NCBI RefSeq assembly: GCF_004762035.2
Contig: NZ_SIJK02000036.1
Coordinates: 1-54,395 of the forward strand
Source: Candidatus Chloroploca mongolica
Lineage (GTDB): Bacteria; Chloroflexota; Chloroflexia; Chloroflexales; Chloroflexaceae
Length of the DNA stretch: 54,395 nt
Direction: 5' to 3'
The position numbers and the translations under genes are program-made. The notes beneath the pieces were generated by a model. That model had not been told where the DNA came from. It searched no databases and saw only the letters and a program-made list of their open reading frames with translations. Shown here one piece after another: positions 1 through 54,395 of the stretch. Position 1 is the stretch's first letter; each line of letters begins with the position of its first letter.

Positions 1-130
1 ACCGCGGCGATCGGCCGGATCGGCACGCCCTGTTGGGAAGCACGCCGACCGGACGTCCCCGCTGCCTCCGGCTCGTTCGTCTGGGGTGGAGCGTCCTCCT
101 GGTGCGGGCATTGAACCACCCCAAGGCATC

Positions 131-218
131 CGCCGTGTCACCCCGCTGCGCCCGCCGTGTCACCCCGCCGCGCCCGCCCTGTCACCCCGCTGCGCCCGCC
201 CTGTCACCCCGCTGCGCA
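131..218. repeat. 22-bp tandem repeat, four units
   Basis: Four consecutive units of the form CGCCGTGTCACCCCGCTGCG plus two bases, with single-base differences between units. The array runs directly into the first copy of the dispersed element, whose left end (TGTCACCCCGCTGCGC) is the same sequence. It therefore looks like amplification of the element's end. Confidence 0.7.
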
Positions 219-692
219 GCGAGGGGTCTTCCATGCGCCGCAGTGAAGATTCCTCACGCCGTTCGGAATGACATGGCTGGCGTTGGCACCCCCGCCGCGC
301 CCGCCGTGTCACCCCGCTGCGCCCGCCGTGTCACCCCGCTGCGCAGCGAGGGGTCTTCCATGCGCCGCAACGAAGATTCCTCACTCCGTTCGGAATGACA
401 TGGCTGGCGTTGGCACCCCCGCCGCGCTCGCCGTGGCACCCCGAGTATCAAATGGCCCGCGGGCCAGTGGTGCCGAGAGAAACCAGTGTGTTGCACCGGC
501 CCGCCCATGTCACCCCGAACGAACGTGAGGGGTCTTCCATGACGATCCGTGCAGATTCCTCACTGCGCCTACGGCTCCGTTCGGAATGACAGAGGACACG
601 CTGGAGCCGACAACACGGTTTGTTGCTTAGGAGCGCAGCGAGGGGTCTTCCATGGGCATCAGCGAAGATTCCTCACGCCGTTCGGAATGACA
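202..692. repeat. Four copies of a dispersed intergenic repeat
   Basis: Copies lie at about 202-273, 329-400, 509-591 and 630-692. The shared pieces are TGTCACCCCG (first three), GAGGGGTCTTCCATG, GATTCCTCAC and CCGTTCGGAATGACA. The outer ends TGTCA and TGACA are complementary, so each unit is a weak inverted repeat about 60-80 bp long. In reverse the element reads out peptides such as HSERSEES, a signature I recall from spurious frames in many unrelated bacterial genomes. Segments between copies are partly duplicated too (TGGCTGGCGTTGGCACC). No transposase is nearby. Confidence 0.7.
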
Positions 693-1051
693 TGGCTGGC
701 GTTGGCACCCCTTGGTGCGGGCACTGAACCAGCAACCCATCCCCATGCCGCGACGCTTGTGCCCCGAACCTTGGCCAACGACACCGCCACCTTCGTGCGA
801 AAAAAACGAACGTCATGTCGCTCCCTCGGCGCTTGGATAAAAAACCCTACCCCCAAAAGCCTACCGGTCCGGGGGCCGGACCCGGTGTACGGGCACCCGC
901 AAGGGGTGCCCTGGTGGGGTGCATGCACGGAAGATGCAATCGCCCTGGCCTGTGTGCAGGGCTTGCGCAGGGGACCTGCGGCCTCCAAGAAACTCGCTTG
1001 TGCGGGCGAACCCTCGTTGTCACAGGTATCAGGCCCAGGCCTGAATGTCAG

Positions 1052-1060
1052 TGGTATAAT
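1052..1060 (+). promoter_or_regulatory. Extended -10 promoter for mltG
   Basis: TGGTATAAT is a perfect TATAAT with the extended-minus-10 TG dinucleotide. No good -35 hexamer lies 16-18 nt upstream. It sits 47 nt before the mltG start, just after the repeat stretch. Confidence 0.5.
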
Positions 1061-1106
1061 GACGTGGTGAACGAGAACAAGACAGGTACCAGGAGGATCT
1101 ATTGTG

Positions 1107-2174
1107 ATGCGACACGTGCGCGCCCTTATGCTGGGCGTCGCCCTGATCGCGCTCGTAGTGGCTGGCGTTGGCTATGCCGCGTTGAATGAACTACGTGCCC
1201 CGGCTGACCCGCGTGGTGAGCCGGTTGAATTTGTGATCAGGCCAGGAGCAAGTACATCTGAAATAGCTACCCAGTTGCGGAGTCAGGGGCTGATTCGTCA
1301 GCCGATACTGTTTACATGGCTCAGTCGTAGCCAGGATCTCGATGGGCGCCTGCAGGCCGGGCGTTATGTGCTGAGTCCGACGATGACGATGAGTCAGATT
1401 ATTATTGCCTTGCAGACCGCACGTATCGAGGATGTGCAGGTAAGGTTCATCGAAGGGATGCGCCTCGAAGAGATTGCCGACACGCTCGAAGCGGCAGAAA
1501 TTGTTGAGGCGACCGTTTTTTTGCAAGCAGCCCGCGATGGCGCTCGCTTTCGTAACGAGTTCTTCTTGCTGAGTAGCTTGCCTGATGGGGCGAGCCTTGA
1601 AGGGTATCTTTTCCCTGATACCTACCGTTTTCCGCAACAGGCAAATCCCAATGACGTGATCCGCCGCATGCTCAATCGTTTTGTCGAGCAGTATGCAACG
1701 ATCGAGCGCAGTGTCCAGGTGCCTAATGTGAATGTGCATCAACTGGTTACGATGGCTTCGATTGTGCAGCGCGAGTCGGCCCTGGTTGATGAGATGCCGT
1801 TGATCGCCGGGGTCTTCTGGAACCGGCTCAAGCCCGAGAATGCACCAATTGTCGGTGGCGGATTACTTGGGGCTGATGCAACGATACAATATGCAGTAGG
1901 CTATAGTACCGTTGAACAAACGTGGTGGCGCAAAAATCTGACGATGACCGACCTGCAGATTGAAAGCCCGTACAATACACGGTTGCGCCCCGGTCTCCCT
2001 CCAGGTCCGATTGCCTCACCGGGGCTTGATGCGCTACGAGCAGCCGCTCAACCCGATGATGCAAATGGTTATCTCTTTTTTGTCGCCAGTTGCGAACTTG
2101 ATGGTTCACACAATTTTGCGGCCTCATTCGCTGACTTCTTGCAGTACGAGGCCGAGTGGTTGGCCTGTCAGTAG
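1107..2174 (+). CDS. mltG: Endolytic murein transglycosylase MltG (YceG-like)
   Basis: Membrane-anchored lytic transglycosylase that cleaves nascent peptidoglycan strands and sets glycan length. Seen: one N-terminal membrane helix (about residues 5-25), a LysM-like segment (IRPGASTSEIATQLRSQGLI), and then the YceG catalytic domain. The catalytic Glu is expected at E223 in SIVQRESA, followed by IAGVFWNRL. The C-terminal family signature SPYNTRL..GLPPGPIASPG is intact. About 355 residues is the usual length. ATG 1107 is chosen behind AGGAGG at 1091-1096; a GTG at 1104 is also possible. It is followed by aroE after 36 nt in the same direction. Confidence 0.93.
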   Translation: MRHVRALMLGVALIALVVAGVGYAALNELRAPADPRGEPVEFVIRPGASTSEIATQLRSQGLIRQPILFTWLSRSQDLDGRLQAGRYVLSPTMTMSQIIIALQTARIEDVQVRFIEGMRLEEIADTLEAAEIVEATVFLQAARDGARFRNEFFLLSSLPDGASLEGYLFPDTYRFPQQANPNDVIRRMLNRFVEQYATIERSVQVPNVNVHQLVTMASIVQRESALVDEMPLIAGVFWNRLKPENAPIVGGGLLGADATIQYAVGYSTVEQTWWRKNLTMTDLQIESPYNTRLRPGLPPGPIASPGLDALRAAAQPDDANGYLFFVASCELDGSHNFAASFADFLQYEAEWLACQ

Positions 2175-2210
2175 ACCTGTCGGGCTTCTGGTCAGGTCAA
2201 AGGATCGAGG

Positions 2211-3062
2211 ATGCAAAAAATTATCTTAATTGGCGACCCGGTCGCCCACAGCCGCTCCCATCTGATGCACAATGCGGCGCTGACGCACCTAGGCCTCGCG
2301 ATGCGCTATGAGGCGGTGCATACACCTGCCGCCGAGCTTGCCGCCCGGATTGCCGCCCTCCGTGGCGCTGAGTACCTTGGGGCGAATATTACGCTGCCCC
2401 ACAAACAGGCGGTGATACCTTTCCTAGACGGGATTGATGAGCTCGCTGCGCAGATCGGGGCAGTCAATACGATTTATAAGAGTCCAGCTGGTGAGTTGAT
2501 CGGTACAAATACCGACGCCCCCGGGCTGATGGCCGATCTCGCCGCGTCCGGGTTTGCACCCGAGAGGCGCCTGGCGGTGATCCTGGGGGCCAGCGGGGCC
2601 GCCCGCGCCGCAGCCTTCGGTCTCGCCGAGGCCAAAGTTGATACGCTCGTGGTTGCGAACCGTACGCCCGAACGCGCCGAAGAGTTGCTGGCAGATCTGT
2701 TGCTGACGATCACCGATGATGATGGCCTGACGGCAACCGGTGAACCGCCACCTGCCTTGATTGCCCTGGGGCTGGATGATCCTGAGTTGACCGAGTACCT
2801 GACTACCTGCGATCTGCTACTCAATGCCACTTCACAGGGCTGGCATGGCGACGAAACGCCGCTGCCCGATCCGCCTGTTGGGACGCACACCCTTGTCTAT
2901 GATATGGTCTACCGCCCGACACGTTTGCTGCAAGAAGCCGCAGCGCGTGGAGCCCAGACCCGTGATGGGTTGGGCATGCTGGTACATCAGGGCACGATCG
3001 GCTTTACGCTCTGGACGGGACGTGAGGCGCCGTTGGAGGTTATGTGGGGGGCGTTGCGTTAG
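2211..3062 (+). CDS. aroE: Shikimate dehydrogenase
   Basis: NADPH-dependent reduction of 3-dehydroshikimate to shikimate in aromatic amino acid and chorismate synthesis (cytosol). Seen: substrate-binding SRSHLMHNAAL near the N terminus, the catalytic Lys in NITLPHK, the catalytic Asp in GTNTDAPG, and an NADP Rossmann loop VILGASGAARA followed by VVANRTPERAEEL, whose N-R-T is typical of NADP preference. 283 residues is normal for the family. It lies 36 nt after mltG and abuts the prepilin peptidase, so the three genes are probably co-transcribed although they are functionally unrelated. Confidence 0.95.
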   Translation: MQKIILIGDPVAHSRSHLMHNAALTHLGLAMRYEAVHTPAAELAARIAALRGAEYLGANITLPHKQAVIPFLDGIDELAAQIGAVNTIYKSPAGELIGTNTDAPGLMADLAASGFAPERRLAVILGASGAARAAAFGLAEAKVDTLVVANRTPERAEELLADLLLTITDDDGLTATGEPPPALIALGLDDPELTEYLTTCDLLLNATSQGWHGDETPLPDPPVGTHTLVYDMVYRPTRLLQEAAARGAQTRDGLGMLVHQGTIGFTLWTGREAPLEVMWGALR

Positions 3063-3064
3063 GC

Positions 3065-3811
3065 ATGGGTACCCCACTCCTGGTCATACTGAGTGGGCTG
3101 ATTCTGGGTGGCCTGCTGAATGTGCTGATTGTGCGCATTCCACGCGAAGGCAGGCTGCTCGGATGGCCGCGTTGTACACGCACCGGTGAAGCGCTGACAT
3201 GGTGGCAGTTCATCCCGGTTGTGGGCTGGGTGCTGCAACGTGGTCGCGCGCGCAACGGGCAACCACTGCACTGGATCTACCCATTTGTTGAGGTCGTCTG
3301 TGGCCTCACGCTGCTGCGGCTCTATCAACTCTACGGGTTGGGGCCAGCGTTTTATTATCTGACCTTTGTATGCGCCGTACTAGTTATCACCGGGGCAATT
3401 GATTGGCTCTACCGGTATATTTATACTGCGGTGATCTTTGGCGGGGTCATCGTCGCGTTTCTTTTCAGCCTGGTGACGGGCATGATCGATTGGCGTCTGA
3501 TGATCCTTGGTGCGCTGGCGGGCGGCTTCGTCTTCCTCCTCTTTTATCTCCTTGCCCGGATGCTCTTTCCTTCAGCAGGCGTGCCCTTTGGCCTTGGTGA
3601 TGTCTATCTGGCGATCTTTATTGGCACTGCCGTCGGCTTCTTGCACCTTGGGGCAGCGCTGTTTACGGGGATGATCCTGGCGGGCATCGTCTCGGCGGGA
3701 ATTCTCATTGTGCGGGCGACTGGGCGGCCAACGCCAACCTACATTGCCTATGGGAGTTATCTTTGCCTGGGGGTGATTCTCTTTATTGCCTCCGGCGGGA
3801 TAGGTGGGTAA
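3065..3811 (+). CDS. A24-family prepilin peptidase-like membrane protease
   Basis: Polytopic membrane aspartyl protease of the type IV prepilin leader peptidase family, which cuts and often N-methylates prepilins. Seen: about seven hydrophobic segments and the two catalytic Asp, the first in TGAIDWLYRYIY and the second in FGLGDVYLA (family FGxGD). The N-terminal region keeps YPFVEVVCG but lacks the two CxxC pairs of the classical methylase domain, having a single Cys (RCTRTGEAL). ATG 3065 starts 2 nt after the aroE stop. A GTG at 3044 would overlap aroE and adds only MGGVALG, so it is less likely. No pilin gene is in the window. Confidence 0.82.
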   Translation: MGTPLLVILSGLILGGLLNVLIVRIPREGRLLGWPRCTRTGEALTWWQFIPVVGWVLQRGRARNGQPLHWIYPFVEVVCGLTLLRLYQLYGLGPAFYYLTFVCAVLVITGAIDWLYRYIYTAVIFGGVIVAFLFSLVTGMIDWRLMILGALAGGFVFLLFYLLARMLFPSAGVPFGLGDVYLAIFIGTAVGFLHLGAALFTGMILAGIVSAGILIVRATGRPTPTYIAYGSYLCLGVILFIASGGIGG

Positions 3812-3813
3812 TT

Positions 3814-3860
3814 GCTTGCGTTGAAAAAAGCCAGCGTAGCTGGCTTTTTTCAACGCAAGC
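3814..3860. terminator. Bidirectional hairpin terminator
   Basis: Perfect 22-bp inverted repeat with a GTA loop. The core is AAAAAAGCCAGC GTA GCTGGCTTTTTT and the outer arms are GCTTGCGTTG and CAACGCAAGC. The internal A/T runs give a U-tract in either direction, serving the convergent prepilin peptidase and SEC-C genes. Confidence 0.85.
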
Positions 3861-3867
3861 ACAAGCA

Positions 3868-4785
3868 TTAGGAGGAGGGTGAGGAGTCAGCTTCTTCTTC
3901 TTCGTCGGGTGGTTTGCGGCCGAGGAGTTCGGCGAGATTAGCTGCGGTGAGTTTGAGGGCAATCTGACCGTCGCTGATGATGCGGTCGAAGATCGTCGGA
4001 TCGCGTTCTTCGGTCGGCAAGGCGGTGACAAAATGGTTGAAGATTTCACTCCGTTCCTTGATCAGGTCGGCCCAGGCAGCATCAGGGAGCGTCCGGCGGA
4101 GGTCGGCCAGGTGCAATTCGGCAAAGGCCACCAGGGTTTCAGCTGTGTCGTCGGTGAGTTGCGCCGCAGCACCTGCTAGGTAATAGTTGGGCGCTTCGGC
4201 GCCAACGGGGGTTTCCACGGGGATCAGGTGGCCGACGAGAACTTCGCCACTCTCCAGGCGACGCGAGGCTTTGTGATCAGCGAGTTCGTAGGTCGCGTCG
4301 CTCAACAGATCGCGTGCGATAACACCCTTGCCCTTTTTGATCATCTCGACAAGATACGGGCGTAAGCGGACGGTTGTCCAGGTCTGCAAGAGACGGCGCT
4401 CGTAGGGGTCAAGCTCAAACGCTTCATCGTCCGCGAGTTGTTCAACCAGGGTACGGCCATCTTCCTGGCGCAGATCAAAAGCAAACCAGGTGAGAAAGCG
4501 CTCGGCGCCTCGATCTTCCAGCGTATCAAGCTCATCGAGTTGCTCGACCTGATATTTGCCCTGCCAGAAACGCTCAAGCGCCAGGGGAAACTGCATCGGC
4601 AACGCCTGCGCCGCCTCGATAATGCGTGGCAAGAGGGTATCCTGCGCCTGATGCAAACGCATCTGCTCAGTCCGTTCGGCCTGTTCCAGGGGCAAGTGAC
4701 AATCTTTGTACTTCTTGCCACTGCCACAATGACACGGATCATTGCGGCCAAGTTTGGGGGCTTTGCGCTTTGGTTGGTTGCTCAT
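3868..4785 (-). CDS. SEC-C motif (zinc-binding) protein of unknown function
   Basis: About 305 residues. The N terminus carries a SecA C-terminal-like zinc motif, GRNDPCHCGSGKKYKDCH (about residues 13-30), with the CxC...C/H ligand pattern. The rest is acidic and predicted helical, without a fold I recognise, and ends in an acidic tail (PPDEEEEADSSPSS). SEC-C motifs bind zinc and are known in SecA and in many uncharacterised proteins, so a specific role cannot be read from it. The start is taken at MSNQPKRK behind AAAGGAG; a longer in-frame start 33 nt upstream lacks a good ribosome site. Confidence 0.8.
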   Translation of the reverse strand: MSNQPKRKAPKLGRNDPCHCGSGKKYKDCHLPLEQAERTEQMRLHQAQDTLLPRIIEAAQALPMQFPLALERFWQGKYQVEQLDELDTLEDRGAERFLTWFAFDLRQEDGRTLVEQLADDEAFELDPYERRLLQTWTTVRLRPYLVEMIKKGKGVIARDLLSDATYELADHKASRRLESGEVLVGHLIPVETPVGAEAPNYYLAGAAAQLTDDTAETLVAFAELHLADLRRTLPDAAWADLIKERSEIFNHFVTALPTEERDPTIFDRIISDGQIALKLTAANLAELLGRKPPDEEEEADSSPSS

Positions 4786-4800
4786 ACCATCTCCTTTTGC

Positions 4801-4835
4801 GCTGGTACCAACCAGCATAGCTGGTTGATACCAGC
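4801..4835. repeat. Palindrome in a divergent intergenic region
   Basis: GCTGGTACCAACCAGC, loop ATA, then GCTGGTTGATACCAGC: a 16-bp stem with one mismatch. It lies between the divergently transcribed SEC-C gene and the glycosyltransferase gene, so it is not a simple end-of-gene terminator. It could be an operator or a 5' leader hairpin. Confidence 0.5.
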
Positions 4836-4883
4836 CAAAGAAAGAAACTTGAGGGCTGTCACCCTCGCACGGAGCAATACGTT

Positions 4884-5843
4884 ATGTCTATTTCACTTAT
4901 TTGTACCGTACGTGACGAAGCGGAAACGATCGGTGCCTTGATCGACTCGATGCTGGCGCAACATCGCCTTCCCGACGAGATTGTGATCAATGATTGCCTC
5001 AGTCGTGATCCAACGCCAGAGATTGTCCGTGCGTATGCCGCCCGCGAGCCACGCATCCGCCTGGTGGCAGGCGGAAATTCGATTTCATCAGGACGCAATC
5101 ATGCCATCCGCGAGGCCAGCGGCACCATCATTGCCTGCACGGATGCTGGCCTGCGCCTCGATCCGGGCTGGCTTGAGGCGATTGTAGCACCAATCGAGCG
5201 CGATGAAGCAGATCTTGTCGGCGGATTCTTTCAGGCCGATCCTCAATCGCTCTTTGAGTTGACCCTGGGGGCGGTCAATTATCGTGATCTGGACGAGATC
5301 GATCCAGCCCGTTTTATGCCCTTTGGCAAATCAATGGCCTTTCGACGGAGCCTGTGGGAGCATGTCGGCGGCTTTCCGGAGTGGCTGAGTCACTGCGAAG
5401 ACCTGGTCTTTGCCCAGGCCGCCGAGCAGGCAGGGTTCAAACGTACCTTTGCACCTTCGGCGCTGGTCTATTTTCGCCCACGCAGTTCGCTCGGTGCCTT
5501 TGCCCGCCAATACTATTTCTATGCGCGCGGCGACGGCATGGCAGGGCTGTGGCCCAAACGCCACGCCATCCGCTACCTGGTCTATAGCAGCACCGCCCTG
5601 ATGCTCACGGCGGCCCGCTACGTGCCCAGGCTCCGCGGGCCGAGTGCAGCACTGTTGGCCCTGGGGCTCGGTGCGTACACGTATGGCCCGTACCGGCGAC
5701 TGCTCAAGCGCCTGAAGGGGCGCCCGGGATTGGAACAATTGGCCGCCCTGGCGCTCGTACCAGTGATCCGAGTGGTTGGCGACAGCGCCAAAATGGCGGG
5801 CTACCCGGTAGGGCGCCTGAAGAAGCGAAGGCTCAAGCGCTAG
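4884..5843 (+). CDS. Family 2 glycosyltransferase
   Basis: Probable inverting GT-A glycosyltransferase of 319 residues, likely acting on a lipid-linked or envelope polysaccharide. Seen: the N-terminal nucleotide-sugar fold (SLICTVRDEAETIG, PDEIVINDCLSRDPT), NHAIREASG, then CTDAGLRLDPGWLE, where DAG takes the usual DxD-region position. An acceptor-side motif HCEDLVFAQAAEQAG corresponds to the family ED catalytic base. The C terminus has two hydrophobic segments (about residues 230-275) and a basic tail (GRLKKRRLKR), suggesting association with the inner face of the membrane. It ends in its own terminator. Confidence 0.87.
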   Translation: MSISLICTVRDEAETIGALIDSMLAQHRLPDEIVINDCLSRDPTPEIVRAYAAREPRIRLVAGGNSISSGRNHAIREASGTIIACTDAGLRLDPGWLEAIVAPIERDEADLVGGFFQADPQSLFELTLGAVNYRDLDEIDPARFMPFGKSMAFRRSLWEHVGGFPEWLSHCEDLVFAQAAEQAGFKRTFAPSALVYFRPRSSLGAFARQYYFYARGDGMAGLWPKRHAIRYLVYSSTALMLTAARYVPRLRGPSAALLALGLGAYTYGPYRRLLKRLKGRPGLEQLAALALVPVIRVVGDSAKMAGYPVGRLKKRRLKR

Positions 5844-5858
5844 GAGTTCAATAGTACG

Positions 5859-5890
5859 AGGGGGAATAAACGTAGGCTTCCCCCTTTTTT
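5859..5890 (+). terminator. Intrinsic terminator of the glycosyltransferase gene
   Basis: Stem AGGGGGAA / TTCCCCCT with an 11-nt loop followed by a T-run (CCCCCTTTTTT). It lies 15 nt after the glycosyltransferase stop codon. Confidence 0.8.
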
Positions 5891-5990
5891 CGTCAGGTAA
5901 TCAGGAGGATTTCGGCCTCTACATCGCTGCGCCGACAAACTACACTGGTCTTAGAACTCACACGCAGGAATGCCGAAGAGGAGGCCAGGA

Positions 5991-6725
5991 ATGAACGCGC
6001 AGCTGATACCAACCACAAACGCAACGTATAGCCCGCCTTCAACCGTGGCATATGACCCACGGCAGATGGATCTGACGAGTCTCGCCCGTCGCGCCCAGAC
6101 GGAAGGGCGTCGTTTTTACAACCACGAAGAGTATGATGCACGCTTTGCCTATGAACTCTTCCGGCGCGCCCTAGTTGAGCGTGATGAACTGGCATGGACG
6201 TTTCTTTTTGAACATTATGCCCCCCTGGTCGAGCACTGGGTGCGTCGTACCGGAGCCTTCACGGTCAGTGGCGAGACGAGTGATTTTTTTGTCAGCGAAG
6301 CTTTTACCCGTTTCTGGAGGGCCATTCCAGCCGAGCGGTTTGATGCCTTTCCAAATCTTGCGGCGCTGCTCAACTATCTCCGCCGGTGTGCCTCGTGTGT
6401 GGTGATTGATGCAGCGCGAAGCCAGGCCTATGCCGATTTGCTGCCCGAAGAAGCGGTGAACTGGAACGATCAGCGCATGGCGCACGCCGATGAAGAGGCG
6501 ACGGAACGCGTGGGGCGGGAAGAATTCTGGCAACTGATCGAAGCTCAACTCACCAGTGAAATCGAGCGTCTAGTCGTACGTTGTTCGTACCAACTCGGGA
6601 TGAAACCGGGTGAGATCTACGAACGCTGGCAAACCCTTTTCAGTGATGTTCACGAGATCTACGCAATCAAGCGGATCGTCCTGAACCGGCTGCGGCGGCA
6701 CGCGATGCTCCGTGAACTCTACTAA
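5991..6725 (+). CDS. Sigma-70 region-2-like protein (ECF-like, atypical)
   Basis: About 244 residues. The middle (about 65-145) resembles ECF sigma region 2: AWTFLFEHYAPLVEHWV, then SEAFTRFWRAI, then LLNYLRRCASCVVIDAAR. The C-terminal part has no clear region-4 helix-turn-helix; it ends in KRIVLNRLRRHAMLREL. It may be a sigma factor with a diverged region 4, or a sigma-derived regulator. The first 40 residues are Pro/Thr/Ala-rich. ATG 5991 follows GAGGAGG with good spacing. An upstream ATG at 5970 overlaps that ribosome site and is rejected. No anti-sigma gene is adjacent. Confidence 0.65.
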   Translation: MNAQLIPTTNATYSPPSTVAYDPRQMDLTSLARRAQTEGRRFYNHEEYDARFAYELFRRALVERDELAWTFLFEHYAPLVEHWVRRTGAFTVSGETSDFFVSEAFTRFWRAIPAERFDAFPNLAALLNYLRRCASCVVIDAARSQAYADLLPEEAVNWNDQRMAHADEEATERVGREEFWQLIEAQLTSEIERLVVRCSYQLGMKPGEIYERWQTLFSDVHEIYAIKRIVLNRLRRHAMLRELY

Positions 6726-6740
6726 CCAGGATCCCCCAAC

Positions 6741-6777
6741 ATGCACAAACGGCGAGCGAAGCTCGCCGTTTGTGCAT
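6741..6777. terminator. Perfect 17-bp hairpin between convergent genes
   Basis: ATGCACAAACGGCGAGC, loop GAA, then the exact complement. It lies 15 nt after the sigma-like gene and 11 nt before the metX stop, so it serves both directions. It lacks a long U-tract. Confidence 0.7.
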
Positions 6778-6788
6778 GCTATGTATCT

Positions 6789-7931
6789 CTAACAACCAAC
6801 ATCATCAAGAAAAGCGTTGATGATCGGCTCCTGCGCTTCAGCATCAAGCAAAAAGGCATCGTGACCAGCAATACCGGGGAGGTCAACGTGTTCGACGAAA
6901 CGGCCACGGCGGGTGAGGGCATCGGCAATCGCCTGTGACTCAGCGGTAGGATAGAGCCAGTCACTGCTGAACGAGATGAGCAGCGTGCTGCCAGTTACCC
7001 GATTGAAAGCGACATCGAGGTTGCCATAGCGTCCCGGCAAGTCCCAGTAATCCATCGCTTTCGTGATATAGAGGTATGAATTCGCATCAAAACGCTGATT
7101 AAAGGCATCGCCCTGGTAATCGAGATAGCTTTCGACGGCAAATTCGCGTTCGAGACTAAAAGCGAGATCGTCATTATGCTGCAGGCGGCGCCCAAACTTC
7201 TGCTCAAGCGCGGGTTCACTCAGATAGGTGACATGGCCGAGCATACGGGCAAGGGCGAGACCATCCACGGGAGGCTCGTAGCCGTAATAGTCGCCATTGC
7301 GCCAGCGCGGATCGCTCATAATGGCCCGGCGGGCAATGCTATTCCAGGCGATGGTCTGGGTACCTGAGCGCGCAGCGGTGGCAATCAAGATCGCGCTACG
7401 AACGCGCTCAGGGTTACTGGTCATCCACTCGAGCGCCTGAAAGCCACCCATCGAGCCACCGGCGACGGCCATCAACTGATCGATGCCGAGCGCATCGATC
7501 AGGCGGGCCTGGGCACGCACCATATCGCCAATCGTGAGCACAGGAAAACGAGTCGCATAGGGACGACCCGTACGCGGATCACGGCTGGAAGGGCCTGTCG
7601 ACCCCATGCACCCACCAATAACATTCGAGCAAATAATATAGTAACGATCAGTATCAAAGGGGCGGCCCGGGCCGACCATCATGTCCCACCAACCCGGCTT
7701 GCGTTCAGCAGAGCCATGAAAACCAGCGGCATGCGCATCGCCCGAAAGGGCATGGAGCAAGAGAATCGCATTGCTGCGCTCAGCATTGAGCTGTCCATAG
7801 GTCTCATAGGCAAGCGTTACAGGTCCAAGCATCTTGCCACTCTCGAGCGCGAGCGGCTCAGTCCAGGTAAAATATTGCCGTTGGACAAGACCAACACCAT
7901 CAAAAACACGCTCGGTTGCCACAGCAGTCAT
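6789..7931 (-). CDS. metX: Homoserine O-acetyltransferase (MetX family)
   Basis: Alpha/beta-hydrolase-fold acyltransferase that activates homoserine for methionine synthesis. Seen: [29 protein letters not shown], the oxyanion-side [14 protein letters not shown], the nucleophile Ser in [13 protein letters not shown], the catalytic Asp in FSSDWLYPT and the catalytic His in [11 protein letters not shown]. 380 residues is normal. It is downstream of metY in the same transcript (89-nt gap with a hairpin), which supplies the acetylhomoserine sulfhydrylase partner. Use of acetyl- rather than succinyl-CoA is inferred from the MetY pairing; MetX-type proteins are known to differ in this. Confidence 0.92.
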
Positions 7932-7976
7932 AGAGACACCTCAACGATACTGACTTACACTACTTGCTTGGAGGGT

Positions 7977-8007
7977 GAACCAGTGGCCCTTCGGTCGCCA
8001 CTGGTTC
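7977..8007 (-). terminator. Hairpin between metY and metX
   Basis: GAACCAGTGGC ... GCCACTGGTTC, an 11-bp stem in the 89-nt gap between metY and metX, with no T-run after it. It may trim expression of the distal gene or protect the metY message; it is not a full terminator. Confidence 0.45.
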
Positions 8008-8020
8008 CCATCGATCACAC

Positions 8021-9586
<1,566 letters not shown>

Positions 9587-9617
9587 CGCGCGTCTAGTTG
9601 TTCGTGTGCTGGGTTCA

Positions 9618-9646
9618 AATATAACAGTTTGACGCGAGATTGTCAA
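9618..9646 (-). promoter_or_regulatory. Promoter of the metYX transcript
   Basis: On the minus strand TTGACA (9641-9646), a 17-nt spacer, then TATATT (9618-9623). The predicted start is about 25 nt upstream of the SAM aptamer. Confidence 0.8.
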
Positions 9647-9654
9647 GAGGGAAT

Positions 9655-9696
9655 TTTAGGGAGGGTGACGGTCAAATGACCGTCACCCTCCCTAAA
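9655..9696. terminator. Perfect hairpin terminator after the acyl-CoA dehydrogenase gene
   Basis: Arms TTTAGGGAGGGTGACGGTCA and its exact complement around a 2-nt loop (20-bp stem). It terminates the minus-strand acyl-CoA dehydrogenase gene just upstream of the metYX promoter. Confidence 0.75.
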
Positions 9697-9719
9697 GCAA
9701 GGCGTGAAGAGCTATGCGC

Positions 9720-11027
9720 CTAAATAAAGGCGCTCATGCCGGTAATGGCCCGACCAACGATAAGGGTATTCATTTCGTGGGTACCCTCGTAGGAATAGAG
9801 TGCCTCGGCGTCGGCGAAATAGCGGGCGACATCGTGTTCAAGCAAAATGCCATTGCCACCGAGCAAGCCACGACCAGTAGCGACAACTTCGCGCATCTTT
9901 TCGCCACAGAAGGCCTTGGCGAGCGAGGCCCGTTCGTGGCTAAGCTTGCCATCGCGGGCAGCGATCTGACTGAGGCGCAGACAGAGCGACTGCATCGCGG
10001 TAAGGTTGCCGAGCATCGAAACGAGGCCACTCTGCACGAGTTGGAAACCGGTGATCGGGCGGCCAAACTGAATGCGCTCATTGGCATAGGCGAGGGTACG
10101 TTCATACGCACCCATAGCCGTACCAGTCATTGCCCAGGCGACAATAGCGCGAGCCATCGCCAACTGACGGGCGACATCGCGGAACGCAGTGACCCCGGGG
10201 AGCCGGTTGGCCTCGGGAACGCGCACATTCTGGAGTTGAATATTGGCATTCTGCACCACCCGGAGCGCGATTTTGCCTTCAAGCTTCTCGACATGGTAGC
10301 CGGGCGTGCCACGTTCGACCACAAAGCCCTTGACCTGATTATCAGCCACATCACGGGCAAAGACCACATTCAGATCAGCGATTGGCGCATTGCCGCACCA
10401 CTTTTTGGCACCATTGATAATCCAGACATCATCTTCGCGACGGGCCGTCGTCAGCAGACCGGCAGCCGTCGCCGAGCCAACCTCAGGCTCGGTGAGCGAC
10501 CAGGTGCCAATCTTTTCAAAGCGTTCCATCGCGGGCAGCCAGCGCTGTTTTTGCTCATCCGAGCCAAACATCCAGATCGAGCCCATTGAGAGGCCCCAAT
10601 GAACCCCCCAGAAGGTGTACATCGAAGGATCGACCCGTGCGAGTTCCATCGCAGCAATGCCAGTCAAGACCGGGCCAAGGGCATCAAGCGAATAGGGGCG
10701 CGAGCCAAAGGTATTCTGGATCATCGCGGCAAACGAAGGCACGAGTTCGTGCGGAAAGTCACCACGTTCCCAATAAGAACCAATCACCGGGCGAACGCGC
10801 TCCTCCATATACGTACGGATTGCCATCTGGATCGCACGTTCTTCATCGGACAACACATCAAGAATATCGTAGAAGTCACCATTGACCGGCGGCAAATGTT
10901 TTGGACGACGTTTGCTCGTAATGCTCTTGAGCAGCAGGCCGATCTCCTGCGGACTGACTCCACCAGGGAATTTCACTTGTTGAAACAGACGTGAGAGACC
11001 AGCAAAGGGTAGCGTGACGGGAGCCAT
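9720..11027 (-). CDS. Acyl-CoA dehydrogenase (glutaryl-CoA dehydrogenase-like)
   Basis: FAD enzyme of 435 residues that oxidises an acyl-CoA thioester at the alpha-beta bond. Seen: an N-terminal helical domain, the flavin-contact TWSLTEPEVGSAT and KKWCGNAPIADLNVVFA, a middle beta domain, and the C-terminal helical domain with RIQFGRPITGFQLVQ. The catalytic Glu is in YEGTHEMNTLIVGRAITG, the position used by glutaryl- and short-chain-type enzymes. The N terminus is about 50 residues longer than typical family members. Monocistronic, with its own promoter and operator candidate. The substrate cannot be fixed from sequence. Confidence 0.88.
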   Translation of the reverse strand: MAPVTLPFAGLSRLFQQVKFPGGVSPQEIGLLLKSITSKRRPKHLPPVNGDFYDILDVLSDEERAIQMAIRTYMEERVRPVIGSYWERGDFPHELVPSFAAMIQNTFGSRPYSLDALGPVLTGIAAMELARVDPSMYTFWGVHWGLSMGSIWMFGSDEQKQRWLPAMERFEKIGTWSLTEPEVGSATAAGLLTTARREDDVWIINGAKKWCGNAPIADLNVVFARDVADNQVKGFVVERGTPGYHVEKLEGKIALRVVQNANIQLQNVRVPEANRLPGVTAFRDVARQLAMARAIVAWAMTGTAMGAYERTLAYANERIQFGRPITGFQLVQSGLVSMLGNLTAMQSLCLRLSQIAARDGKLSHERASLAKAFCGEKMREVVATGRGLLGGNGILLEHDVARYFADAEALYSYEGTHEMNTLIVGRAITGMSAFI

Positions 11028-11140
11028 AGATCTCCTCCGATAAGTAGCGTGCCGCCGGCGACAACACTGTCGTCGGTCGGCGGATCATCGTCGCTCCGCC
11101 ATAAGTTGGGAGGCGCCGATCACGCGTCGACAACACATTT

Positions 11141-11153
11141 AACGCAATGCGTT
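11141..11153. promoter_or_regulatory. Palindromic operator candidate at the acyl-CoA dehydrogenase promoter
   Basis: AACGCAATGCGTT is a perfect 6-1-6 palindrome placed at about +1 to +13 relative to the predicted promoter, where a repressor would block transcription. Size and symmetry would suit a TetR-type regulator, but none is encoded nearby. Confidence 0.45.
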
Positions 11154-11159
11154 ATACAT

Positions 11160-11189
11160 GTTATAGCACACCGGCATAACAACTGTCAA
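11160..11189 (-). promoter_or_regulatory. Promoter of the acyl-CoA dehydrogenase gene
   Basis: On the minus strand a consensus TTGACA (11184-11189), an 18-nt spacer, then TATAAC (11160-11165). Confidence 0.75.
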
Positions 11190-11228
11190 TGAGAGGAATT
11201 ATATGGCTTGGGCTGACGCCTGGCAATT

Positions 11229-11287
11229 CTTGCTTGTGCTGGCGAAAACGGCCCGCTTTGCGAGCCGTTTTCGCCAGCACAAGCAAG
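11229..11287. repeat. Long palindrome in the divergent region
   Basis: CTTGCTTGTGCTGGCGAAAA, then CGGCCCGC, loop TTT, then the complement with a single mismatch: a 28-bp stem. Its outer arm (GCTTGTGCTGGCGA) recurs at 45644-45696 and resembles the arm at 23761, so it belongs to a dispersed family. It lies between two divergent promoters and does not terminate a visible gene. Confidence 0.7.
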
Positions 11288-11338
11288 GTTCTTGGGAGGG
11301 CTGACGCCTCCAGCGAGCACCCAACGTTATGTCATCGC

Positions 11339-11368
11339 TTGACAAGCGAACTTGATGCGGGTTATACT
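11339..11368 (+). promoter_or_regulatory. Promoter of the TAXI-TRAP operon
   Basis: TTGACA (11339-11344), an 18-nt spacer, then TATACT (11363-11368). The leader to the first start codon is about 150 nt. Confidence 0.75.
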
Positions 11369-11522
11369 CCGCACACACACAGACTCTCTTACATAATGAT
11401 GCACAAGCCTCCCCCAGCATAGATCTTTCTCATCGGGTCTGATCGATTCATTCAAGATCAGACCGGCCCAACTAGTTATCGCAGTGACGCGGTCGTAGGA
11501 ATTTGACAAGGAGGTAGGTTAG

Positions 11523-12626
11523 ATGAGAAGCTTTCGTTCGACACGTGGGTTGATGGTCGTTGTCTTGATGATGGTCATGGCCTTAATCCTCGCGGCCTGT
11601 GGTTCAACACCAGCTGCAACGCCAACTGAGGCACCGGCTCCAGCAGCAACAGATGCTCCCGTGGCTGAAGCACCAACCGAAGCCCCCGCTGCCACACCTG
11701 AACCGCCACCAGTTTCAACAGAGCGGTTGCGGCTTTCGTTTGGTGGTGGGCCAGTCGGTGGGGTCTTTCAGGTGTATGCCGATACGCTAGCGATCATTGT
11801 CGCTGATGCGGATCCGAACCTAGAGATCACGGCTGAAGGTACGGGTGGTTCAGCCGAGAACCTGCGGAGCACCAACTCGGGTGACTTCCAGTTTGGCATC
11901 GTGTACGCGGGCGACGTTGCCCTTGGCGCGGCTGGCGAATTGCCCCAGGATCCGACCCAGTACACCAGTGTGCTGGCGGTGGCCCCCCTCTATGGTGGTG
12001 TGATCCACCTGGTCGTCTCTGAGCGCAGTGGCATTCAGAGTGTGGCCGATCTGCCTGGCAAGCGCATTGCGCTGGGCAACGCGGGTTCGGGTGCGGCGCT
12101 CTCTGCCGAGCGCTACTTTACCCATATGGGTCTGATTGATCAGGTGCAGGTTGAATACCTCGGCTATTCGCAGGCTGCTTCGGCGATGGGCGATGGTCAG
12201 CTTGATGGCTTCTGGATCCTGGCTGGCTTCCCCAATGCTTCAGTGACCGAAGCAACCACGGTTACCGACATTCGACTGATCGACGTCTACAATCCTGGCG
12301 TTGAGGGTGGCTTCTTTGAGGCCTACCCCTTCTACTCGGCACGCAATCTGCTTGGCGGGGCATACACCGGTGTTGATGAGGATGTGCCGAGCTTCCAGGA
12401 CACGGCGCTATGGGTTGCCAATGCCGATGTGTCTGAGGATGTTGTCTACAATGCGTTGACAACGGTCTTTGGTGATGATGGGATGAGCCGCTTGCGGGCC
12501 GCCCACCCGTCGGCAAGCGAGGTCGCCCTCGAAAATGGCATTACCGGCATCGGGAGTCGGTTGCATCCCGGGGCTGTGCGCTTCTGGGAAGAGCAGGGCG
12601 TGACGATCCCGGATGAGTTGAAGTAA
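11523..12626 (+). CDS. TAXI-family TRAP transporter substrate-binding lipoprotein
   Basis: Extracytoplasmic solute receptor of a TRAP transporter. Seen: a lipoprotein signal ending in ILAAC (Cys26), a Pro/Ala/Thr-rich linker (about 27-62), then the TAXI fold: LSFGGGPVGGVFQVYADTLA, AEGTGGSAENLRS, GDFQFGIVYAGDVALGA, LPGKRIALGNAGSGAAL. 367 residues including the long linker. The linker would hold the receptor away from the membrane, which fits a lipid-anchored receptor. RBS AAGGAGG lies 9 nt upstream of ATG. The paired permease follows. The substrate is unknown; TAXI receptors commonly bind small dicarboxylates or amino acids. Confidence 0.92.
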   Translation: MRSFRSTRGLMVVVLMMVMALILAACGSTPAATPTEAPAPAATDAPVAEAPTEAPAATPEPPPVSTERLRLSFGGGPVGGVFQVYADTLAIIVADADPNLEITAEGTGGSAENLRSTNSGDFQFGIVYAGDVALGAAGELPQDPTQYTSVLAVAPLYGGVIHLVVSERSGIQSVADLPGKRIALGNAGSGAALSAERYFTHMGLIDQVQVEYLGYSQAASAMGDGQLDGFWILAGFPNASVTEATTVTDIRLIDVYNPGVEGGFFEAYPFYSARNLLGGAYTGVDEDVPSFQDTALWVANADVSEDVVYNALTTVFGDDGMSRLRAAHPSASEVALENGITGIGSRLHPGAVRFWEEQGVTIPDELK

Positions 12627-12656
12627 CAGGTTAACAGGTATATTCGCTTAAACGCA

Positions 12657-12698
12657 GCAATGGTGTTATCCACAAGGCTTGGTGGGTAACACCATTGC
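12657..12698 (+). terminator. Intercistronic hairpin between TAXI receptor and permease
   Basis: GCAATGGTGTTATCCAC ... GTGGGTAACACCATTGC, a 17-bp stem with one mismatch and an 8-nt loop, with no T-run. A partial terminator or mRNA stabiliser would give more receptor than permease, as binding-protein transporters usually need. Confidence 0.5.
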
Positions 12699-12731
12699 GC
12701 AATCTAACGGCCAACTCGATGAGGAGGAGTG

Positions 12732-14933
12732 ATGGCAGGACAGTCCGCCCCCGAACCGGAAAAGAAAAAACCCGAAGAAGATCCGCAGGCAATCCTGGCT
12801 GCCTTGAGCACTCCGAGTACTGAGGATGTGATTCAAGACGAAAAGCTACGTGCAATTGTCGAGAAAGAGGAGCCCTCCACCCGTCAACTCAATCGGTTCT
12901 GGGCAATGGTTGTCTCGGTAATCTCGGTTGGCATGGCTGGTTTTTATATTTATACTGCGGGAACGCTACCGGCCCCGGTACAGTGGCAGCGCGGCTTGTA
13001 TGTGATGTTAACCTTCATCTTGATTCTGCTGCTTTATCCGGCGATTCCACGCAAAAGCAAAGTACGTCCATGGATGGAGAACATCCTTGAGCGGCTGCCA
13101 GGTTGGCTGCGGATGGTGCTTGCGCCAACTTCGGGGCCAAGCTTGATTGATCTCATCTTGATGGCCTTGACTGTTGGTGTCGTTGGTTATTACATTCTCA
13201 ATTTCAAGGAACTTCAATTTCGTGCCGGGGCTTACAACTACAACGATTATATTGTTGCCTCAGTTGGGCTCTTGATTTCACTTGAGATTGCCCGCCGTGT
13301 GCTTGGCTGGTCAATGACCATTATCGGCGGTATGTTCATTCTCTATCTGCGTTTTGGCAGTGTGCTCTATGATATCCCCATTTTGAGCACCTTTGCCCAC
13401 CGCGGACGCTCGGCTGAGCGAACAGCAACCACGCTCTTCTTTGATCAAGAGGGTGTCTTTGGCATCATGGCCAATGTCCTGGTCTCGTATGTTATTCTCT
13501 TCATCTTCTTTGGAGCTTTCCTCCGCAAATCAGGCGCAAGCCGCTTTTTTATTGATCTCCCCCTTGCCCTGGCGGGACGATCGGTCGGCGGGCCAGCCAA
13601 GGTCGCGGTCATTTCATCAGCGCTTTTTGGTTCAATTTCAGGGAGTGCGATTGCCAATACCGTCAGTACCGGAGCTTTTACAATTCCGTTGATGAAGCGC
13701 TCGGGCTTTCGCCCGCACGTTGCGGGGGCCATTGAGCCCTCAGCTTCCATCGGTGGTGCTTTTATGCCCCCGGTGATGGGGGCGGGTGCCTTCCTGATGG
13801 CCGAATTGACCGCGATCCCCTATCCGACGATTGTGCTTATTTCGATCTTTCCCGCGATTCTCTACTTCCTCTCGGTGCTGACCATGGTTCACTTTGAGGC
13901 CAAGAAGTACAACCTGCGCGGGATTGAGACCGGGGTCAGGGCTATCGATATCATTCGTAAAGAGTGGTATATGTCGGTGCCGCTGCTGGTGCTGGTCATT
14001 ATGATGATGTCGGGGTTCTCGCCAGGATATTCGGCCTTCTGGTCGATCCTCTCGTGTGTGGCGCTGATGTATACGATGCCCAACAATGCCGCTGACTTCA
14101 AGAATCCCGCAGCGCTGGGCGGGAGTATGCTGCAGGCGATTGGGCGAAGTACCGTACGCGTCGTACGCAGTGTAATTGAGGCGATGGAAGAGGGTGTGCG
14201 TGATACGCTGGTGATCGGGGCCACGGTGGGTGTGATCGGGATGATTGTCGGCACCATTTATGCCACCGGTATCGGTGGGCGTTTTGCCAAGATCATTACC
14301 GACCTTGCGGGCGGCAACGTAGTGCTGGCCATCCTGCTGATTGGCCTGGCGTCACTCGTGCTTGGCATGGGTGTCCCGGTGACAGCAGCCTATCTGATCA
14401 CGGCGGTGATTATGGTGCCTGCGCTGACCGACCTGGGGGTAGCTTTGATCGCGGCGCATATGATTGTTTACTGGTTTAGCCAGGATAGCAACATTACCCC
14501 GCCGGTCTGTGTGGCTGCCTATGCCGGGGCCGCAATTGCCGGGGCTGATCCCTGGAAGACAGGCTGGACGGCCTTTAAGTTTGCCAAGTTACTCTATGTT
14601 ATGCCCTTCCTCTTTGCCTTCAGCCCGGCGATTCTGCTGATTGGGCATGGCGGTCAGCCGCTGCAAGAGATGATGTGGGGTGAGGTAGCGCTCGCCTTCT
14701 TCTCAGGGTTTATGGGCACGATTGCCTTCTCGGCGGTTTCGATGTTCTATCTGGTACGGCAAACAACCTGGTGGGAATGGACCATTGCCGCCATCGGGGC
14801 TTTCCTCTGTTTCTGGCCCAATCTGGCGACTGATCTGATCGGGATTGCGATTTTTGCTTCGGTCTGGTTCTGGCAGTACTATGATGTGAAGCGCCGGGGC
14901 AAACCCGTTGCCCCAGCCCAACCAGTAACGTGA
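12732..14933 (+). CDS. TRAP transporter fused permease (4TM-12TM)
   Basis: Integral membrane subunit that drives ion-coupled uptake of the solute delivered by the TAXI receptor. 733 residues: a soluble N terminus (about 1-55), several hydrophobic helices for the small (DctQ-like) part, then the large DctM-like part with ISSALFGSISGSAIANTVSTGAFTIP-type motifs, EPSASIGGAFMPPVMGAGAF and GLASLVLGMGVPVTAAYLI. The DSNITPPVC motif is characteristic of TAXI-linked permeases. ATG 12732 follows GAGGAGG; a GTG 3 nt earlier is possible. Confidence 0.93.
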   Translation: MAGQSAPEPEKKKPEEDPQAILAALSTPSTEDVIQDEKLRAIVEKEEPSTRQLNRFWAMVVSVISVGMAGFYIYTAGTLPAPVQWQRGLYVMLTFILILLLYPAIPRKSKVRPWMENILERLPGWLRMVLAPTSGPSLIDLILMALTVGVVGYYILNFKELQFRAGAYNYNDYIVASVGLLISLEIARRVLGWSMTIIGGMFILYLRFGSVLYDIPILSTFAHRGRSAERTATTLFFDQEGVFGIMANVLVSYVILFIFFGAFLRKSGASRFFIDLPLALAGRSVGGPAKVAVISSALFGSISGSAIANTVSTGAFTIPLMKRSGFRPHVAGAIEPSASIGGAFMPPVMGAGAFLMAELTAIPYPTIVLISIFPAILYFLSVLTMVHFEAKKYNLRGIETGVRAIDIIRKEWYMSVPLLVLVIMMMSGFSPGYSAFWSILSCVALMYTMPNNAADFKNPAALGGSMLQAIGRSTVRVVRSVIEAMEEGVRDTLVIGATVGVIGMIVGTIYATGIGGRFAKIITDLAGGNVVLAILLIGLASLVLGMGVPVTAAYLITAVIMVPALTDLGVALIAAHMIVYWFSQDSNITPPVCVAAYAGAAIAGADPWKTGWTAFKFAKLLYVMPFLFAFSPAILLIGHGGQPLQEMMWGEVALAFFSGFMGTIAFSAVSMFYLVRQTTWWEWTIAAIGAFLCFWPNLATDLIGIAIFASVWFWQYYDVKRRGKPVAPAQPVT

Positions 14934-14944
14934 GATCAATTGTT

Positions 14945-14989
14945 TTAGGCACAAAAAAAGCCAGCGTAGCTGGCTTTTTTTGTGCCTAA
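14945..14989. terminator. Bidirectional hairpin terminator
   Basis: TTAGGCAC + AAAAAAAGCCAGC, loop GTA, then the exact complement. It has the same inner core as the hairpin at 3814 but different outer arms. It separates the convergent TRAP permease and the minus-strand cluster. Confidence 0.85.
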
Positions 14990-14995
14990 CATATA

Positions 14996-16759
14996 TTACA
15001 CGTTCGGGACAATTGGCTCGATGCTGGGGTCGTGACCACCAATCTGGCTGCTGCGCAAGACCCAGGCCGAGGCACCCCGTTTGAGAAAAACCTCGATCAG
15101 GGCACGGGCAATGACGGGCGGCAGGACAGTGCGCCAGCTCCGTACAGCTTTGCCAAGGGTTTTAAGTGGCGTGCCACCGCTGCCGAGGATGGGCAGATCA
15201 TATTCCCAATCTTCGCGTGCGCCCCAGGGCGTGAGGACTTCGCGCACATCGCTGCCGAGCGAGAGGAGGGTCTCGAGGCGGCGGGCATTTTCGGGTGTAT
15301 TGGCAAGGGCCGCCTGGAGATCAGGCCGATCACGCAAAAGACGGCCGGTATTGCGGATCGCCGCATAGAGCGCCTGGGCCGAGTCCTGGGCACAATTATT
15401 GGCCGCCCCGACACTGGTACCGCCGCGGCCATCGGCAATGCGATACCGGGCCGTCATCACCTCTAGTTGACGCAGGATCAGATCGAGTGCGGCGAGAGGT
15501 TGACCACCGAGTTCAAACGGATCAGTCACGGCAGGGTGCTTGATCAGCACATCCTGGATCGGGCGCACCCCGGCCCAACCTAACTGGCGATCGCCGCTAT
15601 AACGACTATAGTGGATCGAACCTGCGGTCAGGCCATCAACATTGTGGGCATAGACCTGATTATAGACCAGATCAAAGCTCAATTCATTCGCGAGTGGCTC
15701 AAGGATCACCGTCGCACGGCCAAAGGCAACATGGCCCCAGTAGAGCGGCGTGCGGGCGGCGGGTTCGCGTTTTTCGCCCCCGATGCCGCCAAAGAGATGG
15801 ATCACCAGCGCACGATCCCCGGCTTGCCAGGCAGCACGAGCCGCGTGAGGGGTAATGCCATCCCCGGCAAGCAACACCGTTGTGGCCTGGCCCTTGACGG
15901 CAGCCTGCTTCCACTGTTTAGGCTTCAAATACTCCATGCACTCCGACGTACGATCGGCGTAACTCTGGGGTTCGAGGCGCAGCATCAAGCGTGGGGCCAG
16001 CGCTCGTACGACAAAAGCACCCTCGGCATCCTGGGCACCATAGATATACCAGCCTTGCGCATTGAGGGGCGAGTGCTCGATGCCAGAGGCGGTGCTATTG
16101 GTCACACCGAAGCTATCGGGCACAACCTCGGGCATGCGCACCAATTCTTCGGGGCCAGTGAACGAACTGGATGCCTGATCATAGTGGCGCACACGATAGG
16201 CATCACCGTCGCCTGAAGGCCCGAGAAACTGTACCAGCGCATAGAAACGACCGGTGACCTGAACTGGTTCGGTCGTCACAAAGATGATTGGGGGGCCACC
16301 ATCAGCAGGCTGACGGTCGACCGTCACCTGGCCTTCAAGGCGCACCGTGAGATCATCGAGTGGATGCGCCCCAGCGAGCGACTCAAGTGGATTGACATAC
16401 TCCCAGCCATTGACCCGTTCGGCAAGCACCGTACCCGCCTCGATCGCCTTAAGCGAATCTTCGCTCATATGGACACTGCGGGTGGCCCCCCAGAAACGCG
16501 CATTGAGCGTCAGGTTCGGGAGCCAGCGGAGGCGCACCCTGGCCGCCAGGAGATCCTGATAGGCAGCGGGTACGTGTTCGAGCTCGATCCAACAACCAAG
16601 CACCAATTCACGTTCAGCGAGCGAAGGCAAGATCAAGCGTCCGAGCCAGGCCCCAAGTGGTTGGTAGCGGATAGGATCGGGTACCTGCTGAAGCGGATAG
16701 AAAGCGGGTTGATTGAAGGTAGCCGCTTGATAGCGCTGATAATTGCTGACGGTCGTCAT
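14996..16759 (-). CDS. Conserved hypothetical protein, third gene of a coupled cluster
   Basis: 587 residues, function not established. No signal peptide and no obvious membrane helix. Distinct blocks: VIHLFGGIGGEKREPAARTPLYWGH-type (about 330-355), FDLVYNQVYAHNVDGLTAG, GDRQLGWAGVRPIQDVLIK, and MTARYRIADGRGGTSVGAANNCAQDSAQALY-type. The last contains an N-N-C-x-x-D-S motif that could be catalytic. From memory these blocks resemble cyanobacterial proteins annotated as predicted Abi (CAAX) family proteases, but the canonical EExxxR membrane-protease motif is not seen here. Its start codon directly abuts the stop of the upstream gene. Confidence 0.7.
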   Translation of the reverse strand: MTTVSNYQRYQAATFNQPAFYPLQQVPDPIRYQPLGAWLGRLILPSLAERELVLGCWIELEHVPAAYQDLLAARVRLRWLPNLTLNARFWGATRSVHMSEDSLKAIEAGTVLAERVNGWEYVNPLESLAGAHPLDDLTVRLEGQVTVDRQPADGGPPIIFVTTEPVQVTGRFYALVQFLGPSGDGDAYRVRHYDQASSSFTGPEELVRMPEVVPDSFGVTNSTASGIEHSPLNAQGWYIYGAQDAEGAFVVRALAPRLMLRLEPQSYADRTSECMEYLKPKQWKQAAVKGQATTVLLAGDGITPHAARAAWQAGDRALVIHLFGGIGGEKREPAARTPLYWGHVAFGRATVILEPLANELSFDLVYNQVYAHNVDGLTAGSIHYSRYSGDRQLGWAGVRPIQDVLIKHPAVTDPFELGGQPLAALDLILRQLEVMTARYRIADGRGGTSVGAANNCAQDSAQALYAAIRNTGRLLRDRPDLQAALANTPENARRLETLLSLGSDVREVLTPWGAREDWEYDLPILGSGGTPLKTLGKAVRSWRTVLPPVIARALIEVFLKRGASAWVLRSSQIGGHDPSIEPIVPNV

Positions 16760-17854
16760 TTAGGCCACCTTTTGCTTCTTCTTTTTCGCCTCGCGTTCAG
16801 CCCTGGCTTCGGCAACCTCAGCGACGCGGGCATCGGCATACGCCTTAGCTTCGGCTTCAGTCGCAACGCGTGCGGCCTGGAGATCGGTCGCATCGATTAA
16901 ATTATCACGCACAAGCAAATCGCCAATCGTATCGATTGTCGCGATAGCATGCGAGTGACCATCAGGGGTAAACGCGACCCAGGAAAAATAGTTAGTCGAA
17001 CCATTGTGATGCATCTTGCCCATCGGGACAAACTCGATGACCCCATTGTAGAGCGCCTGGTTCCAGATGCTCTGCGGAAACCACTTCCAGCGCCCGGCAT
17101 AGAGTTTCTCACCGAGACCGTGGAGGGGATCATCGTCACCCCAGAGATGGTAGAGTTTGGCCAGATTTTTAATGCCGATGTCATCACTCATCACGCCGCC
17201 GATCGAGATAACACGGATGGGAGCCTGGCGGAGCAACGGCTTGAGAAACGTCGCGGCACCAATCGCAATCTGCGCCCCACCCGAGAAACCAATAATCGTC
17301 ACGGGCTTGCCACTGCCAATTCGATAGCCACGCAACTGCAGCGCCTCAACAATCTCATTGGCCACCCCCAGGTTATAGATCGGCCCGTAGCGTCGATCAG
17401 CCGAGATCGCCACTTGAAACATATTACGAATATTAATCAGAAATTGAAGCAAATCGTAAGGATTTTTTAAACGACGCTTTTCGAGATATCCCCACATACG
17501 AGCAAAGGCGCGTTCGTTGGTGAGACCGGCATTGGTGACGGAATAGGGATAGACATCAGGCACCACGGTCGTATTCGAGAGGCGCTTGAGCGCCATCTTG
17601 CCCCAATCGATCTCTTCCTGGGGAATACCGGCCGCATCAATCGCCCCGATCCCCGAGAGATAGACCAGAAAATGGGCCTCTTTGCTCTCAGGAATATCGG
17701 CCAACTGAGGCGTGACGTGACCGGGCACAGGGGGCGCTTTGCTCTCACCAAACCAACCGGCCCACCAACCGAGGCTCTCGAAGGGAGCAACTGCAGCCGA
17801 CAGAAAGAGCAGGACAACGGCACCAATGAAGAGCAACCAGAGGAATGAGAGCAT
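16760..17854 (-). CDS. Membrane-anchored alpha/beta-hydrolase-like protein
   Basis: 364 residues. One N-terminal membrane helix (about 3-22), then a soluble domain with PVTIIGFSGGAQIAIGAAT-like sequence, whose G-F-S-G-G fits the nucleophile elbow GxSxG of alpha/beta hydrolases. YLSGIGAI may be the oxyanion-side strand and a late His (GHSHAIATID or MHHNGS) could complete a triad. The C terminus is a charged, probably coiled segment rich in Ala/Glu/Lys (AEAKAYADARVAEVAEARAE). No specific substrate can be named. It overlaps the upstream gene by one base (TGATG), so translation is likely coupled. Confidence 0.7.
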   Translation of the reverse strand: MLSFLWLLFIGAVVLLFLSAAVAPFESLGWWAGWFGESKAPPVPGHVTPQLADIPESKEAHFLVYLSGIGAIDAAGIPQEEIDWGKMALKRLSNTTVVPDVYPYSVTNAGLTNERAFARMWGYLEKRRLKNPYDLLQFLINIRNMFQVAISADRRYGPIYNLGVANEIVEALQLRGYRIGSGKPVTIIGFSGGAQIAIGAATFLKPLLRQAPIRVISIGGVMSDDIGIKNLAKLYHLWGDDDPLHGLGEKLYAGRWKWFPQSIWNQALYNGVIEFVPMGKMHHNGSTNYFSWVAFTPDGHSHAIATIDTIGDLLVRDNLIDATDLQAARVATEAEAKAYADARVAEVAEARAEREAKKKKQKVA

Positions 17855-18507
17855 CAGCGGCCTCCTTTGGGGGGTGATTTCTCATTGGCAAAACGATCCA
17901 GGACATCATCAAGCGCCAGATCAAAGGTCGTCCCCGCAGCGGTCTTGAAGAGCCAATTACGAACCGCAAGAATAGGGCGTCCAATGGTCGCACTGCCGAC
18001 CGTTACAAGGAGATAGCCGAGGCCAACACAGACAAGCGCGGGCCAGAGGGCGCCATTAGCGAGGAAGGTAATGCCCGCAAGTACGACCAGAAAGCTCCAG
18101 ACCGAGAGCACACGGCCAATGAACGTACCGAGGTACGGGATCAGCACCAGAAAGCCAAAGAGATAGGGCGTAGCACCGAGGCCAACGAGACGAATCACGG
18201 TACGAAACGGAATATCATTCGGAAAGAGCACCTGGCCAGTGACCCAGATCGCGATCGCCCAGATAAGCAGCGAGGTCGCAAAAATAATGCCATTGACCAC
18301 CAGGCTCAGGACAAAGCGACCGGGCCGCACCCGATTGACAAAGAGAATGACACTCTGCCCAACGAGCATTGAGGCCCCACCGAGAACCGCAATCACCAGA
18401 ATGATCCAGTTGGTATTAGGATAGCTTTCGACCACTTCAAAGACGCGGGGATTAAGGCGAAGCGCCCCACCGATACCCTGGAGCACATAGCCAAGAAATT
18501 CAAACAC
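17854..18507 (-). CDS. Polytopic membrane protein, first gene of the coupled cluster
   Basis: 217 residues with four to five hydrophobic helices (about 35-60, 65-92, 110-130, 135-155, 155-180) and a charged C-terminal tail ending in EKSPPKGGR. The arrangement is reminiscent of Yip1/YIP-like membrane proteins but I cannot assign a family. It starts with GTG. It overlaps the hydrolase-like gene by one base, so the three products probably act together at the membrane. Confidence 0.65.
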   Translation of the reverse strand: MFEFLGYVLQGIGGALRLNPRVFEVVESYPNTNWIILVIAVLGGASMLVGQSVILFVNRVRPGRFVLSLVVNGIIFATSLLIWAIAIWVTGQVLFPNDIPFRTVIRLVGLGATPYLFGFLVLIPYLGTFIGRVLSVWSFLVVLAGITFLANGALWPALVCVGLGYLLVTVGSATIGRPILAVRNWLFKTAAGTTFDLALDDVLDRFANEKSPPKGGR

Positions 18508-18566
18508 GGCACTGCCTTTTTCTCTATGTATCTGAACTGGGCATGTGTACGATCAGGGTCAGGACG

Positions 18567-18612
18567 CGAATGATGCAATACGCAGGCTTATGCCTGCGTA
18601 TTGCATCATTCG
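18567..18612. terminator. Perfect 21-bp hairpin upstream of the three-gene cluster
   Basis: CGAATGATGCAATACGCAGGC, loop TTAT, then the exact complement. It lies after the DUF1269 gene and before the membrane-protein gene, both minus strand, so it probably ends the DUF1269 transcript. Confidence 0.65.
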
Positions 18613-18640
18613 TATCATACGATCCACGACATGTGCGAGC

Positions 18641-19129
18641 CTACTCCTCGCTGAAGTACTCTTTGAGCTTCGCTTCCTGCTCAGTCGAGAGATTGCTGGC
18701 GATCAACTCAAATTCCTGGCCCTTGACGGCCTCACTGATCCGGTCGAGAACCGCGCCGGTGCTCATCAAGAAGAGGGCAGAGGTACCGGGGGTGACTTTG
18801 GCCTGAACTTCCTTGATGAAGCGATCATCAATACCAACATCAGCGAAGCTACCGGTGAGAGCGCCGGTTGCGGCACCGATCGCGGCACCAACAAACGGAA
18901 TGAAGAAGAGCAGGCCAAAGAGCATGCCCCAGAACATACCATTGAGCGCACCCATACCGGCGAGGTTATGGAGCTGGCGAGTTTTGGGTTTCTTCTTATC
19001 GGCAGCCCAGACAACAGTAGCCGCATCAATAATGGTAATCAACTGCTGCTTCTGCAGACTATCCAGCGTATCGAGCATCTTCTCGGCACCGTCCACGGTC
19101 GGGAACTTCAGCACAGTCAAAGCGGACAT
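18641..19129 (-). CDS. DUF1269-family membrane protein
   Basis: 162 residues. Pattern typical of DUF1269: a short N-terminal alpha/beta segment (LTVLKFPTVDGAEKMLDTLDSL), DAATVVWAADKKKPKTRQLHNLAG, then a glycine-rich hydrophobic hairpin (NGMFWGMLFGLLFFIPFVGAAIG type) and a C-terminal soluble segment (TPGTSALFLMSTGAVLDRI). Function unknown; members are often stress-related small membrane proteins. RBS GGAGG precedes ATG. Confidence 0.8.
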   Translation of the reverse strand: MSALTVLKFPTVDGAEKMLDTLDSLQKQQLITIIDAATVVWAADKKKPKTRQLHNLAGMGALNGMFWGMLFGLLFFIPFVGAAIGAATGALTGSFADVGIDDRFIKEVQAKVTPGTSALFLMSTGAVLDRISEAVKGQEFELIASNLSTEQEAKLKEYFSEE

Positions 19130-19199
19130 ACAAGAACCTCCTTAGGTTGCAAACGACACGATCGCACAAACGAGAAAAAAACTTAGGAATAAGGACAAC

Positions 19200-20207
19200 T
19201 TAACTCGCTGCCAGCGCGGCGGCGAGGGCATCGATGGCAGCCTTCTCTTCAGCGCTCACCGGCGTACCGCCCATCCCGAGGAAGCCACCCTCTTTGACCG
19301 CAGCGGCAACGTGCTGGGCAACGGCGAGCATCAAACCCTGATAGGCAACCGCATCAGAGCGAGGCGCCTTGGCCCGAGCGACACCAACTGACTCGAGCAC
19401 GAGGGGGAGCAAGGTCGCCTGGATCTCGGCCTGCTCAGACTTCTTATGGGTCTTGACCATCGCCTCGACCTCATCAGCGGTCACATCGTCATTGAAGAGG
19501 ATATTGAGCAATTCGGTGGGGCCAGCCTTGGTGACAGCCTCATCAATGGCGGCATACATCGCATCGAGTTCTTTATCACGGCCACCCTTGCCTGAAAGAT
19601 CGGCAAGAATAATGAGCGTCGCGGCATAGATCGGGCCCTGGCGCAACGTAGCCCAGTCTTCATCACTAAACTTGGCTCGCAGCTTATCCTGGATCTCAAG
19701 CGGCTTGAAGACCTCTTTAATCACCTGATTCGTGGTACTATCGCGGCGGCTCAGGCCACGCAGTTCCGTCTGCAACGTCTTGGAGAGGGCGGCTGCATCC
19801 ATGCCCTGCTGGGTCGTCATATTCTTGATCACACCCATCAGCACCGGAGTCACAAGGCCAAGGAACGGCGTAATATCAATGCTCGTCGCCTTCTTGATGC
19901 CGCCCGTAACCAATTCAAGATTGCTGCCAAACATCTGCTGTACGACCGCTGGTGTGCCACCGGTAACATTGCCGAGCACACCCTGGAGATTGCCAAGCAC
20001 ACCGGTATCGGCGCCCTGAATGATCTTATCAAGGGCCTCGACACCCTCAGGCGTATTGCCCATACGGGCGAGACCGCCAGCCAGCACGGCTGTTGTCAAA
20101 GCGATCCCCTGGCGAGTCATTTCGTCACTGAGCCCAACTTGCTTGCCGACACGTTCAATCACCGTCGGACTGATCAGATTAGAAATTGTGTCAATCACCG
20201 ATGGCAT
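19200..20207 (-). CDS. DUF937-like protein
   Basis: 335 residues without signal peptide. The N-terminal half (about 1-150) resembles DUF937: GKQVGLSDEMTRQGIALTTA, VLAGGLARMGNTPEGVEAL, GVLGNLQGVLGNV, TPFLGLVTPVLMGVI. The C-terminal half is helical with no family I recognise and ends in an Ala-rich helix. It starts 3 nt after the stop of the LuxR-type regulator, and its ribosome site (AAAGGAA) lies inside that gene's 3' end, so the two form an operon. Function unknown. Confidence 0.7.
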   Translation of the reverse strand: MPSVIDTISNLISPTVIERVGKQVGLSDEMTRQGIALTTAVLAGGLARMGNTPEGVEALDKIIQGADTGVLGNLQGVLGNVTGGTPAVVQQMFGSNLELVTGGIKKATSIDITPFLGLVTPVLMGVIKNMTTQQGMDAAALSKTLQTELRGLSRRDSTTNQVIKEVFKPLEIQDKLRAKFSDEDWATLRQGPIYAATLIILADLSGKGGRDKELDAMYAAIDEAVTKAGPTELLNILFNDDVTADEVEAMVKTHKKSEQAEIQATLLPLVLESVGVARAKAPRSDAVAYQGLMLAVAQHVAAAVKEGGFLGMGGTPVSAEEKAAIDALAAALAAS

Positions 20208-20210
20208 AGA

Positions 20211-20915
20211 TCAAATTCCTTTCATCAAGAGCTTTAACGGCTGCCGGGACAAAGGAGGCAACCGATCATGCAGCGACGTCCCAGTAGCATGATACTGGCG
20301 GTAGGATTTGCTGATTGCTTCCACACGCGTGCGTACACCAAGTTTACCATAGATATTCCGCAGATGAAACTTGACCGTTGTACGGCTAATATACAGGCGT
20401 TCAGCAATCGCATCATTCGAGAGGCCGTACAACAAGAGAGCAAAGACGGCTTGTTCGCGTTCAGAGAGGCGATCCGGATCAGCAACCTGTTGCTGATCAT
20501 CGTCAGCGAGCAAGGCAGCAACTTCGGGAGCCAGGGTCAGCACCCCATTCGCTGCATTGCGAAGAGCCTGGGCCAGTTCAAAGGCATCAACATGCTTGAG
20601 CAGATACGCGGTGATGCCATACTGCAATGCCGCAGGCAGCAACATTGCTTCAACTCGCTCAGTCAAGACGACCACACGCACAGGCAGCTGCTGCTGCTGA
20701 AGCTCACGCAGCAAATCCAGTGCCCCTGGCATCGTCAGATCAAGAAGCAACAGGGTAGGACGGTGACGCTCGCAGAGCATAAAAGCATCGGCAGCAAAGC
20801 CCGTCTCACCCACAACAGCAATGTTCGGCAGAGCGGAAAGGATATGGCGTATTCCAGCACGATAGATTGACTGTGGATCAACAGTCACTATACGAATCTG
20901 GTGTTTAATTGTCAT
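20211..20915 (-). CDS. NarL/LuxR-type response regulator
   Basis: 234 residues: receiver domain (about 8-125) and LuxR helix-turn-helix (about 148-210). The phosphoacceptor Asp is in LLLDLTMPG, the conserved Thr in VVLTER and the Lys in AYLLKHV. The acidic pair near the N terminus is reduced to one Asp (VTVDPQS), a common variation. The DNA-binding domain is canonical: LSEREQAVFALLLYGLSNDA, IAERLYISRTTVKFHLRNIY. No histidine kinase is adjacent. It is followed by a basic tail of about 25 residues and co-transcribed with the DUF937-like gene. Confidence 0.88.
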   Translation of the reverse strand: MTIKHQIRIVTVDPQSIYRAGIRHILSALPNIAVVGETGFAADAFMLCERHRPTLLLLDLTMPGALDLLRELQQQQLPVRVVVLTERVEAMLLPAALQYGITAYLLKHVDAFELAQALRNAANGVLTLAPEVAALLADDDQQQVADPDRLSEREQAVFALLLYGLSNDAIAERLYISRTTVKFHLRNIYGKLGVRTRVEAISKSYRQYHATGTSLHDRLPPLSRQPLKLLMKGI

Positions 20916-20953
20916 AGTGTCTGCACAAAAGACATGTTATCTACCCACCAAAA

Positions 20954-20975
20954 GCGGTACTACTGAGAGTACCGC
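20954..20975 (-). terminator. Terminator of the glcDE-like gene
   Basis: On the minus strand GCGGTACT, loop CTCAGT, AGTACCGC, then TTTTGG. It lies about 110 nt beyond the stop of the GlcD-GlcE fusion. Confidence 0.6.
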
Positions 20976-21087
20976 CTCGTCGTTTGTCATGCACAAATGG
21001 CATACAGCAATGCACTGTTGGCAAAATCAAGTGTATGGCTAGTATAGTCGGTAGCAGATACCAATAGCATCACTCAAAATGTAGTAT

Positions 21088-23634
21088 TTATGACCATACG
21101 CCGGGGTTCAGAAGTCCCCCAGCACCGAAATGGTTCCGCAGCGCCTGCTGGATCGCCCGAGCTTCGGACACATAGCCCTGGATATCGAGATCAGCGGGAG
21201 GTGGCAAACAACCTGGGACGCTGACAGCATAGCCACCGGCCTGCCGTGCAGCCTGAGCAAGCGCGAAGGGGTGCGCCGGATCGCGAACATAGAGCAACCC
21301 ATTGGCGAGATCGGCGAGCAGACCAACAGACGCCGGGGCGGCAAGGCGGGTCACCTCGGGCAAGCGCTGGGAAGGAAGGCCCAGACGCAGGGTCAAGGCT
21401 GACTGGCTAGAGGCAAGCCAGGCCGCCCACTGCGCCGACCCGGTCGTCTCGGTCAGGGTTTCAAGCGCGGTTGCCCCGGCGAGCAACACCTGAACCTGTG
21501 CACGTTCAGCCTGCACATCTTCGGGATATCCTTCGGCAGTATAGATGAGCGTGTTCGAGCCAGGTTCACTGAGGATGAGCAGTGACGACGCGACCAGGCA
21601 GAACGGCAGCAGACATGCTCCAGCTACAAGGGCGGCCTCGAGGCTAGCAAAGCTGGCGCGCAGGGTCACCGAGGCACGTGGGAGGGGCGAGAGCTTGAGG
21701 GTCACATCGGTGAGCATGCCGAGCGTACCGTGCGAGCCAACATAGAGCTTGGGAAGATCGTAGCCAGCGACATTTTTGACCACCGGACGACCGGCGCCGA
21801 TCACGCGACCATCGGGCAACGCGACGGTCGTGGCGAGCAAGAGATCACGGACGCCCCCATAACGCATGCGCAAAGGCGCATTGAAATTGGCAGCAACAAT
21901 GCCCCCAAGCGTTGCCTCCGGCCAGGGCGACACGAGCGGCACCCACATCCCATCCTGTACCAACTCGGCCTGCAAGGTCGCAAGGGGAGTCCCGGCACCG
22001 GCAACAACATAGAGATCGTCACGGGCATAGGTAATAATGCCGGCAAGGCCACGGCTACTCACCGTCACATCAGCCGAACCAGGCGAAGACGCTTTCGAGC
22101 CACCACCGACCAGGCGCACCGAACGCCCAGTCGCCGTCAACGCATGCAGGCTTGCGGCGGCATCGGCGGCAGTGGTGGGGGCAAGAAGATCTTCAGGGGC
22201 TGCGGTGAGGGCCGGATGGTCAACCGGAACCACCGGGGCTGGCGTGGGCGAAGCAGGCGGAAAAATCTTGCCTGGGTTATAGATTGCCTGTGGATCAAAG
22301 AGATCGCGGATCTCGCGCATGACGGCCAACTCATCGGCGGTATACATCATCGGCATAAAATCACGTTTCTCGATGCCGACGCCGTGTTCACCGGTGATAC
22401 TGCCACCATAGCCAACGCAGAGTTCAAGGATTTCACGGCCAACTTCAATAACCTGGCGTACCAGGGCCGGATCATTGGGATTTTTGAGCGGAATAAAGGG
22501 GTGAAGATTGCCATCGCCGGCGTGGAAGACATAGGCGACCTGGAGACCAGCGCGGGCGCAGATCGCATTGACGCCACCGAGCGTTGCTGCGAGCTTGCTG
22601 CGAGGTACCGTGCCATCCACGAGATAGAAGGCCGGGGCGAGGCGAGCCATCGCTCCGGCGGCACTCTTGCGCCCATACCAGATCCGGTCACGCTCCTCGG
22701 CACTCTGCGCAATGCGGAGATTGAAGCCGCCATACTCGCGCAGAATCGTCGCGATCTCATCAATCTGGAGGCCAACACTTTCGGGATAGCCATCAGCCTC
22801 GATAATCAGCGCAGCGCCGGCAGTAATAGGCAAACCAGCGGGCACAAAAGCCTCGATAATTTGCATCATCGCCTGGTTCATCATCTCCATCGTGGCTGGA
22901 ACAAGGCCACGGGCGATGACGGCGGAAACGGCTTCACCAGCGGTCTCAACCGAATCAAAGGCAGCCATCATCGTCTTGACGGCAGGTGGATAGCGCATCA
23001 AACGCACCGTCGCGCTGGTAATCAAGCCGAGGGTACCCTCACTGCCAACGAGCAAACCAGCGAGATCATACTCGGGATAATCGAGGGCCGCGCCACCGAG
23101 GCGCAGAGGACGGCCATCAGGCAACACAACCTCGAGACCCGTCACATAATTGGACGTGACGCCATACTTGAAACAGTGGGGGCCACCGGCATTCTCAGCA
23201 AGATTACCGCCGAGCGTTGAAGCACGGCCACTGGAAGGATCAGGAGGAAAATAGAGCCCGTGCTCACGGGTAACGGTATCGAGCAACAGATTGGTCAACC
23301 CAGGTTCAACGACAGCACTCCGGCCCACCGGATCGAGGTCAACGAGGCGTTCCATGCGGGCAAAGGCAACAATGACACCACCGTGTTCAGCGACAGCGCC
23401 ACCAGAGAGGCCGGTGCCAGCGCCGCGCGCCACCAGCGGAATCCGATAGCGTGAAGCCCAGGCAACCAGGCGAGCGACCTCTTCGGTCGTCTGGGGCAAG
23501 ACCACCGCATCGGGAAGACCGCGATCGAGGCTCGCATCGCCTTCATAGGTGAGCAACGCAACCGGATCAGTCACAACACGACCAGGCGGCAACAGACTTG
23601 TCAGCGCAGTAAGGGCAAGCTCACGGGCAATCAT
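21088..23634 (-). CDS. GlcD-GlcE fusion, FAD-linked glycolate/lactate-type oxidase
   Basis: About 848 residues combining two flavoprotein subunits that are usually separate. Residues about 1-465 match GlcD: VARGAGTGLSGGAVAEHGG, PPDPSSGRASTLGGNLAENA, LLVGSEGTLGLITSATVRL, a long substrate cap, and GSITGEHGVGIEKRDFM with the metal/substrate His. Residues about 495-848 match GlcE: RLVGGGSKASSPG, WPEATLGGIVAANF, VVKNVAGYDLPKLYVGS. Probable 2-hydroxyacid (glycolate or D-lactate) dehydrogenase passing electrons to an iron-sulfur partner. No GlcF gene is adjacent. The start MIARELAL is chosen for AGGAG 6 nt upstream; a longer frame of 30 residues is Cys-rich and unlikely. Confidence 0.88.
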   Translation of the reverse strand: MIARELALTALTSLLPPGRVVTDPVALLTYEGDASLDRGLPDAVVLPQTTEEVARLVAWASRYRIPLVARGAGTGLSGGAVAEHGGVIVAFARMERLVDLDPVGRSAVVEPGLTNLLLDTVTREHGLYFPPDPSSGRASTLGGNLAENAGGPHCFKYGVTSNYVTGLEVVLPDGRPLRLGGAALDYPEYDLAGLLVGSEGTLGLITSATVRLMRYPPAVKTMMAAFDSVETAGEAVSAVIARGLVPATMEMMNQAMMQIIEAFVPAGLPITAGAALIIEADGYPESVGLQIDEIATILREYGGFNLRIAQSAEERDRIWYGRKSAAGAMARLAPAFYLVDGTVPRSKLAATLGGVNAICARAGLQVAYVFHAGDGNLHPFIPLKNPNDPALVRQVIEVGREILELCVGYGGSITGEHGVGIEKRDFMPMMYTADELAVMREIRDLFDPQAIYNPGKIFPPASPTPAPVVPVDHPALTAAPEDLLAPTTAADAAASLHALTATGRSVRLVGGGSKASSPGSADVTVSSRGLAGIITYARDDLYVVAGAGTPLATLQAELVQDGMWVPLVSPWPEATLGGIVAANFNAPLRMRYGGVRDLLLATTVALPDGRVIGAGRPVVKNVAGYDLPKLYVGSHGTLGMLTDVTLKLSPLPRASVTLRASFASLEAALVAGACLLPFCLVASSLLILSEPGSNTLIYTAEGYPEDVQAERAQVQVLLAGATALETLTETTGSAQWAAWLASSQSALTLRLGLPSQRLPEVTRLAAPASVGLLADLANGLLYVRDPAHPFALAQAARQAGGYAVSVPGCLPPPADLDIQGYVSEARAIQQALRNHFGAGGLLNPGVWS

Positions 23635-23760
23635 GGAGGCTCCTGACATACAACATTGGACGGAGGCAGCACAACAGCCAGAGACGAAAATGCGGTTCTG
23701 GGTATCATACCAGAACCGCATCATCTCGGCTAGGATGTCAAGGCCGCAGGATGCAGGTTA

Positions 23761-23815
23761 TGCTTGTGCCGATGGAAAAAGCCAGCAAAGCTGGCTTTTT
23801 CCATCGGCACAAGCA
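23761..23815. terminator. Perfect 26-bp hairpin terminator of the pnt operon
   Basis: TGCTTGTGCCGATGGAAAAA + GCCAGC, loop AAA, then the exact complement. It ends the minus-strand pnt operon. It shares the GCCAGC/GCTGGC core with the hairpins at 3814, 14945 and 44840. Confidence 0.8.
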
Positions 23816-23835
23816 CGGGTTGAAAGACTACATGT

Positions 23836-25221
23836 TCATACCGCTTTGAGGGCATTCATAATATCGAGGGCACCCTTCTTGGCGTCGGCGAAGAGCATCA
23901 GCGTATTATCGGCTGCAAAGAGCGGGTTGGGGATGCCAGCAAAGCCGGGGCTCAGGCTGCGCTTAATCACAATAATGCTGCGGGCCTTATCGACATTAAG
24001 GATCGGCATCCCGGCGATGGGGCTACTCGGATTGGTACGTGCAACCGGATTGACAACATCATTGGCCCCAATGACAATCACCACATCGGTCTGCTCGAAG
24101 GAAGGATTAATCTCATCCATCTCCTTCATCTTATCGTAGGGAATATCGGCCTCAGCGAGCAAGACATTCATATGGCCGGGCATACGACCAGCAACGGGAT
24201 GGATCGCGAACTCAACCTCAGCACCACGTTCTTCGAGGAGATTGACGAGGTCACGCACCGCGTGCTGGGCTTGCGAGACAGCCATACCATAACCGGGAAC
24301 AATCACCACCCGGCGCGCTGTCTCCATCAACATTGCCAGTTCTTCGGCATTGGCCGCCTTGACGCGCCCGCCATAGACCTCATCACTGCTCTGGGCCTCC
24401 TCGCCGGCGACCCAGATCCCAAAGAGCACATTGGTGAGCGAGCGATTCATCGCCCGACACATAATACTGGTAAGAATAATACCGGAGGCACCGACAAGCG
24501 AACCGGTAATAATAAGCGCATTATTATTCAGCACAAAACCAGCGGCGGAAGCAGCTATTCCCGAATAGGAATTCAGCAGTGAAATCACCACGGGCATATC
24601 AGCCCCACCAATCGGGAAAACGAGCGAGAGCCCGAGCAGCGTCGAGACAAGCACAATCGCCCAATAGATCCAGGTAGCCGTCGGATCAACGACGAGCCAG
24701 ACAGAGAGCGCAAGCGCAATGACGAGCAAGATCGCATTAATGATTTGCGCCCCCGAGAGGCGAACATCTTTAATGATACCCTGAAGCTTGCCAAAGGCGA
24801 CCATGCTACCCCAGAACGTCACCGTACCAATAAGGCCAGAGGCAGCGGTAGCGATGGCAAACTGGATCGTAACCAAGGTCACATCGATCTGGAGGGCATC
24901 CAGAAGAGCCGCCCCGGCGACCAGCGTTGAAGCAATGCCACCGAAGCCATTGAGCAACGCAACCATCTGGGGCATATCGGTCATCTGGACGCGGGTCGCC
25001 ATCAGCGCACCGATGCCGGAACCGATGACCAGACCAGCGATGATCCAGACATAATTAACGACCTGCTGATCGACCAAAGCGGTCACCACCGCGATGAGCA
25101 TCCCGATCGCGCCGAGTTGATTGCCACGCACGGCGGTACGTGGATGGGTAAGGCCCTTGATCCCCAGAATAAAGAGGGTTGCCGCCGCAAGGTAAGCCAG
25201 ATTAATCAGCGCACTGCCCAT
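23836..25221 (-). CDS. pntB: NAD(P) transhydrogenase subunit beta
   Basis: Membrane subunit of the proton-translocating transhydrogenase that reduces NADP+ with NADH using the proton gradient. 461 residues: about nine hydrophobic helices (1-265) followed by the NADP-binding domain III (about 285-461) with VVIVPGYGMAVSQAQHAVRDL, VEFAIHPVAGRMPGHMNVLL, GANDVVNPVARTNP and IAGMPILNVDKA. All match the family. It starts 3 nt after pntAB. Confidence 0.96.
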   Translation of the reverse strand: MGSALINLAYLAAATLFILGIKGLTHPRTAVRGNQLGAIGMLIAVVTALVDQQVVNYVWIIAGLVIGSGIGALMATRVQMTDMPQMVALLNGFGGIASTLVAGAALLDALQIDVTLVTIQFAIATAASGLIGTVTFWGSMVAFGKLQGIIKDVRLSGAQIINAILLVIALALSVWLVVDPTATWIYWAIVLVSTLLGLSLVFPIGGADMPVVISLLNSYSGIAASAAGFVLNNNALIITGSLVGASGIILTSIMCRAMNRSLTNVLFGIWVAGEEAQSSDEVYGGRVKAANAEELAMLMETARRVVIVPGYGMAVSQAQHAVRDLVNLLEERGAEVEFAIHPVAGRMPGHMNVLLAEADIPYDKMKEMDEINPSFEQTDVVIVIGANDVVNPVARTNPSSPIAGMPILNVDKARSIIVIKRSLSPGFAGIPNPLFAADNTLMLFADAKKGALDIMNALKAV

Positions 25222-25224
25222 TGC

Positions 25225-25506
25225 TCAATCCTTCCGGCGAAACATGCCAAGCATACGATTGGTCACCATAAAACCGCCAACCACATTGATGGTGGCAAAA
25301 ATCACCGCCAGAAAACCGAGGATCGTCGCCACCTGGGGACCGAGCGAGCCTGCCGAGAGAATCGCGCCCACAAGTGTAATACCTGAAATAGCATTAGAAC
25401 CCGACATCAAGGGCGTGTGCAAGTTTGGGGGCACTTTGGTGATAATCTCGACACCAACAAACAGCGCCAGAACAAAGACGGTCAAGGAGACCACGAGCAT
25501 TTCCAT
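25225..25506 (-). CDS. pntAB: NAD(P) transhydrogenase subunit alpha, part 2 (membrane)
   Basis: Small membrane subunit of 93 residues with three hydrophobic helices: LTVFVLALFVGVEIITKVP, TPLMSGSNAISGITLVGAIL and ATINVVGGFMVTNRMLGMF. It corresponds to the C-terminal membrane part of the single-chain PntA of enterobacteria. It lies between pntAA and pntB. Confidence 0.95.
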   Translation of the reverse strand: MEMLVVSLTVFVLALFVGVEIITKVPPNLHTPLMSGSNAISGITLVGAILSAGSLGPQVATILGFLAVIFATINVVGGFMVTNRMLGMFRRKD

Positions 25507-25591
25507 GCGAAGATTCCTTTGTTATCCAGGGGCAAGCGATCAGAACGACCGCTGCTGGTCTAACCGATGCGTCGATGCGTTGAGCAATCTG

Positions 25592-26764
25592 CTATGATGA
25601 GGCAACCGGTGTACCCGCGCCAATCAGATCATTGATCCGGGCGCTGACAACTTTGCCATCGTGAACGACGGTAGACTCACGGATAATCTCATCATCCATA
25701 TTGACCGTCAGTTTGCCATCTTTGACCATGAGGCGGAGCAGATTGATCAGGTTACGGCTATAGAGCTGGCTCGCGTGATTAGGCACCGTTGCGGGCAAAT
25801 TACCTGGCCCAATGATCGTGACATTATGCGCGACGATAATCTGATCAGACCGGGTCAATTCACAATTACCCCCACGTTCGGCGGCGAGATCGACAATCAG
25901 CGAACCAGGCTGCATTCCAGCAACCATCTCAGCCGTAATCAAGACCGGTGATGGCTTACCTGGAATGGCAGCCGTTGTAATGACGAGATCATTACGGGCC
26001 ACCACTTCAGCCATCAACTTGCGCTGCCGCTCATAGAAATCATCGCCAAGGGCTTTGGCATAGCCACCTTTGTCTTCGCTGCTGCCTGTTTCAAGGGGCA
26101 GCTCAACAAACTTGGCACCGACGCTCTCGACCTGTTCTTTCACCGCAGCACGGACATCATACGCCTCAACGCGCGCCCCGAGGCGTTTGGCGGTAGCACA
26201 TGCCTGAAGCCCAGCCACACCGGCACCAATGACAAAGACCCGAGCGGGCGTCACCGTACCAGCGGCCGTCATCAGCATCGGAAACATCCGCGGCATACTA
26301 GCAGCCGCAATCAGGACTGCTTTGTAGCCGGCCACCGTCGCCATTGAAGAGAGCGCGTCCATACTCTGCGCACGACTGATGCGAGGAATCAACTCCATCG
26401 CCATAGCGGTCACGCCTCGCTCAGCCAGGCTCGCCGCCAACCTTGGTTCCCACAGCGGTTCAAGAAACGCGATCAACAACTGCTGAGGACGCAACATCGC
26501 CCGTTCTTTATCGGCGTGACCTGGATCAGCGCCGGCCGCCCGCACCTTGAGCACGATATCAGCCTGCGCATAGACATCGGTACGCGACGCCACGGTACGC
26601 ACCCCACGTTCGACATAGGCAGCGTCAGGAAACCCGGCACGCATCCCAGCACCTGCCTCAACGACGACTTGCAACCCCATTTTCATCAGGGCTGGCACAT
26701 CTGCGGGGACGATCGCCACGCGATCTTCACCCGACACCAATTCAGCCGGAATGCCGACGATCAT
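25592..26764 (-). CDS. pntAA: NAD(P) transhydrogenase subunit alpha, part 1 (NAD-binding)
   Basis: Soluble domain I of transhydrogenase, related to alanine dehydrogenase; binds NAD(H) and transfers hydride to NADP on PntB. 390 residues. Seen: GIPAELVSGEDRVAIVPADV at the N terminus, the Rossmann loop VFVIGAGVAGLQACATAKRL, AYDVRAAVKEQVESVGAKF, and DLVITTAAIPGKPSPVLIT. First gene of the minus-strand operon pntAA-pntAB-pntB. Confidence 0.95.
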   Translation of the reverse strand: MIVGIPAELVSGEDRVAIVPADVPALMKMGLQVVVEAGAGMRAGFPDAAYVERGVRTVASRTDVYAQADIVLKVRAAGADPGHADKERAMLRPQQLLIAFLEPLWEPRLAASLAERGVTAMAMELIPRISRAQSMDALSSMATVAGYKAVLIAAASMPRMFPMLMTAAGTVTPARVFVIGAGVAGLQACATAKRLGARVEAYDVRAAVKEQVESVGAKFVELPLETGSSEDKGGYAKALGDDFYERQRKLMAEVVARNDLVITTAAIPGKPSPVLITAEMVAGMQPGSLIVDLAAERGGNCELTRSDQIIVAHNVTIIGPGNLPATVPNHASQLYSRNLINLLRLMVKDGKLTVNMDDEIIRESTVVHDGKVVSARINDLIGAGTPVASS

Positions 26765-27079
26765 ACACTCTCCCTGTTGGAACTCCTGAGTGCGCTGCAG
26801 GGCTGCCCTATTCTGTGCAACATACGTCCATTCACTGAGCGAAACCTGGGCAACCCCGGCTTAGTATACCATGAATTGATACAATTGAGAATGTTTTCAC
26901 AGACAAGGCAAGTGCGCAAATTGACGCCTCCAGAAACATAACGGTGAACGAAATTTCTCGCACAATAAATACCTCTTATCTATTATTTAAGCAACTTATT
27001 GGCGAGAGCGTGTTGCGATGGTGTACACTAGAGCCTGTTTTATTCCGTTATGTATGGGTCTAGTTCGGAGGATCAGGTA
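26765..27079. other. Divergent intergenic region between pnt and the synthase operon
   Basis: Holds the pnt promoter (26863-26891, minus). For the plus-strand operon only a weak candidate is visible: TTGGCG (26999-27004), a 19-nt spacer and TACACT (27024-27029). The 26880-27000 stretch is AT-rich compared with its surroundings (AATAAATACCTCTTATCTAT), consistent with promoter DNA. No small ORF or RNA is recognised. Confidence 0.5.
26863..26891 (-). promoter_or_regulatory. Promoter of the pnt operon
   Basis: On the minus strand TTCTCA (26886-26891, four of six consensus bases), a 17-nt spacer, and TATACT (26863-26868). It lies about 100 nt upstream of the pntAA start. Confidence 0.55.
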
Positions 27080-28717
27080 ATGACGACCCTGGATACCGAT
27101 ACGCTGGAGATGGTACTGACGACTCTGCGTGATTATGCCGACCGGCAACTGAAATCCGAGTTTCTGAGGGAGTTGGACGAACGCGACGAGTTTCCGCACG
27201 AGGTGCTGAAGGATCTCTACGACCCTGAGAAATTTGGCCTGCACCTTATTTTCATCCCCGAGGAGTTCGGAGGACTCGGTGGGGGTGCCTACGATATTTA
27301 CCGCGTTTCCGAGCAGATGGCGCGCATCGACCTTGGGGTCGCGACGGGGGTACTGGCAACATTTCTTGGCACTGACCCGATCGTAGTGGGTGGCACCGAC
27401 GAGCAGAAGGCGCTCTGGATGGGGCGCATTGCCGACGAGGGCTTGCTGGTGGCCTATGGGGCGACTGAGCCGCAGGCAGGCAGTGATCTTGGCAGCCTAA
27501 CAACCCGGGCAACGCCAGTGTATGAAGATGGGCAACTCACTGGCTACCAGATCTCGGGGCGCAAGCAGTGGATCTCGAATGGTGGGGTGGCAACGCTCTA
27601 TACGATTCTTGCCAATACCGAGGGCGGGCCAACCTGGTTTGTCGTCGAGCGGGGTGCGCCTGGCTTTAGCTGGGGCAAGCCCGAAGATAAGCACGGTATT
27701 CGGGCCTCGAATACGGCAGCGCTCTTCCTTGATGAGGTCTTTGTGCCGGTCGAAAACCTAGTCGGCGGCGTCGAAGGGCAGGGGCTTGCGCAGGCGCAAG
27801 CGGTCTTTGGCTATACCCGGCTGATGGTCGCGGCCTTTGGGTTAGGTGGAGGCTGGAGCGCACTTGAGCGGGCGATTCAGTATGGGCAGACGCGCATTCA
27901 AGGTGGGGCACTGCTTTCGACGAAACAGGCCTACACCCACAAACTGCTGGTACCGAACGCGGTACGCCTGGAAGCCGCACGTGCGTATATCGAGTGGGTT
28001 GCGGAAAATATTGATGCGGGCGACCCTGGGCAGCAGACCGAGGGAGCAGTAGCCAAGTATTTTGCCACCGAGAGCGGCAATAAGGCGGCTGAAGATGCGA
28101 TCCAGGCCCACGGCGGCTATGGGTATACCAAAGAGTATATGGTCGAGAAGATCAAACGCGACGTGCGCATTACCTGTATCTACGAGGGTACCTCGGAGAT
28201 TATGGAGTGGACAATTGCGCGTGATCGGTGGCAGTTGCATCTGAAGACCCGTGGGGCCTACTACAACGATTGGGCAGCGAAACTCGATCAACTGGCCCGT
28301 ACCAACCCCGACACCGGGGCCGCCACAACCGCGCTGGCGTTGCGCGCACTGGCGGTGGTACTTGAACGCTGCCGGCTTGATCGGTTGACCCGCAATCAGC
28401 ATATTCTCTTCCGGCTTGGTGAGTTGATTGCGTGGGCGGAAACGGCCGCGATCTTTAGCGAGCGTGCCGCCAATAACCCAAGCAAGGCCGTGCCCTTTAG
28501 CCCCGAAACCCTGCGAATCATGGCGCGCATTCACGCCCGTGAAGCGGCCCTCAAGATCGCAACCGATGGGCTCCGCTGGTGCATCAGTGCAGGCCAGACC
28601 GACCCCAACCTGGCGGGGAGCCTCGGGCTACCGGCGATTTATCAGGCTCAGGCTGGGCAAATTGAAGATATGAACATCGTTGCCGAGCGGCTCAATGCCG
28701 CGTTCCCGGCAGAGTAG
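27080..28717 (+). CDS. Long acyl-CoA dehydrogenase, first gene of the synthase operon
   Basis: 545 residues, about 150 longer at the C terminus than ordinary acyl-CoA dehydrogenases. Seen: [16 protein letters not shown], flavin-contact [16 protein letters not shown] and [17 protein letters not shown], a conserved [16 protein letters not shown], and the catalytic Glu in [16 protein letters not shown]. The C-terminal extension is helical ([20 protein letters not shown]). It lies 39 nt upstream of the megasynthase in the same direction. The synthase has no enoylreductase domain, so this enzyme could work in trans on enoyl intermediates or oxidise the primer or product; either role is inference. 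The start follows GGAGG; a frame 30 nt longer has no ribosome site. Confidence 0.9.
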
Positions 28718-28756
28718 TTTCCCCCTGCGTGGGGGCGCTCCGGAGGAGCTATTTCC

Positions 28757-31700
28757 ATGGACACTTCGGCCTCGTGCGCCATCGCCATCGTAGGCGTTGG
28801 CGCGATGTTGCCTGATGCGCCTAATGCACGAGCATTCTGGCAGAATATTCTTTCCAGGCGCTACAGTATCAGCGAGACACCGGCTAATCGCTGGAGCCTG
28901 GCTGATTATTACGATCCTGATCCTGCGGCCCCCGACAAGACCTATACCAAGATTGGTGGGTGGGTACGGGATTTTCAGTTTGATTGGCAGCGTTTTCGCG
29001 TTCCGCCCCGCGTGGCGAATGCGATGGACGAGGGTCAGCAGTGGGCGGTCACGGTTGCCGCCGAGGTACTGGCTGATTATGGCTTTCCTGATCGTGCGCT
29101 CAATACTGACAATACCGGGGTTATCCTCGGCACGGCGATGGGCGGTGAGTTGCACTATCTGACCAATCAGCGCATCGTGGCCCCCGATTTTGCCAACTAT
29201 CTCGCAAGTACCGATGCCTTCAAGTCGCTTCCCACTGAGGTGCAGGCGGCGATGCTGGCACAGTTTTATGCTGAAGTGGGGCGAAAGTTGCCCGCGATCA
29301 GCGAAGACTCGATGCCGGGCGAGTTGCCGAATATCGTTGCCGGACGGGTAGCGAATGTGCTTAACCTGCGGGGACCCAACTTTATCACCGATGCAGCATG
29401 TGCTTCGACCTTTGCCGCCGTCGCGTCTGCGGTCGAGATGTTGAGTGAAGGCCATGTTGATGCGGTGATCACCGGTGGTGTCGACCGCAACATGGGCATT
29501 TCAACCTACGTGAAGTTCTGCAAGATCGGGGCGCTTTCAGCAACTGGGACACGGCCATTTGGCGATGGGGCCGATGGTTTTGTGATGGGTGAAGGCGCTG
29601 CGGCCTTCTTGCTCAAACGCCTGGCGGATGCGGAACGCGATGGCGATACGATCTACGCCGTGATCCGTGGGGTCGGGGCTTCGTCGGATGGCAAAGGCAA
29701 GGGCATTACGGCACCCAATCCGATCGGGCAGATCTACGCGATCGAGCGTGCGTGGAAACACGCCGGGCTCGATCCTGCGACCTGTACGCTGCTTGAAGCA
29801 CATGGCACGAGTACGCGGGTTGGCGATGTCGTGGAAGTCGAAAGCCTCAGCAAAGTCTTTGCGGGCGCGGAACGAGGGCGCATCGGCCTCGGGTCGGCCA
29901 AGAGCAATATTGGCCATCTCAAGGCCGGGGCCGGAGCCGCCGGGTTGCTCAAGGCGGCCTTCGCGGTTCACGAGAAGATCTTGCCGCCGACGCTCAATGC
30001 GGCACCGTCGAACCCGAGTGTGGATTTCACGGCAACGCCGTTTAGTCTACTTCACGAGGGACGTGAGTGGGAACGGCCAGCGGCCTTCCCTCGCCGCGCT
30101 GGGGTAAGTGCCTATGGATTTGGGGGCACCAATTTTCACCTGGTGCTTGAAGAATATGTGCCCGGGATGATCACCACTGGCCCACGCCGCTATCAGAGTG
30201 CTGCGGTTCCTGGTGATGCCGGAGGCGGAGAGGCGAAGAGTGTGAGCAAACATTATGCTGCCCCCGCTCAAGTGGATCAGAAGCCACCGTTGCGGGGCAT
30301 GCTGGCCCTTGGCGCAGCGACAAGCGCTGATCTGGCAGCGCGGATCACGGCGACCCTTGAGCGCGTAAAGGGCGGTTGGACACCGCCGCTTGCTGCGCCG
30401 GAGCGGGCCGAACTCCGTCAACCCGAGCGGCTCGTCGTGGATTTTGGCGAGGCAAGTGACCTAGCCGAGAAACTGGGCAAGGCAGCGCGGGCAGCGGGGT
30501 TGAATAATCCGGCTGCATGGCGACCCCTTGCCGCCCAGGGCATCTTCCGGGGCAGTGGCACAGCTTCCGGGAAGGTGGCCTTCCTCTTCCCCGGCCAGGG
30601 TAGCCAGTACCTCAATATGGGGCGTGAGTTGGCCCAGCAGTCAGCCGCTGTTGCCGCCGTCTTTGCCGAGGCCGATGCGGTGATGACACCGATCCTTGGG
30701 CAACCGTTGACGAGCTATCTCTTTGTGGATAGCAACGATCCGGCGGTGATCAAGCAGGCCGAGCGGGCACTGATGCAGACGGCGATTACCCAGCCGGCGA
30801 TGCTGACGCTCGATATCGCGCTGCTCACGCTGCTCTCGGAGTATGGCGTTCGTCCCGATATGGTGATGGGCCATTCGCTTGGGGAGTATGGAGCACTGGT
30901 GGCGGCGGGCATCATGCCCTTTGCTCAGGCGCTCGAGGCGGCAGCCGCCCGTGGAGCCGAGATGACCAGGGTGAGCGTGGAAGATAATGGCTGGATGGCC
31001 GCCGTCATGGCCCCGCTTGAGGTGATCGAGAGCACGCTCAAAGAGGTTGATGGCTATGTGGTTGCAGCCAACCTCAATAGCTACAGCCAGGCCGTGATCG
31101 GTGGCGCAAGCCGGGCCGTCGAGCAAGCGATCGACCTCTTTGTTAGTCGTGGCTTCCAGGCCCAGCGCATCCCGGTGAGCCATGCCTTCCATACGAGCAT
31201 TGTCGCCCCGGCGTCGGGGCCGTTGCGCAAGGTGCTCGACCGCTTGCACATCCGTGAGCCCGAACTGCCGCTGGTTGCCAATGTGACCGGCGAACTCTAT
31301 CCGACGACGGTTGAGGGCATCAAGGATATTCTGGAGCGCCAGATTGCCTCGCCGGTGCAGTGGGTCAAGGGACTCGAGACGCTCTATCGCGAGGGATGCC
31401 GGATCTTTATCGAATGCGGCCCCAAGAAGGCGTTGAAGGGCTTTGTTGATGATGTGCTTGGTGACAAAGGCGATGCTGTTGCGCTCTTTACCAACCATCC
31501 CAAAACGGGTGAAATTGCCAGCTTTAACCAGGCGCTCTGCGGGCTCTATGCGGCAGGCCTGGATGCAGCCGAGCCGGTCGCAGTCGCGGCGCCTCGACAG
31601 GTCGCCGCAGCCTATGCCCACGAGACGCCGGTGGTAACCCATCGTCTGACGACAAATGTTGCGCATTTGCCCGCGCTTGAGGCCGAAATGGGGCAGGCGA

Positions 31701-34700
31701 GCCCGGTTGAGGATACCCGCGAGATGAGCCAGGGTGACTATCACGGAGCGCAGCACGGCAACGGGAACGGGCACGGGCTCGAAGCCTTGAGTGCCCTGTT
31801 GACACAGGCGCTTCGGCAAGGGGGCGCAAGCCCGGCAGGTCAACCGGCAGCCTATGACCGGAACGTGCCGCCAACCGGCTCGATTGTGATTAGCGGCACC
31901 GGCCTTGGCTTGCCGGGGGCCGAGAAGAGCTTGATGGCGCTCGATAACGCCGAGCGCATCCTGCGTGGCGAGCAACTGATTGATCTGATCCCCGAGCGCT
32001 TCCGTCGGTTGATGGTCAAGAAGCATGTGACTCGTGTGGTCAAAGGCGAAGACGGCGGTGGCAGTTTCCAGGAAATTGATCACGCCGACGATGTCATCCG
32101 GCTCGCGGGGCGTGCAGGGAGCTTTGACCTCACGGCGGAATACGGCGTCTCAGCCAATCTCGTGGAGGCGCTGGACATCACCAGCCAGTTGGCGATGGCG
32201 GCAGGGCTTGATGCGCTGCGTGAGGCCGGCCTTCCGCTGGTACAGACCTACAAAAAGACGAGCAAGGGCACCTTCTTGCCCGAGCGCTGGATGCTGCCCG
32301 AGGCGTTGCGTGACGAGACTGGCGTTATCTTTGCAAGCGCCTTCCCTGGCTATGACCAGTTGAGTGGCGAATTGCAGCGCTACTACGAGCACGAGGGGCG
32401 ACTAGCCCTGTTGCAAGAACTGGAAGCACTGCGCAACGAGACGAGCGACGAGGCAACGCTGGTGCGCCTGACCAGGCGGATCAACGAGGTGCGCGACGAG
32501 ATCGAACGCAAGCCGTACACGTTTGACCGGCGCTTCATCTTCCGCATCCTGGCGATGGGTCACAGCCAGTTGGCCGAGTATATCGGCGCACGCGGGCCAA
32601 ATACGCATGTCAACGCGGCATGTGCCTCGACCGCACAGGCTGTTGCGATTGCCGAAGACTGGATCCGCAGTGGGCGCTGTCGGCGCGTGCTGGTGGTGGG
32701 CGGCGACGATGTCACAAGCGAGCATATGCTCGAATGGGTTGGCGCAGGCTTCCTCGCAACAGGGGCAGCGGCAACTGATGATGCTGTCGAAGAGGCTGCG
32801 TTGCCGTTTGATCGGCGTCGGCATGGCACGTTGCTCGGCATGGGCGCGTGTGCCTTGCTGGTCGAGAGCGAGGATGCCGTCCGCGAGCGTGGCATGCGCG
32901 GCATTGTCGAGGTGCTCTCGAGTGAGACGAATAACAGCGCCTTCCACGGAACGCGCCTGGATGTGCAACACATCAGCCAGATTGTTGACAATCTGGTGCG
33001 GGCCGCCGAGCAGCGCTTTGGGTTGGATCGGCGCACCATGGCCGCACAGACAGTCTTTATCTCGCACGAGACCTTTACGCCGGCCCGGGGCGGCAGTGCT
33101 TCCGCCGAAATCGCCGCCTTGCGGCACACCTTTGGGCCAGCGGCGAGCGACATTGTCATCGCCAACACCAAAGGCTTCACCGGTCACCCGATGGGGGTGG
33201 GCATCGAAGATGTGATCGCAGTCAAGATCCTGGAGCATGGCATTGTGCCGCCGGTACCCAACTACCGCGAGCCCGACCCCGAACTCGGCCAGTTGAACCT
33301 GAGCCGCGGCGGACGTTACCCGGTGCGCTATGCGATCCACCTGGCGGCAGGCTTTGGCTCGCAGATCGCGCTGACCTTGCTGCGACGCATTCCAGGGTCA
33401 ATCGAGCGCATTGATCAGCGCCAGCGCTATGATTACTGGCTGGCGCAGGTGAGTGGCTATGACCGGGCCGAGACCGAGGTGGTGAAACGTGTCTTGCGGA
33501 TCAAGGCCCAGGGTGCGCCAAAGCGCGTACCCATGCCAAGTGACTGGGTTCCTGGCACCGGGCCGGTGCAGCGGGCGGCGTTTGCGCCTGATGTAGCCGG
33601 ACATCACCTGGCGGTTACGCCAGCAAGCAATGGGCGTTCGAGTGCGCCAGCAGTGGTGAGTCGACCAGCAACCCCGGCTCCGGTCGCACCAGTGCCCGTC
33701 CCGGTTGCAGCCAAGCCAGTGGAAGCGGTAGCACCCGCACCAGTTGCGCACAAACCGGTTGTTGCGCCACCCCCGGTTGCCCCAGCACCGGCGGCACCAG
33801 TCGCGCCAGTGGCTCCAGCACCGGTGGCACCAGTCGCACCAGTGGCTCCAGCACCGGTGAGCGATCCGGTCGCCGAGACGGTGCTGGCCCTTGTCGCCGA
33901 CAAGACCGGCTACCCGAGCGAGATGCTCGATCTCGACCTCGACCTTGAGGCCGACCTGGGCGTCGACACGGTCAAGCAGGCCGAGACCTTTGCGGCGGTG
34001 CGCGAGGCTTTCAACATCCCCCGCATCGAGAACTTGAAGCTGCGCGACTACCCGACGATGCGGCACGTGATTGGCTTTGTGCGTACACAGCGGCCTGATC
34101 TCGCCGCACCAACCGCCGCTGCACCCGTCGCCGCAGCACCACAATCGGTCGTCGTCAGTGCGCCAGCAACCGTGAGCGATCCCGTGGCCGAGACGGTACT
34201 TGCGCTGGTCGCCGAAAAGACCGGCTACCCGAGCGAGATGCTCGATCTCGACCTCGACCTCGAGGCCGACCTGGGCGTCGACACGGTCAAGCAGGCCGAA
34301 ACCTTTGCGGCGGTGCGCGAAGCCTTCAACATCCCCCGCATCGAAGACCTGAAGTTGCGCGACTACCCGACGATGCGGCACGTCATCGGCTTTGTGCGCA
34401 CGCAGCGGCCCGATCTCGCCGCGCCGGTGGCAACACCGGTGGCAGCACCGGTCGCCGTAGCGCCCCAACCGGTCGCCGTCAGTGCGCCAGCCGTCGTGAG
34501 CGATCCCGTGGCTGACACGGTGCTCAATCTGGTCGCCGATAAGACCGGCTACCCGATTGAGATGCTTGATCTCGACCTCGACCTCGAGGCCGACCTGGGC
34601 GTCGACACGGTCAAGCAGGCCGAAACTTTTGCGGCGGTACGCGAAGCCTTCAACATTCCCCGCATCGAAGACCTGAAGCTGCGCGATTACCCGACGATGC

Positions 34701-37700
34701 GACACGTCATCGGCTTTGTGCGGACACAGCGGCCCGATCTCGCCGCGCCGGTGGCAACACCGGTGGCAGCGCCCGTCGCCGCAGCGCCCCAACCGGTCGC
34801 CGTCAGTGCGCCAGCAAGCGTGAGCGATCCCGTCGCTGACACGGTGCTCAATCTGGTCGCCGATAAGACTGGCTACCCGATTGAGATGCTTGATCTTGAC
34901 CTCGACCTTGAGGCCGACCTGGGCGTCGACACGGTCAAGCAGGCCGAAACCTTTGCGGCGGTGCGCGAAGCCTTCAACATCCCCCGCATCGAAGACCTGA
35001 AGCTGCGCGAATACCCGACGATGCGGCATGTGATCGGCTTTGTGCGGACACAGCGGCCCGATCTCGCCGCGCCAGTGGCAGCACTGACAGCGGTGGCCCC
35101 GACACCGGCGGCAGCAGTCGCACCTGCGGCGCCACCGGTGAGTCAGCCATCTCTCGATCCAATCACCGAGACGGTTCTTGGTCTGGTTGCAGAGAAAACC
35201 GGCTACCCGACCGAAATGCTCGATCTTGATCTCGATCTCGAGGCCGACCTGGGCGTAGACACGGTCAAGCAGGCCGAAACCTTTGCGGCGGTACGCGAAG
35301 CCTTCAACATTCCCCGCATCGAAGACCTGAAGCTGCGCGACTATCCGACGCTGCGTGATGTGATTGGCTTTGTGCATACACAGCGCCCCGATCTGGCGGC
35401 AGCAGCAGCGGCAACCGTGGCAACACCGGTCGCCCCGGCTGCGCAACTAGCAGTGGCAGGGCTCACACCAGTAAGCGATCAAGTCACGACAACGGTGCTC
35501 AACCTGGTCGCCGACAAGACCGGCTACCCGATTGAAATGCTCGATCTCGACCTCGACCTCGAGGCCGACCTGGGCGTAGACACGGTCAAGCAGGCCGAAA
35601 CCTTTGCGGCGGTACGCGAGGCCTTCAACATCCCCCGCATCGAAGACCTGAAGCTGCGCGACTATCCGACGCTGCGTGATGTCATCGGCTTTGTGTATAC
35701 GCAGCGCCCCGAAACCAGAAATGGCACAGCCGTGGTAAGCGAAGGTCTAGACACGATGACAACGGCTGCGTCAACTCAGACGACCACAGCGGCGCCTGCG
35801 GGGGCCTACAACCTGAGCGAAGCGAACCGAGCGCCGCGGCGCGTCGCCACGCCAGTGCTCCGGCCACCACTGGATCTCTGCAAAGCGACGAACGTCGAGC
35901 TTGGTGAAGGCACACGGGTCATGGTGATGCTTGATCGGAGTGGCATCGGCAAAGCGCTGGTAACACGGCTTGAAAAGCGGGGTGTAACCGTGCTGCCGAT
36001 CGAGGCACCACCGGAAGAGGGTGCCATTGTCGCGATGATCCAGGGCATGCTTGCCGAAGGGCCGGTTGACGGCATCTACTGGCTACCGGCCCTTGAGGTC
36101 GAGCCAGACCTGGAAGAACTTGACCTAGCAGAGTGGTACGAACTGAATCGTGTGCGGGTCAAGAATCTGCATCTGGCGACGCACACGCTCGTCGGGGCGC
36201 AACCCGAGCGCATTCCTTTCCTCGTGGTGGGAACGCGGATGGGCGGGCGGCATGGCTACGACGACGACGGGGCGGCGGCACCACTTGGCGGTGCGGTGAC
36301 AGGGTTTGCCAAAGCCTACAAACGCGAATACCCGTCGGTACTCGTCAAAGCGGTTGACTTCGAGACCGGGCGCAAGAGTGTCGAACCAGCCGAGAGCCTG
36401 ATCGCCGAAACACTGAGCGATCCAGGCATCGTTGAAGTCGGCTACTGTGACGGGCTACGGCTCAGCGTAAGCCTGGAAGAGCGCCACGCCTACAATGGCA
36501 ACTCGGGGATGGTCTTGACGCCCGAGACGGTCTATCTGGTGACGGGGGCAGCGGGGGGCATCACGAGTGCGATCATTGGCGACCTGGCGGCAGCCGGGAT
36601 GGGCGGGACGTTCTACCTGCTCGATCTAACGCCAGAGCCTGATCCTGCGGACGAGCATATCCGGCTCTTCCGGCAAGACCGGGCCGCGCTGAAGGCGGCG
36701 CTGATCGCGGAAGCCCAGGCACGCGGCGAGCGGCCAACGCCAGTGCAGATTGACCGGGGCATCATGGCGGTGGAACGCTCTGAGGCAGCGTTGCGGGTGA
36801 TCGAAGTGATCGAAGCAGCGGGCGGCACAGCCAACTACTACAGCCTCGACCTGCGTGATGCAGCAACGGTTGCCGGGGTTATTGACACCATTCGCGAACG
36901 CGAGGGCCGCATTGACGTGCTGCTGCACGCAGGCGGCATCGAAATCAGTCGAGCGTTGAGTGAAAAAGCGCACGACGAATTCAGCCGGGTCTTTGACATC
37001 AAGGCTGATGGCTTCTTCAACATGCTGCGGGCGGCCAAGGGTCTGCCGATTGGCGCAACCGTCGCCTTCAGTTCCGTGGCCGGGCGGTTTGGCAACAGTG
37101 GTCAGACCGACTACAGCGCCGCCAACGACCTGCTCTGCAAAATCAGCAGCAGCATGCGGCGCTGGCGCCCCGACACACGCGCCATCGTAATTGACTGGAC
37201 AGCCTGGGGCGGGATCGGGATGGCGACCCGTGGGTCGATTCCACGGATTATGGAGATGGCGGGGATTGATATGCTCCCCCCCGAGGTTGGTATCCCAACG
37301 ATCAGGCGCGAATTGACGGCGGGCGACACCCGCGACGAAATCGTCGTCGGGCTGCGCCTGGGTGTACTCACCGAAGAGTTTGACCCGACAGGCGGGCTCG
37401 ACCCGGCGAAAGTCGCGACAACGCTGGCTGCGCGTGAGCGGCCATACCTGATGGTCGGCACAGTCGAAGCGGCCAGGCTGTATGGTGGCATCATTGCAGA
37501 GACCTCACTTGACCCGCACGAGCAACCGTTTCTGTACGATCATCAGATCGAAGGGACACCGGTGTTGCCGGGGGTGATGGGCACCGAAGGCTTTGCGGAG
37601 GTAGCGGGGTTGTTTGCCCCTGGCTTCCGTCTGGCACGAATCGAGCATGAACGGCTCGATAGCCCGGTCAAATTCCATCGCAGCCAGCCACGCACGCTGA

Positions 37701-38326
37701 CGCTGCGGGCGGTCATTCGGCCTACCGAAGGTGGTGATCTGCTGGCCCAGACCACGTTGAGCTCCACGTTCCAACCAGTGGTAGCCCCGGGGCAGACCCC
37801 ACCGCCGGCGCAAGAGACGGTACACTTCCGGGCCGAGGTTCGCCTCACCCGTGGGGAGTTGATCCCGGCGCAAACCGAACGACCGATTGCGGACGAGCAT
37901 GCCCGGGTGATCGAGCGAAGTGAGATCTACAAAGTCTACTTCCACGGCCCGGCGTATCAGGTGCTTGAGAAGGTTATGCTGAGCGACGAGATGGCGATTG
38001 GCATGCTGGCGGGCGATCTGCCACCCGATAGCACTCCCGCCAACGCCGAGCACATGGTTGACCCACGTTTGCTGGAGTTGTGCTTCCAGACGGCGGGCGT
38101 GTGGGAGATCGTCCAGACCGAGGCAATGGCATTGCCATCCTCACTCGACACGCTTGAGGTCTATCGGCATCTGGAAGAGGCTGGCGACGCGCAGATCTAC
38201 GCCATCGTCACCCCGGTCGAGAACGGCACGAGCTTTGACGCCCGGGTTGTTGACGACCTGGGGAACGTCTATCTTGATCTGCACGGCTATCGGACAGCAC
38301 GCTTGCCGGGGACGGCGCACCTGTAG
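28757..38326 (+). CDS. Iterative type I synthase KS-AT-KS-ACP(x6)-KR-DH (secondary-lipid/polyketide type)
   Basis: 3189 residues. KS1 (about 3-465) is complete: Cys215 in DAACAST, His349 in EAHGTST, His387 in SNIGHLK. AT (about 604-900): Ser707 in GHSLGEY; VSHAFH (His809/812) is the malonyl-type motif. KS2 (about 1042-1546) is divergent but has Cys1289 (NAACAST), His1437 ([12 protein letters not shown]) and His1477 (FTGHPMG), so it is not a Cys-less chain-length factor. A Pro/Ala linker leads to six carrier domains (about 1703-2318) with Thr at the phosphopantetheine position. KR (about 2370-2905): VTGAAGGI, Ser2773 and Tyr2786 (TDYSAAND). DH (about 2905-3185): His2929 in [12 protein letters not shown]; the usual Asp position is Glu3107 ([10 protein letters not shown]). 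No methyltransferase, enoylreductase or thioesterase. It resembles PfaA/HglE-type lipid synthases in outline; the product is unknown. RBS GGAGGAG. Confidence 0.93.
33863..35713 (+). repeat. Six tandem ACP repeats inside the synthase gene
   Basis: Six units with spacings of 105-110 codons. The candidate attachment residues are Thr1738, 1843, 1951, 2059, 2169 and 2276, all encoded ACG in GVDTVKQAE. The units are almost identical at DNA level through the [19 protein letters not shown] to KLRDYP core, while the Pro/Ala/Val linkers vary. Units 1-4 share TMRHVIGFV and units 5-6 share TLRDVIGFV, pointing to at least two rounds of duplication. Linkers after units 2 and 3 are also duplicated. Confidence 0.95.
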
Positions 38327-38335
38327 GAAAGAATA

Positions 38336-38372
38336 GCGTTGGGCAAGCAGGATCCTCCTGCCTGCCCAACGC
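38336..38372 (+). terminator. Hairpin between the synthase and the PPTase gene
   Basis: GCGTTGGGCAAGCAGGA, loop TCC, TCCTGCCTGCCCAACGC: a 17-bp stem with one mismatch, 9 nt after the synthase stop, with no T-run. It may lower readthrough into the downstream genes or stabilise the 3' end of the long message. Confidence 0.5.
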
Positions 38373-38395
38373 CCAACCAGGCGCATAGGAAAGAC

Positions 38396-39160
38396 ATGAT
38401 TGACTGGCTGATCCAACAACGATCCGATCTACCGGCCGTAGCACCCGAGCTATGGCTAAGTGTACCCGAACGCGATCAGATGCGGACACTCCGCATGGAG
38501 AAACGGCGTGAAGAGTGGTTGCTCGGACGTTGGACAGCACGGCGGCTCATCCAGGCCTGGGCACAACGCGAGCTTGGCTTCGCGCCCCACCCGACTGAGC
38601 TGATGATTCTGCCCGCCCCTGATGGCGCACCCGAAATTCATGCGCTTGATCCCGCCTTGCGGATGGCCCTCGGGACGGTACGCCTCACGATCAGCCATAG
38701 TGCGGGGCAGGCCTTTTGTGCGCTGGCCCCTGCGGGAGCACCGGTGGGTGCCGACATCGAGCAGATTGCACCACGCCATAGCAACTTTGCCGAAACCTAC
38801 TACACGCCTGGCGAGATCGCGCTGCTCGCAGCAACTGACCCCTCCCACTACAACGTCTTGCTCAATGCGATCTGGAGCACGAAAGAGGCTGTACTAAAAG
38901 CCTTACGACACGGCTTACGGGTTGATACACGTCTTGTCGAATGCCTGGTACCACTGCCCGACGCAGCAGACCAGGATGCTGACTGGCGACCATTTCTCGC
39001 CCACTGCGATCCGTCGCTTGGCGCACCACCGGCTGGCGTACGCTGCTGGTGGCGCCAGGATCACCATGTTGTCCTGACGATTGCCGCCATTACCCCACGT
39101 CTCGTCACCGAACAGGTAGGCAACAAACCGGTTATCCAGTCACCGCTGTATGGAGTATGA
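38396..39160 (+). CDS. Sfp-type 4'-phosphopantetheinyl transferase
   Basis: 254 residues. Transfers phosphopantetheine from CoA to carrier domains, here most likely the six ACPs of the adjacent synthase. Seen: RRLIQAWAQRELG near the N terminus, LTISHSAGQAFCALAP, the Mg-binding GADIEQIAPR, and WSTKEAVLKALRHGLRVD, matching the WxxKEAxxK motif. Length and two-lobed layout match the Sfp class rather than AcpS. RBS AGGAAAG before ATG 38396; an earlier in-frame ATG at 38339 would run through the hairpin. It ends 12 nt before the carboxyltransferase gene. Confidence 0.93.
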   Translation: MIDWLIQQRSDLPAVAPELWLSVPERDQMRTLRMEKRREEWLLGRWTARRLIQAWAQRELGFAPHPTELMILPAPDGAPEIHALDPALRMALGTVRLTISHSAGQAFCALAPAGAPVGADIEQIAPRHSNFAETYYTPGEIALLAATDPSHYNVLLNAIWSTKEAVLKALRHGLRVDTRLVECLVPLPDAADQDADWRPFLAHCDPSLGAPPAGVRCWWRQDHHVVLTIAAITPRLVTEQVGNKPVIQSPLYGV

Positions 39161-39172
39161 GAGTCGAGACTT

Positions 39173-40711
39173 ATGATGGAAGATTTTGTTCGTAAGCTCC
39201 GTGAACGCAAAGCCATTGCGGCTGGCACAGAAAAAGATGCCGCTGCGCAGCATCAGAAGGGTCGCCTGACGGCACGTGAGCGGATCGAGGTATTGTTCGA
39301 CCCCAATAGTTTCAATGAGATTGATACGCTGGTGACTCCGCGCTACGAGAGCTATATGGGTGGCAAGGGGTCGCGGTTTGGTGATGGCGTCGTGACTGGG
39401 TTTGGCTTGATCAATGGGCGCCAGGTCTTTGCGGCGGCGCAGGATGCCAGCGTGATGGGCGGCTCACTCGGCGAGATGCATGCGAACAAAATCGTCAAAG
39501 CGATGCGGATGGCCCTGAGTTATGGCTGTCCTTTTGTGGCGCTAAATGACTCGGGTGGGGCACGCATTCAAGAGGGCGTTGATAGTCTGGGGGGGTATGC
39601 CCGGATCTTCGATGCCAACTGCGAAGCCTCGGGGGTGATTCCGCAACTCTCGGTGATCCTCGGGCCATGTGCTGGCGGCGCCGTCTATTCGCCTGGGCTC
39701 ACTGATTTTATTTTCATGACCGAAAACAGCTATATGTTCATCACTGGCCCGGAAGTCGTGCGCTCGGTGATGCAAGAGCAGGTCAGCCAGGAAGAACTGG
39801 GCGGCGGACGAATTCACGCGACAGAGAGTGGGGTGGCGCACTTTCTCTCACGCGATGACCAGGAGTGTCTGTTGAAGGTGCGGGAATTGCTGAGCTACCT
39901 GCCCTCGAATAATATGAGTGACCCGCCGTATGTACCGCCCCACGATGACCCCGAGCGTCGCTGTCCTGAGCTTGAGGAACTGGTACCGGTTGATCCGCAG
40001 AAGCCCTACGATGTGCGGGAAGTCATTGCCAGCATCGTGGATGACGGGCGTTTCCTGGAGGTTCACGAGCTCTGGGCGCAGAATATGGTGGTGGGCTTTG
40101 CGCGCCTGGATGGGTATGTGGTCGGGCTGGTAGCGAATCAGCCGATCCATCTCGCAGGCACGATTGACATCAAAGCTTCGATCAAAGCGACGCACTTTAT
40201 TCGCATCTGTGATGCTTATAATATTCCGATCATCACTTTGCAAGATGTCCCCGGCTTTTTGCCTGGCACGAGTCAGGAATATGGAGGGATCATCCGCAAC
40301 GGTGCGCGGCTGATTTATGCCTATTCAGAGGCAACGGTGCCCAAACTCATGTTGATTCTGCGCAAGAGCTATGGTGGGGCCTACTGCGTCATGAGTAGCA
40401 AAGGGCTCCGGGGCGACTTGCTCTATGCCTGGCCCAACGCCGAACTGGCGGTGATGGGGGCGGCAGGGGCGGTCAATATCCTCTTCCGCAACGAGGTCAA
40501 GGCGGCTGATGATCCGAAGGCACGGAGTCGAGAACTGGTGAGCGAGTATCAAGAGAAGTTCAACAACCCGTATGTTGCGGCGGCACGTGGTCTCATTGAC
40601 GACGTAATCGAGCCACGCGACAGCCGCCGTGTACTCGTGCGGGCGCTGCACGTGACGCTCTCGAAACGTGACCGGCACCTGCCCAAGAAGCATGGCATTT
40701 CACCGATGTAG
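39173..40711 (+). CDS. Acyl-CoA carboxylase carboxyltransferase subunit (PccB/AccD5-like)
   Basis: 512 residues. Transfers the carboxyl group from carboxybiotin to an acyl-CoA, giving malonyl- or methylmalonyl-CoA. Seen: GRLTARERIEVLFDPNSFNE, DASVMGGSLGEMHANKI, LNDSGGARIQEGVDSLGGY, GPCAGGAVYSPGLTDF, and the C-terminal half DVPGFLPGTSQEYGGIIRNG and AVMGAAGAVNILFR. The residue that in Streptomyces PccB/AccB discriminates propionyl- from acetyl-CoA (Asp or Ile in GGAYxVM) is Cys405 here, so specificity cannot be read off. Its place beside a malonyl-type AT suggests malonyl-CoA supply. Lies 12 nt after the PPTase gene. Confidence 0.92.
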   Translation: MMEDFVRKLRERKAIAAGTEKDAAAQHQKGRLTARERIEVLFDPNSFNEIDTLVTPRYESYMGGKGSRFGDGVVTGFGLINGRQVFAAAQDASVMGGSLGEMHANKIVKAMRMALSYGCPFVALNDSGGARIQEGVDSLGGYARIFDANCEASGVIPQLSVILGPCAGGAVYSPGLTDFIFMTENSYMFITGPEVVRSVMQEQVSQEELGGGRIHATESGVAHFLSRDDQECLLKVRELLSYLPSNNMSDPPYVPPHDDPERRCPELEELVPVDPQKPYDVREVIASIVDDGRFLEVHELWAQNMVVGFARLDGYVVGLVANQPIHLAGTIDIKASIKATHFIRICDAYNIPIITLQDVPGFLPGTSQEYGGIIRNGARLIYAYSEATVPKLMLILRKSYGGAYCVMSSKGLRGDLLYAWPNAELAVMGAAGAVNILFRNEVKAADDPKARSRELVSEYQEKFNNPYVAAARGLIDDVIEPRDSRRVLVRALHVTLSKRDRHLPKKHGISPM

Positions 40712-40764
40712 GAAGAGTTCCGCACGACAATGCAAGTTGCATTGGTATGCACGAAGGTGCTTGT

Positions 40765-42246
40765 ATGTTCAAACGAGTATTGATCGCCAACCGAGGCGAA
40801 ATTGCCGTGCGCATGGTGCGCGCCTGTCGCGACATGGGCCTTGCGGCGATCGCAGTCTACGAGCCTGGCGATGAAGGGGCGCTGCATGTGCGCCTGGCCG
40901 ACGAGGCGTATCCTATTACCTCACCCCTCGGCTACCGTGACCCCGAAGCAATGCTCGCGGTGGCGCGGGTAAGCAAGGTTGATGCGGTGCATCCAGGGTA
41001 TGGGCTTATTTCCGAGCATCCAGGGTTTGCGCAGGCATGCGAAGCGGCTGGAATCGCCGTGGTCGGACCGGGGAGTACGGTACTGGCCAACGTGCGTGAT
41101 AAGGTTGGGGCAGTGGCCCACGCCAGGGCCGCCGGCATTCCCACAACCCGGCCGTCAAGCCGGAGCTTTATGCCCGATGAGACCGCAGCGTTGTTGAACG
41201 AGGCCGATCTGATTGGGTATCCGCTGGTTGTCAAAGCATGTGCGGGCGGACGGGGGCGAGGTACCTCGGTGGCGCGAGGCCCGGATGATCTGCTCGACGT
41301 GGTGCGGCGTTCATCAACGGCGGCTCAGGCGGTCTACCTCGATCCGCAGGTTTACCTGGAAGAGGCTGTGCTGCCTTCACGGTATATCGAGGTGCCGATC
41401 CTGGGCGATCATCACGGCAACCTGATCCATCTGGGTGAACGTGACGGCTCGATCCAGCGGAATACGCGCAAAGTCATCGAGGAGACCCCGGCGCCAAACC
41501 TGAGTCAGGCGCAACGCGAGGCGATCTGGGCAACGGCACTCCAGGTAGCACGGCTCTTTTCGTGTCGCAGTGCATGTACGATCGAGTTTGTGCTTGACGG
41601 CGAAGGCCGCCACTTCTTCACCGAGGTCAAGCCGCGCCTCCAGGTCGAACACCTAGTCAGCGAGATGGTCACGCGCATTGATGTGGTGCGTGAACAGTTG
41701 CGCATTGCGGCAGGGCTACCACTCGAATTTACGCAAGAAGAAGTACATCTGCGGGGACATGCGATCTTCTGCCGCATCAATGCCGAAGATCCGTGGCACG
41801 GCTATCTGCCCAGTCCGGGGCACATCACTAGTTTTCGCGTGCCAGGCGGTCCAAATGTCCGGGTGGACACCTATGTCTATGCGGGGGCCGAAGTCCCTGT
41901 GCGCTACGATTCACTGCTGGCGAAACTGGTTGCGTGGGGGCCAACCCGCGAGGAGTGCCTGAACCGGGTGCAGCGGGCACTGCAAGAATTTCAGATTACC
42001 GGTATCCAGACAAACCTCGCGCTACTGCGGCTCATCCTGAATGATAACGCCTTTATCGCGGGAACCTACACCACCGAATTCAGCCGACGACGTTTGATGG
42101 AGATGCCACCGCTCAGCGATGATACGAGCGATCTGGCCGCGATTGCGGCGCTCGCCTATCTGCGGCGCACCCAGGCGGCGCAGCCGGCGATCCCCGAAGC
42201 CTTCACGAGTGGCTGGCACCGTGATAGTCGTCGTTTGCCACAGTGA
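40765..42246 (+). CDS. Biotin carboxylase subunit, divergent active site
   Basis: About 493 residues, ATP-grasp enzyme that carboxylates biotin on the carrier subunit. Overall fold motifs are clear: MFKRVLIANRGEIAVRMVRA, VRDKVGAVAHARAAGIP, RLQVEHLVSEMVTRID and GHAIFCRINAEDP. Several normally strict positions differ from E. coli AccC: the Gly-rich loop is KACAGGRGRGTSVA, the EMNxRIQVEH motif is EVKPRLQVEH (Asn to Lys289), RRHQK is RNTRK, and the His of PRHVEI is Tyr. The Lys and Glu ligands (KVIEE, IEF, E287, R291) remain. ATG 40765 has GAAGGTG upstream; another start lies 18 nt earlier. Confidence 0.88.
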   Translation: MFKRVLIANRGEIAVRMVRACRDMGLAAIAVYEPGDEGALHVRLADEAYPITSPLGYRDPEAMLAVARVSKVDAVHPGYGLISEHPGFAQACEAAGIAVVGPGSTVLANVRDKVGAVAHARAAGIPTTRPSSRSFMPDETAALLNEADLIGYPLVVKACAGGRGRGTSVARGPDDLLDVVRRSSTAAQAVYLDPQVYLEEAVLPSRYIEVPILGDHHGNLIHLGERDGSIQRNTRKVIEETPAPNLSQAQREAIWATALQVARLFSCRSACTIEFVLDGEGRHFFTEVKPRLQVEHLVSEMVTRIDVVREQLRIAAGLPLEFTQEEVHLRGHAIFCRINAEDPWHGYLPSPGHITSFRVPGGPNVRVDTYVYAGAEVPVRYDSLLAKLVAWGPTREECLNRVQRALQEFQITGIQTNLALLRLILNDNAFIAGTYTTEFSRRRLMEMPPLSDDTSDLAAIAALAYLRRTQAAQPAIPEAFTSGWHRDSRRLPQ

Positions 42247-42258
42247 GGAGGAGGAACT

Positions 42259-42753
42259 ATGCGTCGTTTCGTTGTCACCATTGATGAGACCGAGTTTGAG
42301 GTTGAAGTCATGGGGGTTGCCCGAGCAGAAGGATGGATCGAAGTGCAGGTGAATGGCGAGCCAATGCGCGTACTGCTCCCCTGGTCAGCAACCGCTGACC
42401 AGAGCGGATGGGCAATGGTCAACAATCGACCGCACGAGATCCAGCTTGATCATGATCTGCACTGGATCCAGACCCCGCATGGGCGGCACAGTGTGCAGAT
42501 CCGTGACCGTGACACGGCGACTGCCCGGCCGCGGAGTGGCGACGGGCGCATCAAAGCCCCCATCCCCGGCCTGATCGCCCGCATCCTGGTTGAACCAGGC
42601 CAGCATGTGGAAGTAGGGCAGCCAGTGCTGGTGCTAGAAGCGATGAAGATGCAGAACGAGATCACGGCCCCCCGCAGCGGAACGATCAGCATGCTCAACA
42701 TCCAGCCCGGTCAGAGTGTGAAACTGCACGAACTTCTGATCGAGATCAGTTGA
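42259..42753 (+). CDS. Biotin carboxyl carrier protein of the acyl-CoA carboxylase
   Basis: 164 residues. The C-terminal biotinyl domain carries EAMKMQNE with biotin Lys130, preceded by IPGLIARILVEPGQHVEVG and followed by SGTISMLNIQPGQSVKL. The N-terminal half is a beta-rich domain of the kind found in acyl-CoA carboxylase alpha chains; here it is a separate gene. It begins 12 nt after the biotin carboxylase with RBS GAGGAGGA. Last gene of the six-gene operon. Confidence 0.93.
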   Translation: MRRFVVTIDETEFEVEVMGVARAEGWIEVQVNGEPMRVLLPWSATADQSGWAMVNNRPHEIQLDHDLHWIQTPHGRHSVQIRDRDTATARPRSGDGRIKAPIPGLIARILVEPGQHVEVGQPVLVLEAMKMQNEITAPRSGTISMLNIQPGQSVKLHELLIEIS

Positions 42754-42778
42754 GATCGCGTCATACCGATAGGGCAAC

Positions 42779-42818
42779 TGATGGTCTGAGGGAGGGCAAG
42801 CCCTCCCTCAGACCATCA
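42779..42818. terminator. Perfect 19-bp hairpin ending the synthase operon and proC
   Basis: TGATGGTCTGAGGGAGGGC, loop AA, then its exact complement. It lies between the convergent biotin carrier gene and proC. The stop codon of proC begins one base after it. Confidence 0.75.
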
Positions 42819-43634
42819 CTACCGTTTGCCAAGTTCAACCGAGCGACGGTAGGCCGCCCAGATCGCATCAGACAGCACGGTACGCATCCCACCGCGTTCG
42901 AGTTCGGAAATGGCGGCGGCACTTGTCCCACCTGGCGATGTCACCGCATTGCGCAGTTGCGCCGGATGCAAGCCGCTCTGCTGCGCATAACGCACCGAGC
43001 CGAGCATCGTCTGTTGCACCAGTTCTTCGGCAATGCGCCGCGACAACCCGAGGTGAACCCCGGCATCAACCATCGCCTCCATCATCAAGAAGAAGTAGGC
43101 TGGCCCGGTACCATTGATTGCCGTCGCCATATCCAGGTAGGCCTCGGTATCGACAAACAGCGCACGTCCCAGCGCACCGAGAACAGTCTCGGCCCACTCA
43201 CGCTGCTCAAGGCTCACCTCGTGGGCCGCCGTCCAGACCGTCATGCCCTCACCGATCACTGCGGGAGTATTGGGCATACTGCGCACCACTGCCGGATGGA
43301 CGAGCGCCTCGGCGATGCTCTGGATCGTCGCCCCAGCCACGACCGAAATAGCCAGATCATCGTCGCGTAACGTATGTTGCAGCGGTGGCAGCACGCGCTG
43401 AAGTTGTTGGGGTTTGACCGCAAGAATAACAATGCGGCCCCAGCGTGCCGCCACGGCATTATCAGGGCTGGTATGCACTCCATAGGTCGCGGCCAGTTCG
43501 CGGCGTCGCTCTTCCCGCGGATGGCTGACCAGAATCTGGTCGGGGGTGACCAGTTCCTGGCGCAACAGACCGCCAATAACCGCCTCGCCCATCGCACCAG
43601 GCCCGATCACAGCAATTGGAAGGTGATGAAGCAT
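42819..43634 (-). CDS. proC: Pyrroline-5-carboxylate reductase
   Basis: NAD(P)H-dependent last step of proline synthesis. 271 residues. Seen: IAVIGPGAMGEAVIGGLL Rossmann start, ILAVKPQQLQRVLP, SVVAGATIQSIAEAL, RSMPNTPAVIGEGMT, NGTGPAYFFLMMEAMVDAG and the C-terminal signature VTSPGGTSAAAISELE. RBS GGAGAG. Confidence 0.96.
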   Translation of the reverse strand: MLHHLPIAVIGPGAMGEAVIGGLLRQELVTPDQILVSHPREERRRELAATYGVHTSPDNAVAARWGRIVILAVKPQQLQRVLPPLQHTLRDDDLAISVVAGATIQSIAEALVHPAVVRSMPNTPAVIGEGMTVWTAAHEVSLEQREWAETVLGALGRALFVDTEAYLDMATAINGTGPAYFFLMMEAMVDAGVHLGLSRRIAEELVQQTMLGSVRYAQQSGLHPAQLRNAVTSPGGTSAAAISELERGGMRTVLSDAIWAAYRRSVELGKR

Positions 43635-43929
43635 ATTTTCTCTCCACTGGGCCTGTGGCCCCGAACCTCACCCCAGGAGCGCGGGCAGTTCACCCGCTTT
43701 TGCCCTCGAAGCAATCCCTTATTGACGCACAGGCGCAAAGCTGCGCCTTGGGATCACACCAGCGAGAAGTCTACCGCAGATTGCGTGCAATGGCAACTGG
43801 TGCAGTGCAGCACAGCACAATCAGTGAGACTATGTTATTATCTATAAGCAACGATGTCTGTTCATATGTACAGCAAACAGCCAGCTTGCAGGGGATGTGC
43901 GGACACCCGGTTGGCTGCGGAGAAAAAGC
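43635..43929. other. Divergent intergenic region proC / SDR
   Basis: Contains a hairpin GCGGG/CCCGC followed by TTTT (43681-43700, plus strand), a short palindrome GGCGCA/TGCGCC (43732-43747), and for the SDR gene an extended -10, TGTTATTAT (43833-43841). No convincing ORF or RNA gene. Confidence 0.45.
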
Positions 43930-44691
43930 ATGACACAGCGCTTTCAAGACAAAGTCGCCATTGTGACGGGGGCATCATCGGGGATCGGGCGAGCAACGGC
44001 GGTCGGTCTGGCCCGTGAGGGAGCGAAGGTGACAATCTGTGCCGATCGCAATGTCGAGGGGCTGGAGGAGACACGCCAGGAACTGGCTGCCCTTGGGGCC
44101 GAGTGTCTGGCACTCCAGGTTGATGTACGGAGCCAGGCTGCCGTCGAGGGGTGCGTGCAGCAGACCCGCGAGCACTTTGGCACGATTGATATTCTCGTCA
44201 ATAATGCCGGTACCGGGCAATTCAGCCCGTTTCCGATGATGTCGAATGACGAGTATGACCGCGTGATGGATATCAACCTGCGTGGCACGTTCTACTTCTG
44301 CCGGGCGGTGCTGCCGATTATGCTCGAGCACGACTATGGCAAAATTGTCAATGTCACGTCAATTATGGGCGAGATTGCCGCGATGGGGCAGAGCATCTAC
44401 AATGCAAGCAAAGGGGCAGCCAAGCTGATGACCCAGGGCATTGCGGTTGATGTGGCAGGACGCAATATTAATGTCAACGCGGTCGCACCAGGCATGGTGG
44501 TCACCAATATGACCCAGCGCATGTTTGGTGACAAAGAGCGCGAACGCTATTTTGTCGAACGCATTCCGAAACGCCGCATTGGGCAACCCGAAGATATTGC
44601 CGGGCCAATCCTCTTCCTCTGCAGTGACGAAGCAAGCTACATCCACGGCACCACGCTGGTGGTCGATGGCGGGATGCTTTGTACCCGTTGA
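43930..44691 (+). CDS. Short-chain dehydrogenase/reductase
   Basis: Classical SDR of 253 residues. Seen: cofactor loop TGASSGIGRATAVG, DVRSQAAVE, NNAGTGQFSP, the catalytic Ser in VNVTSIMGEIAAMG, YxxxK as YNASKGAAK, and VAPGMVVTNM. ADRN after strand beta-2 suggests NAD preference (Asp), not NADP. The closest functional idea is an FabG-like or sugar/alcohol dehydrogenase; the substrate cannot be named. Monocistronic. Confidence 0.88.
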   Translation: MTQRFQDKVAIVTGASSGIGRATAVGLAREGAKVTICADRNVEGLEETRQELAALGAECLALQVDVRSQAAVEGCVQQTREHFGTIDILVNNAGTGQFSPFPMMSNDEYDRVMDINLRGTFYFCRAVLPIMLEHDYGKIVNVTSIMGEIAAMGQSIYNASKGAAKLMTQGIAVDVAGRNINVNAVAPGMVVTNMTQRMFGDKERERYFVERIPKRRIGQPEDIAGPILFLCSDEASYIHGTTLVVDGGMLCTR

Positions 44692-44728
44692 GATACAGCT
44701 TCATTCACTGAGGCATGTTTCAAACGAG

Positions 44729-44818
44729 CTTGACCGTTCGCAGCGAAGGTAGCACCGGCTTCCAGCCGGTGGGGCTTCCTGACTGGCTGGAAGCCGGTGC
44801 TACCAAACGGTCAAGCTG
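44729..44818. repeat. Nested palindromic element after the SDR gene
   Basis: Outer arms AGCTTGACCGTT / AACGGTCAAGCT enclose a second inverted repeat GGTAGCACCGGCTTCCAGCC / its complement. The inner repeat is a type commonly dispersed in bacterial intergenic DNA. The outer arms match exactly, so the 90-bp element can fold as one long hairpin with a small asymmetric bulge. Confidence 0.7.
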
Positions 44819-44839
44819 ATCGCGCCATGCTGAAACCAT

Positions 44840-44882
44840 GCCTGACCAAAAAAGCCAGCTACGCTGGCTTTTTTGGTCAGGC
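44840..44882. terminator. Perfect 20-bp hairpin terminator
   Basis: GCCTGACC + AAAAAAGCCAGC, loop TAC, then the exact complement. It has the same core as the hairpins at 3814 and 14945 with different outer arms, and follows the SDR gene and the nested palindrome. Confidence 0.8.
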
Positions 44883-44955
44883 GAGCGAAGCGTATTGTGG
44901 GTCGTCAATGGTAAAATAGCATGATCATGAAGAGACAAGCATAGAAAGAACGATC

Positions 44956-45609
44956 ATGACGAACTTCCTACGACGGCTCACGCTTGTAGCGTCTCTCCTG
45001 GTAACGATGCTGCTGGCCGCGTGCGCGGTTGGGCAGAACGGGGCACCCGCCCCGCTTGAAGAGCCGACCGTGACCCTCTCTGAGCAAGAAAGCCTTGAGG
45101 CAACGACCGAGGCTGATCCGCTCTTCGTTGAGTTTGGCGAACTTGTCACCTACGAGCATCCCTCGGGCGTCTTTTCGCTTGATGTGCCCGCGAATTGGGT
45201 CCTGATTGATCAGAGCAGGCCTGATGAGCTTTTTATGACCTGGACTGATACGACCCGCAAGGGCGGCGTGATTATTAATCTCTTTGAGGACGAGACGGCC
45301 TATAACGAAGAGGAATTATTGAGTATTCTTGATGCATTTCTCAGTAATAATTTTAGTGGACAGCCTGAATTTGAAGCTGACACGCCAGAAATACAGAATG
45401 ATGGAAGCATCTTGTTAGCCTGGGCCTATGTTGCGACGGCGGCTTCGGGTGAGAAGTTTCTCTTGTTGGGCAATAGTTTCGTTGAGCAACGGGGCAATAA
45501 GATCTCGATTCTGACAACCCTGATCCCCGATGAACGGTTTGACGAGTATGTTGAGGTGACGAATGTGATGATTAATAGCTATCGCATCAATCCTGATGCG
45601 TCGTTGTGA
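44956..45609 (+). CDS. Lipoprotein of unknown function (PsbP-like pattern)
   Basis: 217 residues with a lipoprotein signal (MTNFLRRLTLVAS... LLAAC, Cys23). The mature part has YEHPSGVFSLDVPANWVLID and GGVIINLFEDE, a pattern like small PsbP/Mog1-fold surface lipoproteins. It ends with a beta-rich segment and MINSYRINPD. Function unknown. An extended -10 (TGGTAAAAT, 44909-44917) lies about 40 nt upstream. Followed by two hairpins. Confidence 0.72.
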   Translation: MTNFLRRLTLVASLLVTMLLAACAVGQNGAPAPLEEPTVTLSEQESLEATTEADPLFVEFGELVTYEHPSGVFSLDVPANWVLIDQSRPDELFMTWTDTTRKGGVIINLFEDETAYNEEELLSILDAFLSNNFSGQPEFEADTPEIQNDGSILLAWAYVATAASGEKFLLLGNSFVEQRGNKISILTTLIPDERFDEYVEVTNVMINSYRINPDASL

Positions 45610-45643
45610 GCTTGCTGGGGGCCTGGCGGCCCCCAGCAAGCTC
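45608..45643. terminator. Perfect 16-bp hairpin at the end of the lipoprotein gene
   Basis: GAGCTTGCTGGGGGCC, loop TGGC, then the exact complement. It starts on the last bases of the lipoprotein stop codon. No T-run. Confidence 0.65.
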
Positions 45644-45696
45644 GCTTGTGCTGGCGACAACGGGCAGCTTAGCTGCCCGTTGTCACCAGCACAAGC
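45644..45696. terminator. Second, adjacent 25-bp hairpin
   Basis: GCTTGTGCTGGCGACAACGG + GCAGC, loop TTA, complement with one mismatch. Its outer arm equals that of the palindrome at 11229. It directly abuts the hairpin at 45608-45643, giving two stacked stem-loops before gabD. Confidence 0.65.
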
Positions 45697-45720
45697 AAGA
45701 ATATACCATAAGGAAAAGTG

Positions 45721-47190
45721 ATGACAGATGCACGTATGCTTGCCCAGACCATGCTTGGGAACGAGCCATATGGGTTGTTGATTGGTGAAGGATGGCGTCC
45801 GGCTACCGGTGGTGGTCGGTTTACGGTAACGAATCCGGCAACGGGCGATCATCTTGCCGAGGTGGCTGATGCGGATGCATCTGATGTGCAGGCAGCAATT
45901 GAGGCAGCGGCGGCGGCCCTGCCCGCTTGGGCCATTGTGCCTGCACCGGCACGGGCGGCGATCCTCCGTCGGGCGGCGGGGCTGATGCTGGAAGAGCAGG
46001 AACGCCTGGCAACCGTCATGACACTTGAGCAGGGCAAGCCGCTCGCCGAGGCACGTGGCGAGATTGCGTATGCGGCGAGTTTTTTGACCTGGTTTGCCGG
46101 TGAAGCCGAGCGTATCTATGGCATGACGATCCCGGCAAGTGTCGCGAACAAGCGCTTGCTTGTCTTGCGGCAGCCCGTTGGGGTCTGTGCGATGATTACA
46201 CCCTGGAATTTCCCGAGTGCGATGATTACACGCAAGCTCGGGCCTGCCCTGGCAGCAGGATGCACAGCGGTGATCAAGCCAGCCGAGCAGACGCCGCTCT
46301 CGGCGCTTGAGTTGGGGCGGATCTTGCGCCAGGCCGGGTTGCCTGATGGGGTCTGCAATATCGTGACGTGCCAAGATCCGGTGCCCTTCAGCACGACGAT
46401 TTTTGACGATGAGCGGGTGCGCAAGGTGAGTTTCACCGGCTCGACCGAGGTTGGCAAACTGCTGATTCAACAGTCAGCCGCCACCGTCAAACGCCTCTCG
46501 CTGGAGCTTGGGGGCAATGCGCCGTTCATTGTCTTTGCCGATGCGGATCTTGATGCGGCGGTGAGCGGGGCGCTGGCCTCGAAATTTCGCAATGCCGGTC
46601 AGACCTGTGTCTGCGCCAATCGGATCTTTGTGCAACGCTCGATCTATGAGGCGTTTGCCGAGCGCTTTACGGCCAGGGTGGCCGCGATGCAGGTCGGCAA
46701 CGGGCTCGACCCGGCGACGGTGATTGGGCCGCTCATTGATCAGCAGGCGCGCACCAAAGTCGAACGCCACGTCGCCGATGCGCTGGCTGGTGGCGCTTCG
46801 ATCTTGACTGGCGGTAGCGCTGCTACGCCCGAGACGCAGTTCTGGACACCAACGGTGCTGGCGCATGCGACCCCAACCATGTTGGTGGCCCGTGAAGAGA
46901 CCTTTGGCCCGGTAGCGCCACTGATCGGCTTCGATGACGAGGCCGAGGTGCTTGGGTATGCCAATGCAACACCCTTTGGTCTGGCGGCCTACTGCTACAC
47001 CCGCGATCTCAGCCGGGCCTGGCGGATGGCCGAGGGGCTAGAGTATGGCATCGTCGGCATCAACGATGCCATTCCCTCGACCGCCCAAGCGCCTTTTGGC
47101 GGATTCAAGCAGAGCGGGCTTGGGCGCGAGGGCGGGCCGAGTGGGATTGACGAGTATCTCGAAGAGAAATATGTCTCGATGGTCTTATAG
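45721..47190 (+). CDS. gabD: Aldehyde dehydrogenase (succinate-semialdehyde dehydrogenase-like)
   Basis: NAD(P)-dependent aldehyde dehydrogenase of about 489 residues. Seen: ITPWNFPSAMITRKLGPALA, VSFTGSTEVGKLLIQQSA, LELGGNAPFIVFADADLD with the general-base Glu, RNAGQTCVCANRIFVQ with the catalytic Cys, and EETFGPVAPLIGF. The GQTCVCANR variant is typical of succinate-semialdehyde dehydrogenases. The start is ATG 45721 after AGGAAA; GTG 45718 is too close to it. The last 6 bp overlap the convergent lipoprotein gene. Confidence 0.9.
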   Translation: MTDARMLAQTMLGNEPYGLLIGEGWRPATGGGRFTVTNPATGDHLAEVADADASDVQAAIEAAAAALPAWAIVPAPARAAILRRAAGLMLEEQERLATVMTLEQGKPLAEARGEIAYAASFLTWFAGEAERIYGMTIPASVANKRLLVLRQPVGVCAMITPWNFPSAMITRKLGPALAAGCTAVIKPAEQTPLSALELGRILRQAGLPDGVCNIVTCQDPVPFSTTIFDDERVRKVSFTGSTEVGKLLIQQSAATVKRLSLELGGNAPFIVFADADLDAAVSGALASKFRNAGQTCVCANRIFVQRSIYEAFAERFTARVAAMQVGNGLDPATVIGPLIDQQARTKVERHVADALAGGASILTGGSAATPETQFWTPTVLAHATPTMLVAREETFGPVAPLIGFDDEAEVLGYANATPFGLAAYCYTRDLSRAWRMAEGLEYGIVGINDAIPSTAQAPFGGFKQSGLGREGGPSGIDEYLEEKYVSMVL

Positions 47191-47994
47191 ACGCCGCACC
47201 GCCTGGGCGTTGCGAAAGACCAGATTCGCCATCGGAATATAGACCGGCCCATCAGGGCCTTCGAGCAGAGCCAGGGGGCGTAGTTCCACACTGCGCCCCT
47301 CATCGCTGGGCAAGTCGAGCGTCCAGTCAAGCCGTATCTCGATGCGTGCGCCAGGTTCCAGGGTCAGACCTTCGGGCGGCAAGGGCGTCGCCGTTCCATC
47401 AGCGGCAAGCTGTGTGAGATCCTCGGGGCCGTAGCTCAAAGCCGGATTGGTCGGAATGATGCCACGAAACTGGTAGGTCGTCCGCGTCGGATTCACCAGG
47501 GTGGTCACAAGTGGCTGCGGCTCTTCGAAGACACCACGGGTCTGAAACACCGTGAAGAAGCCGGGCGTCGCTCCCGTCAGAATCTCGACCCGCAACTCGC
47601 CCACAGGCACCTCGTAGCTACGGGTCGAGGTGCGGATCAGCATCCCGGTGAAGGTATGCTCGCCAGGGGCAAGAGCACGCACGTCGAGGGTGAGATTGCG
47701 CCGCGAACGCAACCCGCCGATCGCCTGAGAGAAGGTCTGAGCATTCACGATCTCGACCAGCGGCGAAGCAGGGGTCAACTCGACGGCCTCGACCGCATCG
47801 CGCTCGAACGCATCGAGCCGCGAAAACTCAACCAGCAGGTTCATACTAAAGACTTCATCAACCAGGGCAGCATAGGCCCCCTGATTGGCAACAACACTCA
47901 CAGGCGCGGGGGTAGGAGTCGGTTCAGCAGGTGCCCCTGGCGAACCACAGGCACCCAGCAAGGCGAGGCCCAGGACGAAGATCAGATAGCGCAT
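47185..47994 (-). CDS. Lipoprotein of unknown function
   Basis: 269 residues with a short lipoprotein signal (LLGAC, Cys16) and a Pro/Thr linker (APAEPTPTPAPVS). The mature domain is beta-rich (LTLDVRALAPGEHTFTGMLI, ELRVEILTGATPG, RIEIRLDWTLDLP), like an immunoglobulin-type fold, without a family match from memory. It follows the small membrane protein gene by 5 nt and probably belongs to the rqcH operon. It overlaps gabD tail to tail by 6 nt. Confidence 0.7.
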   Translation of the reverse strand: MRYLIFVLGLALLGACGSPGAPAEPTPTPAPVSVVANQGAYAALVDEVFSMNLLVEFSRLDAFERDAVEAVELTPASPLVEIVNAQTFSQAIGGLRSRRNLTLDVRALAPGEHTFTGMLIRTSTRSYEVPVGELRVEILTGATPGFFTVFQTRGVFEEPQPLVTTLVNPTRTTYQFRGIIPTNPALSYGPEDLTQLAADGTATPLPPEGLTLEPGARIEIRLDWTLDLPSDEGRSVELRPLALLEGPDGPVYIPMANLVFRNAQAVRRL

Positions 47995-47999
47995 ACATC

Positions 48000-48236
48000 C
48001 TACTCAGCTAGGTGACGCAGAAGACGCTTGACCTTCTTGCGTTCATTGCGATAAACCAGCACAAAGAAGACGAACAAGAGGGGTAATAAGACAGGCCAGT
48101 TGGCCCGTTCATCCTGAAGTTGCCGCATCAAGGCACGCATTTGCACGAGAAACGGGTACCGTGCGATCTGAACCTCAAGAATATTATTGATCTCTCTTTG
48201 CCAACGCGACGGATTTGCACCAGACGATGCTTCCAT
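48000..48236 (-). CDS. Small single-pass membrane protein coupled to rqcH
   Basis: 78 residues: a charged N-terminal half, one membrane helix near residues 47-62 (NWPVLLPLLFVFFVLVY) and a very basic tail (RNERKKVKRLLRHLAE). Its start overlaps the rqcH stop by one base (TAATG), implying translational coupling. No recognised family. Confidence 0.65.
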   Translation of the reverse strand: MEASSGANPSRWQREINNILEVQIARYPFLVQMRALMRQLQDERANWPVLLPLLFVFFVLVYRNERKKVKRLLRHLAE

Positions 48237-50173
48237 TATGAGGCCTCCAAACTAGGCTTACAGGGGGCAACACGCAGCGTACGTTCGGCGCGATAGGTCA
48301 CGAGACCCGGCGGGCCACCCGGTATTTTGCGCACAAGGGCCCGCCGACAGAGGTCAACCTCAACGGCGGCTTCATCGCGGGCCTGGCTGAAATAGGCGGC
48401 CAGGCAGGCTGCTTCGTGCAACGTAGGTTCAGGCACTTCGCGGCCGCCCGAACGCACCAGCACGTGGGATCCATGCAGGGTACGCACATGCACCCAGAGA
48501 TCGTCGCTTCGTCCGATCCGAAAGGTCACCTCCTCATTCTGGCGGGCGCTGCGCCCGATATAGAGATCAAAGCCATCACTGGAGACCAGGTGCAAGGGGC
48601 GGGTAGTAGCAGGGCGTTGGCGTCGCCGGGACGTTGTGGGATCGGGATGCTCACGGATAAAACCGAACTCTTCGGCTTCGCGGGCGATCTGTTCAACCTC
48701 TTCATAGGTATCGCTGAGTTGGAGCAGCACCACCAGTTGATCGAGCGCGGTGAGTTGGGTTTCAGCCTCGGCAAGGCGTTCAGGCAGGCCCGCGACCGCG
48801 CTCCGGGCCTTCTCATACTGGCGAAAGCGGTCGCGGGCCTGTTCAACCGGCGAACACTGCGGATCAAGGTTAATCACCCGCCCTTCGACCTCAAGGCTGG
48901 TCTGACCGGGGCGCAGGCTATGGAGAAAGGCAAAGATCATCTCGCCTTCCCAGCGCAACTGATCGAGCTCGCGGGCACGTTCGAGTTCAGTTGCAAGCTG
49001 GTCGTGGCGGCGCGCCAGGCGGTCACGGGTCGTGCCAAGCGCTTGAACGAGAGCCTCGCGGCGCTGCGTATGCCCGGTCACGACCTCGCGGGAGGCGTAG
49101 AACTGCTCGAGGGCCGCACTGATCGACGATATGGACACAACCGGGTTGAGGTGGGTCAACGTGTAGGGGGCATAAGCAACCGGCCCTTCGGGACCAGTGG
49201 CGAGCGAGGGGGCGGCTTCCTCCCCCATCATCTCACGTAAACGAGCGGCGAGCAAATAGTGGGGCAACGGCTCATCAAGCCGCGCCTGGGTACGTCCGAG
49301 CGCCCGGAAGACGACTTCACGTGCAAGCTGAGGCGAAACACCGCGATACCCGGCAACAAGGGCACGAACCAGATCCGATTGGCCGGTCTCGGCGAGGGCA
49401 GCGAGGCCAGCCGCCGTAGCAAGGGTCGGATCGCGGCGGTCGGGCGGCGGTGGCAACTCGTAGACACGGCGGGGCATCACCACACGGCTACTCATCCGCG
49501 GCGTCACGCGCTTGATGCTGTCGAGGATCAGATTATTATCGTCAACGAGGAGAATATTGCTGCGCCGATCCTGCGGCTCAATAATCAACTCACAGGTCAG
49601 CAACTTGCCGGTGCGCCGAGGGCGCGGGCGTGGCGACGCCGCCAATTCGGCGTCCTCACCCGTCTCATCATCAAAGTCGGGTAGCGCATCAAAGTCATCA
49701 TCAGGTTGCAGATCCAAGGACTCAGGTAACTGGTGAGAAACATCCCTGGGAGCGAGGACGTCCCGCGCTCGAACGTTCCCCGAGGGCGAGACGCCCTCGC
49801 TCCCAGGCGACGGGCTATCGGGGGAGAAATCAATGTTGCGGATCTCCTCAGCTTTGACTATACTAAGGAGAAGCACCCGTTCGAGAGGTGGTTGTTCAAT
49901 GGCCGTGATCCGCCCACCGAGCACATACTTGCGCAAGAGGAGCAAGAGTGGTGTCTCTTGCTGAACACCACGGGTCAGACGCCCCTCGACCAGATGGACA
50001 CGGGCCAATTGCGGGTGAGCTGAAGCAAGCAACTGATAGCGACGGCCATGGGCATAGACCTCAAGCCCGAGGCTCAGCGGGCCAGTCAGCAAGACACGCT
50101 GAACACGACCATGCAGAATAGTCGCTCGCAACTCTTCGGCGACTGCGGCAAGGGTCAACGCATCAAAATACAT
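48236..50173 (-). CDS. rqcH: RqcH / NFACT-family ribosome quality control protein
   Basis: About 645 residues. The bacterial Rqc2 homologue binds stalled 50S subunits and directs C-terminal Ala tailing for degradation; related proteins were called fibronectin-binding. Seen: NFACT-N start MYFDALTLAAVAEELR, RRSNILLVDDNNLILDSIKR, a central helical coiled-coil region (about 385-520), and NFACT-R with IGRSARQNEEVTFRIGRSDD, LWVHVRTLHGSHVLVRSGG. Residues about 123-200 form an unusually long, acidic and Pro/Ser-rich insert that includes a palindromic repeat element. The start at MYFDALTL agrees with homologues; a 32-residue longer frame overlaps gmk. Confidence 0.9.
   Translation of the reverse strand: MYFDALTLAAVAEELRATILHGRVQRVLLTGPLSLGLEVYAHGRRYQLLASAHPQLARVHLVEGRLTRGVQQETPLLLLLRKYVLGGRITAIEQPPLERVLLLSIVKAEEIRNIDFSPDSPSPGSEGVSPSGNVRARDVLAPRDVSHQLPESLDLQPDDDFDALPDFDDETGEDAELAASPRPRPRRTGKLLTCELIIEPQDRRSNILLVDDNNLILDSIKRVTPRMSSRVVMPRRVYELPPPPDRRDPTLATAAGLAALAETGQSDLVRALVAGYRGVSPQLAREVVFRALGRTQARLDEPLPHYLLAARLREMMGEEAAPSLATGPEGPVAYAPYTLTHLNPVVSISSISAALEQFYASREVVTGHTQRREALVQALGTTRDRLARRHDQLATELERARELDQLRWEGEMIFAFLHSLRPGQTSLEVEGRVINLDPQCSPVEQARDRFRQYEKARSAVAGLPERLAEAETQLTALDQLVVLLQLSDTYEEVEQIAREAEEFGFIREHPDPTTSRRRQRPATTRPLHLVSSDGFDLYIGRSARQNEEVTFRIGRSDDLWVHVRTLHGSHVLVRSGGREVPEPTLHEAACLAAYFSQARDEAAVEVDLCRRALVRKIPGGPPGLVTYRAERTLRVAPCKPSLEAS
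49745..49807. repeat. Palindromic repeat element inserted in frame in rqcH
   Basis: A 63-bp inverted repeat with arms CCTGGGAGCGAGGACGTC and its near-complement GACGCCCTCGCTCCCAGG. I recognise this as the kind of dispersed intergenic palindrome (GGGAGCGAGGGCGTCTCG) seen in GC-rich genomes. Its length is exactly 21 codons and it adds about residues 123-143 (PGSEGVSPSGNVRARDVLAP) without breaking the frame. Confidence 0.75.
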
Positions 50174-50254
50174 CGTTACGCCTGGCTCCTCTTGGATCGT
50201 GCCGCACCCTCGTGAGGCCCAGAAGTAGGATACCACAAACGTGAGAACAGAACC

Positions 50255-50887
50255 ATGACCGAGCATCATTATAATCCACTGCTGGCAGGAGCATCGCCCC
50301 AGCCATTGCTGATCGTCATCTCGGGGCCATCGGGGGTCGGCAAAGACTCGGTCTTAATGCGCATGCGGAAACTAGGGTTACCCTTTCATTTTGTCGTTAC
50401 GGCCACAAGTCGGGCGATTCGACCCGGCGAACTTGACGGCTACGATTATCATTTTGTGAGTGAGGAACGCTTTCGCGCGATGATCGCCAACGAAGAACTG
50501 CTCGAATGGGCAGAAGTCTATGGGCAGTACAAAGGCATCCCGCGTTTTGAGATTCGGGAAGCAATGGCAAGCGGGCGTGATGTCGTGTTACGGATCAATG
50601 TTGATGGCGCGGCGACAATCAAAGCGCTTGCGCCCGAGGCGATCTTTATCTTTCTCGCCCCCGGCTCGCCGGAAGAACTCCGGCGGCGGTTGATGCTGCG
50701 GCGCACCGAAGATCCTGCCGCGCTTGAGCACCGACTCGAGGTTGCCGCAGACGAAATGGCCCGCCTTGATCTCTTTGATTATGTCGTGCTCAACCGTGAA
50801 GATCAGCTCGATGAAGCCGTGAATCAGATTCATTCGATTATGATCGCCGAAAAGCAACGGGTTTTTCCGCGTCAGGTAGCGTTGTAG
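50255..50887 (+). CDS. gmk: Guanylate kinase
   Basis: ATP + GMP to ADP + GDP. 210 residues. Seen: P-loop ISGPSGVGKDSVL, the GMP-binding TSRAIRPGELDGYDYHFV, EWAEVYGQYKGIP, and the lid region LRRRLMLRRTEDPAALEHRL. P-loop Asp replaces the more usual Ser/Thr after GK (GVGKDS). Divergent from rqcH with an 81-nt gap. Confidence 0.94.
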   Translation: MTEHHYNPLLAGASPQPLLIVISGPSGVGKDSVLMRMRKLGLPFHFVVTATSRAIRPGELDGYDYHFVSEERFRAMIANEELLEWAEVYGQYKGIPRFEIREAMASGRDVVLRINVDGAATIKALAPEAIFIFLAPGSPEELRRRLMLRRTEDPAALEHRLEVAADEMARLDLFDYVVLNREDQLDEAVNQIHSIMIAEKQRVFPRQVAL

Positions 50888-50917
50888 GGTCTGGGGTCTA
50901 GGGTCTGGGGTCTGGGG
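50886..50917. repeat. Short tandem repeat GGGTCTGGGGTCTA
   Basis: Imperfect repeats of GGGTCTGG / GGGTCTAG between gmk and yqeY, starting right at the gmk stop codon. Confidence 0.6.
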
Positions 50918-50933
50918 GCAAAGGAAAGCAGCA

Positions 50934-51485
50934 ATGATGATTAGTGAGCGGTTAGAAGCCGATTTGAAAGTTGCGATGAAGGCGGGGGAGCGCACCAGGG
51001 TGGAGACCATTCGCAGTGCGCGGGCCGCCTTGCAGAGTGCCCAACTTGAGGCAGCGAAGCAGCGTTTTGATACCGCAGCGCGCGCCATTGAAGCAGAACA
51101 CGCCCACGATCCAGTGGCCCGTGAAGCGGCGCTGGCCGCAATTGATGCCCAGGGGCGCGCAAGCTTGACCGCCGAAGAACAAGAAGCCGTGCTCACCAAA
51201 GAGGTCAAACGGCGCTATGAAGCTGCCGAGATGTACCAAAAAGCTGGACGCATGGAATTAGCAGCCGTTGAAGAGGCTGAGCTTGCCATTTTGCAATCGT
51301 ATCTGCCCCGTATGCTCAGTGTTGAAGAGTTACGGCCTGAAGTTGCGGCCATGATTGCCGAATTGGGGCTGAGTGGCCCGGCGGCAATGGGCAAACTGAT
51401 GCCGACTCTGATGGAGCGTTTCAAAGGGCGCGCCGACGGACGCGCCTTGAGCCAGGTAGCGCGTGAATTACTCGCCAACGGGTAA
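50934..51485 (+). CDS. YqeY/GatB-domain protein
   Basis: 183 residues of the YqeY family, which resembles the C-terminal tRNA-binding domain of GatB and is thought to act in tRNA-dependent processes. Seen: ERLEADLKVAMKAGERTRVE, TIRSARAALQ, LTKEVKRRYEAAEMYQKAGR, AELAILQSYLPRMLSVEEL, GLSGPAAMGKLMPTLMERFK, GRADGRALSQVARELL. There is an insert of about 30 residues (AIEAEHAHDPVAREAALAAI) relative to the common 148-residue form. RBS AAGGAAAG. Confidence 0.9.
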   Translation: MMISERLEADLKVAMKAGERTRVETIRSARAALQSAQLEAAKQRFDTAARAIEAEHAHDPVAREAALAAIDAQGRASLTAEEQEAVLTKEVKRRYEAAEMYQKAGRMELAAVEEAELAILQSYLPRMLSVEELRPEVAAMIAELGLSGPAAMGKLMPTLMERFKGRADGRALSQVARELLANG

Positions 51486-51569
51486 GTCACCGCACTCCTG
51501 CGACTTCGCTACCGTGAAGTCAACATACGTCGGAAAGAGGCTGCGGCCCCGAGCCGGCGCTCTGTGCAT

Positions 51570-53762
51570 ATGAATACTACGCGACCACGCTGGCTTGCCA
51601 GCCTTCCCCATGTTCGACCACAACGTCAGACCGTGGCTGAGCCAAGACGTCTGCGGATAACCCTGTTGCTTGAAGGGTTGCTGTTGATGCTTGGCATCTG
51701 GGCCGCGCTCACCGTAAGTTTACCTGGACAATATGGGCAACTTGAGGTTGGCGTACCGAGCCCGATCAGCATCTGGGCACCCAACGAAGTGAGTTATGTC
51801 AGTGAAGTATTGACGGCGGAGCGTCAGGCACAGGCCGCCAACAGCCCTGACAACCTGATCTATGTCTATGATCCGCAGATTCCGGTGCAACAGCGCCAGA
51901 ATCTCGTTGTATTGCTCGATACCATCACGAGTGTTCGTGAAGACCCATCGCTAACACGGGCGCAGCGCCTGACAACGCTGGCCGAGATGCCCAATGCGGC
52001 CCTGGAGATCAGCGAGGCTCAGGCCGATGTGATTCTGACGCTCGATGAAGTGCGGTGGGATCAACTGCGCACGCAGACCCTTGCCCTTTATGATCGGGCG
52101 ATTGAGCGGTACGATTTTGCGATTGACGAGCGGGCGTTGTTGCAATTGCGTGAACGCTGGTTGACCTACTGGCTCGCCACGACGAATCTTTCGCCGACAC
52201 AGCGCGATCTGGCGACCTTCTTTACCGAGTCGTTTCTGCGGGTCAACCGTACGCTTGACGAAGCAGCCACAGCGCAACGCCGCGAAGAGGTCTCTAACAA
52301 CGTACCGCCGCAGTCTGTCCGTGTGCTGGCGGGTGAGCGCATTGTAAGTACCGGCGAAATTATCACTCCCGAGATCATCGAGAAACTGCAGCGCACCGGC
52401 GCGATGCCACGTCCGCTCAGTTGGAGCGATATTGTAGGGCGAGGGCTCTTTTCGGCCCTGCTTGCGGCCGGATTCATGGCCTACGCTGTGATCTACGAAG
52501 CGCCGCTTGCCATGCGTCCACGCTCGCTGGTGGTCTTGATCATCTTGATCAACGCAACCCTGATCGCCGCACGCCTGCTCTTGCCCCTGGTACCAGCGTG
52601 GCCGCACTATTTTCCCCTGGCAACCATGGCGATCATCTTCGCGGTTGTTTTTAGCGGGCGCATCAGTATCACGGCATCGGCGCTGATGGCGGCGGTGATC
52701 GGGGTGATGGAGCAGGATGCGTTGCCGCTAGCGATCACGCTTGTTGCCACCTGCGTCGTTGCGGTGCTGGCGGTGCGGTCGGCAGATCGCATCTTGACCT
52801 TCTTCATTGCAGGTGTGAGTGTCGCGATGACGGCCTTTGGGATGACCCTGGCCTTCTGGCTGATGGACAGTCCATCATTCCAGAGCGCAACAATCTCAAC
52901 GGCCCTGATACCAATGTTGCTCTTTGCCGGAATGAATGGCGGGATCTCGACGATCCTTGCCTTGGGGGTCTTCAACCTGGTCAGCCGGGCCGCCGGTCAG
53001 GTTACGCCTCTTCAATTGATGGAACTGGCACACCCATCGCGGCCATTGTTGCGCAAGTTGATCCGGGAAGCACCGGGCACCTACTACCACAGTGTTGCGG
53101 TTGGCAACCTGGCCGAAGCGGCCGCCGAGGCGGTCGGGGCCGATGCGCTCTTGCTGCGCGTAGGGGCCTATTATCACGACATCGGCAAGACGATCAGGCC
53201 CTATTTCTTTACCGACAATCAGATGGGGCGCGAAAATGTGCATAACGATCTCGACCCGATGACGAGCGCGCAGATCATTGTGGATCATGTGCGCGAAGGG
53301 GTGAAGATGGCGCAGGCCGAGGGGTTGCCGTCGCAGATCGTGGATTTCATTGCGACCCACCATGGCACTGGCGTGATTCGCCATTTTTACCAGCAAGCCC
53401 TGCAACAACAGGATAGCGTCAACGAAGCTGATTTTCGTTATCCAGGACCGCGCCCACACACCCGTGAACAGGCGATCATGATGTTAGCCGACTCGGTTGA
53501 GGCGACCGTGCGCTCGAAAGCACAGAATGGCAAACTGGCCCCATCGCGAACCAGTGACGGCCAGGTCTCGGGTGGACTGAATGGCGCAATGGCCCTGGAC
53601 GAACTGGTCAAGAGCATTATCGAGACACGGGTGCGTGAAGGCGAGCTTGATCTAGCCCCGCTGACGATGCACGATCTGACCCTGATCAAGCAGGCGTTCG
53701 TGACGAGTTTGCAGTCAATCTACCATCCCCGCGTCGATTATTCGCCGCAGACGGGGCGGTAG
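51570..53762 (+). CDS. pgpH: PgpH-like 7TM-HD phosphohydrolase (c-di-AMP type)
   Basis: About 730 residues. Extracellular 7TMR-HDED domain (about 70-290), 7TM region (about 295-480), then cytosolic HD domain (about 505-730). Seen: EAPGTYYHSVAVGNLAEAAA, the HD metal motif RVGAYYHDIGKTIRPYFF, TDNQMG, IATHHGTGVIRHFY, and FRYPGPRPHTREQAIMMLAD with DSVEAT. Family members hydrolyse c-di-AMP and usually precede ybeY, so the next gene is expected to be ybeY (outside the window). ATG 51570 is taken; a GTG lies 6 nt upstream and neither has a strong ribosome site. Confidence 0.9.
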   Translation: MNTTRPRWLASLPHVRPQRQTVAEPRRLRITLLLEGLLLMLGIWAALTVSLPGQYGQLEVGVPSPISIWAPNEVSYVSEVLTAERQAQAANSPDNLIYVYDPQIPVQQRQNLVVLLDTITSVREDPSLTRAQRLTTLAEMPNAALEISEAQADVILTLDEVRWDQLRTQTLALYDRAIERYDFAIDERALLQLRERWLTYWLATTNLSPTQRDLATFFTESFLRVNRTLDEAATAQRREEVSNNVPPQSVRVLAGERIVSTGEIITPEIIEKLQRTGAMPRPLSWSDIVGRGLFSALLAAGFMAYAVIYEAPLAMRPRSLVVLIILINATLIAARLLLPLVPAWPHYFPLATMAIIFAVVFSGRISITASALMAAVIGVMEQDALPLAITLVATCVVAVLAVRSADRILTFFIAGVSVAMTAFGMTLAFWLMDSPSFQSATISTALIPMLLFAGMNGGISTILALGVFNLVSRAAGQVTPLQLMELAHPSRPLLRKLIREAPGTYYHSVAVGNLAEAAAEAVGADALLLRVGAYYHDIGKTIRPYFFTDNQMGRENVHNDLDPMTSAQIIVDHVREGVKMAQAEGLPSQIVDFIATHHGTGVIRHFYQQALQQQDSVNEADFRYPGPRPHTREQAIMMLADSVEATVRSKAQNGKLAPSRTSDGQVSGGLNGAMALDELVKSIIETRVREGELDLAPLTMHDLTLIKQAFVTSLQSIYHPRVDYSPQTGR

Positions 53763-54300
53763 CACCGTCTCGGCGGAGGGCGGGGCCGGGGCCGGGCAGG
53801 GGCCGGGCGGGGGCCGGGCAGGGCCGGGCAGGGGCCGGGCAGGGCCGGGCAGGGGCCGGGCAGGGGCCGGGCCGGGCCGGGCAGAGGCAAGCCCTGCCCC
53901 TACATTATCATCCGAAACCGTAGGGGCAGGGCAACCGCAAGGGTTGCCCCTACGGAACCACCGTCATCGTTCCAAACCGTAGGGGCAGGGCAACCGCAAG
54001 GGTTGCCCCTACGGAACCACCATCATTGGTCGAAACCGTAGGGGCAGGGCTTGCCCCTGCCCCTGCCCCCATCACCCCGGGCCGGGCAGGCGTCGTCGTC
54101 CCGGGCCGGGCAGGGTAGGGAAGGGCAGGGGCAAGCCCTGCCCCTACATTATCATCCGAAACCGTAGGGGCAGGGCAACCGCAAGGGTTGCCCCTACGGA
54201 ACCACCGTCATCGATCCAAACCGTAGGGGCAGGGCTTGCCCCTGCCCCCATCACCCCTGCCCCCTGCCCCTGCCCCCATCGCCCCTGCCCCATCACCCCC
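53763..54300. repeat. GC-rich repeat block downstream of the PgpH-like gene
   Basis: No gene. 53784-53883 is a tandem GGGGCCGGGCA/GGGCCGGGCA array. Then palindromic units CCGTAGGGGCAGGGCAACC / GGGTTGCCCCTACGG at 53918-53955, 53977-54014 and 54162-54199, with truncated forms at about 54036 and 54221. A segment of about 105 bp (GCAAGCCCTGCCCCTACATT onward) occurs twice, near 53887 and 54132. The last 95 bp of the window are AT-richer and may hold the next promoter (TATTTTTATG region). Confidence 0.75.
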
Positions 54301-54395
54301 ATATTTTTATGCGGAATAATGGCAATAATGCTATGCATGTACTTACCGTTCGCTTATTTCTAGACAGGGTTCGGAGAATCTGGTAGGCTCGTGGT

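Follow-up and report, generated by a model that had tools for sequence, protein, structure and literature searches.

Threonine at the predicted phosphopantetheine site of six tandem acyl carriers and its association with a linked PPTase lineage

Background

Attachment of the 4′-phosphopantetheine arm to Ser is treated as a rule for acyl carrier domains (ACPs), and a 1989 study is said to have dealt with spinach ACP-I carrying Thr or Cys at this site. In the accessible text of PMC13291983, the conserved Ser is treated as a requirement and, according to the available parts of PMC3340395 and PMC13343975, the E. coli ACP mutant S36T was neither modified with 4′-phosphopantetheine nor acylated; therefore, Thr was no substrate for AcpS in that context. 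Searches of the open-access literature with DTVKQ-type strings and Thr-for-Ser phrases, partial texts included, found no report of natural Thr-type carriers.

The closest described system is the Type R secondary lipid synthase of Shulse and Allen 2011 (PMC3098273), given in the portions available as a KS-MAT-CLF-ACP(3-6)-KR protein with a PPTase gene downstream, the two being separated in one case by a gene for acetyl-CoA carboxylase, and named in Roseiflexus, Acidobacteria and Elusimicrobium. The main text of that article, as available, returned no match for serine and none for threonine. In the related Pfa synthases, the change of Ser to Ala provides the inactive form of the carrier, as stated in the accessible part of PMC5067506.

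Architecture of the synthase locus

The window, i.e., the whole stretch of 54,395 nucleotides that was analysed, carries a synthase of this kind among the following features, all on the + strand:

27050..28717, +, acyl-CoA dehydrogenase-like protein, conserved upstream neighbour (domain matches, relatives)
28757..38326, +, type I iterative synthase of 3189 aa, KS1-AT-KS2-6xACP-KR-DH (Pfam and NCBIfam domains; catalytic residues located)
29399..29917, +, KS1 catalytic triad Cys215, His349, His387 (motif positions)
30875..31192, +, AT, with GHSLG Ser707 and the HAFH motif (motif positions)
31871..33397, +, KS2 in the place of CLF, with Cys1289, His1437, His1477 (motif positions)
33857..35713, +, six tandem ACP domains with Ala/Pro-rich linkers (repeat search, translation, PF00550)
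33968..33970, +, ACP1 Thr1738 codon ACG (motif position)
34283..34285, +, ACP2 Thr1843 codon ACG (motif position)
34607..34609, +, ACP3 Thr1951 codon ACG (motif position)
34931..34933, +, ACP4 Thr2059 codon ACG (motif position)
35261..35263, +, ACP5 Thr2169 codon ACG (motif position)
35582..35584, +, ACP6 Thr2276 codon ACG (motif position)
36530..37210, +, KR domain, with Ser2773, Tyr2786 and Asn2790 present (domain match, motif positions)
37484..38314, +, DH region, PKS_DH_N and PS-DH matches, with His2929 in HxxxGxxxxP and Asp3102
38339..39160, +, Sfp-type PPTase, with GADIE and WSTKEAVLK motifs, R146 (38774) and F150 (38786) (domain match, alignment)
39173..40711, +, acyl-CoA carboxylase carboxyltransferase (domain matches, relatives)
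40747..42246, +, biotin carboxylase (domain matches, relatives)
42259..42753, +, biotin carboxyl carrier protein, BCCP (domain matches, relatives)

The AT with its HAFH motif is presumably of the malonyl type. None of the four loci of relatives that extend past BCCP (L043, L045, L048 and L049) showed the SDR that the window carries at 43897; most other loci stop short of that point.

We infer from these sequences that Thr is probably the phosphopantetheine site of working acyl carriers, served by a co-evolved, linked PPTase. The Sfp-type enzyme encoded just downstream would take the arm from CoA and place it on the hydroxyl of Thr in the six ACPs. As in other iterative synthases of secondary lipids, the loaded carriers would then serve KS1, AT, KS2, KR and DH. 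Malonyl-CoA would be supplied by the operon's own acyl-CoA carboxylase genes, and the acyl-CoA dehydrogenase homologue may supply the missing enoyl reductase, possibly acting in trans.

Threonine at the attachment site

The original prediction, that all six carriers have Thr within GVDTVKQAE and encode it by ACG, was confirmed by six exact matches of GGNGTNGAYACGGTNAAR on the + strand of the window (33959, 34274, 34598, 34922, 35252 and 35573; none in 100 shuffles) and by the six corresponding motifs in the translation. All six repeats scored above the cut-off of the PP-binding profile PF00550, as canonical phosphopantetheine carriers do, but Ser was absent from their attachment position. A hidden Ser as the attachment site was also considered and ruled out: among the residues around each site, helix II of the six repeats held no other Ser, and nearby Ser residues were confined to the N-terminal domain edge or to residue –17 (repeats 1 and 2). 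The whole genome gave 11 PF00550 matches, distributed among AcpP (on C97, one), C72 (one), C88 (three) and the array itself (six), and none of them was a further Ser carrier in the operon.

It had also been argued that six identical codons exclude a sequencing error. The array is young, with 85% matches between units, so that the six ACG codons are not six independent observations and independence comes from the relatives. These were collected with KS2 as an ACP-blind bait, i.e., loci were picked through the second KS without regard to their ACPs. Among 80 loci, an ACP stretch was present in 67 and a readable site in 64; their 182 stretches comprised 174 Thr, no Ser and eight cut off. A second ACP-blind set of 55 loci, five of them in common with the first, gave 127 Thr, two Ser and six cut off in 135 stretches; at most five candidates per genome were scored in the scans behind it, which makes absences there soft. 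Counted over all fetched loci (539 stretches minus 14 cut off and 147 duplicates), Thr-type members numbered 354 against 24 Ser-type, with no other residue among the 378 non-redundant ACPs. Every readable ACP of the Type R loci that were read, in three phyla, carried Thr.

The 24 Ser-type ACPs were not of one kind, since 21 were ordinary DSIKR carriers and three occupied a single ACP in Myxococcota synthases that are Thr-type in their remaining ACPs. The latter ACP is Thr in relatives, its Ser codons were TCC and AGC, and the nesting of the mixed proteins in a KS1 tree (a quick tree with long-branch warnings, used for this nesting only) required at least two Ser/Thr changes, which indicates that the site keeps a hydroxyl. 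Moreover, the Thr codons of the window and its relatives were ACG (200), ACC (134), ACT (12) and ACA (8); Thr thus predominates among the 378 ACPs even though ACG and ACC are one base away from Ser codons.

These data bear directly on the reading of Thr as drift in a decaying array or as a sequencing or genetic-code artefact. A single change could indeed have spread through a young, homogenised array, but the same residue recurs across other assemblies and phyla, and all four Thr codons are in use. In addition, AcpP and the three C88 carriers of the same genome use the normal Ser codon TCG, so that ACG is not read as Ser. Code reassignment, sequencing error and drift were thus ruled out, and we regard their probability as negligible.

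The associated PPTase lineage

The window PPTase scored above the cut-off of PF01648 and has the GxDxE and WxxKE...K motifs of Sfp-type enzymes, its catalytic residues being invariant in all 28 aligned sequences; the alignment makes ATG 38396 its likelier start. Its lineage was statistically tied to the Thr-type synthases. It occurred in all 23 Thr-cluster genomes of a set of 61 relatives versus 2 of the remaining 38, in 18/23 bait-positive versus 1/274 bait-negative Acidobacteriota, and in 12/13 Myxococcota with a full-length bait match versus 1/270 others, 52 sister-group genomes being placed in the latter. Presence was defined as E ≤ 1e-50, a line drawn after the gap in scores had been seen, and one bait-negative genome (G145) had an intermediate score. 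The Fisher tests on these counts retain the effect of kinship, and absences in Acidobacteriota and Myxococcota are soft, because at most nine candidates were scored per genome. By tblastn, the PPTase gene lay downstream in 33 of 39 long loci of relatives, and it was apparently fused to the synthase in 41 of the 52 sister-group genomes, as judged by PPTase and bait matches that share a contig and lie in frames of equal length (12 were read directly). The proposal that a PPTase gene next door favours Thr modification is supported by this co-occurrence and by the lack of an alternative Ser, both of which point to a modified Thr.

The same evidence weighs on the reading of the ACPs as inactive spacers, with acyl groups borne in trans by a Ser carrier such as AcpP. 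Added ACPs with Ser changed to Ala can still raise PUFA output (PMC5067506, available part), and the E. coli S36T carrier is dead (PMC3340395 and PMC13343975, available parts). This reading would nevertheless leave Type R synthases with no active carrier in any readable ACP, and it sits poorly with a site that is Ser or Thr in 378/378 ACPs and never Ala or Gly, with a co-occurring and partly fused PPTase, and with an operon devoid of another Ser carrier. We consider it improbable.

Thr hydroxyls of other proteins are acylated or phosphorylated, and the site could bear a group other than phosphopantetheine, such as a direct acyl ester, a phosphate or another arm. The open-access literature, as far as its texts were available, shows no Thr-using PPTase, which would favour such a group; the co-occurrence of a PPTase with invariant catalytic residues and the Ser/Thr differences at one ACP within PPTase-fused synthases speak against it, making this reading very improbable.

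The expectation that Thr carriers always accompany one PPTase clade held for most genomes only. Three bait-positive Acidobacteriota (G129, G305 and G308) and one sister-group genome (G449), all drafts, had no PPTase of the lineage with all candidates scored, and two Acidobacteriota genomes with DTIKQAQ carriers (L287 and L288) had distant PPTases. A 100/100 branch split Thr-linked PPTases from 25 others, but the PPTases of three Ser-type loci fell within the same 68-row branch, fused to the synthase in L277 and L278 and, in L279, lying on the same contig but in a different long ORF. This weakens strict Thr-specificity, and the lineage may not be exclusive to Thr carriers. Thr-assigned PPTases as a single clade were not rejected (p-AU 0.553), and holding them together costs nothing.

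Two residues distinguished the PPTases assigned to Thr synthases, R146 (60/65 vs 1/28 others) and F150 (61/65 vs 0/28); six of the 65 come from genomes with unread ACPs, one of which (L251, G502) had no bait match. The signature, absent in both DTIKQAQ lineages, was also present in L262 and L264, neither of which had been used to find it; the carriers of both genomes are unread and the genome of L262 had no bait match. R146/F150 may mark a lineage rather than a chemistry, and the tie is softened a little by the six unread partners, the two fused Ser-type loci and this weak held-out test.

A further reading assigns the modification of Thr to a PPTase of general use, either AcpS or another Sfp type; the linked enzyme would then have no Thr preference, and its linkage would reflect ordinary operon structure. 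The Thr step is common to this reading and to the preferred one. Linked or fused PPTases do occur in Ser-type synthases, and the genome encodes just a short AcpS-type PPTase and that of the window, so that an active C88 Ser synthase would require one of the two to be broad. Conversely, E. coli AcpS fails on S36T (PMC3340395 and PMC13343975, available parts), and R146 and F150 are common to Thr-assigned PPTases and rare in others. A general PPTase thus appears unlikely, albeit the least unlikely of the alternatives. With a dedicated PPTase as the preferred reading, it is likely, from sequence comparison, that O-(4′-phosphopantetheinyl)-threonine is made in at least three phyla and that a Thr-adapted PPTase lineage, fused to its substrate in Myxococcota, separates these synthases from the Ser-specific AcpS.

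Implications

If true, a natural family of Thr-type carriers served by its own PPTase would extend the range of post-translational modifications and hint at why these synthases retain a dedicated PPTase. Searches that demand Ser would miss such carriers, and the pair could offer an orthogonal carrier and PPTase for engineering and protein labelling.

Comparison with known synthases

The synthase family itself is of a known kind, already in print as Type R. Compared by architecture and host groups, the window synthase has the KS-MAT-CLF-ACP(3-6)-KR order with six ACPs and a downstream PPTase, but its second KS retains Cys-His-His and a DH follows KR, neither being part of the Type R notation in the text available. 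It also resembles PfaA (TIGR02813, 1230 bits vs a cut-off of 1010) in having KS, AT, tandem ACPs and KR, whereas Pfa carriers have Ser (DSIK) and those of the window have Thr. Furthermore, Pfa work is divided over PfaA-D, while here one protein unites KS1-AT-KS2-6xACP-KR-DH; PfaB, PfaC and PfaD partners were absent from the scanned 27050-44691, which holds the acyl-CoA dehydrogenase homologue, the PPTase, the carboxylase subunits and the SDR. The Arg and Phe that follow the metal motif set the window PPTase apart from other Sfp-type PPTases. Finally, E. coli S36T has Thr at the same position as a mutant, whereas in the window family Thr is the natural and conserved state.

Threonine at the attachment position of the carriers

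The original prediction had placed Thr, and no Ser, at the phosphopantetheine position of all six tandem ACPs, and this was borne out by motif search and translation. The six sites were located exactly (none in shuffled sequence) at residues 1738, 1843, 1951, 2059, 2169 and 2276 of a synthase of 3189 residues (KS, AT, second KS, ACPs, KR, DH), with the codon ACG at each. An alternative Ser at this position was sought by inspecting the residues around each site, and none was present in helix II; moreover, the Ser of the PigH carrier pair, the only PDB match at E ≤ 0.001, aligned with the window Thr. The Ser codon was TCG in AcpP and in three carriers of contig C88, all of the same genome as the Thr-type synthase. 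Comparison between units revealed that the repeats form a young array, so the six sites alone amount to little more than one event. The second KS was 98% identical to that of two Candidatus Chloroploca genomes, which points to this group as the probable source of the window.

Distribution of Thr- and Ser-type carriers among relatives

Relatives were collected by searching a genome collection with the second KS domain rather than with ACPs, and the best 80 of 106 were kept; their record titles assign 64 to Chloroflexota, 8 to Acidobacteriota, 4 to Myxococcota and 3 to Pseudomonadota, with 1 unplaced. ACP stretches were located with a profile in which the attachment site was masked. Of the 80 loci, 67 contained such stretches, 182 in total: 174 carried Thr, none Ser, and 8 ended before the site, which was readable in 64 loci. 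One locus on a contig labelled Hyphomicrobiales (L121) shared an identical 41-residue ACP stretch with L122, from an Acidobacteriaceae draft also labelled bog, and is possibly in the wrong bin. With the same KS bait, whole-genome searches gave matches in 23 Acidobacteriota genomes (of 297), 65 Myxococcota genomes (of 283) and 1 Pseudomonadota genome (of 397); these counts include the seed genomes, the sole Pseudomonadota match being the seed itself. From this set 55 loci were kept, five of which coincide with loci of the first scan; their 135 stretches comprised 127 with Thr, 2 with Ser and 6 ending before the site. Over all loci, 539 stretches, minus 14 that ended before the site and 147 duplicates, left 378 ACPs, of which 354 had Thr and 24 Ser, with no other residue. 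In the close relatives whose ACPs were read, the carrier motif was DTV(K/R)Q or DSIKR.

Natural exchanges were found in Myxococcota, where 13 of the 65 bait-matching genomes matched over the full length (E 1.8e-170 or better) and 52, the sister group, in the C-terminal part only. ACPs were read in 27 of these 52, mostly from short loci; all 27 had Thr carriers, and three additionally had Ser in the ACP preceding the second KS. In L271 this Ser ACP (codon TCC) was 75% identical to Thr-bearing counterparts, and the other two (L237/L274 and L243/L275, codon AGC) were a pair. The mixed proteins fell among Thr-type proteins at two places on the KS1 tree, no direction being inferred. The site thus tolerates both Ser and Thr, no third residue having been seen, which is what one would expect of an attachment site.

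According to two papers, the S36T variant of E. coli ACP was unmodified or unacylated (PMC3340395, PMC13343975), which makes a natural Thr-type case surprising and indicates that an ordinary PPTase may not suffice. A structural contribution by inactive ACPs has been described (PMC5067506), but such a role does not serve where every ACP is of that kind.

Association with a PPTase lineage

Thr as a predicted attachment residue was considered together with the enzyme that would modify it. The claim of a PPTase gene beside the synthase held, the product being Sfp-type with its catalytic residues, and the only other PPTase of the genome was a short AcpS-type one.

38339-39160, + strand, Sfp-type PPTase
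G000:C88:31308-37160, second PfaA-like synthase (L009) with three Ser-type (DSIKR) tandem ACPs, in the same genome

The own-genome search revealed no PPTase on C88, so L009, if active, would need the AcpS-type or the Thr-linked enzyme.

Among 61 relatives, the PPTase lineage (match at E ≤ 1e-50) was present in all 23 Thr-cluster genomes (best ACP match at E ≤ 1e-30, Thr read in every one) versus 2 of the 38 others, both fragmented drafts. The match lay on the ACP contig in 20 of the 23, with one partial (G009), and eight of nine weaker ACP matches were read, all Ser. The lineage was likewise found in 18 of 23 bait-positive versus 1 of 274 bait-negative Acidobacteriota genomes, and in 12 of 13 full-bait versus 1 of 270 other Myxococcota genomes, the thirteenth (G586) having a distant PPTase 4 kb away. 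The other five bait-positive Acidobacteriota comprised two with a more distant PPTase and three with none; co-occurrence with one PPTase clade held in most positives and failed in these five. In the sister group, a more distant PPTase match was on the bait contig, with a frame length equal to the bait's, in 41 of 52 genomes, on the same contig in a further 2, on another in 8 and absent in 1. The PPTase motif was seen inside the synthase frame in 12 sister-group loci (L267-L273, L275, L280, L281, L284, L285), whose products of 3065-4141 aa (stop to stop) combine Thr carriers and PPTase in one chain; Pfam domains were obtained for two, L267 and L271.

In a tree of 93 PPTases, a 100/100 branch split 68 from 25. 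The larger side held 65 assigned to Thr-type synthases, six with partner carriers unread (L250, L251, L252, L258, L263, L266), plus three from Ser-type loci of relatives (L277, L278, L279). Constraining the 65 together gave a likelihood 2.54 higher (p-AU 0.553). Those three Ser-type loci come from the same taxonomic order as the window, and their PPTases group next to the Thr-linked enzymes; the PPTase is fused in L277 and L278, and in L279 it sits in a separate long ORF. Following the GxDxE metal motif, Arg was present in 60 of the 65 Thr-assigned enzymes versus 1 of 28 others, and Phe in 61 versus none; the three Ser-type PPTases had neither. Two divergent Acidobacteriota synthases (L214 and L286, genomes G297 and G300) have DTIKQAQ carriers, and L286 contains two KS1-like domains. 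In neither genome do the PPTases that were identified carry this Arg/Phe signature, which breaks the rule, so the signature can be read as an association with Thr carriers, possibly a causal one.

Synthase machinery and operon neighbours

The KS1 and KS2 triads, the AT serine and the KR and DH residues were all present, by which the rest of the machinery looks intact. The HAFH motif of the AT presumably denotes malonyl-CoA as substrate. The second KS, in the chain-length-factor place, retained the Cys-His-His triad throughout an alignment of 8 sequences, the window's included, and may therefore act as a condensing enzyme.

27050-28717, acyl-CoA dehydrogenase homologue; best NCBIfam match acryloyl-CoA reductase, below cut-off
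31871-33397, second KS
42750-43847, + strand, two ORFs
42819-43634, - strand, ORF matching pyrroline-5-carboxylate reductase

Among the scan loci, 39 span 14 kb or more, some of them ending too early to show every neighbour. The dehydrogenase homologue was upstream in all 39, the PPTase was present in 33, and the three carboxylase parts in 29, 31 and 25. This gene content suggests that the operon is self-contained and under selection, with the dehydrogenase homologue as a candidate trans enoyl reductase or desaturase. The two + strand ORFs had no match in Pfam or NCBIfam and look spurious.

Comparison with known systems

No report of natural Thr-type carriers was found in the open-access literature searched, and the main text of Shulse and Allen 2011 (PMC3098273) gave no match for serine or threonine. 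The Type R synthase of that article shares with the window synthase its layout, PPTase, carboxylase neighbour and hosts, the features on which the two were compared. We rate the locus as a known machine, Type R, with a different predicted attachment residue, Thr, and a matching PPTase lineage.
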